Shown: piece by piece, positions 1 to 64,000 of the stretch
Numbering within the stretch: the stretch's first letter is position 1
How the letters are laid out: the number at the start of each line of letters is the position of its first letter
Assembly (NCBI GenBank): GCA_001600455.1
Contig: BCKC01000002.1
Coordinates: 5,607,682 to 5,671,681, forward strand
Origin: Endocalyx cinctus
Taxonomy: Eukaryota; Ascomycota; Sordariomycetes; Amphisphaeriales; Apiosporaceae
DNA: 64,000 nt
Reading direction: 5' to 3'
Notes under the pieces: model-generated
Database searches by the model: none
What the model was told of the DNA's origin: nothing
Seen by the model: only the letters and a program-made list of their open reading frames with translations
Position numbers and translations under genes: made by a program

Positions 1-449
1 TGGGCACCACTTTGGAGAGCACCGCCAAGAATACCCAACAAACATCCCAGCTGAATGTTCTGCAACCGGCCAAGATAATCTCCCGTCCACATGAAGATGA
101 GGCAGGCCACGGCACCGCCGGCTGAGAACAGACCATTTGCGGTCGCAATAGTTGGCGTCGTTATGCTATCATAGCCAGGAGCACCCGACTGCGGGAGGTT
201 GAAGAAATCGTACCAGCCTCTTTGGCCAATGGTGCTACTAATGATCGAAGCGGCATAGCCGTAAGTCTGAGGAAGAAGGTAAGTAATCGATGACTGGTCG
301 TTCAGATATCGTACAGAGAAAGGGGTTTTTCAAGATGGCAGACCTGAAGGGTTCTACTCCCATAGAAAAAGCCTTACCGTTCCACCAAGGGCTGCAAAAA
401 CAATAACCAGCCTATTGTACAAGCTCGTTTGGTTATTTGTTTGGTACAT
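1..449 (-). CDS. MFS sugar transporter, N-terminal part (gene runs off the left edge)
   Basis: Two exons are visible: 449-378 (24 codons from ATG) and 266 to the window edge, with a 111-nt GT-AG intron at 267-377. The splice is in phase and the product begins with a short polar stretch and a first hydrophobic helix. It continues into the pattern of the fungal sugar porter subfamily: a first helix with the GTTYGYAAS turn, an extracellular loop, then GLFSAGGAVACLIFMW and the loop motif GDYLGRLQN. That loop resembles the D-x-x-G-R-R motif A of sugar porters, but the second arginine is replaced by leucine. By family it is a plasma-membrane proton-coupled hexose or related sugar importer; substrate cannot be read. 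Only about 112 residues of an expected 500 or more are in the window. Confidence 0.85.
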
Positions 450-2446
450 GGTTTCTCTACAGAGTCTTATCAAAATACTAATTTAGCCTGAGGAGTCAAA
501 ATGCATGTGGGAGGTCTGGAGTACATTACAATTAGGGGTTTGGGGGTGCGTGACAGCAAGTAACGGGAACAACTGCGATGGAGGGGGGAAAAAGAAACTA
601 GTTTTACGAAAGCAAGATCAAAGATGAGATCTCTTTGATTTTTTTTAAGTGTATGCGGTATTGCTTTCGATTATTATTTGCCGATACTGATATTTTTATT
701 ACTGACGGGGAAGCTTATTACTGATCTCGTAAGAATTACGAACTTAATCTCTCTTCACTGCCAATAAGTAAATATGATAAAAGTGGGATATCCCAGTCCA
801 GGTATGATTGCCCTTCCAAAGGTGGGTATACCCTTTCCAATGACAATTCTTGTAACTGTTCCTAGTAGCGATCATATTAATACTATGAGGATTATTACCG
901 AATTATACATTCTAATCCCCTATTCCTACATCATTTGATCGCTTTATGTTTCCTCTTTCCCCCGCTTCTTTATCGCCTTGACGTATCGGTCGAATCAACG
1001 CCGATTGTCAGATCTCCTCCGCATTTCCAATTTCATGGGGCCTTCGGTCATTTTCCCTCCACCGCTTATTACTCCGAAGTCCGGTGGTACGACATGCATA
1101 GTACATCTCTTTTTATCGATATTTTACCCATCTTCAGCACAGAATACACTTTATTTGTATTTAATGTAAACCTGACATGTAGTGAAACATTTTACTACTA
1201 TAACCTGGTAAGATTGGTAATAGTCTCACCTTGACGACCGAACCTAGCATACTCATACTATTAGCCGTTGACACGATGTTAGAAGATACCCAGGGCGAGA
1301 TAAAGTCAGGTGTCAGATAAGCCTTGGCTGGGGCTTGAACGAACCCGATTATTTTCATTTCAGTAAAATCCATTTGAGGTGAAAAATAGTCCTGATACCG
1401 AGACATCTACCTTGTGATGATATGTACATAATGAATTGAGACACCCTAATTCCTTCTAACTATATGTTTCCGAGGAAGTCCCTTTTTGAAGGCAGCCACG
1501 TATACAGTTACAGCAGACTCTATTTATTCAAGTTTCATTCAGAACATGATTTGGATTCATCTTCACTCGAAGTAGATAGTAAAACGGGGAGTATATGACT
1601 GAATACAGCTTTATGGATTGATTGCATTTTACCTATGATAAGAAGCGACTCAGGGACTTTACGCAACCATCTTATGGTCATTTACAACTACTAGAATTCC
1701 AATAGAGCTGTAATTTCTATAAAGCACTTGAGACATATGGAAAGACAGTATAGCCTGGAAAAGATAGCTAGGAGACATTATTTCAATAGGTCCTCTCCTG
1801 TTACGCGATCCTCTTTTAGGGTAAGACTGAAACGTATAGATTTAATAACCCGGTTTCAATAGGGTGAAGGTGACGTGAAACGGCGTCTTTATAGTATATC
1901 ATGATATAAAAGCTTCTATAAGAAATAGACATGATTTATATGCGATAATAGGAATTTGTATGACACTTGTGCTTACCATATGGCATAGACAATCCTACAA
2001 TTGGTGAAGTCCGTTGAAGATGAGGTCGAACAGGTGATTGGCCACATTCAAGCATTTGTGGGGGTTTGTCGGAATTTTTCTAATCCGGTAAAACCCCGAT
2101 GCTACGGATGACGAGTTTGCTGACACCTTGCTCCTCATATCTCTTCAACTTCTTCTCGTATTTAGGTTTTATCAAGATCATCTATGCGACAATACAGTAA
2201 ATTTTCGTGTCGCATAAATGAATAAGATCTTTTCTGGATAAAATCTCGTTTCAGTTAGATAAAATACCGCCGTTTACCTGCAGAGCCGGTCCCGGGATTC
2301 CAACCGAGTGGGGGAATTGGCCCCATATACGGATCAGTGGAAAACCCCGCAGAGGTGACAAACGTGCGCATTAAGCGACGTTGTCTAAGCCACACATATA
2401 CATAAAACCTATCTTGATCCCGAAAATTCCCATTAACAAGCCAATT
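450..2446. other. Intergenic, no gene seen
   Basis: About 2 kb of AT-rich DNA between the divergent sugar transporter and the FSH1-type hydrolase. Open frames here are short, have no recognisable domain, and mostly begin at non-ATG codons. It must hold both promoters. I see no tRNA, repeat array or transposon ends. Confidence 0.6.
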
Positions 2447-3265
2447 ATGGGTAGCTACGCCTATCAAGAAGAGGACATGTTTCTCCCGAGAATCCTCTGC
2501 TTACACGGCGGCGGCACCAATGCGCGCATTTTTCGATCTCAGTGCCGTGCGATCTCGCACATGCTAGAGTCCAAATTCCGGTTCGTCTATGCCGAAGCTC
2601 CGCACCTCTCCGACCCTGGTCCGGACGTCACCGTCGTGTACGGCGGAGAAGGTCCCTTCAAGCGCTGGCTGCGGTGGCTACCCGAGCACGCACCGATTCA
2701 AGACAGGGAGGCCATAGCCGCCATCGACGCGTCCGTCAAGTCCGCCATAGAGCGCGACAATGCCGCCGGCGGCGCCGGTTCGTGGGCCGGGATACTGGGG
2801 TTCAGCCAGGGCGCTAAGATCGCCGCCTCCATGCTATTCCGGCAGCAGGTGCGACGCAGCGGGAAGCTCGGCCCGAAGAACGGCGACGACGGCTTTTGGG
2901 AGCCCGAGTGGAAATTTGCCGTCGTCATGGCCGGCAGGACACCGCTGGTAAACCTCCTCGACCCGGACGTGTTCAGCTCCTCGCTGCTGCACAGCCCGTC
3001 CGAGTACACCCTGACGGCCGCCCCGGATATGATGGAGATGATGAACGGGACTCACATCCTGAGAATGCCGACCATCCACGTGCACGGCTTGACGGATCCC
3101 GGTTTGAAGCTCCACCAGCAGCTTTATGAAGATTACTGCGATAAGAAGACGTCAAAACTGATCGAATGGGGCGGATACCATCGCCTGCCATTCAAGAAGG
3201 TGGACGTACAGCCGATCGTGGATGCTATTTTGGAAGTCAGTTACGAGACGGGAGTTTTTGATTAA
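2447..3265 (+). CDS. FSH1-family serine hydrolase
   Basis: Intronless, 272 aa from the ATG at 2447; a second in-frame ATG at 2477 lies directly before the first beta strand and is an alternative start. Family signs are the oxyanion stretch LCLHGGGTNARIF, the nucleophile elbow GFSQG with Ser120, and the late HVHGLTDPGL and GGYHRLP stretches, which supply the likely acid and catalytic histidine. FSH1 (DUF341) proteins are alpha/beta hydrolases. Some act as thioesterases or esterases beside fungal polyketide genes (LovG type); others are stand-alone. No synthase lies next to this one, so the substrate is unknown. The gene is strikingly GC-rich against its AT-rich flanks. Confidence 0.88.
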   Translation: MGSYAYQEEDMFLPRILCLHGGGTNARIFRSQCRAISHMLESKFRFVYAEAPHLSDPGPDVTVVYGGEGPFKRWLRWLPEHAPIQDREAIAAIDASVKSAIERDNAAGGAGSWAGILGFSQGAKIAASMLFRQQVRRSGKLGPKNGDDGFWEPEWKFAVVMAGRTPLVNLLDPDVFSSSLLHSPSEYTLTAAPDMMEMMNGTHILRMPTIHVHGLTDPGLKLHQQLYEDYCDKKTSKLIEWGGYHRLPFKKVDVQPIVDAILEVSYETGVFD

Positions 3266-4552
3266 AACGCACGCGATGGACTTGCAGTTCCGGTTGCTAC
3301 TATTGTTGTCCCTTTTTTCTTGGTACTTTTGTCGGCTCACAATTATTTTGTTTCTTATTTTTCTTCCGTAACTAGAATTTCTTTTTAGTCGTTTTAAAGG
3401 ATATAGACACGAGATTAGAGGTATAAACCTCGGTAGAGGCCTACGTAGACTGCTTGAAAGCTTATAAGATATGTTCGAAACTCCTGTTATCATCGGTGAA
3501 GATCTGATACTTAGTGATACATCAGCTACTAGGGGGATGATACAGGTAGAAAACAAATCCGTTATTACCTATTTGGTTATAACGGTTTATATAGTCTCCA
3601 CTGTTCCTTTCTGACAGGGGAATATCACGATACCTTTGCTTATTATAACCCAGCAGCCAGCGCGGTCGCAGCGATAGACATAGAACGAAAGAATCCCACC
3701 GACCAAGGGTTACGCCATGGACAGCTATAATAATTACGTACCGACGTACATAACTACAACAGCAAATGAATAGAGGAGAATTAAAAAGTCGACATTTTCC
3801 ATGCTAATATTTACCCGCTGCCTCATCAAAGGTCAGTCACCGATCTAAGTTTACTATAAAATTCGTTGGTCACCAACCTAACCCAGCTACTATGCTACAC
3901 CTATATCTTCCCAAAAGTAGAGTTTGATGTGTTAATAAGGAGAATAAAACATCAAATTTACGAATTATCACTGCTTAGTATCTTTTCATTTGAATAAAAG
4001 TTAAGTCACCTGACATTGAAGAGAAATAATCTAAAATATGGGACTAATTCGTCCGATAGTATTACAATTATTGAGGAGTGGTTGGAAATTTACATCTCTT
4101 TTTGTCATTGGCGGTGAATCCACTGATTAATCTTAATGCTGTTGAATAGATATCTGTCTCTCAGTTAACTATGAACTTATGATTAACCAGTGTTTGCACC
4201 ATCCGTTTTTTGTCATGTACCTAGCAGTTTAATCTCTTGTCCATCTACACATATCCTGATACTGGTACCGATTAGAAAGCTTAGAGCCGGCTCCCTGAAA
4301 CTTAGGGACCTATTAACACTTTTACGTCGCGGGAACACAAGCTAGCATTATAATTCAATCATTAGGTCAATAATTCAGCTAATGAGTGTGACCGTACCAT
4401 TATTCAGGGCAATAGTGATTCACATTTTCTCCCCAAATGGCGACACTCAAATTTAAGCAAACGCAATGCAGCTTTATCTCTATACCTACAGAATAATATT
4501 CCTAAGAATCCCCCAATAACTCTTTAGTAGTTCCTCTCCAAATTCAACATCC
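3266..4552. other. Intergenic, no gene seen
   Basis: About 1.3 kb of AT-rich DNA between two plus-strand genes. Frames are short and show no codon-like bias or motif. It includes the 3' region of the hydrolase and the promoter of the following gene. Confidence 0.6.
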
Positions 4553-6409
4553 ATGGAGCCTCGTAAAGCGATAGACGCACGAGTAACTGTAGGTGAGAAG
4601 CTCCTAGCAGAGGCACTACAGTCAATTGGTCTTGAAATTAAGGGTTTTGGAGACTGGCTTCGAAAAGTATCCCGAAGGATGGACCCTTACAGCTTTCAGA
4701 GATTGGAGGAATCGGACCTTTCTGACTCAGTATCGCTTCCTCCATCTCCTGATGACCGTCGGTCGTCCCCCATCATTATTTCCGACGAAGAACGTTCAAG
4801 CAGAATGCTGATGCGAAAGAAATCGATGACTCGATCTCCGCTAGTTGATCAAGGATATGGACCAGGTACCTCGCCAGTATTAGTTCATATTCGCAGTCTT
4901 CCGCCACCCCAGAAACCCACTCTAGTGACCCATAATGGGAAAATGCCTCAAACACCTGGACGATCATACGGGGAATCAAATCATGCCAACCCACCGGTGG
5001 ACTATTGTACATCAACGAAGAGGAATAAATGGGTAGGAAACATCCCACAGAAGGGTGTCGTGGTAAAGCCAGTCGAAGAACTACATCAAGTCAATACCTC
5101 CAATAGTCGATCTCGAGACCTTTCGACAATACCCATCAGATCCAATGAACATCTAGTACACCATGTTAGCAAGCCTCCAAAGTCATTGTCACCGGCCATA
5201 CAGATACCTCCGCACGAATTGAGCCGCCATAGTCGATCGAATAAATTTGGAGGCTCCATAAACCCCGTTACTATCGATACTAAATCTTCATCGAAGCCAC
5301 AACGACTGGTGGGTCCACTTATACCATTAGAGACGGTGATAGCTGAGCTCGATGGAAATGAGATTTTACCAGACTCGCATCGCTTCCAAGTCTCTGAGAA
5401 GCTTCCTCCGGGGCCACGAAGTCCATTGTTACCTCGCGATTCTTCAAGCTCGCATGGTTCAACTCATACAAGAGGTCCAGGTAGCGTAGCTTCCGGTAAG
5501 CTATCTGATGTACGCCGCCAACACAATAACCATGAGCATTTCCAGCCTGTTCCTCGTCAGGCCCAACGCAACAAAGCACGGGAATTACACTCGGGGTGTC
5601 AAGATGTAACACAGATACCTCATCGATACTTGAAAGCTTCTAGTGACGAAGGAAGTCAAATGAGTTCTTCGAGTGATGTGTCTCTCACCGCTAATGGTGA
5701 GGGCTCGGGTGGTGAAGTGGCCACACACCATCCTAATACGAAATATGCACAGAGTCGATCCTCTATTCTTAGAAAGCCTTTGATTAGAAAGAATGATGTG
5801 GAAGATCCGTCTTCGACGAAAGCTGGAGCTCCTCGGCTCAAGTCTCGTACGAATAAAAGCCCGGAGCCGAGCATCTTTGAGCGGGACCCCATGTCAACCG
5901 ACATGGCTCGCGTGAGCTTGAAAGGACCTTACCAAGGAAAGCCGCCCGAATTACCCCCGAAGGATCATCACCACCATTTTCAGCGCCACCACCGATCTTC
6001 AAAGGGTGATGCACATCTGCAGCCGCCACCACGCCAACATAGACGACGGGAGAAAGAGCAACAATTCGAACCACCTTTATCTCCGGTGACGGAGGTATCT
6101 AGTCCGGAGATATCGAGACATGCTGATCGCTGGTCGGGCCGTAAGCGGCACGATCATCGACGGGTCCACTACGAAGACGAGCTCCCATCGCGTCATCGTT
6201 ACCAACGTCATCGCCAAGGCTTGACGAGCCCTAACTTGGAGGGATATGATTCCAAGTATTTCGATTCAGGCGAGCTTTATTCTCCTTCTTCCTACAGCAG
6301 CGACTTGTACATTTACCCTAGTTATGACTCCAGAGCACCCCGCCGGTCGGAAAGGCGAAAATCTAGGAATATTGGGCTTCGATTATTGCAATTGATACGG
6401 AATAAGTAG
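4553..6409 (+). CDS. Hypothetical disordered basic protein, 618 aa
   Basis: A single uninterrupted frame from an ATG in good Kozak context (ccATGg). I do not recognise a family. The first 45 residues may form helices. Nearly all the rest is low-complexity: rich in Ser, Pro, Arg and His, with poly-Ser runs, proline-rich segments such as HLQPPPRQHRRR and a His run in DHHHHFQRHH. The C-terminus is basic and ends in a short amphipathic piece, IGLRLLQLIRNK, which could touch a membrane. No signal peptide or transmembrane segment is seen. Length and steady reading frame argue for a real gene. It may be a scaffold or signalling protein, but no function can be assigned. Confidence 0.75.
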   Translation: MEPRKAIDARVTVGEKLLAEALQSIGLEIKGFGDWLRKVSRRMDPYSFQRLEESDLSDSVSLPPSPDDRRSSPIIISDEERSSRMLMRKKSMTRSPLVDQGYGPGTSPVLVHIRSLPPPQKPTLVTHNGKMPQTPGRSYGESNHANPPVDYCTSTKRNKWVGNIPQKGVVVKPVEELHQVNTSNSRSRDLSTIPIRSNEHLVHHVSKPPKSLSPAIQIPPHELSRHSRSNKFGGSINPVTIDTKSSSKPQRLVGPLIPLETVIAELDGNEILPDSHRFQVSEKLPPGPRSPLLPRDSSSSHGSTHTRGPGSVASGKLSDVRRQHNNHEHFQPVPRQAQRNKARELHSGCQDVTQIPHRYLKASSDEGSQMSSSSDVSLTANGEGSGGEVATHHPNTKYAQSRSSILRKPLIRKNDVEDPSSTKAGAPRLKSRTNKSPEPSIFERDPMSTDMARVSLKGPYQGKPPELPPKDHHHHFQRHHRSSKGDAHLQPPPRQHRRREKEQQFEPPLSPVTEVSSPEISRHADRWSGRKRHDHRRVHYEDELPSRHRYQRHRQGLTSPNLEGYDSKYFDSGELYSPSSYSSDLYIYPSYDSRAPRRSERRKSRNIGLRLLQLIRNK

Positions 6410-7087
6410 ATGTAATATGGGATATTGGATTGGAAAACATGGCGATGGTGATATGGAGACTCGGGGAATATAAAATAAAAACAAATGTACCAGCAACTAT
6501 GGTGGATAGAATTGGCATTGTATCAGGCATGTCATTTGAAGATGTGTGCGCGACAAGGATTTCAGTAGTTTGATGATGTCACAAGATTCGCTGGCGCGGA
6601 TGGGTCTCTTCGAGATTTTTCTTTACTTTCTTCTTTTCCCTTTGTATCACTGCTCTTTTTTTTTATTGAAGTCTCAGATTGCACCTTCAAGGTTCTTAGT
6701 TATTAATGAGCATAATACACTTGATAGCAATATATTTCTTTTCGAGATTGATATTTTCTTTTCATGCAGCCACCATTGATGGCAAGGGCTCACCCTCTAC
6801 ATCACACAAAAATGAAAATGAAATTATGTCCTGGTAATCTTATGAACATTCTTAAATATAACAATTGAGCTATGTCACTATTTATATACGAGCCATTCGT
6901 TCTGGGGAAGAAGTCATCTTTTTAGCATTCTAAAGATATGGAATGTAAGCCGAAGTTTTTCTGGAAGAACAACATTATTGAGTTAATAATGAAATGGCAG
7001 AATCGGAGAGGAATAATAGACAGCTTCAAAGCGGGGCCGGAATTGAGGGCGAGATGAAAGCTGGGGAGATAGTGTGCAGCAAACTAG
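6410..7087. other. Intergenic between convergent genes
   Basis: About 680 bases holding the 3' ends of the disordered protein gene (+) and the GMC oxidoreductase gene (-). It is T- and A-rich with no gene-like frame. Confidence 0.6.
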
Positions 7088-9339
7088 CTAATACTTCATC
7101 GAAATATCTGCAGAAATGGCTTTGAACGCCTTCTGGCTAATCATGTACGTTGGAAGGTTCGGAAAACCACCGGGGTTAACTGGAAATATAGAAGCGTCAA
7201 CTACACGCAGACCATCAACACCGTTGACCTTGAAGTTGGGATCCACACAGTAATCTGTATTACCAGCTGGGCCCATGCGACAGGAGCCTTGGGCGTGGTG
7301 GCTGTATACGTAATCCTTGAGAGCCTGCGCAATACCGACACCTGGCTCAGGCTCAATCGGGGTCAGAGGGGCATAGGGCATCCCAGTCATGTTCAAAGTG
7401 TCCCTAGCGAATTCGACGGCTTCGGTGATTGCCCGGAGATCCTCGTCACCACCTTCTTCGAACCAATTAAAGTCGATCTGAGGTGGGTCCCGAGGGTCTG
7501 CAGAACGTAGCTTAATCGTACCAGCTCTATTTCGCGTCTGCATCGTTACCATGGACCAGAAAAATGCCGAGGCGGGGTAGGTGACGTTGGAATAGCCAGG
7601 AAACAGGCCTCGAAAGACGAACCCGGTGCCACCAAATGCGATAATGTCTGAGTTTTGGGTCTTGCTCACGCTGGAACGGAACAGCATCTGATACGGTCCT
7701 CCCGCTTCAGCGTAGGGACCGGCACCTGAAATGAGCCACTCCTGGAAGCACGGATCCTCGTCATTGAAGACGAATGTGCATCTCTCTGTAGGGTTAACGG
7801 CACCCCAGTCCATAGCCGCTTCGACGCTGATGCCGCCTTCGTAGTTGTCGAATAGATAGTTACCCTACACTTGCGAGTCAGTCTTATCGAAAGCCAAATC
7901 ACACAGAGCTGAAGATAATTGAAAATAATTCCTTACCACCGCTGGCAAATCCACGTAAATAGGAATGCCAAGCGCTTCCAGTTCGTCTCTAGGTCCAATA
8001 CCGGAGAGCTTGAGGATCTGGGGAGTATTGAAAACACCACCAGATACAATAACTTCTCTTTTGGCCTTTACAGTTTTTAAAACTCCCTTTTGAGATGGAT
8101 CGTATCTCTTGTCAGCGCCATATAAACCCTCTCCAATAAGATATTCGACTCCGGTAGCCTTAGGCTTCGACCCCGGACCACTTGATTCGAAAAGCAGTCG
8201 TGTAGCAAGCGAGTGAAGATTGACTGTAAGTGGATATTTTTGGGAGCCGTCCGGATTTTTCGCACGTGATGTTTCGACGATGTAGTTTCTCGCTGCACTT
8301 CTACGTCCCCTTTCGTCTTTGGAGTTGACCATTTGGCTCAGGCTCGGCTTGTAACTGTCGGGGTTGAGTCGATTTGGATCTCGCCTCATAAGGTCATCAA
8401 ATTGCTCGATATTTTCAACGTTAACACCTTCGAGCTCGCGGTAGATGTTCGACAGCAGCTCGATCTGACCAGCACTTTCCGAGACGTAGCTAAGGTTATT
8501 TCGAGCGCTCTACGATGACTTAGTTAGCAGAATTCATTTGCTATGGAAGAAGACGGTAGGCAAAACCTACCTTAATGGGTCCGCCGAAACCATGATTAGG
8601 AGAACCAAGAGGGAGATAAGTGCAGTTCTCCAACTCCAGGAAGAGGTCGCGCATCTTCGATCCTCTCCATGATTCATCTTCCGTCAAATCTGCAACAGCA
8701 TCCCAGTGTTCTTCTGCTGGAAGTGCGAATACCGCTGCATTCACCTGCGAGCTGCCACCGAGCGTAGCTCCTCTAGGATAGAGAAGGCCGACCCTGCCGA
8801 CGCGTTAGTTTTCAACGATAAAAAATAAAAATCAATCAAAAATATTCATACGGTTCCGCTTCTTCTGGAGGGTCAAGCCCGATATAGTAAGTGCCATTAG
8901 GTAATACATAGGCGAATTTGTTATCCCTGCGAGCCTGAGTTTGGTTTTGGTAATGGCTGACGAAAAAGGACCACGACATCTCTGGGTGCTCCGCAGCATG
9001 TGCGCCCCTACATAATTAGCTGATTAATTTACATTATTCAAGAAAATGTGGGGTACGTGTGTTTAGGAATCAACTCACATCACGGGGACTGTTTGAAGGA
9101 TATCGTCACCGTAGTCTCCCCCAGCTTCTATTAAGAAAACGGAATGGCCGCTGCGGGCCAGATTGGCACTTATATCATGTCAACAGTAATTGACCCGATT
9201 ATGAGATATAATTCCAAACTCACGCTAGAGTACCCCCTCCGGGTCCTGATCCGATAATGACATACTCGTACTCAGACTCATTCGAAATGGCCGATACGGC
9301 GGAAAAAGTGGCGAATAGTACAAGTGAAGTGAATTTCAT
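7088..9339 (-). CDS. Secreted GMC-family FAD oxidoreductase
   Basis: Six exons in exact phase: 9339-9224, 9168-9079, 9007-8852, 8793-8571, 8509-7937 and 7864-7088; introns are 55-72 nt; product 644 aa. A signal peptide ([17 protein letters not shown]) precedes the FAD dinucleotide motif GSGPGG at residues 31-36. Both GMC signatures are present: [16 protein letters not shown] and [16 protein letters not shown]. The C-terminal substrate domain carries the catalytic histidine in [12 protein letters not shown]. In the closing motif [12 protein letters not shown] the position of the second glucose-oxidase histidine reads Phe. Relatives oxidise alcohols or sugars outside the cell (aryl-alcohol, glucose and choline oxidase types). 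The substrate is not predictable. The neighbours suggest no pathway. Confidence 0.92.
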
Positions 9340-10999
9340 GCTGATAATGGTCTCAACACTGTGAGCGAATGTATCAATTGAACAGTCTTATGTATTTTCC
9401 AGTCTTGATATCACGGTATCAGGAGGACTTTATATACTCTGCGATGGCAGGTTCCCGGATCAAAAGGAAGATACCTAGGTAATCGTAAGATTACTACACA
9501 ATGTGATGACAGAGCTATGGGCTCGCCATATTTACAGTCTATCATTACTTGTTTACAGCTACTTGACGGGGTATGATATCTTGTTGGAGATTGATTCAAT
9601 CTCGGATCTCACTACATATCGAGATAAAGCCGAGTAGATTGAAATACGTCCTCTTTATGATATGATACGCCAACGCAGTAACTGGAAGAGCAAATCCCTA
9701 GTGGAGAGTACAGGATAGCTTAAATTATGTTCGCACAGAACAAGGGTAACATGGGGTCGCCGCAAAATGATGCTTACTATATGAAGCATGGATCTGGTCA
9801 ACCATGCGTTCTCGATACGGCGTATTCAATTTTTTAGTACGACGTATTTACGTTCATTGACTCACAGGAAATTTTGATTGTAGCTACAGACAGTAGATAT
9901 ACTATTCTGACGAGAATTGTATAACAAGTGTATTTCTCCCGAAACGGTGCTTCGGCGGGGAACTTAAAGTTGATCAGGGGGTCTAAAAAGTTACCGGGCG
10001 GGTCAACGGAGTGTTAGCTGAACCCGGCCTGCCCGGGTCTACATTTTACTCCCGCGTTCAACTTTTACTCTACTCAACAGCAGCCCAACATACATAGACT
10101 TAGTGGTTATTTACAGTATTGAAACCACTATGAAATATAATCTAATTCTACCACTGAACTACGACTCAACGTCGGTTTAACTTAGCGGTTAGGGTCAGGT
10201 TTAGCTCCGGGAGTCTGGGAGGCGGCGTGAGCTCCTGATTAGTGTATACCTACGATATTGTTTATGATATTTTTTTTTTTTCACCGGAGGCTCCGAGTAG
10301 GTAAAAGTTGAACGCGGGTGTAAATTTTAGACTCGGGTGCTGCCGGGCTCAGCTAACCTCCCTGCCTCCCTGCCAGCCTGCCTCTGTTGACCCCCAGCCC
10401 CGGCAACTTATCAGGCCCCCCTGTCAGCTGTGAGCTCCAACATTTTACGCCCCCTAGCAGCTAGTCAGCACATGATGTAAGCAATAGCGCTAAGCCATAC
10501 ATATAATTGTGAGTGTTCTAAGTTGATTGATTGATGGTTATGTGTGCTTTGCACACATGTGCGGGGTAGCAGCTGCGCTGCTACCAGCTGCTAGCGGCTG
10601 ACAATAATAGTAGATAGCTACTCCGCTTTGAGCTCGGATAAGGAGATGGAAGGAAACATATCATGATCAATTAATACCTACAACTACTTCGGCCCCCAGC
10701 TCAGCAGCTTTGCATTATTCACGCTGATACCCTGTCAAGTTGCCAGCTCTGGGCTGGTGCAGTGGCTGGTGTAGGACCCATTGGATATGGATAATCACGT
10801 CCTATGCACGTGATGTACCCCGCCCGCATGAAATGGATATATGGATCTGTGGATATACCTATGCATCTCAAGAATAACGAGTTACTCACTAGACCAACAC
10901 AATGCACTACTTAATCAGGAAATTAATATTTTAAGAGGTCTAAAGTGATGGGTCAGTGACTAGTCCGGACTGCAGTCGAGACTACACTTCATAGTTACC
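9340..10999. other. Intergenic holding a MITE-like element
   Basis: About 1.66 kb between the divergent GMC and HET genes. Apart from the inverted-repeat element at 9975-10423 I see no gene. A near-palindrome around 10564-10584 (GGTAGCAGCTGCGCTGCTACC) is the only other local structure. Confidence 0.6.
9975..10423. mobile_element. MITE-like element with long terminal inverted repeats
   Basis: The left arm (about 9975-10078) and right arm (about 10295-10423) are imperfect reverse complements. Shared blocks include CAGGGGG at the tips, GGGTCAAC, TTAGCTGA, a CCCGGC block, and CGCGTTCAACTTTTAC at the inner ends. The right arm carries an extra G/C-rich insertion. The roughly 215-bp core has no open frame, so this is a non-autonomous element. 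The CAGGG tip resembles hAT-type ends, but I could not find a convincing 8-bp target duplication (left flank aagttgat, right flank tcagctgt). The class is therefore open. Confidence 0.75.
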
Positions 11000-12992
11000 A
11001 TGTTTAGAAATCTCGGTCAAGTTGAATACAATGCGTGGTTAGTTCCATCATGTACTTTCTGTCCGTCCAGTTCTTCCTCTAGACAGAGGCCTACATATGA
11101 GAAAATACGCCAGTCCGGAGACGAGGGTTGTGAGAAATGCAAGTTGTTTGCCCAGGGTATAGCCGAATTCTTCCCTCCTGGATCAGTGCCTCCCACCATC
11201 ACCTGGCAGTGGAATTACAGCGTTCTCTCCGGATTCGGTCGCGACGATGTACTAAGCGGCTACAAGGAAAGATATGATTTTGAATTCTTCATTCATCCAG
11301 GTCTGCTTACTTAACTTAGTCTCCCCTGTATTCCTTATGACTACCCACTAAAGTAAAAAGGAAGATTCCAGAAAGATATTTACATCTAGCCCAAACTTGC
11401 CGACTGAGTTCCATATCGGGCATCCTGTTCCGAGCCGCACAGACTCGGACGAGACGCTGCATCAGATCCGTCGTTGGTACTTAGATTGTGTGGAATCTCA
11501 CGATAACTGCCGCCCAGAGTCGGATGACAAATTCACGCCAACACGCCTCCTAGACATCCGAAGTCCGCTCTGTGAGTCTGGGGTTCAATTACTAGAGGCT
11601 GACCGACAGATGCAAGTCGATTATGTCTGTCTAAGCCATTGTTGGGGGAGCGCCCGACCGGAATGCATCACGCTCACCACGACCTTGGTCCAGAACTACC
11701 AAGGTATTCAATGGACCACTATACCCAAAACTTTTCAAGATATCATTCAAGTTCTGAGAAAGCTTGATTTCCGTTACTTATGGATAGACAGCATGTGCAT
11801 AATCCAAGATGACTCTGCCGACTGGGCCCGAGAAGCGGCCGCGATGTGCGATGTCTACTCTCAAGCAGCGTTAACCATAGCTTCAACTAACTCTCCAGAC
11901 TCGCACTACGGTCTTCATTCTAGCGTATCACCGGAGTTTGAGGCTCGCCGATTCTCCATGGTATTACGTGACGGGACGAGTTTCCCCGTCTGGGCCCGTA
12001 TCCCGATCCCCCATTTCGAGGGCAGCGAAACACACATTAATAGGAGGCTCGAAGCGGCCCCGCTGCTCCAGCGCGGCTGGGTCCTCCAAGAAAGACTCCT
12101 CTCTCGTCGTATCGTCCACTTCGCCGCGAACGAGGTTATCTGGGAGTGCCTGCATCGATGCGAATGCCAATGCATGGGCGGCAGCGGCGATCGATTCTAC
12201 AATCCGAAAGTTGTCCTGGGCGCGTTTCTGCACGGCCCGCGCACGTCTTACGGGACCGATAACCCGGGGAGCTCGTGGTACGAAATCGTCCAGGAGTATA
12301 CGAGCCTCAGCCTCACGTTCGCGCGGGACAAGTTTCCGGCGCTGTCGGGCGCCGCTCGGAGGTCTTGGCAGTTCCGGAATGGTGACGAATACGTGGCCGG
12401 GCTTTGGAAGGGAGATTTGCTGTTCGGCTTGAGGTGGTGTGCTTCGCAGCCGCTGAGGAGAAGGAGGTCGGAATGGGTTGCCCCCACCTGGAGCTGGGCG
12501 GCCGTGGATGGTCCCGTATGGTGGCCCGGCCTTCATCTAAAGGTCGTTGAAAATTTCGTGATTTCGATTCAGCCGCGCTATCAGCTGCGAGACGCCGATC
12601 CGGCAGGCAGGCTAGACTCTGCGAGATTGATCGTCTCGGGATTTGTTACAGAAGGAGTCTTGCTCTGGGATGATATGAATGCGAGTCTAGACCACAGGTT
12701 TTCAATCCAAGTGAGCTCTAGGAAAATGAAGGGCTATGTTTGGCCAGATTACTTGATGGACGAGTCTGATAGTGATAGTTATGTTGCTAATGGGTCACGG
12801 ATTCTGCTACTCGCCCTATTTGTGTCACTTTGGCCCAGCGATAGGGAGCGTGAGTACAGTAGTCTTATACTACGAACAAACCACCAGGATCATTCAACAT
12901 ACGACCGAATCGGAGTAACAAGGGTGAAAAGTATAGATGACCATAATTTAATTATGACATGCGCAACGCAACAAACTTTAACAATAGTATAG
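11000..12992 (+). CDS. HET-domain (heterokaryon incompatibility) protein
   Basis: Two exons, 11000-11300 and 11365-12992, joined in phase across a 64-nt intron; 642 aa. An earlier AG at the intron end would put a TAG in frame, so the acceptor at 11364 is preferred. The HET domain is clear: VCLSHCWG near residue 185 and YLWIDSMCIIQDD near 240. The usual continuation follows, with DVYSQAALTIAST and then RGWVLQERLLSRRIVHF. N-terminally a Cys-rich CTFCP/CEKC segment precedes the domain. HET domains are TIR-like modules that trigger cell death upon fusion of unlike hyphae. The C-terminal 250 residues show no second domain. It is one of several recognition-type genes in the window. Confidence 0.92.
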
Positions 12993-13372
12993 ATACAATG
13001 ATGGCCTCCTCCGCAAATGCTAGATTTGCTTACGGTAGCTGACAATCACACCCTAATAATCCAACATTTATCTTTTTGGCCCCCAATATCCAACCGAGCC
13101 AATTGGTTCACGTCGCAGCCCACCTTTCCCTGACGTCTTGCTGTGTCCTATTCTTCATTATCGCTAGCGTAAAGTAATCAAACTGCATATGTGTTGCTAT
13201 TAAACTTTTATCAAACTCTTACATGTTCTAATTTCTTTCCTTCTTTCTTTCTCTTTTGTTTGTGGTTAGTATCACTGTCCATATCATCCCCTAATTTCCA
13301 TTTAATACCACGCACCTATTCCATCTCAACCTCAGGAGCGCGCTGTACGCGTGTTTTACGCATTTTTAGAAA
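12993..13372. other. Intergenic, promoter of the next gene
   Basis: 380 bases rich in pyrimidine runs, including a CTTTCTTTC tract near 13240, as is common upstream of fungal start codons. No gene is supported. Confidence 0.5.
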
Positions 13373-15124
13373 ATGTCCCAACCCGAAAATGAAAATGACT
13401 TCGTCTTCTACTCTCCCTCTGACCGTGGTCGAGATACTTATACTGAGTCCGCTGAAGATTGCTACCTCTCTACTTCACATGATAAGTATCGCTAATATTC
13501 AGTAATTAGCATTATCTTCCTTCATGGATACATGGGTCACCATATTCGTACTTGGACTCATGAGGGCAGCGCCTGTTGGCTTAAAAGTCTTCTTCCGGAT
13601 AGCCTTCCTTCTTGTCGAGTTATATCCCTAGGATACAATACAAAACCAATAGGGCTAGATTATTCTATACTCACAATGTCTGATCATGCAAGTGGATTGC
13701 TGGTCGACATTCGCCAAATACGTGCTGACGTAAGACCTCCCTATATGAAAAATGTAAGCACGAGAGCTTTGGTAACTCGGATCTAGGCTCATGAAAGACC
13801 GATTCTGTTCATTGCACATGACATTGGAGGTCTATTAGTTAAAGCTGTAGGTTATCCTGTAGAGTAATAATAATACTAGATAAATTAACTGTATACCAAA
13901 TACTGACGTGGGCACTTTTCATACACCATATCTAGATATTGATTGCAGCTTTATCTGAAGAAGTTCCTAAGAATCAGAACATCGCTCTATCGACAGTTGG
14001 AATCATCTTTTTGTCTACTCCCCACCGCGGATCCAAATTTTTCAACCATTTACGGAAAAGCCTCCTGGTCTGGAAAGTTATGGGAGCTTCAACTTCTTCA
14101 TCAATGATCAAGCAGTTACAACACGGGTCAGAATACCTTCGTGACCTATCCATTGCATTCAACAACCAGTTCCTGAAGAAAATCTCCAGCGTTAAGATCT
14201 TCTCTTTTTTTGAGACAACACCATCAAATATCATTTGTGGATTAGTGAGTGAATACTATTTATATATTTACTAATTAATTATGTCTGATTATATCAGGAC
14301 GTTTACTTACTGCTAGTCAAAAGACTGTGAACAGAGAAGATGCTATTCTTGGATTTACAGGGGAAGAAACGCTGCCGCTAGATGGGAAGCATGCCGACAT
14401 GACGAAGTTCGCCGGGCGAAATGATCATAATTACAGGCGACTGATTGCAGTCATTGATCCCATTGTCAATTCCATCTATATGAATGTATTGCGGCCCCTC
14501 GATGCCCCAAATACACATGACATGTTAGGGGCATCATCAGGTCCTCAACTGCAAGGGTCACAGCAACAAAACGTTCGTAGTGACGAGTCTCTACAGCGCC
14601 CCTCATCCCCATTCGCTACCATAGAGGTCGATATCCTCTTTGGCTTGACAAAGAAAAGAATGATTGCATATGTTGATTTAAACGCAACACAAAATTGGAT
14701 ACAGTCAGATCTCCTGCTGGAAAATGATATTGACGCTAACATACCTCATATCGATTTATATTTTTCACTAGGGGGAAAGAAGCTGCAAAATCGTCGTTTC
14801 GTCGTTTCCGGTGATCTTGTTTATCCTTTGATCCTGGGGGCCTCTCAGAACAGTCAGTCAGGAGTAGGGACAGATCACTCGTCTACACACAAGCCTCGAG
14901 CGGAATCGGGAAATGGACATGCTTCTCTCTCGGATTCCTTGGAAAGGTACCGCATTTCAAATTCATCTCCTTGGACTTCCAACGTGATATATCCACCAGG
15001 GAGGATTGGAGATAATGCGCAATGTGTAGCTGACCGTGTGTTTCAAAACACAAGAGATGCAGCCATGGAGAGTGAGCTCGGAGCAACCGAGGGCAAAGAT
15101 AATTCTGATGAATCATTAAAATAA
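13373..15124 (+). CDS. SERAC1-like alpha/beta-hydrolase protein with a degenerate retropepsin-like tail
   Basis: A five-exon model closes exactly: 13373-13427, 13503-13729, 13787-13846, 13936-14248 and 14298-15124, giving 493 aa. The first donor (GTCGAG) and fourth donor (GTGAAT) are weak, so the 5' end is uncertain. The N-terminal half follows the DUF676/SERAC1-like fold often found at the head of fungal NLRs: IIFLHGYMGH, then RPILFIAHDIGGLLVK, then VGIIFLSTPHRGS. The usual H-S-x-G-G nucleophile serine is Asp here. The tail has an aspartic-protease-like layout, IAYVDLNATQNWI followed later by YPLILGAS, where the catalytic D-T-G reads D-L-N. No NB-ARC or repeat domain follows. A catalytically dead recognition or scaffold protein is the best guess. 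Confidence 0.7.
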
Positions 15125-15556
15125 AGAACACCGAGGAATATATACAGAAAGTTGTCAGGCAGCACGATGGTTTACCTGACGATGCATCCCAATCCTGATA
15201 TGAGGGCCGGGGGGTATGAAACAAGTAGTTGATGTAAACTTCTTTTTCAGCATATATGGGAGGGCCTGGCAAAGTTGTCACGGTCAGTAATTATCCCTCG
15301 ACTAAGAGTATATACTAGACTACTGATTTTGAAACAACATTACAAAACTTTAAGCATCTTAAGGTACTGTAGTTGTAAAAAAGAATAGTAACTCAATCAA
15401 GTGCTGATTGATTATTTTCCAAACAAACACACTATTGAACAACGTATAATAGCAAAGGGTTGTCATAGTGACGTTGAGGTAATGGCAGGCATTTGGTTCG
15501 CGCTTTGTTAATTCCCCCCTCTCGGGAGTATGTTGCTAAAGACTGTAATACTTTTA
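15125..15556. other. Intergenic between convergent genes
   Basis: 432 AT-rich bases with the 3' ends of the hydrolase-like gene (+) and the second HET gene (-). Nothing else is seen. Confidence 0.55.
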
Positions 15557-17839
15557 TCAGTACCCAAATAAAGCTGGGTAGATAGAGATTCCAACAGTGA
15601 CAGCAATGACTAACACGCAGTAGATGACCTCTTCTTGGAACCCAACACTGCCATTTGCCATCGTCCTGTGGTTTTTAAGACGATATGCCATTGGCATGAA
15701 TAAAAATACCCATATCGGTAGGTATAGATTCGTGACCCTGTCTGTAAATACTGCTAGAAGAACGACGGATAAACCGTAACCCATAAGAGCAAGATATATC
15801 CATATGTGCCGACCAAACACGGTATATAAAAATAATCCGAGTCTATCTATTGCATGACCCCTTAAACCCAGACCCGGTTTTACGGAAGGTTGCTCCATTC
15901 CTATCTTATATAGCGGCCGCGTGAATGAATTATGCATGCTGTCGGGCACTAGAAAAGACCGAATTTGAATTTCTTCATCGCCATATTTAAGGCAGTCAAG
16001 ACCGACTAACTCACCCGTAGAGGTATTTGTAGGCAATTCCGAAGATACTGGCCCTGGTAGCTGAGTTAAAAAGCATCTTACTTCCATCTGTCTGTACGAT
16101 AACGGAGCCGGAGTGATTGCCAGCAATACTAGAAATGATGCAACCGAATCCGCGGGCAAAGTTTGTCTCTTTTTAGTCAGCTGTAAAGTGACAAATATAT
16201 TGTTTGTATGCAATCGAACCCGAGAAGATGCGCTTTTCCCTCTCATTAGATTCCGCAGAAGATCAGCGTAGAATCCGGACCGGTGTGACCATTCAGGAGC
16301 CCATTGACCTGCCCCGGCGCTCGACCGCTGCGAGTTTCGAAGAAAACGTAGTGATCGCTGTGAGTTTAAAAGGATACGCAGTGATATTGGCTCTGTCGTG
16401 TAGTGATCTTGTGCTACTTCAAAATACGGGTGTACGTACTTCACTTCGTAGTGGTAGTCTCGCGGAAAGTCGATAGCGACAAAAGGCATCCGGATTAGAC
16501 GGTCAGTCTCGATGATGGAGCTCGTCTGTATATAAATGCTCTTGGAAACACTGCAACTTCTGTTGGGGGGATTTTGAGGACTTTCTTCGCTGAATACTAG
16601 CGACGGTGATTGCCGAATCAGGTCGACATCCTTATCAAGCGCAACATTACGTAACAATCTACCGATGCCCTCCTATTTCTGAAGCATGTTCAGGCTCGAT
16701 TTCACTTTCAGGGGTATTGCCAACCGCCTTGATGGATTGTGATGAGAAAAGCAATCTAGCGTGGCTATGAAACCACCGTCGAACGTCCCATTGTCGTTAT
16801 ACGTCTCACGGAGCGGAAGGTGGATTCGCAGGCCTTTGCTGCTCATTTGGTAATCATGCCCCGAAGAATGAATGCCAGAATCCCGGGAACAGAGAACGAT
16901 GCAACCAGAATTTACAAAATCTGCCGGTGATTTTGCCAAGACTCCACAAGGTTCATCGCTACGTGGTTTGTAGTTTTCATTCCATGGAAATAGCCCCCAT
17001 GCCAGGAGGGAATGATCTTGTGTCCGTTTCATCATTTCTTCTTGTAGACGGGAAAACGCTTTCATTCCTTCGCCATATAATAAAGGCATGTTAACGTCAA
17101 AGATACCTAAAAGGCAGTACGCGATGTCTTCTTTCCTAGTCGTTTCTCGCTTCGAAGCCCACGCCATTCTCATGGCGATATTGGCCCTCCTCAAGTCTAG
17201 ACCAAACAGAAACGCAGGGGGAATAGATGTGATTTCGCTAACAACCGTGGAAATCTCCGAATCCTCGGAAAGCCGACCGATATACTCCCACTTATTGTTG
17301 AAGAAGACGATGAAACTAGGCGCAATGAGTTCTTGCAATGTCCACTGTTACGACTAGAATAAGTCACAGGTCAATGCAGACACATTTCATATGAACCGAA
17401 AAAATATAGAAGTACTCACTCCTCTGGTAAACCACCTACTTTTCCGGAACAATGAATCCGACGCAGAGATATCTTCGAGTCCACCCCCGACATCTGAGAG
17501 AAACGCAAGGCAGATTACTGCGTCTTTATACCAGGAGAACATAGAATTGATTGCTTCAGACAACTCTGCACTGCTCGTTTTGTCGATACAGCAAGTATCG
17601 ACCCACGCCCACTCCAGACCACGTTTCGAGGCCTCGAGACAGCATTCTTTTATTTTATTAAAACCAAACTTTGATTCGACTTGATGATGCTTTTCAGTTG
17701 GGTGGTGTTCGTTATAATTCTTGAGTTCCTGAAATGATACTTCCTCGGACCCCCAAGTGTGGGAAAGGATGGCGTATGGAGGTCTTTTCTCATCGAAAAA
17801 TTCAGCGAGTTGCAAAGTGCCAGTATTAAGCAGGCGCAT
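15557..17839 (-). CDS. HET-domain protein with C-terminal membrane segments, interrupted by a 33-nt stop-containing stretch
   Basis: Exon 1 is 17839-17420; a 75-nt intron (17345-17419) restores the family motif SRWFTRGWTLQELIAP. The HET domain is clear: YAILSHTWGSEEVSF near residue 22, EWAWVDTCCIDK near 76, and YCLLGIFDVNMPLLYGEG in exon 2. The frame meets TAG at 16673-16675 yet stays open for 372 more codons to 15557. A 33-nt stretch (16673-16705) begins GTGAAA and ends TAG; its removal joins IPLK to EGIGRLLRN in frame and gives 724 aa. Either it is an unusually small intron, or the gene carries a premature stop. The last 130 residues contain about four hydrophobic helices, which suggests a membrane-anchored HET effector. 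Confidence 0.75.
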
Positions 17840-18304
17840 CGCGAAGAGGTCAAATCGAGTTTAAACCTCATAAAGGTAGAAAAAAAAAAGGCTCAAGTGT
17901 ATAGATTGAATATGCAGTCTAACTAGCGTTTTGATGTGAACTTGACTGAGGAATAGTAGTGCGGATGGCTTTGATTATAAGTGGTTATGCAGGGTAAATA
18001 TTCGGGCCACATGGTATTAATGGATTAACAGAAGATGAGCTTGGAGTTCCGGTACTCCATGGGACGGAAAAATCCCTGAAGCTCAGAACGTGGTATGGAT
18101 ACCGGTATGGATCCATGGATTTATCCCCTGGAGATGGATCGGACCTGATAGCCAGGTGACCTTTCATTCAGCACACATGTATAAAAAGATACACTGGTAT
18201 AAACGCATACAAATGAAACTTATATCTTGATTCCCTAAATATGTATGGAATAAAACATTTATTGAACGATATAATAAAATCATCAAGGACAAAGTTATGT
18301 TGTC
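17840..18304. other. Intergenic, promoter of the HET gene
   Basis: 465 bases between two minus-strand genes. Closely spaced GGTATGGAT and GGATCCATGGAT-like words occur around 18090-18120. No gene is supported. Confidence 0.5.
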
Positions 18305-20371
18305 TTATTTTCCCTGAGGAGCAATCTGTAAACCGTCGACTGAACCGCCCTTCTGGATCCGGTAGCCCTCGAGGAAGATAATAATCGCAAAGACAAGCGA
18401 GGCAAATGAAACCAGGACCATTGGCTGCATGACAGCGACGACAATTTTCTTGCTGAGATCCACCATGTATCGATAAAAGGAGATATCAAATTTTTTCATC
18501 ATTCTAACTGTGAGAAGAAAGACAGAAACTAGTAGCGATAAGATCGTATAGAGAAACTTCGAGCCGCAAAATTGCGTGAAAATTGATGTTAAATATCTTT
18601 CACAGTGTACCCAGATATCAAGGGCACCTCTTTCACCAGACTGGAGGATTGTTACAAACGAAATTGTCATCTGAAGTGAAGCAAATAGTGTCGTTGGTGA
18701 GATTCTTTTCCCAAGAAATTTGATGCCCAGCAAGTCTCGTCTCAAATAATCCATCAGTACACGAGTAGCCCCATTCAAGGCGACGCCCCACATTGTAGCT
18801 TCGGTGATACTCATCATAGTTGACATCTCGAGGGCCGAGACCAATACCCAATATATCGAGAAATTCAGTGCTGCGGATAACAAAGGGATAGATTTGACAT
18901 GCCGAGTCTCATAGTAGGTAGATTCAGCATGTGTCTCGATCTGTACTGTTATTCGACCGTCACAACAACCACCATAGTAGCATCCTATACGCCCTATGGC
19001 TTCGGCTAGAGGCAGGGTCAGGGCTATGGCTTTCACGAGTGCGTCCTTGTGGTAAGTGTCCCCGAAGGTAGAGAGATATATAGTCAGAATCATAGGCGTC
19101 AATCCCCCTTGTAGCCATAAACCTCGCGATGCGCAGTCCATATGTCTAGCGGAATTTTTTGTTGGTCCTGCACAGCTTGAGGGTGATGTGCAGTTTCCCA
19201 AAGTCTCGTAGCTATGTATACTTTCACAGATAGCTGTATCAGTGCAGCTTTCCAAAGTTGCCCAATTTGCTACGGATGCGCAACTAGGCGGCTCTGTGCA
19301 ATCGACTGTCGCTGCTATCTTGTCCCCTTCAATGACGCAGCTGCCAAGTTGTGCTGAGCAAGTGAATGGCTCAGTGGCGTCTTTTATTATTTCATTCGAT
19401 GACAATTTCTTCGCGCCTAATATCGCGGGGATCTGACTAGCGCCGACTAAGCCGGCAATACCAACTTTCAACGCAAGTATTGCAATCTCAACGATCTCCT
19501 CTGGCCCCAGTTTCCTGCCCAGAGTTAGACTGTATAGCCATGCTATGGATACCTGAGAAGCAGTCCAAGAAAGTGCAACAATAATGGCGTATATGGATAT
19601 ACTAAAAGTCTGAAATAGTACAATCTTGGCTGATGTCTCGGATTCAAACTTGACAATCCCTAAGGACTCCACTTGCCGGTAAACGCAGTACACGAGATAT
19701 AACGTGTATATCACCAGAGGGCCAATATTCGCAAACATTCTCATCCTATTAGCACCGCTCACTATGATCATCCGAACGCACCACAATGTTGTGGGAATCC
19801 TGATAGTCAGGAGGAGCAATACATTGAGATACGTGGCGAATCTGATAAGTTTAGAACTCTTCGTCGTCCATCCGTGGATCTTCAATATGGCGATAAGGGT
19901 AGAAACAAGTTCGGTTGCTAACGCTCCATATATCACGTACAACTGTTGCCGTGGGGCCTGTATATGAATAATGCCAAGGAAGGCGGCAATTGAAAAGCCA
20001 TGATGAGCCGTATATAGGCTGGAGTACTCGAGACGAGGCGTTTCTCCGACCCAGAGAATGACTCGAGATCCGACGCATACTTGCTCAAGTATGGTATAAT
20101 CCGAAGAGGTGTCGAACAAGCGTGCCGCAGCTTCGCTTTTGAAGGCCGCGGTGGTGCAAATCGGAGTCGAGAAGAAGGTAATGAGCCACCCTAAAACAAA
20201 GGCGAAGTAAGGTTCAAATCGATGGCTTCGATCCTCAATCAGATATTGAAAGAATTTTGGGTTGATTTTAGATACAGCTACTTTTAGTAGCAGATTTATA
20301 CTGTTATAAAGAAAAATGCCCGCTAGCAAAGGTACTGCTGGCACAAGACCAGAGTACCCGGGTGTAACCAT
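18305..20371 (-). CDS. Membrane protein fusing a TLC-like domain, a Cys-repeat linker and a bacterial-type Lgt-like domain
   Basis: Single exon, 688 aa, ATG in strong context (accATGG). Residues 15-310 are hydrophobic and TLC-like, with paired histidines in LYTAHHGF (H123, H124) and EQVCVGSRVILW before them. Residues 338-413 form a hydrophilic linker with C-T-x4-C and C-x(11-12)-C spacing repeated three times (Cys 358, 364, 376, 382, 394, 400, 413). Residues 417-580 match prolipoprotein diacylglyceryl transferase: LWLQGGLTP, the signature GRIGCYYGGCCDGR (460-473), RHVKSIPLL, and NGATRVLMDYLRR with Arg537. Arg461 and Arg537 sit where Lgt has its essential arginines. More membrane helices follow. 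Bacterial Lgt moves diacylglycerol onto a lipobox cysteine; a lipid-transfer or lipid-modification role is inferred here. It shares a promoter region with an MFS exporter. Confidence 0.85.
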   Translation of the reverse strand: MVTPGYSGLVPAVPLLAGIFLYNSINLLLKVAVSKINPKFFQYLIEDRSHRFEPYFAFVLGWLITFFSTPICTTAAFKSEAAARLFDTSSDYTILEQVCVGSRVILWVGETPRLEYSSLYTAHHGFSIAAFLGIIHIQAPRQQLYVIYGALATELVSTLIAILKIHGWTTKSSKLIRFATYLNVLLLLTIRIPTTLWCVRMIIVSGANRMRMFANIGPLVIYTLYLVYCVYRQVESLGIVKFESETSAKIVLFQTFSISIYAIIVALSWTASQVSIAWLYSLTLGRKLGPEEIVEIAILALKVGIAGLVGASQIPAILGAKKLSSNEIIKDATEPFTCSAQLGSCVIEGDKIAATVDCTEPPSCASVANWATLESCTDTAICESIHSYETLGNCTSPSSCAGPTKNSARHMDCASRGLWLQGGLTPMILTIYLSTFGDTYHKDALVKAIALTLPLAEAIGRIGCYYGGCCDGRITVQIETHAESTYYETRHVKSIPLLSAALNFSIYWVLVSALEMSTMMSITEATMWGVALNGATRVLMDYLRRDLLGIKFLGKRISPTTLFASLQMTISFVTILQSGERGALDIWVHCERYLTSIFTQFCGSKFLYTILSLLVSVFLLTVRMMKKFDISFYRYMVDLSKKIVVAVMQPMVLVSFASLVFAIIIFLEGYRIQKGGSVDGLQIAPQGK

Positions 20372-20871
20372 GGTGAAAAATAGGTATCAGGCAATACGAG
20401 ACCAGAACTTAGAGATGCTAATTGATTAAGAGGTATGTTATTATAAAAAATAAAAGAGTCTTCACAACAATAACTCCGTTTGCGATGTGCTTTATATAAG
20501 TGGAAAATACGTCGTCAGGGGTTGTTGGTGCTGACTAGGAACATAGACACTGGAAACGACAAGCTGAGGTCGCCGCGTCGACCATTGGATGGCTAGAGTC
20601 AAATAAAATTTACCGGCAGTATTATCCAATTGTCAGCACTATACTGTGATATCGGTGAGAGTTCTGCATAGTCACATTTAAGGAAGCTGACGGCTGGCGT
20701 CAGCACGTCGCGTATACAGTATCAGGCAAAAAAAAAAAAGTCTTGACGATAAGCAATAAGTATTTTTTGCGGAAAATTACAAATTGTAGTCTGTTAGCTC
20801 ATCGTAGGAGAATCGATATCCTCCCAAATTGATGTGTTCGCCAAATCAAGCGACTTCAATTATAACCGATA
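20372..20871. promoter_or_regulatory. Shared divergent promoter region
   Basis: 500 bases separate the start codons of the TLC/Lgt fusion (-) and the MFS exporter (+). All upstream elements of both genes must lie here or overlap the partner gene. The sequence is AT-rich with an A-run at 20729-20739. I see no confident binding-site motif. Confidence 0.55.
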
Positions 20872-22672
20872 ATGGAAGTCCATCAGCCCGTCGACAGTGA
20901 ACCATCAAGTGGCTTTACATTTAGGACTTCTCCAGCAGCGATAAAACTCATATACGGCTCAATATGTCTCCTGACCCTTCTAGAAAGCCTTGATGCCACC
21001 TCGATCGCCGTCGCCCTTCCAGTGAGTCCCTAAATAGTGCATATAAATTGTTTTGGAGATCTAAGCAAACGACGGATTTCATTGACCTTTTCTTTTTCAT
21101 GCGACTAGATCATCGCCGAAGACCTGGACGCCGGCTCAACCGCGACCTTCTCGCTCGGCACAGGCTTCCTACTAGCAAGCATCGTCTTTCAGCCGGTTTT
21201 GACAGAGTTCTCGCACGTGGCAGGGAGGAAACCTGCTTTTATCTCGGCCTTGACGCTATTCCTGATCGGCGCGGTAATTGCCGCCACGGGCCGGTCCGTG
21301 ACCCAGGTGTTAGTTGGCCGGACTATCCAGGGAGTAGGAGCTGCCGGACCGCTGGCGCTGTCTGTCGTCGTCATCACCGATCTGTTTCTCCTTCGCGAGC
21401 GGGCGAAACTTATTGGAGGATTAAACGCAGTTTGGTCAATTGGCAGCATTACTGGTCCCATTATTGGAGGCGCTTTTATTCGAGGGGCTTCTTGGGTGAG
21501 TCGTTTATTCTTCAAGTTAAATATGATTTCATCAAAAAAAAAAAAAAAAAAAAGACTTTGATTGATAACAGCGATAATCTAAGTTTTCCAATAAATAGCG
21601 GTGGATCTTTTGGATCAATCTACCGATCGGCATCCCTATTCTAGTCTTCATCTACTGGGTCCTCGGCTACGATAAGCCCGAAGGCACATTGATTAACAAC
21701 CTTCGAAAGGGTGATTGGGCCGGAGCGGCTCTCTTTTTCGTATCTGCTGTTTCTATTCTCTTACCTTTGATCTGGGGCGGTGTTGTGTATCCATGGCGCT
21801 CCTGGCAAACACTTTTCCCCTTGGTGCTCGGTGTAGTGTTGTTGGTGGTGTTATGCTGGCATCAAATTTATTACGCCAAGAGCCCAATCTTTCGACCTAG
21901 TGTTTTCTCTCAAGTGCCAGGAGCCATTGGACAAGTCGGTGCGCTCATTCACGGCATCCTTTTGTGGCTTCTTGTCTACTACATAGTCATATACTATCAG
22001 GGCGTCCGGGGTTACAGCGCTCTCATCAGCGGCATAGCCGCCCTACCCGAGACGCTCACGCTGGCGCCGATCGCCGTTATCTCTGGTATTCTCATTGGAA
22101 AGACGGGGAGGTACGCATGGGCGACGACTATCGGCTGGGCCCTCACCACGGTGGCCTTCGGGCTATTTATCTTAATGGATGAGATGAGCTCCCTCGTCGC
22201 ACTAGTTTTCATTAATCTCATCCCCGGCTTCGGACTGGGCATGCTGCTACCCGGAATATCCATGACGGTCCAAAATTCGGTTTCGAACAACGATGCAGGC
22301 CACGCTGTCGCCATCTTGGCACTACTAAGATCCACGGGGCAGTGTCTCGGCGTCGCCATCGGTACGGCGGTTTTTACAAACCAACTAAGCCCCGAGCTGT
22401 ATCTCGTTGGTGCTAGCGTGACAGCAAATGATGTGCTAAGTTTGATTGGTAGCTTTCAGGCAAATGATCACACGGACGACGTCATTACTGGAATAGTAAA
22501 AGCTGTAGTCGGCGCTTTAAGGGTGGTTTGGATTCTGGCCGCTCTTCTTTCGGGAATATGCCTTATTGGATTTTGCTTCTTGAATTATCACTACGACGGA
22601 AGACTTAGAGATTCAAATGATCACTCATCTGATGGAGAGAAGACTATGAACTCGACTGCTCAAGATGAGTAG
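20872..22672 (+). CDS. MFS drug/metabolite exporter, 14-TM DHA2-like
   Basis: Three exons in exact phase: 20872-21021, 21109-21495 and 21599-22672; 536 aa. Intron 2 (103 nt) contains a 21-base A-tract. Family motifs are LTLLESLDATSIAVALP in helix 1, GRTIQGVGAAGP, and the antiporter motif C in SIGSITGPIIGGAFI. RWIFWINLPIGIP at the exon 2/3 splice is characteristic of fungal 14-TM exporters of toxins and secondary metabolites. By family it is a plasma-membrane H+ antiporter that expels small molecules. The neighbour is the divergent TLC/Lgt fusion, so co-expression is plausible but not shown. Confidence 0.92.
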
Positions 22673-23776
22673 TTGACCAAGTATTGTACATGTAAGTACG
22701 GTATGTTTAATATCATAGGCGAATTCACCCTATATATAAAGCCTTCTTTTTTTTTTTTTTTTTTTTGATATATTCATGTATTTTTATATTTCTAACTCTT
22801 GCAAATATAAATCCTTCAAATTGCCGCATAGTTCTTTTGCTTCTAATCATGATCTTTCTGCACTCAAATTAGTAACTAATTAGCGTCTCTCATACTCATA
22901 TACAGCTACCAGGAAGAAATATAGCTCACTAAATTTTGTTCAATATATGGAACGCAGAAAAGGGAAGGAAAGGGGGCCTACTGCAAAGTTTGATACGACT
23001 TCAGTCACCTTAGAAGCATGATTTGAAAAGTAGCCAGCACTCTCAGCTAGAGAAATGAGGTACGTCACGCCTCGCAGTAGGGTATTTCAAATTCCATTTA
23101 TTTCTGCTACCGGTAATGAGTCTCTTCCGTGTATGTGTCTCCTCTAGCGTGATTATATCCATGAATTTGATCCAAATCTTCTTCTTGCATAATCATCTTT
23201 TATTGTCACGGGTACTTATTAAACGAAACTAAGTTCATCTGATCATGATGCCACTGCGGCGTAAACATTAACTTAGACATGTTTACTGTATCGAATGGAA
23301 GGTTGAGATCCGAGTGAGTGGGTAGCTCTCTTTGGGTTCCAATACATAATAGAAAGAAAAGCGCTGTTACAAGGAAGAGTATCTCATAGACCTCGCGGCT
23401 ATCATGTGATATCGACATTTGGATACGCAGCAAACATTTTTCTCTACGGGGAAGGTTACATACAAGCATGCACTATATGCAATGCAATGCTAGTCAGCGG
23501 AAAATTAATTATGTCTCGGTTTATGTACTGAGATGCCGGAAGATTACTATGCCACCTTCTCGCCTTAGAGAAGGGCCGTTTCGTCGTGTAATCCTTCAAT
23601 GAAACCAGTATGAAGATTCTCAAATAGGACTATATCCTAGTATTCGAGCTCTCTATATTAATCCTGATATTTCCCACATTTGTTTAACCTTAGAACATCT
23701 ACCTCTAATCAGTCAGTACAGAGCTTTTTCCTTTCCACGCCTTGATATACCACCGAAGACAGAAACCATTGCCAAA
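22673..23776. other. Intergenic, no gene seen
   Basis: About 1.1 kb with a T-run at 22747-22766 just after the MFS stop. Only short frames without motif are present. Confidence 0.55.
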
Positions 23777-24349
23777 ATGCTGATGAAACGTATTGGAATG
23801 CTTGCGTTCATTTCTGCAAGAATCCACGACGCTGTAGCTGTGCAGACTGGCGTCATGACACAACCTGGCGACACAGTGCGCATCGGGGTTGAAGAAGTGA
23901 CAACTGGCCCGAGCCCTCACTTCACGAGCGAGATACCCCTTAACGATGTTATGAAAGAAGGAGATACGTATGTGCTGATGTGGGATGACAACGGGAGGAA
24001 CGATACCTTTACGTTTCAAATATCTTCATTTTTTACGAACCTCACGGGTCCGGTTGAAACTGAGTTCGTTGATGGTAAGTAAACCGTCTTCTTAAATTTA
24101 CTCTCATGGACGTCATCACATTAAGATACCTGTAGAAGGTTTTATTGGATTTTCTGGAGAATGGATTACATGCTGATGATAATTATTACTTGCATTATAG
24201 AGGTGCGTTTTGGCGATTTACAATACCCCTGGACTGTGAAAGCATTCCCAGACCGACAAACTCTGGATTACTACTATCGCTTTGGGTTTATCTACAATGA
24301 GGGATACGGATTTACCCTTCTTCGCGTTTTCCAGATCGATACCTCGTAG
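23777..24349 (+). CDS. Hypothetical small protein, 148 aa
   Basis: Two exons, 23777-24074 and 24201-24349, in phase across a 126-nt intron with GTAAGT donor and TTATAG acceptor. I do not recognise the family. The N-terminus (MLMKRIGMLAFISARIHDAVAVQ) is weakly signal-peptide-like. The rest looks like alternating beta strands with aromatic and acidic turns, for example YVLMWDD, LQYPWTVKAF and LDYYYRFGFIY. There are two possible N-glycosylation sites (NDT and NLT). A small secreted beta-sandwich protein is possible but unproven. A tight intron and continuous composition support a real gene. Confidence 0.55.
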
Positions 24350-25028
24350 TTGATGCGGTCTCTTAAAGAAGGATATGCGAGCCTTCCCTCTTTTGACGGA
24401 GTGTTGTGAGTATATTTTGTGCCTAGGGTGTGTGGGTTAAGATTTCTATGAAGTGAGAGATAAACGTCAGATGGTTATTATTCGTATTTCTAGCACCATA
24501 ATTTTACTTGATAAGAACTGCTGTTCGGGTAAGAAACCTAGCATTTCTATTGCTTCTATAAATCGTGATGTTGTACCTCGTGGCGAATAGTTACTTAAGT
24601 ACTAACCGCATAACTGAGCAGCAAATAATCGTAGAACTGACAAGTTGCGGCTCGGCCCGACCCACCCATCTATCAACCAGGAACAGAATCGCTCAACATT
24701 TCGCACATAAAAAACATTTCATGATAGACATATTTATATATAGTATAACATATTTTCAGAAATGAAGAACAAATGCAGCTGGAGAAATAAAATACTGTAG
24801 CGACCATTGTGGGCCTGGTATGCTGGCTAAAGCAGAGTCGATATAGCCTAAGAAAGAAGCTCCACCATGAGGGTTTTCAGAACTCAGTTTTAATAGAGAC
24901 ATTCAGGGCTTATGGGTCTCCTTACCTAATTTATCTAAGCGCACAATTAGGGCTCGGTCAATAGCACATAGTTGATTTATATTATAATAAGAGGTCAGAA
25001 TTTCAACCAATAAGATAACATCAAAGCA
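24350..25028. other. Intergenic, no gene seen
   Basis: About 680 AT-rich bases before the tRNA gene. It holds one copy of the recurring ACTTAAGTACT palindrome at 24594-24604. Confidence 0.5.
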
Positions 25029-25116
25029 GCTTTGGTGGTGTAAAGGTAACACTTCAGATTCTGATACATCAAATGTGTATTTTCTGATACTCTGGGTTCG
25101 ATTCCCAGCCGAAGCT
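25029..25116 (+). tRNA. tRNA-Gln (anticodon CTG) with a 17-nt intron
   Basis: The full cloverleaf can be drawn by hand. The acceptor stem is GCTTTGG/CCGAAGC, 7 bp with one G-T pair. The D stem is GTGT/ACAC with a GG-containing loop (A box), and the T arm is CTGGG-TTCGATT-CCCAG (B box). The anticodon stem is TCAGA/TCTGA with loop TT-CTG-A. The intron follows position 37 at about 25065-25081, the canonical site for eukaryotic tRNA introns. The mature length is 71 nt before CCA addition. Confidence 0.93.
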
Positions 25117-25130
25117 TATTATTCTTAGAC

Positions 25131-25140
25131 TTTTCTTTTT
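25131..25140 (+). terminator. RNA polymerase III terminator
   Basis: Two T-runs (TTTT and TTTTT, separated by C) lie 15 bases after the tRNA 3' end, the normal Pol III stop signal. Confidence 0.8.
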
Positions 25141-25439
25141 GTCCCGTTTTCATGGTGCTATCCTCCTCAGAGGTCTTTCTTTTTTAAACCTCGGATTTCT
25201 AATCTGATCTTGTTCTTTATTTCGATATTTCGGTACTCTTCTTTTTTTTTTCTTTCTCAGAGTTGCCAGTTGTTCCCATCTGCCATAATCTGTTTGAAAC
25301 TTAATTGGAATTGGAACCTATTTATTAATTTCGATTTTTTTTTCTCTCATTAATTAGGTGTATAAATCTGATATTACTCACAGTCCAGGAACATATCCTC
25401 AATCATTCTTTGAGCGACTGAAACGCAATAATGTTGTAG

Positions 25440-26334
25440 AACTCCCCACCCGGATCGTGATTTGCCCATGATTAACGTTTGAAATCCTCATCGCCGTCGC
25501 GATCCCAGTCACATCAGACTGAAGTTGCCGGACTATCACTGAATGAGTTCACGGGTGGGTCGATAGACCACGGCATAACGAGATCCTTATACATGTCTCG
25601 AGAGAGCCTGTTTCCAGGTAATTATTTCCTAAGGCGCTAGTATGTCGTCTTCGACATGAGACAACACTTTTTGCCCCACTTCGGCATTAGGGGTCAAAGA
25701 ATCTGTGTGCCCAGATTATTTTTAATTCACACTAATTAAAAAAAAAAAAAAGAAAAGAAAAGACATTATATATGTGCTCACGGTAGTAGAGAGAAGATCT
25801 CGTCCAAAGATCTACTGTTCCCCCCGGTTTGACCATTTTCGCTGCTTGGGGCCAAAGCTGCTCCATGCGAAACCAGTTGGCCCTTTTGGCTCCTAGGGAA
25901 AACCCTCTACGTCAGCGATCCGGTAAAACCTATTTAAGTATAAAATATTATCCAGATACTTATGGCCACAGCAGCAGTCAAAAAAAAAGGTCTACCGTGC
26001 CTTCGGTCAAAAATTCAGATTTTTCCAATTGTTCCGCTTCGAGTATTTCGGACCGAACCAGTGCCTCGTCAGCAGCACCCTGCTTTACCCTAGCGATCAT
26101 CTCTTCGCTTGGGTCGGAGTCTACGGCTTGAGAGAAATGAGGTGCGAGGAGTTTCGTAGCTTGACCGGTACCGCAGCCGACGCCCATCACCGTGCCTCTT
26201 TGTCTACCCTGCGAGTCGTGGTAGGTGATTACCTCTTCGATGATGCTGGACGCGTACGTGTCCCTACTCGCTGCGTACTTCGCTGCTTGGGTCGAATTGT
26301 AGGACCGGAATGTCGGGTCTAGAGGTTGGTCCAT
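25440..26334 (-). pseudogene. SAM-dependent methyltransferase pseudogene
   Basis: Starting at ATG 26334, the frame gives an N-terminal segment and a SAM-binding motif I-like core (VMGVGCGTGQATKLLAPHF), ending in GTVDLFF at an 8-T run. Downstream on the same strand the same protein continues in pieces. Near 25875-25800 is NWFRMEQLW, then KPGGTVDLWTRSSLYYH. After a plausible intron (GTGAGC donor, CACAG acceptor) comes TPNAEVGQKVL, then a TAG, a frame change, and LSRDMYKDLVMPWSIDPP. The order matches a type-11 (Crg1/trans-aconitate-like) methyltransferase of about 300 aa. A poly-T frame break, at least one nonsense codon and a small frameshifting insertion make it non-functional as read. Confidence 0.75.
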
Positions 26335-26934
26335 TGTGGGTATATACATATTTTTATCAAGCGTATAATAGGTACTCAACCAATTGTTGGGTTAGATAAG
26401 GTCGTAATGATATGCGACGTCTTCTCATCGGCCTTGGCGTCAAAACGAGGCTTTATATACACGGGCTTGATAATACACCGAGCACATGTTGGTCGTTTTT
26501 TTGAGTCATCTTACATGCATGCATCTCTACCGATAACGCAGCGATATCTTACTGAAAATCAGCACCAAGGTTTATTTACTGCGTAGCTTGACTGTGCCTC
26601 CTCCTCCTCCTCCTCCTCCTCCTCCTCCTCGATATTACGTTTAATTATGCTCGGCCTGTAATATGAATCAAGTAATTCTTGTCTGCACGAGAGAAAGAAA
26701 AGACATACGTCGATCATCAGACATTGGAATTGACATTTACTATACTTTGTCCAGATGTCCTACTATTGTCTAGCCCACATAATTACTTATTTGCTTATGT
26801 CGTTTTGAGGTCTTGTTTTGAGACAATATCAACGTATAATTTGAAGTTCGTGCTATCATAACGATATTACCTGCTCTACATTCATTAGGAACATCTCATG
26901 TATGTATAATATTATAATTTAACTGGCATTACTA
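26335..26934. other. Intergenic with a triplet microsatellite
   Basis: 600 bases between the methyltransferase relic and the F-box gene. Apart from the CCT-repeat nothing gene-like is visible. Confidence 0.5.
26597..26630. repeat. (CCT)n microsatellite
   Basis: About 11 uninterrupted copies of CCT (AGG on the other strand) in non-coding DNA. Confidence 0.95.
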
Positions 26935-27921
26935 TCATTTTTTATCTGTTATCTTTCTCGACTCCACATCCATTATCCACTGAATATCTTTATCGTGTTG
27001 ATTCGATGGTAAGTACACCCACTGCTGACTATCCTTCCTCCAAACGCGATTCGGCAGGTACGCTTCCAGTAGATAATACGTGTCGCGATGAAAGGGGACC
27101 TCGAAGCTCGGCGGACCGCTGCGCTCGAGGAACGCGTCGGTACCGGCGTCGACGTCCTCCCGAGTCATGCGGAAGCGCTTCCGCCGATTGCCCTTGTTGG
27201 CGGCGTGGCGGGCGATCGAGCGCGTGGTCGAGTCCAGGTGCACCTCGAGGACGCGGGCGTGCCAGAGCGGTCTATTCAACGCCTTGCGCACGATCCTCGC
27301 GCTCCTCGCGAGGAGCTTCCCGTTCCACGCCGGGAAGGTGCCCCGCGGGATCGTCGCGATGGGCTCGCCTCGGTCGAGGCGGTCCTGCCAGTACGCGAAG
27401 TCGACGATCAGGTTCAGCGCCGACCACCGGATCACGCAGGTCACGCACGTGCATATCTCGGACGGATCCAGGGCCGGGATGTGCTGGTAGGGCTTCGTGT
27501 GGAGGTCAAATACCCTTTGCCGACCGGAGGATCGGAGAACCTGCTGGCATGCGGGGTCCAGCTCCGGCAGGAGAACAGGTAATAGAAAGCATCGCTGCAG
27601 ACACCGATACCGAAAATTGTTGATTTTCGACGCTAGCCAAGCCTCGTTCTCGGGGTTGGTGATGAGCGCACGAGTGTCTCTATTCAACAGCATTAAATTG
27701 AAAATATCACTTGGTTTGAGATAACGGAAAATTTCCAACAGTAATTCAATCGGTAGTTTATTTAGAAGATGATTTTTTGGTTGGCTTTGGCCTGGGTTTT
27801 TATTCTTCGAAGCCTGTCGCTTACGGAGTCGCTCTGTCCGTTTGGAGCGGAGAGTGAGGGCTTCCGTCTTATCCTCTAACTCTCCTAGGTCCTCGTCATC
27901 TACAATGGTGGATTTTGTCAT
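26935..27921 (-). CDS. F-box protein
   Basis: Single exon, 328 aa. After a charged N-terminal tail, residues 53-97 form an F-box: NKLPIELLLEIFRYLKPSDI followed by FNLMLLNRDTRALI. By family the F-box binds Skp1 and places the protein in an SCF ubiquitin ligase as substrate adaptor. The remaining 230 residues contain a conserved-looking CTCVTCVIRWSALN cysteine motif and Trp/Tyr-rich segments (PAWNGKLLA, DTYYLLEAYLPNRVW). This layout is common in large ascomycete F-box families whose targets are unknown. No WD40 or LRR repeats are present. The coding region is much GC-richer in its middle than its flanks. Confidence 0.88.
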   Translation of the reverse strand: MTKSTIVDDEDLGELEDKTEALTLRSKRTERLRKRQASKNKNPGQSQPKNHLLNKLPIELLLEIFRYLKPSDIFNLMLLNRDTRALITNPENEAWLASKINNFRYRCLQRCFLLPVLLPELDPACQQVLRSSGRQRVFDLHTKPYQHIPALDPSEICTCVTCVIRWSALNLIVDFAYWQDRLDRGEPIATIPRGTFPAWNGKLLARSARIVRKALNRPLWHARVLEVHLDSTTRSIARHAANKGNRRKRFRMTREDVDAGTDAFLERSGPPSFEVPFHRDTYYLLEAYLPNRVWRKDSQQWVYLPSNQHDKDIQWIMDVESRKITDKK

Positions 27922-29061
27922 TATAATGTATTAAATTGAATAAGATATAGGTGTAATTAATGATTGATAAATGAATATGTATACGTATACGTATTGAGCA
28001 GATTCTTGGGTAGGATAAAATGAAGAAAATACGTGATAATAACTGAATTATCATCTAGAATTTAAGTCAGGCCTACGTAGAACCTCACTAGGTTACGTCC
28101 ACTATAAGTACTTGTAGATTAGGTCCTTAGGCGGCTGGGCAGCTACCAAGTGCCTACTTCTTAAGTACTTAGGTACTGTCCAGTCTGTGTGTGAAAGTGA
28201 CGATAAGAACTTTCTGAGGATGGTTTCTTAGGCTTATCAGATCCGAGCCAATCAAGTCTCTCATAAACCAAAATACAGCATATTTAAGCTCTATAGTCCA
28301 CTATGTACCTATATAGTAGGTAGGTTCATCACTAATTTTTAGTATGTCAGATCTGTTGAACTCCACTAAATATCCTGATGACGTGATGATTGATTATCTA
28401 ATCCAGAGCTAACCTTATCCCCGCACTCCAGGGGGAAAACCTCGAGGATTCGTCAATGCAGTCTCCCGAATCATGCTTGTCTCGTAGTAAAATTCTCTCC
28501 GTTATACACAGTTGGTTAATTTTTCATTGCTGACGATCAGAATAATTTATCACGGTGATTTATCAACTCACATTGGTGTAGAGTGTGCCTAGCTCCAATA
28601 AATAATGATGGAACTCGATCTTCAATTCTTAGGATAGGTTGATGTCTTTGCTGTTCTGACCTTGCTAACTGCCGGCGTCGTTGATAAGCGCGGTAGAGAA
28701 ACGATATGGTAGGTACTTAAGTACGCAAGCAATGGCTACACCTACGAGGCCGATAGTATCCGTGCATTCTAAGCCTATAATTATTGCACAAGAATTAAAT
28801 GATCCAACTATAAGTTATAATAAGTGCTGTCGGGATATATCCAATATCCCAAGCTCAGCTGAAAATATCGAGCTTTTATCATGTCAATCAAGTCAAGAGA
28901 TTGAGTTAACTACTAATTAATTGCTTAAGTACTTCCCTGGGTATTGATGTATTCTGGATGCATATACTACTAAGTTATATAGCCACTACCTTTAAAGACC
29001 ACAACAGCAACCCCTCGTTCTATTCATCTGTTACTTACCTTCTAGTACCATCTTCGACGCT
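27922..29061. other. Intergenic, no gene seen
   Basis: About 1.1 kb of AT-rich DNA with several copies of the CTTAAGTACTT palindrome (28160-28171, 28715-28724, 28924-28934) and tandem TAGGTAGG-type words. No gene is supported. Confidence 0.5.
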
Positions 29062-30210
29062 ATGTCTACAAACGACTTTGGACCCAAAGTCTCAGATGCT
29101 GAATGCGAAGGACATAAAGACGAGGTCATTAACTTATATCAGGTTCGTAGACTAAGTTTTATATTCTGAATTACGACGAGATAGTGCTCTAATAGAGGCT
29201 TGTTTATCGCATATCTGCGCTCTACTTCAACATTCGCGGCAATGTCGCTTGCCGAGAATCTTTTCCGATCGGCTACACAGGGCGATAACTTGGACATAGT
29301 CAAATTTTTACTTAATGACACTTCTTGATCAGTAAATATAAAGGTGCGTGTTGTAAAAACGGGGATAAATATATACCACTTGAAGCAGCTGCTCGATATC
29401 AATTGTTTGAAGTCCTCGGTTATCTTCTTTACCAAGATTCTAACAAATCCACGTCTTATCCGAAGCGTGATAAACACGAGGCACTCGCGTTACTCCTTGA
29501 GAATCATTTAGTAAGAAGGTCTACACTCAATGAACATTTCTTGGGTCTAGTGGATTACTACGTTTCTGGAGGCGAACACCACCGACTCTATAACGAGTAT
29601 TATAAATGCATTTGACATGTTTACAGACCGCCGGCTTACATTATTCTCAATGAGAAGTTCTCATTGAGAACGCTACCTTTCAACCAACGTGCGGACGCGA
29701 AAAGTGAAATAAACAGTACTGTGAGAAAAGGTTCTCGCTATCGCGGCACAACCCTGCTTTTGGAAGTTATCATAACAGAGAGCTTAAGGATTGTTCAACC
29801 TCTTGTTCAGTATGACGCTGATATAAACGAGCTAGCAAACTATCGATTACAGTGAACAGCTCTTCAAAGAGCCGCTATGTTAGACCTAATTAATATAGTG
29901 ACCTACCTCTTAGAGAAGGGAGAAAATGTGAAAGCTGAACCCGCGAAGATAGGCAGAGCGACTACGCTACAGTTCGTAGCTATTAACGGCAACTTCGAGA
30001 TGGCCACAAAGCTCATAGCACATAGTACGGGCTTGAACGTACCCCCAGAGCTTAGATTACACGGATGCTAGCCCCTCGAACAGGCGGCCGAAAACGGCCG
30101 CCTCCATACGATTAGGCTGCTCTGGGAGACCAATTGTGGTCCCATCGGCTCTCAACAGTGTCATAGGGCTATGCGCCGGGCAGAATATAATGGGCATTCA
30201 TTTTCGCTGT
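29062..30210 (+). pseudogene. Ankyrin-repeat gene relic
   Basis: A start-like segment at 29062 (27 codons, ending before GTTCGT) is followed by scattered ankyrin-repeat fragments in different frames. Near 29241 is LFRSATQGDNLDIVKFLLND, then a stop. Near 29375 is LEAAARYQLFEVLGYLL. Near 29950 are LQFVAINGNFEMATKLI and, after a TAG, PLEQAAENGRLHTIRLL. The order and spacing match a tandem ankyrin domain of the kind found at the C-terminus of fungal NLR proteins. There are at least four in-frame stops or frame shifts. I see no intact catalytic or NB-ARC partner nearby. Confidence 0.7.
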
Positions 30211-31415
30211 AAATTGCTGATAGAACAGCTCGTGGTCAGCTCAACCGCAATTTATTCGCCCGCACCAGGCGAAACATAAGAATTTCCGAGTCAGCAAATT
30301 CTAATGAGAGTGTATTTTCGATATCTAGTCTCAGGACTTGATTTCAATTGGATCCTTGTAAATAGAGGTGTACCGCTCGAACACTCAAGATGGAATACTG
30401 TACATACACTTTGGAGGAGCTGATTTATTGAATCGAAAACGTTAAAATTGTTCTTTAAAAGACGATCAAAGTCACATCCCCTATAGAATTTTATTTTCTT
30501 ATTCGCAGTTATAGGTGGTCTAGTGGCCCCTCTCTTCGTGCAAGCTACTTAAGTACTTATCATGATATTGTCTAATAAGTTGTCAGCGCACATTTGAAAA
30601 AAAAAAAGGTAGTTCTAAGTTAGTATGACCACTATGATTGCCGGATACGACTCGTAGGCACGTCTTAAATAGATTTGAACCCATCCACCCGCCGTCTAAC
30701 TGAATACAATATTATAAAGTCTCTATAAATCATCTGAAATTAATTCATATTGTCAGCGGAAGTAGGTATCATTGTTCGAACTTCGAACATGATGTAGTGT
30801 TTTACAATGGAACCCCATGGGACCCCATCGCCTTCCCATGGGGGCCCGTCAAGAAAACGAAAGGAACTCCCACCAATTTCCCATATAATAAAAATACTCC
30901 CATGGGACTCCCATGAGACTCCCATGGGGGCATGGGAGCTTGGTGTGGGATGGGAGTGTAAACACGTAACACGATGCTCTTAAAAAGAATTTGTTTTAGT
31001 TTTAACTTACTTTGGCGAGTAGCTCAAGATTACGATCCCTCACCTTCTTACCAAATATTAGTTGTAGTACCTATCCAACGGATCGCCAGTTCTTTTGCAG
31101 TTGCTTACCATTTTAATCTAATGTCATCAATTTAGATCCGTCTAAGCCACAGTGACAGTTCTATCACGTGATTCGATTAAGGGAGGACATTCTCCATCTT
31201 TCTTTTCACTAAACGACCTGTGCCGCAGACATTTCGTCAGCCAAGACCGCAGCGCCTCAACCAATTGATGGTGAAAGGAGCTAGGGAGGTAGCCCATTTT
31301 CTATATATATACCAATTGGTTTCTCCCACTGACGAGAGAGCATGAAATTTCCACCATACGCATTCATTATTACTTCCTCGGTCAATTATTTCTAGGTAGA
31401 ATATCATCCTGGGCC
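30211..31415. other. Intergenic with palindromic repeats
   Basis: 1.2 kb containing the CCCATGGG cluster, a CTTAAGTACTTA palindrome at 30548-30559, and the promoter of the coiled-coil gene. No gene is supported. Confidence 0.5.
30805..30960. repeat. Cluster of CCCATGGG palindromes
   Basis: Four perfect CCCATGGG octamers at 30814, 30835, 30899 and 30921, plus several one-off copies, lie within 150 bp of otherwise AT-rich DNA. Many can pair with each other as hairpins. Confidence 0.8.
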
Positions 31416-32537
31416 ATGACCTCAGTAGCAGATAAAATTCAAGGAGCTAAGGTTCGCAACAACGAGCTCCTGAATATCCTCTCCGACACAGATCATGCTG
31501 CACCGGCATTAGACCAGCAAAGGCGATATATCGCGGATCTTGACAAACAGCTAGAAGATGTCAAGAAGCATATCGCCGATCTCGATAAGCAACGAGCCAA
31601 GGAACTGAAGGACCACGAAAAGTATCGTGACTCCGTGGTGAAGCGTTTCGCCTACCGCGTAAGTGGCAAGACGGATAAATTCGCCGCCAAGGCCGAGAAG
31701 GAGGAAAGGGAATATTTCGAGGTTTTACAGAAATCGCACCAAGCCAAAGAGCAAGAAGAAAACCTCACAAATATGCACGTCGAAGCTGTCGAAGTACGGT
31801 CCAACTTAGAGGCCGAGGTCACGCGACACCAGAAAGCCCAGCAAGAGCTCGATACCATGTACGACAGCATCTTCCAGGGCTCGACGCCGGCGTTCCCGCA
31901 AGAAGACGCGTTGGAGGCGGCCGCGCAGACGGCCCTGCAGGAATTTCACCGGTCGCGCGGGACGATGGAAGCGGAGCAGAAGGCGTCCTGGGCGCTGAGT
32001 AAAGCTCACGCGGAACTCAGCAACGCTCTCATATTCATCGAGGACGCGCTGGACCACAGCCGCGTGGACATGTGGGGCGGCTCGACCTACACGGACATGA
32101 TGGAGCGCAACGCGCTGTCCCAAGCCGAGCGCGCCGTCCACAGGATGACGGTCCTGCACATGCAGGCGCAGCGATCGTCCCCTCACATACAAAATCTGCC
32201 CCCGGTCCGCATCGCCGAGGGCAGCATCATGAGTGACGTCTTGTTCGATAACATCTTTAGCGATATGGAATTTCACGAGAAGATCAAAGACTCGAGGGAC
32301 GAAGCGAACGCCTGCAGGGCCGCCCTGACCAACCAGATAAACCAGTCCCACTCGAGATGTGCCGCCTGCAAGTCCGAGATGGACATGCGCTTCGAGGCGC
32401 TCAAGTCGGCGAGGGCCCAGTTGCAGAGCGAGAGAGAGCGAGCGTTCGCGAGGTCTTACAGTGATCTCCAGAAATTGGCTAATCAAGGGGGAGGCCCTAT
32501 GGCTCCCGCTGACTCACCACCACCATACACCGGTTAA
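31416..32537 (+). CDS. Coiled-coil protein with C-terminal PPxY motif, 373 aa
   Basis: One exon from an ATG at 31416. I do not recognise a named family. Residues 30-165 are strongly heptad-like, with repeats such as IADLDKQLEDVKKHIADLDKQ and long Glu/Lys runs, so a long coiled coil is likely. A second helical region spans about 180-345. A CAAC pair near residue 310 is the only cysteine motif. The tail ends PADSPPPYTG, a PPxY motif that could bind WW-domain proteins such as Rsp5-type ubiquitin ligases. It resembles intracellular scaffold proteins of the eisosome or trafficking type, but that is inference only. No signal peptide or transmembrane segment. Confidence 0.8.
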   Translation: MTSVADKIQGAKVRNNELLNILSDTDHAAPALDQQRRYIADLDKQLEDVKKHIADLDKQRAKELKDHEKYRDSVVKRFAYRVSGKTDKFAAKAEKEEREYFEVLQKSHQAKEQEENLTNMHVEAVEVRSNLEAEVTRHQKAQQELDTMYDSIFQGSTPAFPQEDALEAAAQTALQEFHRSRGTMEAEQKASWALSKAHAELSNALIFIEDALDHSRVDMWGGSTYTDMMERNALSQAERAVHRMTVLHMQAQRSSPHIQNLPPVRIAEGSIMSDVLFDNIFSDMEFHEKIKDSRDEANACRAALTNQINQSHSRCAACKSEMDMRFEALKSARAQLQSERERAFARSYSDLQKLANQGGGPMAPADSPPPYTG

Positions 32538-33066
32538 TCAAATGCGTCTGTATCCATACCACCTTATGATTACCCAATGTATCTTTCTGACTATACACTT
32601 ATCTGTTTTTTAATACCCCGTTACCTTCATCCTTATCCAATAGAGTTGAACTGTTCCATATTTTTATAACTGACTTGATTATTTACTCTTTTGCTAGCAC
32701 TTACTGATATGTACTAAGATATGCTCTTTCATAGAGTTGTTCAATGACCTGTAATAACATGATTGATCAATCCACCATATTTTACTTGTGTCACACCGAA
32801 GCCAGATTGAGATCAAATAATATTCATTCTGTATCACAGTTATTTAGTGTCAGCCCCCAAATCGTATGACCCTCAAGTCTATGGATGTAGATCCATAAGT
32901 TCTAACTACCCCGTGACCCATGGATTAAAGTTCCGAACTTCCCCAAACATCACGTCATTAACGTCACCATCATCCCTTACCACTGCCCCTACCTCCAGGC
33001 CCTCTCCAGATGATATTTTCTTTCCTTCATTAATATCATACGAGCGATAAAAAATCAAAGTTCAAA
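32538..33066. other. Intergenic, promoter of the Dabb gene
   Basis: About 530 AT-rich bases without a gene-like frame or repeat. Confidence 0.5.
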
Positions 33067-33557
33067 ATGACTATCTATCACATCGTAATATTCAAATTCA
33101 AATCCCTAATTCCTCCAGATGAGGTAGCAGTCGTACGTAATTACCCTAATTATCCTACTCGAGCGCCTTACTCCTCATAACCCTCCCGTCCATCGATTTT
33201 GCACCCTCTCATATTCCTAATGAATTTTGGTCCCATTCGTAATAATGATCTTTCCCTTTATTGATCACCATCACTAAACCTAAATAATAGGCTTGCGATC
33301 AGATGCTCGCTCTCGGAACGAAGTGTCTCCACCCAGCCACCGGCAAGCCGTACGTAACGGTGCTCGGTGGCGGCATAAACGACAGCCCCGAGGGTAGGAG
33401 CGAGGGAATGACTCATCCTTTCATTTTCGCATTTGACAGCGAAGAGGATCGAACGTATTACACCGAGAAGGACCCGGCGCACCTCTCTTTCAAAGCATCT
33501 GCCAGCGAGATCCTTGATCGTGCGCAGGTGCTAGATTTTACGCCGGGGGTGTTTTAA
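33067..33557 (+). CDS. Stress-responsive A/B-barrel (Dabb) domain protein
   Basis: Two exons, 33067-33132 and 33291-33557, in phase across a 158-nt intron (GTACGT donor, AATAG acceptor); 110 aa, full length for the family. The first strand MTIYHIVIFKFK, then QMLALGTKCLHP, the GGGINDSPEG turn, the THPFIFAF strand with EEDRTYYTEKDPAH, and the closing AQVLDFTPGVF all match Dabb proteins. These are small dimeric ferredoxin-like barrels. Some are stress-induced, and some catalyse cyclisation in secondary metabolism. The gene converges on a terpene cyclase 298 bases away. That is suggestive but not evidence of a shared pathway. Confidence 0.92.
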
Positions 33558-33855
33558 AAAGGTCGAGAGTAAATCGTTCCTTCAGTGGAAGAGGAGATAA
33601 GAAGGCTGATTTAAGAAAGAAGAGAATGTTTTTGGTTGTTGTTATTGGGAGGGATATGTATCAGGCATGATCTTGATCGATACCATTAGTAACAACGGTC
33701 CTTTAGTTATGAATTTGAAAGTATACGTTTCACATTGAAATGGTTTTTTAAATGAGAAGACATATTATATAAAATGAAAGAAATATTTTATTGAAAGATG
33801 TATGTGTATAAATGAGTAGCTCAAATGAGCCAAATTCTAGTTCCAATGTCTACAC

Positions 33856-35500
33856 TCATAGCACCAAATCAATAACGCCCTTTTCGTTAACAAACCCACA
33901 AACTCCGTAACGTTTCGATTCCAGACTAAATGAGAAAATCAGTAAACATTCTATCTTCCTCTATTAAGTTTGAAATGTTTGGGCAAGAAATAACAAACCT
34001 CCATTGCAAATTTCCCGTATTGATCATCCTCATGAGGTCGGCGACGTTAGCGACAGCCTCATACTCATTGGAACCTACAGGCAGATTCGACAGGAGAACG
34101 ATCGAAGCGGTATCAAAATCGTTCACGAGTGCATTGATCTGGAGAAGAGATTCTGCCACGGCCGCCTCTAAGCTGTTGTATTGGTGGAATAGAATAGCAA
34201 CCGAGTTCAATACGCTTCCATCTCTCTGCGTAATGATTTAGTCAGAATATGCGTGTTATAGAAAAGGGAAGCAGTTTCTAAAAAATCTTTGTCTTTATTC
34301 GTTAACATTGAAACTTACAATTTCTTTTTTGAAGGATATTAGATCATTCACACTGTCGTAGAGATAAGTGTTGATTAGCACTAATTATGGACAGAATGAG
34401 TTACAATAGGGGAAAGAAGAAAATAAGAGTGGGCGTAATTAATTACATCGAATTGATCGCGACGGTGGTCGCCCACATAGTTTCGTATTGAGGCGAGTCC
34501 ACTATTGTCAGGGGTAGTTTAATCCCAAGAGCAAACCTGATGGAAACATTATAATTTTTATTGTTAGTTATCGTGTTTTGAGTTTTTTTTTTTTTTTCCA
34601 ATTAAGGGGGTTACTTACTCGGACATACCAAGTAATGTTCCCATACCGCTAGTCAATGTCCTCACCTCCCAGTACCGTTCGAGACTAGGAATATAGTCGG
34701 CGCGTTCGTTCGCCTCAGCTTCGAGCGCCGTCGCATCTATATACTGCTCGAAGTGCTTGAGTAAGGCCATGCGTTGGTCTAGCAATTGATATTGTCTGTT
34801 AGCATCCCCTTTGTGGCTCATCACAAAATATCAAGGAGATAAAGAATGGCGAACCCTCATCGTAGACCCTGCAGACTTCCTCTCCAATAACACGGAACCC
34901 GAGGATGACGGGATTGGTGATCCCATCAGCACCGTGTTCGTCATTTCCAAGCTGAAGGGAGTTCCGGACAAAGATCTTGGTCGCTGTACGCAGCATCTGC
35001 GCGGCTGTTTTGTCTTGTGTCAATTTCTCGACCTGGTCATCCCAGATGCCGAACCAGACAACCAGGAGGACGAGTACCCGGTACTCGTTTCGTCCGCTCG
35101 TAGGCCACCATCTGATTATTATGACACATTGGTTAGCTAGCTGGTTTTACTCAAACCTCAAGGTACTAAATGAAATTAATTATAAAATTTAACATCATAG
35201 ACAGGGGGAAAAAAGTTCACCTCGCTGCTAGTAACGCTGCATCCGCATCTTCAATAGCTTGGATATGTTTTGGCTTCAGGTTAAATCTAAGTTCAGATTA
35301 TTAGATGCGAGTTGACTGGTCAAGAAGGTACGTGAGGTAACCTACGAAACCAGTTCCTTCGTCATAGACTCCTTTCTCATCTCATAGTCTTCGTGTAATC
35401 GACAGGGCCAATGAGCAAATACAGGCCACATGTTGGGGATGACAAGTCTCGCACCCTTGAGCCTCTTTGCGAGAAGGAGTGTCTCTCTGGCTGTCTGCAT
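33856..35500 (-). CDS. Class I terpene cyclase (sesquiterpene-synthase-like), eight exons
   Basis: Assembled by hand: 35500-35346, 35286-35221, 35111-34855, 34808-34619, 34536-34447, 34352-34319, 34225-33999 and 33925-33856. The total is 1089 nt, exactly 363 codons (362 aa), with every junction in phase. The Asp-rich metal motif is in WFGIWDDQVEKL (D-D-x-x-E). The NSE triad NDLISFKKE is complete and lies across a small 34-nt exon. The C-terminus has SLESKRYG, the usual R-Y pair. The N-terminal VIPNMWPVF and the ERYWEVRTLTSGMG helix also match. Such enzymes ionise farnesyl (sometimes geranylgeranyl) diphosphate with Mg2+ and cyclise it in the cytosol. The donor of intron 3 (GTTCGC) is weak. 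The product is unknown. No P450 or prenyltransferase is adjacent. Confidence 0.9.
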
Positions 35501-37084
35501 TGTATATGTCCGTATCTGTACTGCGTTTAGACTGAACGGGCGACTGATTGTATGCTATAGGGATCGGGACAAGTCTTGAATGAATGATGACTGAGTAATG
35601 GACGCTCGAGGTTAGTGTCCCGGGTCCGTACTTATATAGATGTAAAGGGTAATAGGACTGCAGGTGTAATACTGGGTATTCATTGTTTTCTATCCCTTAC
35701 CACAACCAGGGGGCTAGACCGGTTCTATACAACATAGTACAGCCATATACACATCAACCACGAAATCCTGTAGCGGTTCAAAGTTACCTCAACCCCTGAT
35801 GAAACCTTCAGTCGGTGTTATCGACATATTTGCGCTACTCTATTTAGAAACTTCATATTTCGTGGGGGCACCAGTAGGATAGACATAATGGCTTATGCAG
35901 AAAATAATATCTGATAGCAACACCAGGGAGAGTGTCTCGGATGTCCGAGCTGGACATTGGCTAAGCACGTAGCTGAACAGATAACGTCCCTAGCCACGAT
36001 AGGTTTAAAAAAAGACAGAATACAACATTATAACCCTTGAAAATTCTGGACTTGTTTGACTTCTAATGCCCGTCATTCCGAATGTAATGGAGAAACTGCT
36101 GAGAAAATGGAACGGCTAAACTGCAGTGCATGGCTGATCAAGTGTACGTCCGCGTTTCCGCGGATCACATAATCCTATCGACGGTACATCTACATACATT
36201 CGATTTACTCCGTAGCCAACGATATGATCGCGTTGGAGATATCTAACTTTCATTCATAACTTTACAGGAGGCTCAGCAGCCAAGTAGGTACCCGTCGTTA
36301 CATTGAAAGCGGGTCTTCAGCTGACATGGTGCGTGATAGTGTCGTGACCTACATGCCAAAACGGGCGTTTTTTTTTTTTTGCATATTCAGCTGGTACTTA
36401 GTTGAATAGGACGACCTGAATTGAATAATTTTGGCGTCAACTTGCGGATATAGCCTTGAGCACTTATGACGATAGACAATTCTTATCGTTAGTATATTTG
36501 TTAATACCCTTGGATAAATCTAGATCGTTCTTATTTCCTTTTCTTTTCTTTTTTTTTTTTCTTTTTTCTTTTCCGCCTACCTAAGTACTCCCTATGTCGT
36601 GCTCTTACAATGAGCCAACGAGATTACTCAGCTTACGTATTCGGAGGGAACGGACAGTCCGTCTCGAGCAGATCCCCAATCGGGATGTATTGTGAACAGT
36701 GACGTGACTTAGACAGACGATAGAAAGGATTTAAAGAACATATGATTGACGGCAAAATAAGTTCATAATAGAAATAAAGTATCGTTTCTCGGCCGTTTCT
36801 TGGTGATTTTCGCTGCCGTCATACCTGGGAGACGCAGCAAATTGAAAGTTGTAATTCTATAGAACATCTGAGTGAGGTTTTCTGTATTACTGGAGGTACT
36901 TAAATCAGCTGATTTTTACTTCACGGCTCCTACTGCCTTCCAACGTCCACGTATTTGTATAGACTTGGATCTATCCATACTTAAGTACTTATGTAGATAT
37001 GGCCCCGGGGATCAAACCTTGGAAATGACTACCCCGTCTGCCCGTTCGCACGTGAATTAGAGGTATTATAGTGCTGAGTACCTA

Positions 37085-37110
37085 GGTACCTACCTACCTA
37101 GGTAGGTACC
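37085..37110. repeat. GGTAC/CTAGG near-palindrome
   Basis: A 26-bp near-perfect inverted repeat built from ACCT/AGGT units. Similar words recur at 28310, 39530 and 49590. Confidence 0.7.
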
Positions 37111-37385
37111 CGCGCCAAGTGTGGTTAAGGCGATTAAATTCCCTATATGTACAAAGTAGGAAGGCGGTATAATTTTACAGAAATATGGATGCCTCAGGGA
37201 TCAATGATCCAATAGTCCAATAATCCAACCGGCAAGCATGCAGCTTTTTTTAATGCAATGTAGATCAATTATAATCCTTCACTAATCTCCAGGACTATCT
37301 AGTTATGGTTAGCATTTACTACTACGTCATTCGACAAGATATAGACAGGCTGACGGGATAGGTGAATAGAGGTGGGGGTTGTAGA

Positions 37386-37419
37386 TTTTTTTTTTTTTTT
37401 TTTGGGGGGGGGGGGGGGG
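37386..37419. repeat. T18-G16 homopolymer junction
   Basis: Eighteen T are followed directly by sixteen G in intergenic DNA. It could be genuine or could mark a sequencing or assembly weak point. Confidence 0.9.
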
Positions 37420-38095
37420 ACGGTTTCTTTTCACCTAAGGAAAGTCAGTTAGTTAAACTAACTACACTATTCTTATTTTTTATCAGCGCCTTTAAACAGC
37501 GAAGAAAATACGGCTGAGCTGAAGTAAAGGTAATAACAACATGGCATATTTAATATTCCTCAGCATATGAAAATAATCAATCTTGTTTTCATCATTGATT
37601 ATTGGTAGTTAATTCATCGATTTCAATTTAATTCATTCAAACAATTCATTCAACTCGTTCAATTCATATGCTCCATATATTCGTTGTGTACTTTACCTAG
37701 GCAGCCTGGCAGCCTGGCAATCAATCAAAACTACCTTGAACCTTTCTAATCCATTCAGATCAATTCATCCTTTATCACAGGACAGGACAAGACAAGGAAC
37801 TACCTGGTAATCAACCTTAAGTACTTAAGTATGTATCCTCCATGGATATATCTAATGTATATACCTTGTGTATACATATATTTTCACTTGATTTACTAGG
37901 TGTCTTTACTTTATTAACCCAAGTTCACCTCTTCTCCCTCTCTCTCTCAATCTTCTTTTAACCTAAATATAAACATCTAGGTCAAACAATAAGCTGACCA
38001 ACTACTTATATCAATCGCAGCTGTAACCATCGTACTTCCGACCATTCCATCGTCATCAATATTATCATACCCGTCCATTTTCAATCTTCCCACAA

Positions 38096-39413
38096 ATGAT
38101 CAATATGTCGCAACAACCAGCTGCTCCTGTCATTATCAGTATCCCGCCTACGGCCTCAAATCCGGATACGCCAAGTGATATGCCGTTAGTTTAATTATTT
38201 CAATCTACCTTGACCTAGTATTTGCTTTATTGAATTCAAGTATACTAATGATGGCGATTCGATTGTTAGTGGTACTCCTACTAGCACCACCACTTCATTA
38301 TCCGCAGTTTCCACCACCGCTATCAAAGATGGTCATCGAGGACACCCTCATCTCAGCTTAGGTGGCGCTCGAGGTCATAGTCATCATGCATCTACCAACA
38401 GCTTAGAAGCCGAACGCGCCGATCGTATCAGTCGCCTAGCCGGTCTCGAGAGAGTCTCCACCTTGCGCGCCCCCGCCCAACAAATCCCACCACACCACGG
38501 CGATTCTTCCCCTCAAACGACTCCGACCTCGACCGGATTTCCTGCCCAGAACATCCCTCCGGCCCTGACCCCGGCCTACTTCGACTCGAACGGACAACCT
38601 ACCGCTATAACCAAGATGAGCACCGTCGGAACCGCATCCGCGACGGGTAGTGTCGGCGCGCGGACCACCACCGAAGGCGGGGAGCATTACGAGATGGATA
38701 CCGACCTGACCGAGGTGGATGAGGACAGCATGAGTATGGACACCAACTACCGCACCATGGACGTGGACTCGACCTCGGGCCCCATCGACCCCATGGACGA
38801 GGATCTGACGAGCCGCTCCGTCGGCGGGTTCGAGGACCGCATGAGCGACGACGGCACCGCCAGCCTCGTCGGCTTCGGCGAGGGCGCCAACAGCACCGTC
38901 AGCGGCCCCATCTACCACCGCCGACCCTTACCTGGCGCGCCCGGCGTCGTCTGGCCCCTGGAGCGCAGCAGCTCCGGCCTCAGCCAGCACGAGTCGGCCG
39001 CCGCGACGCGAAGCAACCGCGAGATGCGCGACGTCGCGGGTAACGTCAACGTCGACTTTACCGCCGCCTCCCCCGCTATCACGAACGCCTCGGCCGCCGC
39101 CGAGCGACGCGAGGCTCGGTACGTCGACGGCGTCTCGGTCGACGGCGGAGGTCACGTCGGCACCGCCGACGACGACGTCTTCGTCGACACCACCACCCGC
39201 GGCCCCATCCCCTTGTCCGTCCACCATAACCCCGGCCAGCCCCAGACCAGCGCCTTGCGCGAAGGCGTCGGCGGCCCGGCCGCGCGCGAGGCCGCCGAAC
39301 GCATCGTACGCGAACGCCTCGACGGCGGCGAGGCGAGTCGTGCCCCCGTCTTGAGCCCTACCCACGGCGGCGATAAGTTGGGGAAGTTTTATTTCGAGGA
39401 GAAGAAGCAGTAG
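38096..39413 (+). CDS. Hypothetical disordered acidic protein, 410 aa
   Basis: Two exons, 38096-38184 and 38270-39413, in phase; an in-frame ATG at 38105 is an alternative start. The sequence is low-complexity: Thr/Ser/Pro-rich at first, with a His-rich segment (ARGHSHHAST), then an acidic Met/Asp-rich middle (EMDTDLTEVDEDSMSMDT). The last 45 residues look more ordered: AAERIVRERL and GDKLGKFYFEEKK. These may be the conserved part of an uncharacterised ascomycete protein. No transmembrane segment or signal peptide is seen. Third codon positions are very GC-rich compared with the AT-rich flanks, which supports coding. Function unknown. Confidence 0.75.
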
Positions 39414-40922
39414 TGGCAATAGTAGTACTTCCAAGTATTGCTTGTAAAAATCGAGTCTTCTTTGATACGTCCTTCCCGTTTCCGAGGGATTTGTATGTAC
39501 TTGTACCAGTTATTTTCTACCTACCTAGGGCGGACTTGCGTTGTTTTTTTCCCTCTCTTTTTCTCTCTCTTTATGACTGTTCGGCGTTTTGAAATTCTTC
39601 GTACTACAGAAAATACGACGGATGGAAACTTGATTGGGGGGGAAAGGGGGAAGGGAGGGGTGGTGGTGTTTCGGCAATTACTCGGCGTTTGTTACCCCTT
39701 CATTTTTTTTTTTTTTTACCTGTATTCGATTCTCGGCTAGGGAGGCTCACTGACTGGGTGGTTCTATTTTTCTTTACGAGAGACTTTACAACAAATTGAT
39801 GAAAAGTGAAAAGGAGCAAGGATGCAAAACATGACTACCACAAAAAAAGAAAAAAAAAATCATTAAATGACAGGTCGGGCTTGGGAGGTTTCAATTTTTT
39901 TTCTTCTTTTGTCTGCACTCCTTTTCCGTCTTCAGAGTGATTTTACAGGGATAACGTAAGTTGAGAGGACAGCGACCCTGAATGGCGTCTGGTCAGGTAT
40001 ACGCGCTTTATTTTTTTTTTTTTTGTGTCCCCTTCCATAGGTTTATAAGTGTGTACATATGATCCACATACGTACTTTTTACGTATGTAAATAATTAATT
40101 TTGTTTCTTCTATTACGAGCCATTTTCTTGCTGGTTCTCATTTAACCAACTTGGTAACCAAAGTATTGTCCGCAACTAACTTAATCCCATAAAACGGATA
40201 TGACCTGGACGACCAAACAACTAAGATGACAAGACTATGAAAAGGCGAAGAAATGAGATGAAGATATGATATTTTATATATCCTCTCTACTGTAATATGA
40301 CATATCTTATCGTAACAGCCTGACTCGATAGTATGCTGCTGCAATATGCTACCTGAATCATTTTTCGACCAATAATTAACAACCTGACACTCAATGCCAA
40401 AATAAGATGCAGGACTTATATATCATCATCATTGGCTAGATTCGACGCGCGAGTATAAGAGCAAGCCTATATATATCCAAAAGTAGATAACAAGTTATGG
40501 ATGAAAGGGTTAGTAATTATAATTATATATCAATGGTTATCAGTTATATATGCTTGGGATGCTTTATACTGTTTGCCGTCGGTGTAGATACATAGGTAAT
40601 AATCCATGCAAGAGAGAATGACCCCCCTTTACTTTCCTCGATGATAGCCCTGGAGAGGTTGATTACTTATATGCTATTTAAGCAGATACCGGTGGGTGAC
40701 CCCTTTATCCTAGTGTAACACCAATACGTTCTTCACATTAACAAAAGCCTAGCTTATAACATTTTCGTCTAATAGCTATGTATGACTGGAGTTTCCGACG
40801 CTACTCTCTTATTGATGCGGGAATTCTTATCAACATACTACTTAGGTAGATTTATATCCACACACCATCCTCACTATGATTATTAAACACATATAACAAA
40901 CATCTCAGTCAAGTTTCTCTAT
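39414..40922. other. Intergenic, no gene seen
   Basis: 1.5 kb with several homopolymer runs (T at 39707-39718, T at 40011-40024, A near 39851) and pyrimidine tracts. It contains the 3' ends of two convergent genes. No gene is supported. Confidence 0.55.
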
Positions 40923-41980
40923 TTACCAGTCATGGACTATCCCTTTCCAGTCAACCATCTTTCCACCATGCTTCTCTTTTGAAGTCGATGCGTACACACT
41001 CATCACCCCATCACAAGAATCTTGTATCGATATCAAATTTTCTTTGATCCAGGCCTCGTCAGCTCCCATACCTTCCGCGGCGCCTCTGCTACCTAGATCC
41101 GTCGTGACAAAGCCAGGATCCATAACGAATGCGTTGAGCCATTCGTCCTCGGCATTGATGCGGATAATCAGCCAATTGACCATCGCCTTCGTTGACCCGT
41201 AAGCTGCGTTTGGTATAGGTGGTTGCTGTCTGTTTTTTTTTTCAAGTTCTGAATTAGCGACATCTTGTTCCCCCTTTTAGCCAGTGATCAGACATCCTTA
41301 CGGAAAATCATCATAGGAAGAATTGCAAGGGAAACTAAACTCACGCCAACGCGCCCGCTGCCGATCCGATAGGGGTGAAAATTGGCGTCTTCTTGTTATT
41401 AATACCGGTCGACTCCTTGAGAAGAGCTCGGGTGGCTTGATACGTGGTTATGACGCCGTAGACGTTCGGCCGCATGTGACCTCTGAGATCGTCAAGTCTT
41501 AGGTCGGAGACCCGTGGCCAGGCGTAGCTGACCCCTGCGTTTGCGATCACGACGTCGATGTGAGTGATCCCGTACTTATTACGGAGTTCTTTCACGGCGT
41601 CAAACGGGCCTTGATCGGTCGACACGTCCATTTTGACCATAATTACTGAATTTTCCCCTGTTATTAATATCTAAAGCTTCAGGAACCGTTTTGAATTCGG
41701 GATTAAAGAGTATGGTATATGAATACTCTCTAGTTTGAAATGCCCAACCTGGCAGTAACCCGCGTAATGGAAGAGGAGGAGGGTATGATAAAAATGAATC
41801 AGTCGGCTTACAGCTACTTCCCGAACCTCTGAATATGGTTTCCAGTTCCTGGGAAGTTGGGTGCAATGGATTGCGGACACCGGCAATTACAAGATGATCT
41901 GGCAGAGCCAAATAGCGCTCGAGCAGACCTCTTCCCAAGCCACGATTCGCGCCAGTGATGAGAATGATACTGGAATACAT
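40923..41980 (-). CDS. Short-chain dehydrogenase/reductase (norsolorinic-acid-ketoreductase-like)
   Basis: Three exons, 41980-41812, 41645-41345 and 41229-40923, all in phase; 258 aa. Classical SDR features: the NAD(P)-binding TGANRGLG (residues 9-16), NAG in VVIANAGVS, the catalytic serine in PIGSAAGA, and AYGSTKAMVNW with the Y-x-x-x-K pair, then DPGFVTTDLGSRGA. The pattern resembles fungal SDRs of the AflD/nor-1 type and many stand-alone carbonyl reductases. The substrate cannot be read. It lies between a disordered-protein gene and the NLR gene, and about 9 kb from the NRPS, so membership of that pathway is only a possibility. Confidence 0.92.
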
Positions 41981-42354
41981 GATAAAAATTTTAAAACTAC
42001 ACTGTCTGAAGGTCCGCAGGTTTTTGAAGTGATTTTTTTCTAATTTGCATATCAATGAAAAATTTTACCCGGGGGGCCGGCGGAGGAACAAATAATAGAG
42101 CTGACAGATTATCTTTAGACCGCCGTGCCGGCCTTCCTAAGCCTCTCAAAAACTCCGTAAACAGGTCGTCAGTATTTAGTCCTTCATCATTGCTACATTA
42201 GCTGCCTAGGTAGCTGGAATTTCAGCTATGAATGATACGATAGCGTTCATGATGCCTCTAAATTCATGCCTGCAGTAGTACATAAATACATGAGATTTCT
42301 TCAACTATTACTACAAGTTCTAGTAATTTCAATTTCTTTAAGCAACTGCTATCG
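41981..42354. other. Intergenic
   Basis: 374 bases holding the SDR promoter and the 3' end of the NLR-like gene. Nothing else is seen. Confidence 0.5.
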
Positions 42355-45300
42355 TCAATATACCACTTTCCATACTTTCAACTTCTTCACTATCCTGTTC
42401 ACCCCTAGCTTCTTACGAGCACTCTCGAGTAGATCTAGTGATATATACCGGTGGGGAGAATCCTGATCATACAATTGACTTTCTACCATAACCACATGTT
42501 CCAGAATATCAATGGCCTTTTGAGCTTGACCGTTAGCAAGGTATGCCGCTGCGAGCCCGTGTTCTGATATTAATCGAGAATTATCTTTTTCGTTTAAGGT
42601 CATTTTTTGTATTTCGACAACGTGTTCGAATATTTCAATTGCTTCTTTAATTCGTCTATCGTTAAGATATGCATATGCGAGCCCGTGTTCTGATGTTAAT
42701 CGAGAATTATCTTTTTCGTTTAAGGTCATTTTTTGTATTTCGACAACGTGTTCGAATATTTCAATTGCTTCTTTAATTCGTCTATCGTTAAGGTATGCCC
42801 TTGCGAGCTCGTGTTCTGATGCTAATCGAAAATTATCTTTTTCGTTTAAAGTCATTTTTTGTATTTCGACAACGTGTTCGAATATTTTAATTGCTTCTTT
42901 AATTCGTCCATCGTCAAGGTATGCCGCTGCGAGCCCGTGTTCTGATGCTAATCGAGAGGGATCGTTTTCCAAAAGCTGTTTTTTTATCCAGCTTTCTCTC
43001 TCTTCCAGATATCTGATAGCTTCCTTGAAACGCCTATCTGCATATAAGCATTTCCCAACGGAATAACACAGATGATATCGCTCATCAATCCCGTGTGCCT
43101 CATTTCGGTCGAGCAGTTGAAATGCATGTGTAAAGTAGGCTTGCCATATTGGGCGGTTGTTAAAATCATTAGAGGGAAAGCTTGTACTTAGATGCTTGAC
43201 AGCACTGATTGTTATCTCTTTTGTACGTGCCTGTTCTTGAATCCAGATTTTTGTTGCTAAATGCACAAGGCTGTGCATGTCGTACATGTCATCGACTCCA
43301 CGACTTTCCAAGAAAGCGTATCCAGAAAGGGTGCCAAGGGCTTTTTCCATTACCGCTTCTGATTCTATCCTCGGTAGCAACGATCGTGGGATAGCCTTCG
43401 GCTCGATGCATGAGATAAATGAAAGCAGATCGGCTGCATCGGGATTGGTTATCCGTATCTGTTCAAATGTGACGAGCCACGTTGTGGCTACCGCACTTTG
43501 CGCTTCGTGATAATGAGTATTATCTAGGAACTTTTCGCTCATAAGGCGAACCAAGTTCTCCTCGGTACCTCGTAGAAGTTGCAGATATTTTTTGATTGGT
43601 GAAGAATCATGCTTGAGGCTTTGATTGAGATACGCGGCAGCTTGCGTGATTGCCAATGGTAAATACGATAGCTCGTCTAGAAGCTCCATCGTCAATGCCG
43701 TATCCTGAAGCCACTGTTTGCGAACGACCAAGTTCCTTAAGAGATATCCAGCCTCTTGTGCGCTCATTTTGTTTAATTCGATCTGATCACTACTTGCTAC
43801 CGACTGTGCAAGCTCTGATGACCGTGTCGTAAAAACAGTTAAACCGGTCTCGTTCCGGGGTAAATAGTCGAATAGGCTAGATGGCCCCTTCAAGACCTCC
43901 TCGTCGTCCGCGTTGTCGATTATCAGTAGCCATTTACCTTTCCCTTCCGAGCTGAGGTAGTTTCGCACTGTTATCTTAGGGTCCTCTTTCTTATTATCGA
44001 TGCGTATGCCGAGTTTATTTGCGATATCAAGATAGGCTTTCTCGAAACTCTCTAAAGCATATGCTGGCACCCAGAAAATGGAGTATTCAGGTTGATTTTG
44101 TTTTACCCAGTACGCAAATTGGAGTACGACTTGGGTTTTTCCCATACCACCAAGCCCAACAATAGCGAGCGTCCGGCAATCATGGAAGAGAAAGAGCTTT
44201 TGTTGAAGAACTTGCATGATTTCATCTCGTCCAGTGAACTTCATATTTGGTAGAAACGGAATCAAAAGAGTTCGTGCTGTATCGGGATGAATAAGTATTT
44301 AATTCCAATTTGGAGATGTCACGGTTATACTAACTATTAGTTGATCCAGAAGGTTCGAACTTGGTAGTCTGCTGAGTCTCACAACCATTAAGACTGTCCA
44401 CGAATCTCTGAATATCTCGTTCCTTCCCCTGTAAATAGTTGTGGGTATGCGCCGATATCTTGCTGGTCATTTGCCAGTCGGATAAAGTAATATCTTCCAA
44501 CCCACGATCGACATTAAGCCTGTAGTATCCCCCCCCATCACCGTATCGATCTTCAAGCTTGTTTGCCACCGCTGTTGAGGTAGATGCCATTCTTTTCAAG
44601 GCTTTCAGAATGGATACTCTCGAATTATCGATCTTGACCACGTCTCCAAGGCCAGTCCCAATACTCAAGATTTGCAACTGGTCGCGGTCGGGGAACTGCT
44701 TTTTGGCTTCCTCGATGAGGACTTCGCATGGGTTGTTATACCCAAATCCTGCATCGATAAACTCAATATTTTCTCGTCCAAGTTCTATCGACTTGAAGAA
44801 TGTTGTCGCAGCCGAGGTCGCACGAGCAACCTGCCAAATAGTGCAGTGCTCGAAGGTTGTGGATGAGTCGTAGGTTGTAAGGAGAGTAGGGCGCGCGTCG
44901 ATGTTTACTTTTGTAATTGCCAGAACAACACTGCAAGATGTTAATATAAAATACCGTAACCTAGAATTATCGCAGATAATGTGATAACGTACGTCTTCGT
45001 ACATGTTGTGTCGCGCAACCGTAGATCCTCATGCGGACAGGTGTCGACAGTGGGCTTGCCCTGGCCTCTCTGGGTTACACATTCGAGTTCCGTACAGTTA
45101 TCTCTAACAACCTTTTTAACGGCAGCCTCGAGCGCTTTGGCAGAGAAGGCACCTTTCGGCGAAGGAATGAATGGTAATTTCGGTTTTGGAGCAAATGCGG
45201 CCTCCCCAACGTCCTCGTACGCTCGTATACACTGATCGACCGTCATTCTTAGTCTCCCAAGCATAATCGCAATGATCCTGTCAAGGTTGTTAGCTCCAAA

Positions 45301-45565
45301 AGTGGAGGGAAAAAAAAAAAAAAAACTTGCCCTCCTGTACTTGTGCCACCGATCAAGTCGAAGTACTCGCATGGCTTAGGGACTCGGTCGAGATTTTTCG
45401 AATCGCGGATTTTTTCCATGATATTTTCTAGAATCAGGAGACTGGATTTCCCACGGATGCCACCACCATCTTGATCTGTTAGTCAGTACATAACATAGGA
45501 ACAGTGGGAGCCTTACCTATCGAAAGAATCCTGAGCGGTGAGGTCTGATTACTACGAGCGTCCAT
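42355..45565 (-). CDS. Patatin/NB-ARC/TPR NLR-like receptor
   Basis: Five exons in phase: 45565-45517, 45475-45331, 45277-44993, 44930-44335 and 44276-42355; 998 aa. Intron 1 is only 41 nt, and intron 2 uses a GC donor (GCAAGT). The patatin phospholipase domain (about 1-340) has the oxyanion DGGGIRG (19-25), nucleophile GTSTGG (Ser62) and the dyad FIDAGFGYNNP, so it looks active. NB-ARC follows with P-loop GLGGMGKT (399-406), Walker B WLLIIDNADD, the FTTRSSELA sensor, LPLAITQAA and an MHD-like MHSLVH. The C-terminus (about 700-970) is TPR with 42-residue units. By family these are fungal NLRs of the incompatibility or innate-immunity type, in which the repeats sense a ligand and the lipase attacks membranes. 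Confidence 0.93.
42561..42957 (-). repeat. Near-identical 126-bp TPR-coding repeats
   Basis: The word GTTCTGAT recurs at 42561, 42687, 42813 and 42939, exactly 126 bases apart. The intervening units differ at only a few positions; each encodes a 42-aa TPR (IKEAIEIFEHVVEIQKMTL). A more divergent unit lies downstream at about 42450-42560. Confidence 0.92.
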
Positions 45566-45830
45566 CGTGTCCCTGGCTATTTAGGATGTAGGATATATGT
45601 TAGACTTAGCGCTTGAACGAGCGCGGTAATGATGCTTAATAGCCTACATTGTAGGTCAAGAAATCGACGCTGTAGAACGAAGTTGGGTTCCTCGAAATTC
45701 TTATCATAAAATTATGTTGATTTAAGCGCTGACATGATGTGGCTGGCTGAAATCGCTGCGACAACAACCCCGCGCGGTCATGCAACCCTGCCTGCCTGGT
45801 TGCCCAATCAGCATTACATAGTAATATACA

Positions 45831-46050
45831 GGAGGTGAGCTTGCAGCCCACAGAAGGGCCTGAGTTTACAATTTTTACTGTAACTTAACTATAAGATAGG
45901 AAAACGACAGGGGTTTTAAGGATGGTTCCATAGAGGCGTGTAGAAGAACCTTCGTAAACTCAGGCATAGTATGCCTGACGGAACGTCGAGACGTTGATTA
46001 GCCAAGCAAAATACCGGAGGTGAGCGTGCTGGCTCACAGAAAGACCTGAG
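45831..46050. repeat. Imperfect direct and inverted repeats
   Basis: GGAGGTGAGC...CACAGAA.G.CCTGAG occurs at 45831-45864 and again at 46016-46050. Between them CCTGAGTTTAC (45859-45869) has a perfect 11-bp inverted partner GTAAACTCAGG (45954-45964). This may be a degraded small transposon. Confidence 0.65.
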
Positions 46051-46321
46051 CCTCAAGCTTATTTCAAGCTTACAAGTATGTGAAAAATGAAAAAAAAAAA
46101 AGTAAATAATAGACTTGCCGTATAATGAATGTAAGTAGTTTACGGTACAGCATATTGATTGGCTTGCGAGGGTCTATCGGGGCTGTGCTATTTGTCGATA
46201 AGGAGGAACTGGGGGCCAGCGGGTGGTTTTGAAAAGAAAATTATCATTAACTGTGCCGCGGGTTCAACCTGTCATTTTTATCGATTGAACCACCTGAGAG
46301 ACTCAGGCAGTTTAACCAATG

Positions 46322-46439
46322 GGGTAGTCGAGAGATACGCGGCAGTGCCAAAATAAGTTGCGCCGGCTTCTTCGAGGATGAGGCGGACAAACTCGCCGCG
46401 CCCTGGAGCACCGGCGTGTTAAATGAGCTGATACGGTGC
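46322..46439 (-). pseudogene. Glutathione S-transferase N-terminal relic
   Basis: On the minus strand a single frame reads APYQLI, then a TAA, then PGRGEFVRLILEEAGATY. That closely resembles the first helix of the thioredoxin-like fold of fungal GSTs, G-R-[GA]-E-F-V-R-L-x-L-E-E-A-G. I cannot follow the domain further in any frame, so it is a fragment with an in-frame stop. Confidence 0.55.
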
Positions 46440-47664
46440 AGTCATACTTCGTACGATAAACCGATGTCGACGTTTTCCAACCGGCAATGGACAGGTTTAG
46501 GCTTGGCGCTGAAATGTGTTTAGCGGAGGATTCAAATCGAATAACATTTTATTTCATCCCTGCAACGTGTCGGCAATGGTCGTCTGAAAATTCTGATTTG
46601 AGTCATCATGACGGAATGTGCAGGGCACCGGGATACGGTTGGTGTTGGTATTGTATGTTGCCAATCAATTGAATTTCGGGATGAGTGCCAGCTGTATTTC
46701 TCTCTTTGAGATGTTACGGGGAGAACGTAGTTTGGTGTACCATCTACTTAACTCGAACTTCGAGTGCTAATGATAGAAATAGCCATCATAGATGCGGGAG
46801 ATTCTATACCACTGGTTAAAGGCAAGCTCTCAGTAGGGATAATAACGCGCAAGAAATAAAACCTCATTAGGGCGACGAATATGGCGACGTAGATTTTAAA
46901 CAGGCTGGATTTCCCTGGTTTCTGTAATTTGATAGCGGTTTACTTACCTGTCCTGGTCACACGGAGCTTGTCTTCTATCTCATAAATTCGGCCGCCTTTG
47001 GTAGCAGAGGCTCAATTATTATGAGTAATAAGCACATGATACGTTTCATGGGTTCGATATTTGGATTGTCTCTCAGTCATATGCTGCCATTATAATCGTT
47101 ATGTTCCTTTAAAAGGACAAATTACTACATGATAAAATTAACGTGACCGGATGTGGATTGGTAGGCAGTAGGGTTGACCAAATCGGTCTTTCGGTTGGTT
47201 GGGTTTTCTCATCATCACATTTAGTATTCTCGAAATAGCTTGGAAAACTGAAGAAGTTTCGGGTTCAAAATATCAGTATTTCATCAACAGCAGGATTAAT
47301 CAATAAGTTGCCTTAGAGTCGCGAATTTCAAATATATCTTGAGTGATGAGTCGATTTCTATCCTGTGTTGCGAGTAAAATAGTACCTAATAATAATAATA
47401 ATTACCAGCAGTCATCTGAAAATTTACCTTGTGTTCTTGCTGATCTCACGCTAATGTCATCTCACTAATAGTGCTACGCGTTCCCCTAATCCACTGTGAG
47501 AGCCCGCTTATAACCCCTCAATCTTTGGCGCTAATTGCAGCTGATTGAGTGGATACTGGAAATGAGTATATCATAAATCTCTGCGCCGATGTCAGCAGCA
47601 ATCATGTAACTTCAATTATTACTTGCAAATTAGCATATTCACGAAATCAGCACTTCTACTAACA

Positions 47665-49375
47665 ATGGATCATTTCAAATCAGAAGCTTTCTCGTCCCAT
47701 GTGCGGGAATTGATGGACCAGAATCATGTCCCGGGTCTCGCGATTGCAGTAGTGCGGGATGATGAAACTGCTTCAATGGGGTATGGGCACGCTTCTGTGG
47801 AATCTTCGACGCCTTGTACCGGGAGCACCCTTTTCGACATTGCTTCGTCTGCCAAGTCATTGACTGCCGCAGCGGTCGGACTGTTAGTAGCAGATAATAA
47901 GTACCCTGAAATACAGTACGACGTCACTATGGCCAGTCTTCTGCCTGAGGATTTCGTCATGCCGAGTAGTGAATATACTCAAGGTGTTACCATCGATGAT
48001 GTTTTAAGCCATAGAACTGGCATGGCCAGGTATTTAGATATGCCCGATTTCTACATATATTTGACGATAATACTAAGTAACAGACGTTAGTCATGATTGC
48101 TCTTATATGAGCCCTCGCGCAGAACAACCAGACGACGCACGATCCATCACGAAGAATCTGCGTAACCTGACTGTTGCTGCCCCTTTGCGGTCAAGATTCT
48201 TGTATTGCAACATGATGTTTACTGTCGCCACCCATTTAGTCGAAGTAAAAACCCAGCAGCGCTTTTCACAGTTTCTCGAAGACCGCATTTTTCAGCCTCT
48301 CGGTATGGAGTCAACTAGTCTTCAGCCTACGAGTGCTCGAGAGAAAGGTCTTGGAGACCGTCTAGCTACAGGGTATCATTGGGACAAGGACTCCTCTGCG
48401 TATAGAGAAATACAGTCCCCGGACTGTCCCGAGGCCCAAGGTGCCGGTTCCATTATCTCGAGCGCGGACGATTTCATCCGATGGGTGAAATGCTTGATTC
48501 GTCGCGAGAAACCCGTCGATGAAAAAGTATACCAGGGGCTCATCCGGATGCGGAGTTTGGTAAATCCAGGCGGAAGGAGGTTAAGGCGCTTCACGTCCCC
48601 AGCCATATATGCTGCGGGGTTAGAGATATACTATTATCGTGGACATATGGTCGTGGGTCACGACGGTAACATACCCGGCTTCGGGAGTCGTTTTTTCTTC
48701 CTGCCAGACTCCAAGTTTGGAGCCGTCGTTATGGGTAATTCGGGTGGCGTGGGAACCGTCTCGAACGCCATCTGCCGACAACTTATCGACGCAGCGTTAG
48801 GGGTCCAAGAGGCAGAGGCCCGGCCCGAGAACAAATCTAAGAAGAACAAAGGGCCTACCGGTCCGGCTGTTCAGGGTGAAGTACCTATACGCCCAAAGAC
48901 GGAACAGGCGAGCCAAGAAAAAGATTCTGCCAAGGAAAATAAAAAGGGGGCAAAGAACGAGAAAAAAGCCAAACAGGAGCAGGCGAGACAGGCTGCGCCA
49001 GGTGGCGGAAATCAGCCGCCCAAAGCTAAGAAGCCACAGAAAGAGAAAAAAGCGCCGCCGCCACAAGAGATACCCCTCACGTCTTACGCTGGGAAATATC
49101 GACACCCCGGCTATCACTCGATGGTCGTTCAAATCCGAGACGACAAGCTCTTTATTGACGCTACGGATCGTTCGATGGGGTTCACTATGACTTTCGAGCA
49201 TGCCAGCGATCAGACGAAGTATATTGCCTATTTGTGTGACATGTTTGACGGTGGCGAGGATCCGGTCGATGCTGAGTTCGTAATAGAGGATGGTCGTGCG
49301 ATCAAAATGGGCTTGGACTTGGAGCCGGTGTTGAAAGAATTGATTTGGTTTGAATTTGACAGAGATTCGTCATAA
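47665..49375 (+). CDS. Serine beta-lactamase/PBP-like hydrolase with a Lys-rich insertion
   Basis: Two exons, 47665-48029 and 48091-49375, in phase; 549 aa. The class C beta-lactamase fold motifs are all present: S-x-x-K as SSAK (residues 61-64), Y-x-N as YCN (160-162), and HDG (312-314) in place of K-T-G. A linker of about 90 residues (362-450) is very rich in Lys, Glu and Gln (KNEKKAKQEQ, KKPQKEKKAPPP). It precedes a C-terminal beta-rich domain of lipocalin-like type (TSYAGKYRHPGY). Fungal relatives are esterases, amidases, LovD-like acyltransferases or D-stereospecific peptidases. There is no signal peptide, so it is cytosolic or peroxisomal. It converges on the NRPS with 630 bases between stops. 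Confidence 0.88.
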
Positions 49376-50006
49376 AATTGTTTGGATACATCTAGGATAC
49401 ACGGCAAGACAATTAATAAGGCTATGATGAAGAAATAACGACCTTCCTAGGTTAAATGTTTACATTAATAGAACTACTTATCATAGAAGAGATCATAAAA
49501 GGCATCACTAACGACGTAGATTTGGAGGTTTTTACTGGCACTGGCATTACTGTATTGCGATGAAGAAAGTACCTGAGAAAGTACCTACCTAGGGAATTTA
49601 GTACCTACTTATTTAGGGATCTAAACTGGCGAGTAAGCAGCTGTGTTCATCTATAAGTGGGTCACTCTACAGGTGATCTACAGTTACGTCGGTGCTATTA
49701 CAGTAACTGAGCAGCCTGAGTAAGTAAAACTCGATCTACTGTATTTTAAGAGGATGTCACAAAATTTTCTCCAGATAGTTTGATCAAAGCTGATTATTTC
49801 ATTTCACTTAAACTTGAGAAAAAAAAAAACAATTGAGGAATACTTTTTATAATTTGTCTATATGCTATTGAAAAAAAAAATGAAATACCAAGGAAAAACA
49901 AAGAAAATAATCCCATTCAATATCAAACTTGAATACCAAACGACCCTGTTTGTAACAAATGAGAGTACAAAAGAAATGAGATTACAAGATTTTATCCCAT
50001 GACCGT
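49376..50006. other. Intergenic between convergent genes
   Basis: 631 bases with TACCTACCTAGG words near 49586 and several A-runs (49819-49828, 49871-49879). It holds the 3' ends of the beta-lactamase-like and NRPS genes. Confidence 0.55.
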
Positions 50007-53000
50007 CTAAAAGTCCGGCGATAACGATCGAGGAGTTCCATCAGCAAACAAACCAAGCTGAAGTAGTAAAGTAGGGTTCTCCATAATGTCCTCAATGCTT
50101 AAGCTAAGTCCTAGTCGCTCCATATGAGCGGATAACAGCGACGCGCCAACCAGATCACCGCCGACGTCAAAGAATGACTGGCCATCTTCGACACGTGGGA
50201 TCATATCCAATCCGAGAGCTTGCGACCAGCATGCTCGAAGAGCCACCTTTATGTCCTCGGGGCAACATTGCGCTAGGGCCGCTTCCTCTGCCGTAGCTTC
50301 GGTGAGAAGTCCGTCGCAGCCGGGATAAGTAGCTCTAGGTAGCGAGGGCGAGAAAGAGCTAAGCTCCTTGGGGGAGGGTAGCGGCATGCCGACAGCCTGG
50401 TGGAACAAGACGATGGTTTCGCATAGCTTCGCGACCATTCGCTGAGCTTGCCGTTCGTTGATGACACCAGCCGCGAAGCTCAGCTCGATCTGCATGTTCG
50501 CACCGTTCGCCTTCGACGTGACGTGCACGTCGACATTGTCGACGTCGAGAAGGGAAGTTGCCTCTCCGTCGTGCATGCCGCGGCTGTGCATATCCTCTTC
50601 GTCATCCTCCTCGAAGTTGTGGTGATATACGACGGAGCCGGCGTAAGCCCAGGACGGCCACTCCGTGCACTCCCGAACGATCTCACGAGGTCCCATCTGC
50701 TCATATTCCATGCTGGCAAGGTGTTGAGCGTGAACGGCGGTCATGAGGTCACGAGCGGTCCATCCATCTTGGAAGGTGACACGGGCTGGTATGATGTTCA
50801 CGCAAGGACCGAAGACTTCCTCGTTACCGACCACGTTGCGACCGTGCGTCAGATTGCTGAAGACGACGTCGCCGCTGGCCGAAACGCGGGCGAGGAGGTA
50901 AGCCCACGCCGCCTTGAGCACGGTCGAGAAGGTGAAGTCGCAAGAAGGCAAGGAGGAGCGCGGTATCTCCCTCGCGACGCAGGAGCCCCGTCCGTGGCCC
51001 AGAGTAAGGCTCGTGCGCGGCTTCAGGGTCGTCATGGACGAACCCTTGAGCAAGTTGCTCCAGTACATCTTCGCGGCGTCCTTGTCGATGGTCGAGATCG
51101 CCCGCAGGTGCTGAGAGAAGCTGGCCGGCGATCTCTCTTCCGCCGGTGCGCGGTAGATCTGCTTGTCCTGGCAGTAGATGTCCTCGAAGGTTTTCCACAT
51201 CTTGAGAAGACTCATACCGTCGTGCTGAGCGTGAGACATGCGCACGACGATGCGGTACTCTTGCGTGAGAGTCTGGTGGATGATTGCGAAGCTCGTGAGG
51301 AGAGAACCGAAGCGGAATTCGTGCCCTTCGTCGTAGCGGCGGATGTTCTCGGTGCATTGATCCGCGCTGCTGTTTCTCGTGGTGAGGACGACGACGTCCA
51401 CTTTCGGCTCCTTCAAGACCACCTGAAGGAACTGGTTTTTGTGAGCGACGAATACGGTTCGAAGCATATCGAAGCGGGAAACGAGCTCGGTGAGGGCAGC
51501 ACGCATCTTGGGAATGTCTGGTGTACCCTTGCCGTCGAGAGTGTGGTATAGCATCATATCGTGTGAGGCGGTGTAGGTAAGAGATACCAGGCGGGCCTGG
51601 TGATCCGTAGTAGGAAGTACATCCTCGACGTCCTCCTTGTAGATACCGAGTTCAGGTAGTTCGGACCATATTTTCGACATGTCTGCACTAGGCGGGAGCA
51701 GGGAGAAGGGTTTGTACTCTTCAATCTCGGACACTTGCTCACCACCGAGTGTCTGTGAGACGGAGGCCATGTCTTTCAATTTAGGGTTCTTGAGGATGTC
51801 GGAAACAGACAGAGTGAGACCATGCTCCCTTGCGGAGCCGACCAATCGCATAGCCGTGATAGAGTCACCTCCTCTTCGGAAAAAGTTATCTTCTGTTCCG
51901 ATCTGCTCCGGCTCGACATCGAGGACTGAAGCCCACAGGGATTGAAGTTGTTGTTCCTTTCGAGTTGTCGGTTTGCATGATGAGGAGCTGGCTCCGAATT
52001 GATCGGTAGCAAGAGCCTGCCCCATCTCTCGGAGTCTTCGGCGGTCGGTTTTACCCGTGGCTCCAACCGGGAAGTTTTCCATTGGGATGAACATTGAAGG
52101 TATCATGTGTGGTGGTAAACGAGTGGCAAGTTTCTCTTCAATGCCGGTGGTAATATCGGTAGCGGCAGAGTTGACAGGCTCAATAAACGCCACCAACATC
52201 ATTGGCTCGCTCTGTTGGGGGATTGTAATTACTTCGACGATAACCTGTCGCACCTTGGATTCTAGAGATTCTTGCACGACGTGCTCGATTTCTCCTAGCT
52301 CCACTCGTTGACCATTAATCTTAATTTGTGTATCCTTACGGCCGACGAAAGTTAAGTTACCGTCCGCATCATTGTAGCGGACGAGATCACCGGTCCGATA
52401 TAATCTACCATGGCGCCCAGGGTGACCGTTAGCTCCCTTTACCAGCCAAGCTGGATCTTCAATAAACGATGCTGAGGTTTTGACGGCATCGCCAAGATAT
52501 CCGTTACCGACGAGGGGACCTTCTAACCATAGTTCGCCGACACTACCGACCGGTACTAATGACTGGCCGTCAATGTCGACTACCCAGGTGTTGAGGCCAA
52601 GGCCCTTGCCGATACTGCTCTTGGATCTTCCATGGGGGTCGACCGTCGTGATTGTTGCCGTGGGGGTGCATTCACTTGGACCGTAGGGGTTCTTGACAGT
52701 CACCAGAGTGGCCCATTCTTGTGCTGCATCCGGTACTTTCTCGCCACCAAGAACCAGGGTCTGGATTCGTTGAAGTGTTTCTTTCGGAAGCAAACGAGCG
52801 ACCGACGGGGTGACATCAACGTGAGTGCACTGCAATTGTTCGATAGAGCCGACTAAGTTGTTTACACGATCTTGATCCGATGGTATACACAAGCATGCAC
52901 CGATGGTGAGAGTATGTAGGAAGTTCGACCAGCTCACATCGAAAGCATAAGAGGCGAAATCATACACTCTTGAGGTCTCCATAAAACCGTGGGCGCTCTG

Positions 53001-56000
53001 TTGGTGCTTGATAGCACTAGAGTAGTTGGCGTGTGTGGCCAAGACTCCCTTAGGAGTACCTGTACTGCCAGAAGTAAACACGACGTAGAGTGTGCTATCT
53101 GGGTTGACGACCGGTAAAGGTGACTGGGCGTTGGGGAGTGTTAGGATATCCTCATCCACGACGTATACGATGGCTTCGGGTGCTAATCGAGTCGCGAGTT
53201 CTTGGTTGGCCGATGAGCACAGCATAATATCGGCCTTGGTTTGGTTGACAATTGTACGCAGACGATCTTCAGGCTGACCTGCGTCCATGGCTACGGAGGC
53301 ACCGCCAGCTTTCATCACAGCCAGCATTGCCACTGGCGTCCACTTAGATTTCTCGAAACATAGTGGCACTTCTGTCGTCTCACTGCCAATGCCGAACTCA
53401 ACCAGATGTTGAGCCAGGCGAGTTGATAGTTCATCCAATTGGCTGTATGTCCAGTTGCCGTCCCATGCGCACACGGCAGGGGCGTCTGGTTTCCTCAGAG
53501 CTGCTTGGGTTATCAAATCGTGCACGCAGCGACGGTCAGTCTCGGGGACAGAACCGTTCCACGTCCAGATGTCATTGAGGTCTTCATCGCTAATAAGAGG
53601 TAGGCTGCTAGAGGCGATCTCGCGTTCACTCATAAGCTTAGAAATGTTCTTCTGCAGGAGTGATAATACCCGGCTTGCTTGATCTTGAGAAAGGCAGACA
53701 TCGGAGTATTCAAGTTCAACTTCCAAAAATTCTGAAGCGTAGGTGATTCCGACAGCAATTTCATACTATTAATCTGTTAGCCGATCCGGTTTCTATTTTA
53801 AAAAATTACAACTTAAGACTTACTTCAGTAGGGTCTAGTCCATCGAGAGACTCGAACATTAGTCCAAGTTCATTTTCGTCGTCCGACTCGTCCAAATTTT
53901 GGAATGAGACGATAGAGTTGAAAAGCGGCCTTCCCGCAGGAAGATCGAGCTCATGCTGGATTCCAGCTAGAGAACAGTGTTGGTAGCTCAGGTCTTGAAT
54001 TGTCTGATCGTACAATTTTCGCACGAAGTCTTGTCCTGAGATCTTGGAGTCGCTGTGTGGCTGTTTCACGTCGGCGCGACAGATCATCATATTCGCGTAG
54101 GCGCCAATTGATTTTTCAATGCCAGGAATGGGGATATCTCGTCCAGATGATAGGTATCCGAAGCATACTGATTCGGTTCGGGCATAGGCTGCCAAAGTAT
54201 GTGCCCAGGCAGCTTGTAAGAGGCTTGCAGGTGTTACGGATTGGGCCGCACAGAATTTTTGGACTTGCGAAAACGCTGGTCCCTCAAGTACCATGGTGGA
54301 GATGGATGTCACATTCGTAGACTTGGTGATGCCAGATAAGTACGGGAAATGGCAAGGCTCTACTCCAGCCAGTTTTGTTGTCCAGTAGGCCATCTTCTCT
54401 GCAGTGGTCGTGGCCTTCAGTTTTCGGACCAGGCTACTACTCGTAGTCATCAGGTCAAACTTATCAAGCGAACCAGTATACGCATCGCTCCAGTTCTGAG
54501 TGAGTATACTGGAAGAAGCACCATCCGTGATCGAGTGACTCATTTCGACAAGGCAGTAAATAGTGTTGTCAGGTGTCTCGCATAAAGAGATCCGGTGAGG
54601 TGGACGCATTTGTTGATAGTCAACCGGTGGTAGTTGTTGGAGTGACTCCAGCGCGGCATCCTTGCTATCACTGTGAAGAACTATCATATCCGGCTCATGG
54701 TTCTTCAAGACAACTTGGTTAAAAGCAGAAGCGTTGTCCATTCCTCCGATGAAAACACTGCGAAGGGAGGGTTGATGCGCGACAACGAGCTTCCAGGCTT
54801 CGCAGAGATTCTCAAGGTTGATGGGTTTAGAGTCACGCGAGCTGATCTCATATAGTTGGCTGGTATTGTACATCTCCGGTTGGCGAGCTTGACTCAAGAG
54901 AATACCATCTACCGTAGGTGTACAGGGCCAAACCTCTTCAATTGATCCGGACTGGTTTGAGGATTCGATTAAGGGAACGACACGACCATGGAAGTCATCC
55001 AGAGTGGGATAGTCAAGAGCGACCAGCTCGTAGTCGCAAAGAGTGCGTGCCGGAGAAGCGCTGAGAGAAACAAGCTCTTCGCAGATGGACTTCAGCGAAG
55101 CACCAACTCTTGCTATCCATTGTTCGATGAGGCCTTGGTGAGCGATATGACGGTTGAAGGAAAATTCATATTGAGCTTGTTGATTGTCAAGCGACACTTC
55201 CACATTAAATAGCGATGAAACCGGAACAGCTGGTCCCACTTCCGAAACTCCAGGTAGATCAATGTCTTCGAAAAGAGCTTCGTCGCCTTCGAGCTGTTGG
55301 AACTGGCCGTGATAGTTGAAGGTAACTTCTGTGGTCGTGTTATGAGCTGCAAAGGCCTCCTTACCAGCGGGGTTGAGATACCTCGAGGCAAAATAGGCCC
55401 ACCCGTTGGCAGGTAGTTGGCGACGGGCATCCTTGACTAGTCTAACGGTGTTAATGATGTTATTAGCTACATCTCGGGCCACGTGGATGGGGCTCATGGT
55501 AGTGAACCATCCGACGGTCCGAGATGGGTCAGCATCCACACTCCACGACTCGCGGCCGTGACCTTCGCTGAAGATAGTCAGGCCTTGTCGCTTAGGGAAT
55601 GTTTGGAGGAATGCTTCCCAGATGGCTGAAAGTAGAAGGTCAACCGGGACCGTATTCATGGCATTGTTAGCTGCGTCGAGCAAGAGAGAAGTGGTCTGCT
55701 GGTCGATCTCTACGACCCGAATGAGATGGTCGCTGGTGCTGTTGGGAGTTTCAGGGCTGAATCCCCAAAACTCGAGATCATTGCTGACGTCTTTGGTGGA
55801 AAGTACATTCCTGCAACGCTCAAAGTTAGAAACTACTTATTTTTCGAAACTCTATAGAATGAGGATTACTTACTCAGGGTTTAGTTCTGAAGAGGTAGCG
55901 TGGGATATTTGCATCTTGTTCCACGTCTGAAAGGGGAGGCTGTTCTGGATGGAGTTACCAGAGAGAATGGTTTCAAGGTCATCTAAGACGATGCGCCACG

Positions 56001-59000
56001 ATACGAGATCAACGACAAGGTGGTGGGCGATCAGGATCAAAACCTGCTCTTCTGAAGCATTGGAACTTCCGGCGGGTAAAATGCACAGGTCCGCAGTGAA
56101 AACTGGTCCGTTTTGGATGTTCAATGACTGGTGTCTTTCCATGGCAAGTGATGCAACTTCGTCAATGCTGGAGAGTTGCGTGGAAGCAAATTGATATACG
56201 TCATTTTCGGGTTTCAAAACGCGTTGAGTCCAAGTATCGTTGACTACCTGGAATCGGGCCCGAAGCATGGAATGATGGTTAACCATGGTTGATAATGCTT
56301 TTTTAATCTGATCTAACGAGTAGTTCTGACGCAGCTTGATATAGAAACCCTGGTTGAACCAATAATCTGGTTCCGTGACTGGACCTTGAGTGAAAAACCA
56401 CTGTTGGATAGGAGAGAGAGCAAATGGTACGCCATACTCTTCGGTTTGTACCGCAGCCTTGGGCACCATCGCGGTAACCTCCAACGACTGCGCAAAGTCG
56501 GCGAGTGACTTGCTCTTGAGCAGACCTGCTACCGATAATGTAACACCAGCAGCGCGACAGTATGAGCTGAGTCGCATGGCAGAGATTGAGTCACCACCAT
56601 TGGAAATAAAGGAGCGGCCGAGGTCGATGCTGAAAAGAGGCATGTTTAGAACATGACTGCATGCATTGAGAAGCACATGTTCGGCGTCGGTAGAAGCCTC
56701 ACGATGTTCATCGTCGCCTTCAGATATGTTATCAATCTTTTTGTAGGTCGACACGTCCATGTTGCAAATCCATGTGTTCAATTCTTTTCGGTCCAGTTTA
56801 CCAGACGCTGTCATTGGAAGGTCGCGGAGCGCGATCCAGACCGAGGGCATCATGTAGGTCGGGAGTGAATCACTCAATAAGGATCCGGCCTCTTGGATAT
56901 AATTCTCGGCCAAGCTGGCATAATCACCTTCCACAAGTTGTATGGGGGTTGGATCCGCCTCATCTCGGCGCAGGTTCTTTAGACTAAAGACGCCGACAAG
57001 TCTCTTAGCACAGGGGCCCGAGACAGGTATGAAGCATGCAGTCTGGCGGGTAGCTTCGTGACGAGCCATGTGGTTTTCAATCTCGTCTAGCTCGACACGC
57101 TGTCCATTGATCTTAACCTGAGTATCTTTTCGGCCGACAAAAGTTAGGCTGCCATCTTCGTTGTAACGAACCAGATCACCGGTCTTGTAGAGGCGACCGC
57201 GGCGTGGGAGCAACCAAGTGGGGTTTTCGACAAAAGCAGCGGCGGTCTTAGCGGCGTCGCCTAGATAACCAGAGCCCACTAGTGGGCCTTCGAGCCACAG
57301 CTCACCGGGACATCCAATAGCCACGAGCGAGTTTCCTGTGGCCGCGTCGACCACCCATGCGTTCAGGCCAGCGCAATAACCGATGCTGCCCTTGAACGAA
57401 ACTTCTGGGTCGATGACTTCGGTGAAGGTTGCCGTTGGAGTACATTCACTGGGCCCATAAGAATTCTTCAAGCCTACATGCGTAGACCATCTCTTGGCCC
57501 ACTCCGCTGTCAAACGTTCACCACCAACAGTCATAGTTTGCAGTTGCTGGAGAGATTCAGGTGACATGACAAGAGCGGCAGAAGGTGTCACATCAGCGTG
57601 TGTGGGCTTGAGTCGCGCAATTGCTCCATTCAAGTCATCCTTCCTGTCGGCATCCGAAGGGATACAGAGACAAGCACCCGCTTCGAAGCAGGTCAATGGG
57701 TTGGCCCAGGCAACATCAAAGGCGTAAGAGGCGAAGTCGAAGATACGAGATGATGATGTGATTCCTTGAGCCGCCTTTTGATGAGTAAGGGCGCTGCTGA
57801 AGTTAGAGTGCGTGATAACGACTCCCTTGGGTGTACCGGTGCTGCCAGAGGTGAACACGATATATAATCTGCTCGAGGGGTTGACTTTTGGTAGAATCGG
57901 CCAGTTCCTGGGCATTTTCGTCGGTAGTAGGAGATTTCCCTTCTTGATCACCTGGATATTTGCTGTAGTACTGAGACGCCGGGCTAGCTCTTCCTTGGCT
58001 TCAGAGCAGAGAATGACGACGGGGTTGACTTGCTGCACAATCGACTGGAGACGCGCTTCAGGCTGAGCTGTGTCGATGGCTACAGAAGCACCACCGGCTT
58101 TCATGACTCCGAGCATGGCCACGGGCATCCATTTGGATTTTTCAAAACACAGTGGTACAATAACTTCAGGACCGACACCTTGCCTGACCAATTTGTAAGC
58201 TAAGAATGATGAAAGGTCGTTAAGCTCTTTGTAAGTCCAGTCTCCATCCCATGCATGGACCGCTAAGGAATGCGGAGCATTCAATGCCGTAGCCATGATC
58301 CTCTCGTGAACGCAGATATCAATAGTATCTGGCACAGTGTTGTTCCAAGACCAGATATCCTTAAGATCATATGAGTTCAGTCTCTCAAGATCAGCCACTG
58401 TCATTGAATCAGCTGGGGAGACAATTTGGCGTAGCACATGCTCAAACTGATGAACTAGTCGCTGAGTCTGTTTCTCTCCGATCACAGCGGAGTCAAAGCC
58501 GATCCTGAGTCGCAGTCCGTCTTCGCCAAGGTCGCATTCAATTGTCAAGGCGTACGTCTCGACTTCTTGTAGTTGTCCATCGCCTCCATCCCTAACGTCG
58601 TGAATATCACGAGCAATGATCTTGCTCTTCCATTCGGCAGTCTCATCTGCAGGTTGCACAACTAGCAGCGTCTGGAATTGGCAGGCTCGGGCGGCGTCGG
58701 GGCCGAGACGTCGGATTCTCTGCAGACCCATCTGCTCGAAAGAGGTCATCTCAATCGACTGAGACTGGACTTGAAGTAATAGTTCGCGAAGGCTCTGCTC
58801 TTTGTCGACAGTTACTCGTATGGGCACCGTTGCAATCGCTGGGCCTACCATGTCTTCAATTCCGGGGATATTGGCTTGTCGTCCAGTGACAATGGCGCCA
58901 AAAACTACATCTTCAATGCCTGAGTAATCGGCTATCAAGATGGAAAGAGCCGTACGAACAGCCGTTGATGGGGTTACGTCGCTCTTGTTCCATTTCAGCT

Positions 59001-62000
59001 CTTTGATCTGGTGGGTCATAACCTTGTCTGACTGTGACTGATGAGAATTCGATGGTAGTTGAGGGAAAGGCTCTGACTCAGATCCTTTCAGTTGCTGACG
59101 CCAAAATTCCTTTGCAAGGTTCTCATCAATGCTTGTGGCATGTTGGACGAAGGCTCTATAATCGGGCAAGTGAGGTAGTTCTTGCTCAAGGTAGGCCATC
59201 TCCAGCCTATCAAGAAGTGTGTTCAGCGACCAACCATCGTACAGTGCATGGTGAATTGTTAACATGAAAATGTAACCAGGTTTAGATGCTTCCTGCTTGA
59301 TCAAGCTGGCACGAGCAAGATGGCCGCCCAGGCCCATTGTTGGATGAGCCTCTACAGTCTCTTCTTCAGACATCCAATATGGAGCCTCGTTGATGACAAC
59401 TTGAACTAGGCCTTGACCGGTGAGGTCAACGACACGCGTGCGCAAGATTGGAGTGCTAGCAAAAACTAGCTCCCAGGCTTTGCGAAATTTGTCGGCGTCA
59501 ACCGAAGGCCATAGTTCAAAAGCGCATCGCGCAATGTAGTCACCAGGTCTGATAGCTGTAAGAGCCAACATACCTTCCTGGAGAGGCGTGCAAGGATAAA
59601 TGTCCTCAACCTGCGATTCGGTGACACCACACAGTGACGCCGCTTCCGCGACAGCTGCCGTCAAGTTGACGTCAGGTGATAGAAGCGACAGTCTCTCGAT
59701 CTCCACAATGTCGGGAATAACTTCAACGATCGGGCTGATGGAGCTGGCGAGATCGCTAAGTCTGGGATGCTTGAAGATATCGGCAACTGAGAATGATAGT
59801 CCCTCGGCACGAGCGGCACTGACTAGTCTCATGGCTGAAATTGAGTCACCTCCAATTCGGAGGAAGCTGTCGTCGGCTCCAATTTTGCTAGGCTCAGTCT
59901 TAAGAACAGATGACCAAAGAAGCTGGAGCTTCCGTTCCATCACTGTGCGGGGCTCGCGCCTTTCATGATCGGATGGGTCCATCGCTTCCAGTTGCTCTTG
60001 TGTCAGGGACTGGCCAATTTCACGTAGGCGACGACGGTCTGTTTTTCCAGTGGCAGTCGCAGGAATACTCGTGAGGGGGATGTAGAACGAAGGAGTCATG
60101 TGTGGCGGCAGTCGCGAAGCGAGTTTATCTTCCATTCCCTTTGTAGCTTCGGCAGCTAGTGCAAAGAGCTCTTTCTCGGACATACTCTCCACCGCAAGGT
60201 TGGCTAATTCGACAAAGGCGACGAGAGTCGCGCGCCCAGTCTCTTTCGGGATAACAACTTCAGCTACGACTTGTTGGATATCTTGTCCGAGAGAAGCACG
60301 TAAGATGTGCTCAATCTCGCCAAGCTCCACACGTTGACCGTTGATTTTAACCTGGGTGTCCTTTCGTCCAAGGAAGCTGAGGCTGCCATCCTCATTCCAG
60401 CGAACTAGATCGCCAGTTTTGTAAAGTCGACCTTCTCGTCCCGGGTGGATACTTGAGCCCTCAAGGAGCCAAGCGGGGTTCTCAACAAATACAGCGGCGG
60501 TCTTTTCCAAATCACGCAGATATCCGTCGGTGACGAGGGGGCCCTCCAACCAAAGCTCACCGGTACCGCCTACAGGCATGAGAGATGAGCCAGTTACTGG
60601 ATCGACGACCCAAGTATTGAGACCAATACCGTGTCCAATTCCAATAGCTTGCGTACCTCTTCCGGCCACATGTTGAGCTGTAGCAAAGGTGGTACACTCA
60701 CTGGGACCGTACAAGTTGGTGACAGACACATGCGGCTCAATCTGCTGGAAAGCATCGGTATAAAGCGGCTCGCCGATGAAGTGAAGGTGTTTGAGTTGAT
60801 TTAGGGCGCCCGGTTGTAAGCCTCGAATCGCCGAAGGTGTAAATACCACAAGGTTGGCAGAAAGCTTCTCGATACCGCCGATGAAGTCGGCCGTGCGTTC
60901 GTGGTCTCCAGGGATACAAAGGCAGCCACCTACTGACAAGCCTTGCAGGATGTCGCACCACACGACGTCAAACATATACGAGGCGAAGTCGTAGACGCGC
61001 GAGCTTGGGGTGAAACCAAGAGTGTGGCGCTGATGGCGGATGGCACTGGCGATGTTGGCATGTGTAACGACCACGCCTTTAGGCATACCGGTGCTGCCCG
61101 ATGTGAAGACAATGTATATCGGGTCCGAAGGCGTCACTGCGGAAGTGGGATCGTCTTTCGCAGGAGGCTCCGAAGACCAGAGATCTTCGTTTACGACTTG
61201 CACCGCAGCATCTCCAGCAAGGCGACCAGCGAGGTCCTGCTTGCTCGATGAAGATAACACCACGACGGCATTCACTTGGCGAACTATAGCCTGTAGTCGT
61301 TCCTCAGGCTGCGCGGTGTCCATGGCGACGGATGCACCACCCGCCTTCATAACTCCCATCATAGCAACCGGGGTCCACTTAGACTTTTCGAAGCAAAGAG
61401 GAACGATTACTTTGGGACCTACTCCCATTTCTTTCAGATGGTAGGCAAGACGAGTGGATAAACTATCCAACTCCGCATACGTCCAATCGCCATCCCAAGC
61501 GCAAACAGCCGGGGCCTCCGGTTGTCTGAGGGTCTGCTCCGCAATCAGATCGTGTACGCAAACCTCCACGTTTTCCCAAACATCACTGTTCCAGGTCCAA
61601 ATATCATCCAGATCGTCATCACAAGCTAGTTGTAATGTACCCAAGACGGATGACTCTTCTGGGCCACTCGCTAAGGAGGAAGCGATCTTTTGGAAGAGAG
61701 AAAGAACACGAGCGGCGCTGCGATCGGATGTACACGAAGACGAGTAATCGAAAGTGATCTCAATCTGTTTAGATCCATGGGCAATATTTACTACAATATC
61801 GTACTATATTCATTTGAAATAAGCATCATAACCTGTGAATGGGAATCAAAATATGGGGATGACTTACCTCAGTAGGATCTAGCCCATCCAGAACCTTGAA
61901 TTGAAGACCATCGGTAATAATGGCCTCCGGCTCGTCATCCTGCTTCTGGAACGATACAATGGTATTGAAAAGTGAACGTCCCGCTGGGAGATCCAGCTCG

Positions 62001-64000
62001 TGCTGGATGGCGGCAAGGGAGCAGTGCTGGTATCCCAAGTCCTGCATGACTTGATCATGGACACCTCGCACGAAAGCCGAATGCGAGAGATCCTTTTGGA
62101 CGTGGGCAAAACAAGTCATCATGTTCGCATACGCGCCAATGGAATCGCTAAGTCCGGGAATGGGCAGATCGCGGCCAGATGCAAGATATCCGAAACAGAC
62201 AGAGTCTGATCCGATGTAGGCTGAGAGGGTAAGGGCCCAGGCGCTGTTGAGCAAACTTCCAACAGTAACAGATTCAGCCGTGCACATGGCTTGAATCTTT
62301 TCGAAGAGATCACCGTCGATGTTCGCGACGATGGTACGAGTTTCTCCGACTTCGTCGCCGTTCACCTGTGGGAAGTGACAAGGCTCCGCTCCTGCGAGCT
62401 TCGACTTCCAATAATCCATCTTATCTTCGTTGGATGTTTCCGCTAGAGACTTAACGAAATGGCGTGTTGTGTCTGATAACTCTACCGAGGAGTTCAGGGC
62501 TCCAGCGTATGCAGCGGTCAAATCTTGTCCAATGATAGCGGTTGAAGCCCCATCGGTAATGGCATGGCTCATCTCAACTTGCCAGAACACCTTATTCTCA
62601 GAGGCCTGGCAAGCTGCAACACGGTGAAGTGGCTGCAGCTCCTCGTATGTGACTGGAGGGAGTTGATTTAGTGCATCTAGCGCCTCTTCATCGGTCCCAG
62701 CGCTGCTTGGTAGTACAACTATCTCGGCAACGCAGTGTTCTAAAACGACCTGGTTGAAAGCCGCCGTAGCATCTAGTCCAGCCACAAATATGCTGCGGAG
62801 AGTTGGCTGGTGTGCAACCACATTCTGCCATGCTTCACAGAGCTTCCCAATATCGATGGGGGCCATTGAACTAATTTCGTAAAGTTGAACCGTCTTGTAT
62901 GACTCAGGCTGTCGGCGCTGGCTGAGAAGGATACCGTCCACAGTTGGGGAGCAGGGGTACACGGCCTCTATCTTCGATTGGTGTAAGGACTCGATAGCAG
63001 GGACCATACGTGCGTTGAAGTCGTCTATCGTCTGGTAGTCTACCGAGAGGAATTCGTAGTCGCATAGCGTCTGCGAAACAGTCGAAGTCATAAGCTTTTC
63101 GCAGATTGATTTTAATGATGGTTCGACTTGATCAAACCACTCCAAGATCCGATCCTGGTGAGCCAGATATCGGTTGAATGAGAAAGAGTATTGCACCATA
63201 CCACCTTCCGCAGAAACTTCGACTCCAAACAAGGAAGACGAGGGAACAGCAGGTCCTTGCTCATAGACATTCTGCATTTCAACGTTCTCGAAAAGAGATG
63301 CTCCGCTCTCAAGCTGCTGGAATCTTCCGTGGTAATTAAAGACGACCTCCATCGCTGATAGGTCATCCAATTTCAACGCCTCTCTTCCTTCTGCAGTCAG
63401 ATAACTCGACGCGAAGTAAGCCCAACCGTTAGATGGCAGGCGTCGACGGGCGTCCTTGACTAATCGAACTGTGTTGAAGGTATCGCTGTTGACACCACCC
63501 GAGATAGCATCTCTGGACACGTGGATAGGGCTGATGGTGGTGAACCATCCAACTATTCGGGACAAATCAAGGTCCGGAGCCTCACGACCGTGACCTTCGC
63601 TAAAAATAGTCAGACCCTTTCTCTCTGGGAACACGCGCAAAAACGCGTCCCAGACAGCAGAAAGTAGCAGGTCGACCGGTTCAGTATCCATGATGCTGTT
63701 TAAGTCACCGAAAAGTAGCGATGTCGTCTCGGGGTCAATGACAACTGGGTGGACGTCGTGATCCATGATAGCGTTTGGTGTGGTTGAGGTGAAGTTCCAG
63801 AAACCCAGGTTGTTACTGACACCTTCGGTGGAAAGGGTGTTCTTGTAGCTGATCTGTGCTGCCCTCTCCTTCTGAACCTTCGTCCAATGCTGGAATGACA
63901 TTCCAGGGGTAATTGATCCACCGTTGAGAACGGTTTCAAGGTCATCTAGTATTACGCGCCACGAAACAAGATCGACCACCAAGTGATGACCAATGAGAAT
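50007..64000 (-). CDS. Nonribosomal peptide synthetase, 3' part (runs off the right edge)
   Basis: Exons visible: 64000-61868, 61803-55874, 55810-53824 and 53765-50007 (stop TAG). The three introns are 58-64 nt and all junctions are in phase, giving about 4,600 residues here. Domain order from the edge: E(partial)-C-A-T-C-A-T-E-C-A-T-C-T. Each complete A domain has the core TSGSTG(M/T)PKGV, YGPSE and KINGQRVEL motifs. Both E domains have HHLVVDLVSW. Three carriers have GGDSI, but the last reads GGDL. No thioesterase, reductase or methylation domain is present. Two E domains predict at least two D-residues in the peptide. The first module(s) lie outside the window, so total length and product are unknown. 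The only accessory gene close by is the convergent hydrolase. Confidence 0.97.
50030..54980 (-). other. NRPS domains: C3-A3-T3-C4-T4 (terminus)
   Basis: C3, about 54970-53770, has SHSITDGAS and closely resembles C1. A3, about 53600-52020; hand-read specificity positions D V S S L L P P T. T3 near 51900-51760 has FRRGGDSITAMRL. C4, about 51690-50330, has the variant SHAQHDGMS, like terminal C domains of fungal siderophore synthetases. T4, about 50290-50040, has FFDVGGDLVGAS, with leucine where the pantetheine serine should be. The protein ends 40 residues later, with no release domain. Confidence 0.88.
55040..59620 (-). other. NRPS domains: C2-A2-T2-E2
   Basis: C2, about 59615-58400, has the standard HHALYDGWS motif. 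A2, about 58380-56780; hand-read specificity positions D V A S M V S P T. T2 near 56700-56490 has ISNGGDSISAMRL. E2, about 56430-55040, is complete and split by the intron at 55811-55873, shortly after its HHLVVDLVSW motif. The residue loaded by A2 should leave in the D form. Confidence 0.88.
59740..64000 (-). other. NRPS domains: E(partial)-C1-A1-T1
   Basis: E, from the edge to about 63080: HHLVVDLVSW at the edge, then EGHGRE and VGWFTT. C1, about 62980-61680: begins YPCSPTVDGILL, active motif SHAITDGAS. A1, about 61620-60010. T1, about 59950-59740, with LRIGGDSISAMRL. Hand-read A1 specificity positions (235, 236, 239, 278, 299, 301, 322, 330, 331) are D V C S H I L T F, which I cannot assign. 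An intron at 61804-61867 sits between C1 and A1 (LDPTE/YD). Confidence 0.88.

Follow-up and report, generated by a model that had tools for sequence, protein, structure and literature searches.

A fungal open frame joins a predicted TLC-like barrel to an Lgt module with inverted loop charges

The window, that is, the whole 64,000-nucleotide stretch of Endocalyx cinctus DNA analyzed here, carries on its minus strand (18305..20371) a single frame of 688 aa that, as originally predicted, runs unbroken from ATG to stop. We read its product, at a probability of roughly 40%, as a fungal polytopic lipid-transferring enzyme in which a TLC-like barrel (residues 1-240) is followed by an Lgt module (residues 253-581), with both cavities opening to the cytosol. 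Lgt is regarded as a bacterial enzyme and drug target.

The C-terminal part had been assigned to Lgt, and profile comparisons bear this out. LGT was the sole Pfam family found in the protein (38.5 bits against a curated cut-off of 24.9, residues 410-562). Using hhalign, residues 253-581 (18629..19615, minus strand) were aligned to columns 8-262 of a 266-column bacterial Lgt profile, so the seven-helix core is complete. The probability was 98.7 when the window protein served as master and 98.9 when its relative P0003 did (E values of 4e-16 and 1.5e-17, each for a single comparison), and controls run with P0003 returned 1.0 when reversed, 0.1 for an MFS protein and 0.1 for TLC. The aligned stretch takes in helix 260-284 as TM1 of Lgt (Y261 falls on E. 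coli Y26) and helix 290-317 as TM2 (including its GA), which moves the start of the module from 417, where it had been placed, to about residue 253. The NCBIfam Lgt equivalog scored 31.1 bits, far short of its cut-off of 334. In HMMER searches of PDB, the fungal Lgt alignment by itself reached no chain, and the mixed alignment A5, in which three of ten rows are fungal, reached 5azb at 1.1e-32. The whole-protein profile drew only PCNA rows from PDB (E 0.46 and above), and plain Foldseek with either AlphaFold model gave no match at E ≤ 0.001. The whole Lgt module is homologous to bacterial Lgt. Past it, further helices (residues 586-675, 18347..18616, minus strand) are suggested by a low-confidence model and by hydropathy; the relative P0002 stops short of them.

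The N-terminal part and LGT were found in one frame in four relatives (P0002-P0005, 494 to 645 aa), so the fusion is not due to chance. A further relative, P0006, shows just the N-terminal part, and the Lgt part is carried by two short proteins, one of 147 aa from Bimuria novae-zelandiae and one of 342 aa from Zarea fungicola. Note that “fungal” and “bacterial” are assignments made in this analysis for P0002-P0006 and P0010-P0016; the other relatives are labeled fungal because they group with the Bimuria and Zarea proteins. Pfam LGT was matched by five of the six members of alignment A3, the sixth being without the region. Across the window protein and P0002-P0005, invariant positions number 54 of 240 in the barrel, 13 of 92 in residues 241-332 and 26 of 188 in residues 413-600; there are none in the linker (below) and tail, but nearly every column there contains gaps, so this carries little weight.

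A tree of 51 rows was assembled from 19 of the 80 loci L011-L090, all 15 of L100-L114, one of the six L093-L098 (the other five gave no match to the extraction motif), L091, L092, E. coli, six of the seven bacterial-type P rows (P0013 omitted) and seven fungal rows; P0006 and P0008 were unused. A branch with support 100/99 separates the seven fungal rows from all others; among them, P0005 and the Zarea protein make up one group, and the window protein, the Bimuria protein, P0002, P0003 and P0004 the other. Regarding the earlier suggestion that the Lgt part was acquired from bacteria, its bacterial kinship is upheld by profile, and the phylogeny returned the fungal clade without a clear bacterial sister. 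We claim no donor lineage, since the fungal clade has a stem of length 2.02 and joins just a single long-branch row (81/52).

The genome (44.76 Mb, 15 contigs) contains a single LGT locus in a six-frame search (41.5 bits), and the 688-aa protein finds one locus in it at E ≤ 10; the gene is single-copy. The window spans 5.61-5.67 Mb on a contig of 5.91 Mb, and the neighbors of the fusion gene are of fungal type, with HET-domain genes at lower coordinates and an MFS transporter frame, oppositely oriented, at higher ones. The latter is the second (21599-22672, MFS_1 match) of two divergent plus-strand frames at 20994-22672, ∼0.6 kb from the fusion gene; the first has no Pfam match, nor does a 281-aa plus-strand frame at 14279-15124. 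Further out lie an NB-ARC/TPR gene and NRPS genes. Next to the NB-ARC and TPR frame is a frame with a sub-threshold patatin match (42355-45028, minus strand), an arrangement that resembles a fungal NLR-type gene. The three neighboring NRPS frames (50007-61803, minus strand) are separated by short gaps and together contain AMP-binding, Condensation and PP-binding domains, and a beta-lactamase-like gene lies near them (47566-49375, plus strand). No functional lead for the fusion gene was found among its neighbors in the window.

The original prediction placed a cysteine-repeat linker between two domains. The stretch exists as a cysteine-rich, net acidic segment (residues 333-412, 19136..19375, minus strand; C338, 345, 358, 364, 376, 382, 394 and 400); it is, however, an insertion within the Lgt module, in the TM2-TM3 loop and next to the active site. 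It is missing from P0002-P0004, and P0005 carries a different insert there. Cysteines 358/376/394 and 364/382/400 are spaced by exactly 18 residues. We make no claim of a tandem repeat, as the observed residue autocorrelation was reached in 1510 of 20000 shuffles and TRF reported none. The linker was considered as an intron and rejected, because codons 317-420 contain no GTNNG donor. That the linker has no counterpart in the relatives is what would be expected if the frame were an artefact, whether from bacterial contamination, two genes taken as one or an unspliced intron. We regard this as highly improbable given the 5.9-Mb contig with its fungal-type neighbors, the four relatives with the same fusion, the single fungal clade and the lack of a donor in the linker; two in-frame intron candidates elsewhere in the gene both fall in stretches common to the relatives.

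The Lgt signature GRIGCYYGGCCDGR and the QGG motif are located where predicted, and both key arginines are kept. Residues 460-472 (GRIGCYYGGCCDG; 18956..18994, minus strand) place R461 at E. coli R143, C464 at N146 and C469 at E151. Y261 (19589..19591) corresponds to Y26 in alignment A6, Q421 (19109..19111) occupies the site of H103 in the alignment with E. coli Lgt, and R537 (18761..18763) corresponds to R239, with N533 at Y235 and R544 at R246 (all minus strand). Relative to E. coli Lgt, Y26, G99 (G417), R143, G145, R239 and R246 are therefore kept, and the changes are H103 to Q421, N146 to C464, E151 to C469, Y235 to N533, E243 to D541 and, as read off the same alignment, E202 to S499. The equivalents of R143, R239, R246 and Y26 are invariant in all covering rows. 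The Y235 site is N in the window protein, P0002-P0005, P0007 and P0009, and Y or F in all six covering bacterial-type rows. RHVKSIP, proposed as a further motif, is present as claimed but is not a conserved Lgt motif; it sits at the bacterial HPxQLY and differs among the relatives. Mutants of E. coli Lgt listed in passages of one study (PMC4728403) as non-functional are H103A/N/Q/R/Y, R143A/E/K, E151A/Q and E243A/Q/R; Y235F/L/S also fail. Partial activity is retained by Y235T and E202A/L, and E202Q is active.

The module resembles a GCC-type Lgt found in Acidobacteriota, Aminicenantes, Nitrospirota and Desulfobacterota, which has a GRxGCxxxGCC signature and a residue other than His at H103, and QGG in 3/20 bacterial loci. 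These bacterial proteins differ from it in that they are stand-alone, have positive cytoplasmic loops, mostly contain HPxQLY and carry an aromatic residue at Y235 in covering rows. The residue at H103 is Q in three, Y in 14 and S in three of the 20 GCC-type loci examined, and the GCC-type copy is the only LGT match in 13 of 20 bacterial genomes (coordinates were matched to loci by hand; copies were counted for 20 of 80 loci, picked mostly for long contigs). Loss of H103 is thus not decisive. Six of these genomes (G004, G005, G006, G007, G018 and G019) have extra, weaker LGT-family matches of 42-117 bits besides the main Lgt. Among 199 genomes of one bacterial phylum, 124 match the fungal profile at E ≤ 0.001, and the best match (L100, E 1.8e-14) carries the GCC signature and adjoins a signal peptidase II gene and an IleRS-like end. 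This setting suggests that the fungal module and true lipoprotein Lgts probably share an ancestor.

For residues 1-240 (19652..20371, minus strand), AlphaFold models, which were built from six sequences and are of low confidence, predict a seven-helix barrel of TLC type. When the models were compared by fold, the first 14 of 14 rows were ceramide synthase or TMEM120, and the next row was 4 Z units lower. The TLC-like domain called originally thus stands as a predicted fold; it has no sequence match, and helices 260-317 belong to Lgt. Specifically, Pfam gave no TLC (PF03798) match in the window protein or its relatives, hhalign of the N-terminal part against TLC gave a probability of 0.3 (within the control range of 0.0-0.7 and not significant), HMMER placed five TLC proteins at 20th to 479th of 542 rows, behind decoys, and the N-terminal profile did not find TLC in PDB. 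NCBIfam returned one chance row (E 0.031) for the N-terminal rows. These sequence results, together with models drawn from six sequences, would also fit an N-terminal part that is some other helical barrel (ELOVL, HACD or an unrelated bundle), and ELOVL7 and HACD4 are cited in passages of PMC11919693 for a similar barrel of six helices. With the top 14 fold rows all ceramide synthase or TMEM120 and clear of the remainder, we consider this unlikely; note that the 50 rows of this fold comparison include no ELOVL or HACD chain, an absence that is uninformative.

Assuming the TLC-type fold, H123-H124 (20000..20005, minus strand) is a candidate acyl-accepting His pair and E154 (19910..19912, minus strand) lies 30 residues past H124; all are invariant in 6/6 sequences. 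In CerS6, as described in passages of PMC11919693, His211/His212 form the His pair and Asp242 lies 30 residues past His212. On the basis of fold, spacing and the non-significant hhalign alignment, H123-H124 would be equivalent to His211/His212 and E154 to Asp242. The Lag1p-type pattern is followed to the extent that the His pair is there and E154 is at Asp242 spacing; L151 rather than Asp stands at Asp239 spacing, and this alignment is not significant. The His pair is 10 residues past an Arg in the window protein and nine in CerS6 (passages of PMC11919693). Ceramide synthases and TMEM120A/B are the best fold matches, and a cytosolic C-terminus would be expected as in these proteins; they differ from the barrel in lacking a sequence match to it and in the residues at the Asp-pair spacing.

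The main rival to an enzyme holds that both modules are lipid-binding pseudo-enzymes (sensor, scaffold or scramblase) whose folds and conserved polar residues were kept for lipid binding. TMEM120A, a close fold match, is a CoA binder with no known reaction, and Y235, E151, E202, N146 and HPxQ of E. coli Lgt are all replaced. Set against this, R143, R239, R246, Y26 and the barrel HH are invariant in covering rows, and the absence of H103 and E151 does not mark the enzyme as dead, given the Q, Y or S at H103 in all 20 GCC-type loci examined, including those that are the sole copy in their genome. We consider the pseudo-enzyme explanation somewhat doubtful.

Orientation was assessed from loop charges. 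Passages of PMC11919693 describe CerS6 as having seven helices and a cavity open to the cytoplasm and shut at the lumen by the TM6-TM7 loop. From this architecture its C-terminus was taken as cytosolic, and with seven such helices in front the Lgt module would be upside down relative to bacteria. In passages of PMC4728403, E. coli Lgt has a negative periplasmic face, a positive cytoplasmic face and an outward active site. Net charge was taken as K+R minus D+E and summed over three loops on the catalytic side and three on the opposite side, with E. coli-numbered borders chosen by the analyst. The rows were 16 of 80 loci and E. coli, four of the seven bacterial-type P rows and six fungal-type rows; P0006, P0007 and P0008 were not aligned. 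In 21/21 bacterial rows (17 being the 16 loci and E. coli, and four in the fungal alignment) the cytoplasmic, opposite side was the more positive, at +4 to +10 versus −4 to +1 on the catalytic side. All six fungal-type rows were reversed, at +1 to +8 on the catalytic side and −3 opposite, with most inserts outside the borders. When whole loops including inserts were counted (11 rows), five of the six fungal-type rows stayed reversed (+2 to +10 versus −3); the window protein tied at −3 versus −3, with 14 K+R on the catalytic side versus three, the tie being due to its acidic linker. Over the whole window protein the loops alternate as in an N-lumenal protein, with hand-summed K+R of 21 cytosolic versus 4 lumenal; the linker loop contributes seven of the 21, plus 12 D+E. 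The Lgt loop charges are inverted in the fungal-type family, an observation that is new here. Together with the odd-helix barrel in front, they predict that the fungal Lgt active site faces the cytosol.

Partner enzymes of the bacterial pathway were sought in the genome in six frames, without intron modeling. LspA (PF01252) gave no match (control positive in 10/14 genomes) and the Lnt N-terminal domain (PF20154) gave none (control positive in 7/14), making a secreted-lipoprotein pathway unlikely. These results also bear on whether the protein is a bacterial-type lipoprotein diacylglyceryl transferase acting on secreted fungal proteins in the ER lumen. The neighborhood of L100, with its signal peptidase II gene, hints at descent from a lipoprotein Lgt, and the charge polarity of the window protein ties once the linker is counted, both in keeping with such a role. 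With no LspA or Lnt match, with charge polarity that places the active site in the cytosol, and with altered acceptor-side and donor-pocket residues, we judge a lumenal transferase very unlikely.

Our preferred reading, a lipid-transferring enzyme with both sites in the cytosol, would work as follows. The protein would be an endomembrane enzyme outside the classical secreted-lipoprotein pathway. The barrel is predicted to begin in the lumen and end in the cytosol, so that the downstream Lgt module would be inverted relative to bacteria and both cavities would open to the cytosol. The Lgt site, with its arginines kept and its donor pocket altered (Y235 to N, E202 to S, E151 to C), would draw a glycerolipid from the cytosolic leaflet and may transfer its diacylglyceryl group to a nucleophile such as a thiol. 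The His pair of the barrel may be acylated by acyl-CoA, to serve that acceptor or another one. A more specific and improbable version is a single-chain, cytosol-facing counterpart of Lgt plus Lnt, in which the inverted Lgt site would place a diacylglyceryl group on a cysteine-like thiol and the CerS-like site would use acyl-CoA to N-acylate that acceptor as well. Such an enzyme would yield, in fungi, either a triacylated cysteine lipid or a lipid-anchored protein. In the window species, one acceptor might be the enzyme's own cysteine array, inserted next to the active site.

Compared with bacterial Lgt (PF01790; E. coli, 5azb), the window module lies behind another domain, has inverted loop charges and contains the cysteine insertion. 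A bacterial 665-aa frame (L091 2127-4124, minus strand) has PEMT, PAP2_3 and LGT in one chain. It is alike in placing LGT C-terminal to lipid-enzyme domains, and differs in its partner domains and in its position elsewhere in the tree, on a long branch. The chemistry of such a fusion had been proposed as possibly undescribed, which calls for one qualification. One sentence of a 2013 Fusarium paper assigns F. graminearum FGSG_06124 a TM and a prolipoprotein diacylglyceryl transferase domain, and the passages on this gene mention neither TLC nor topology nor function; the comparison with the window gene, which is one open frame, is by description and assumes homology. Beyond that sentence, no report of a TLC-Lgt fusion was found in the open-licence papers searched.

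If our reading is true, this fungal family would offer a clear case of topology inversion, its whole Lgt core having been flipped through fusion to a ceramide-synthase-like barrel with an odd helix count. The family would also suggest that fungal membranes host, on their cytosolic face, a lipid chemistry not described in the papers found.
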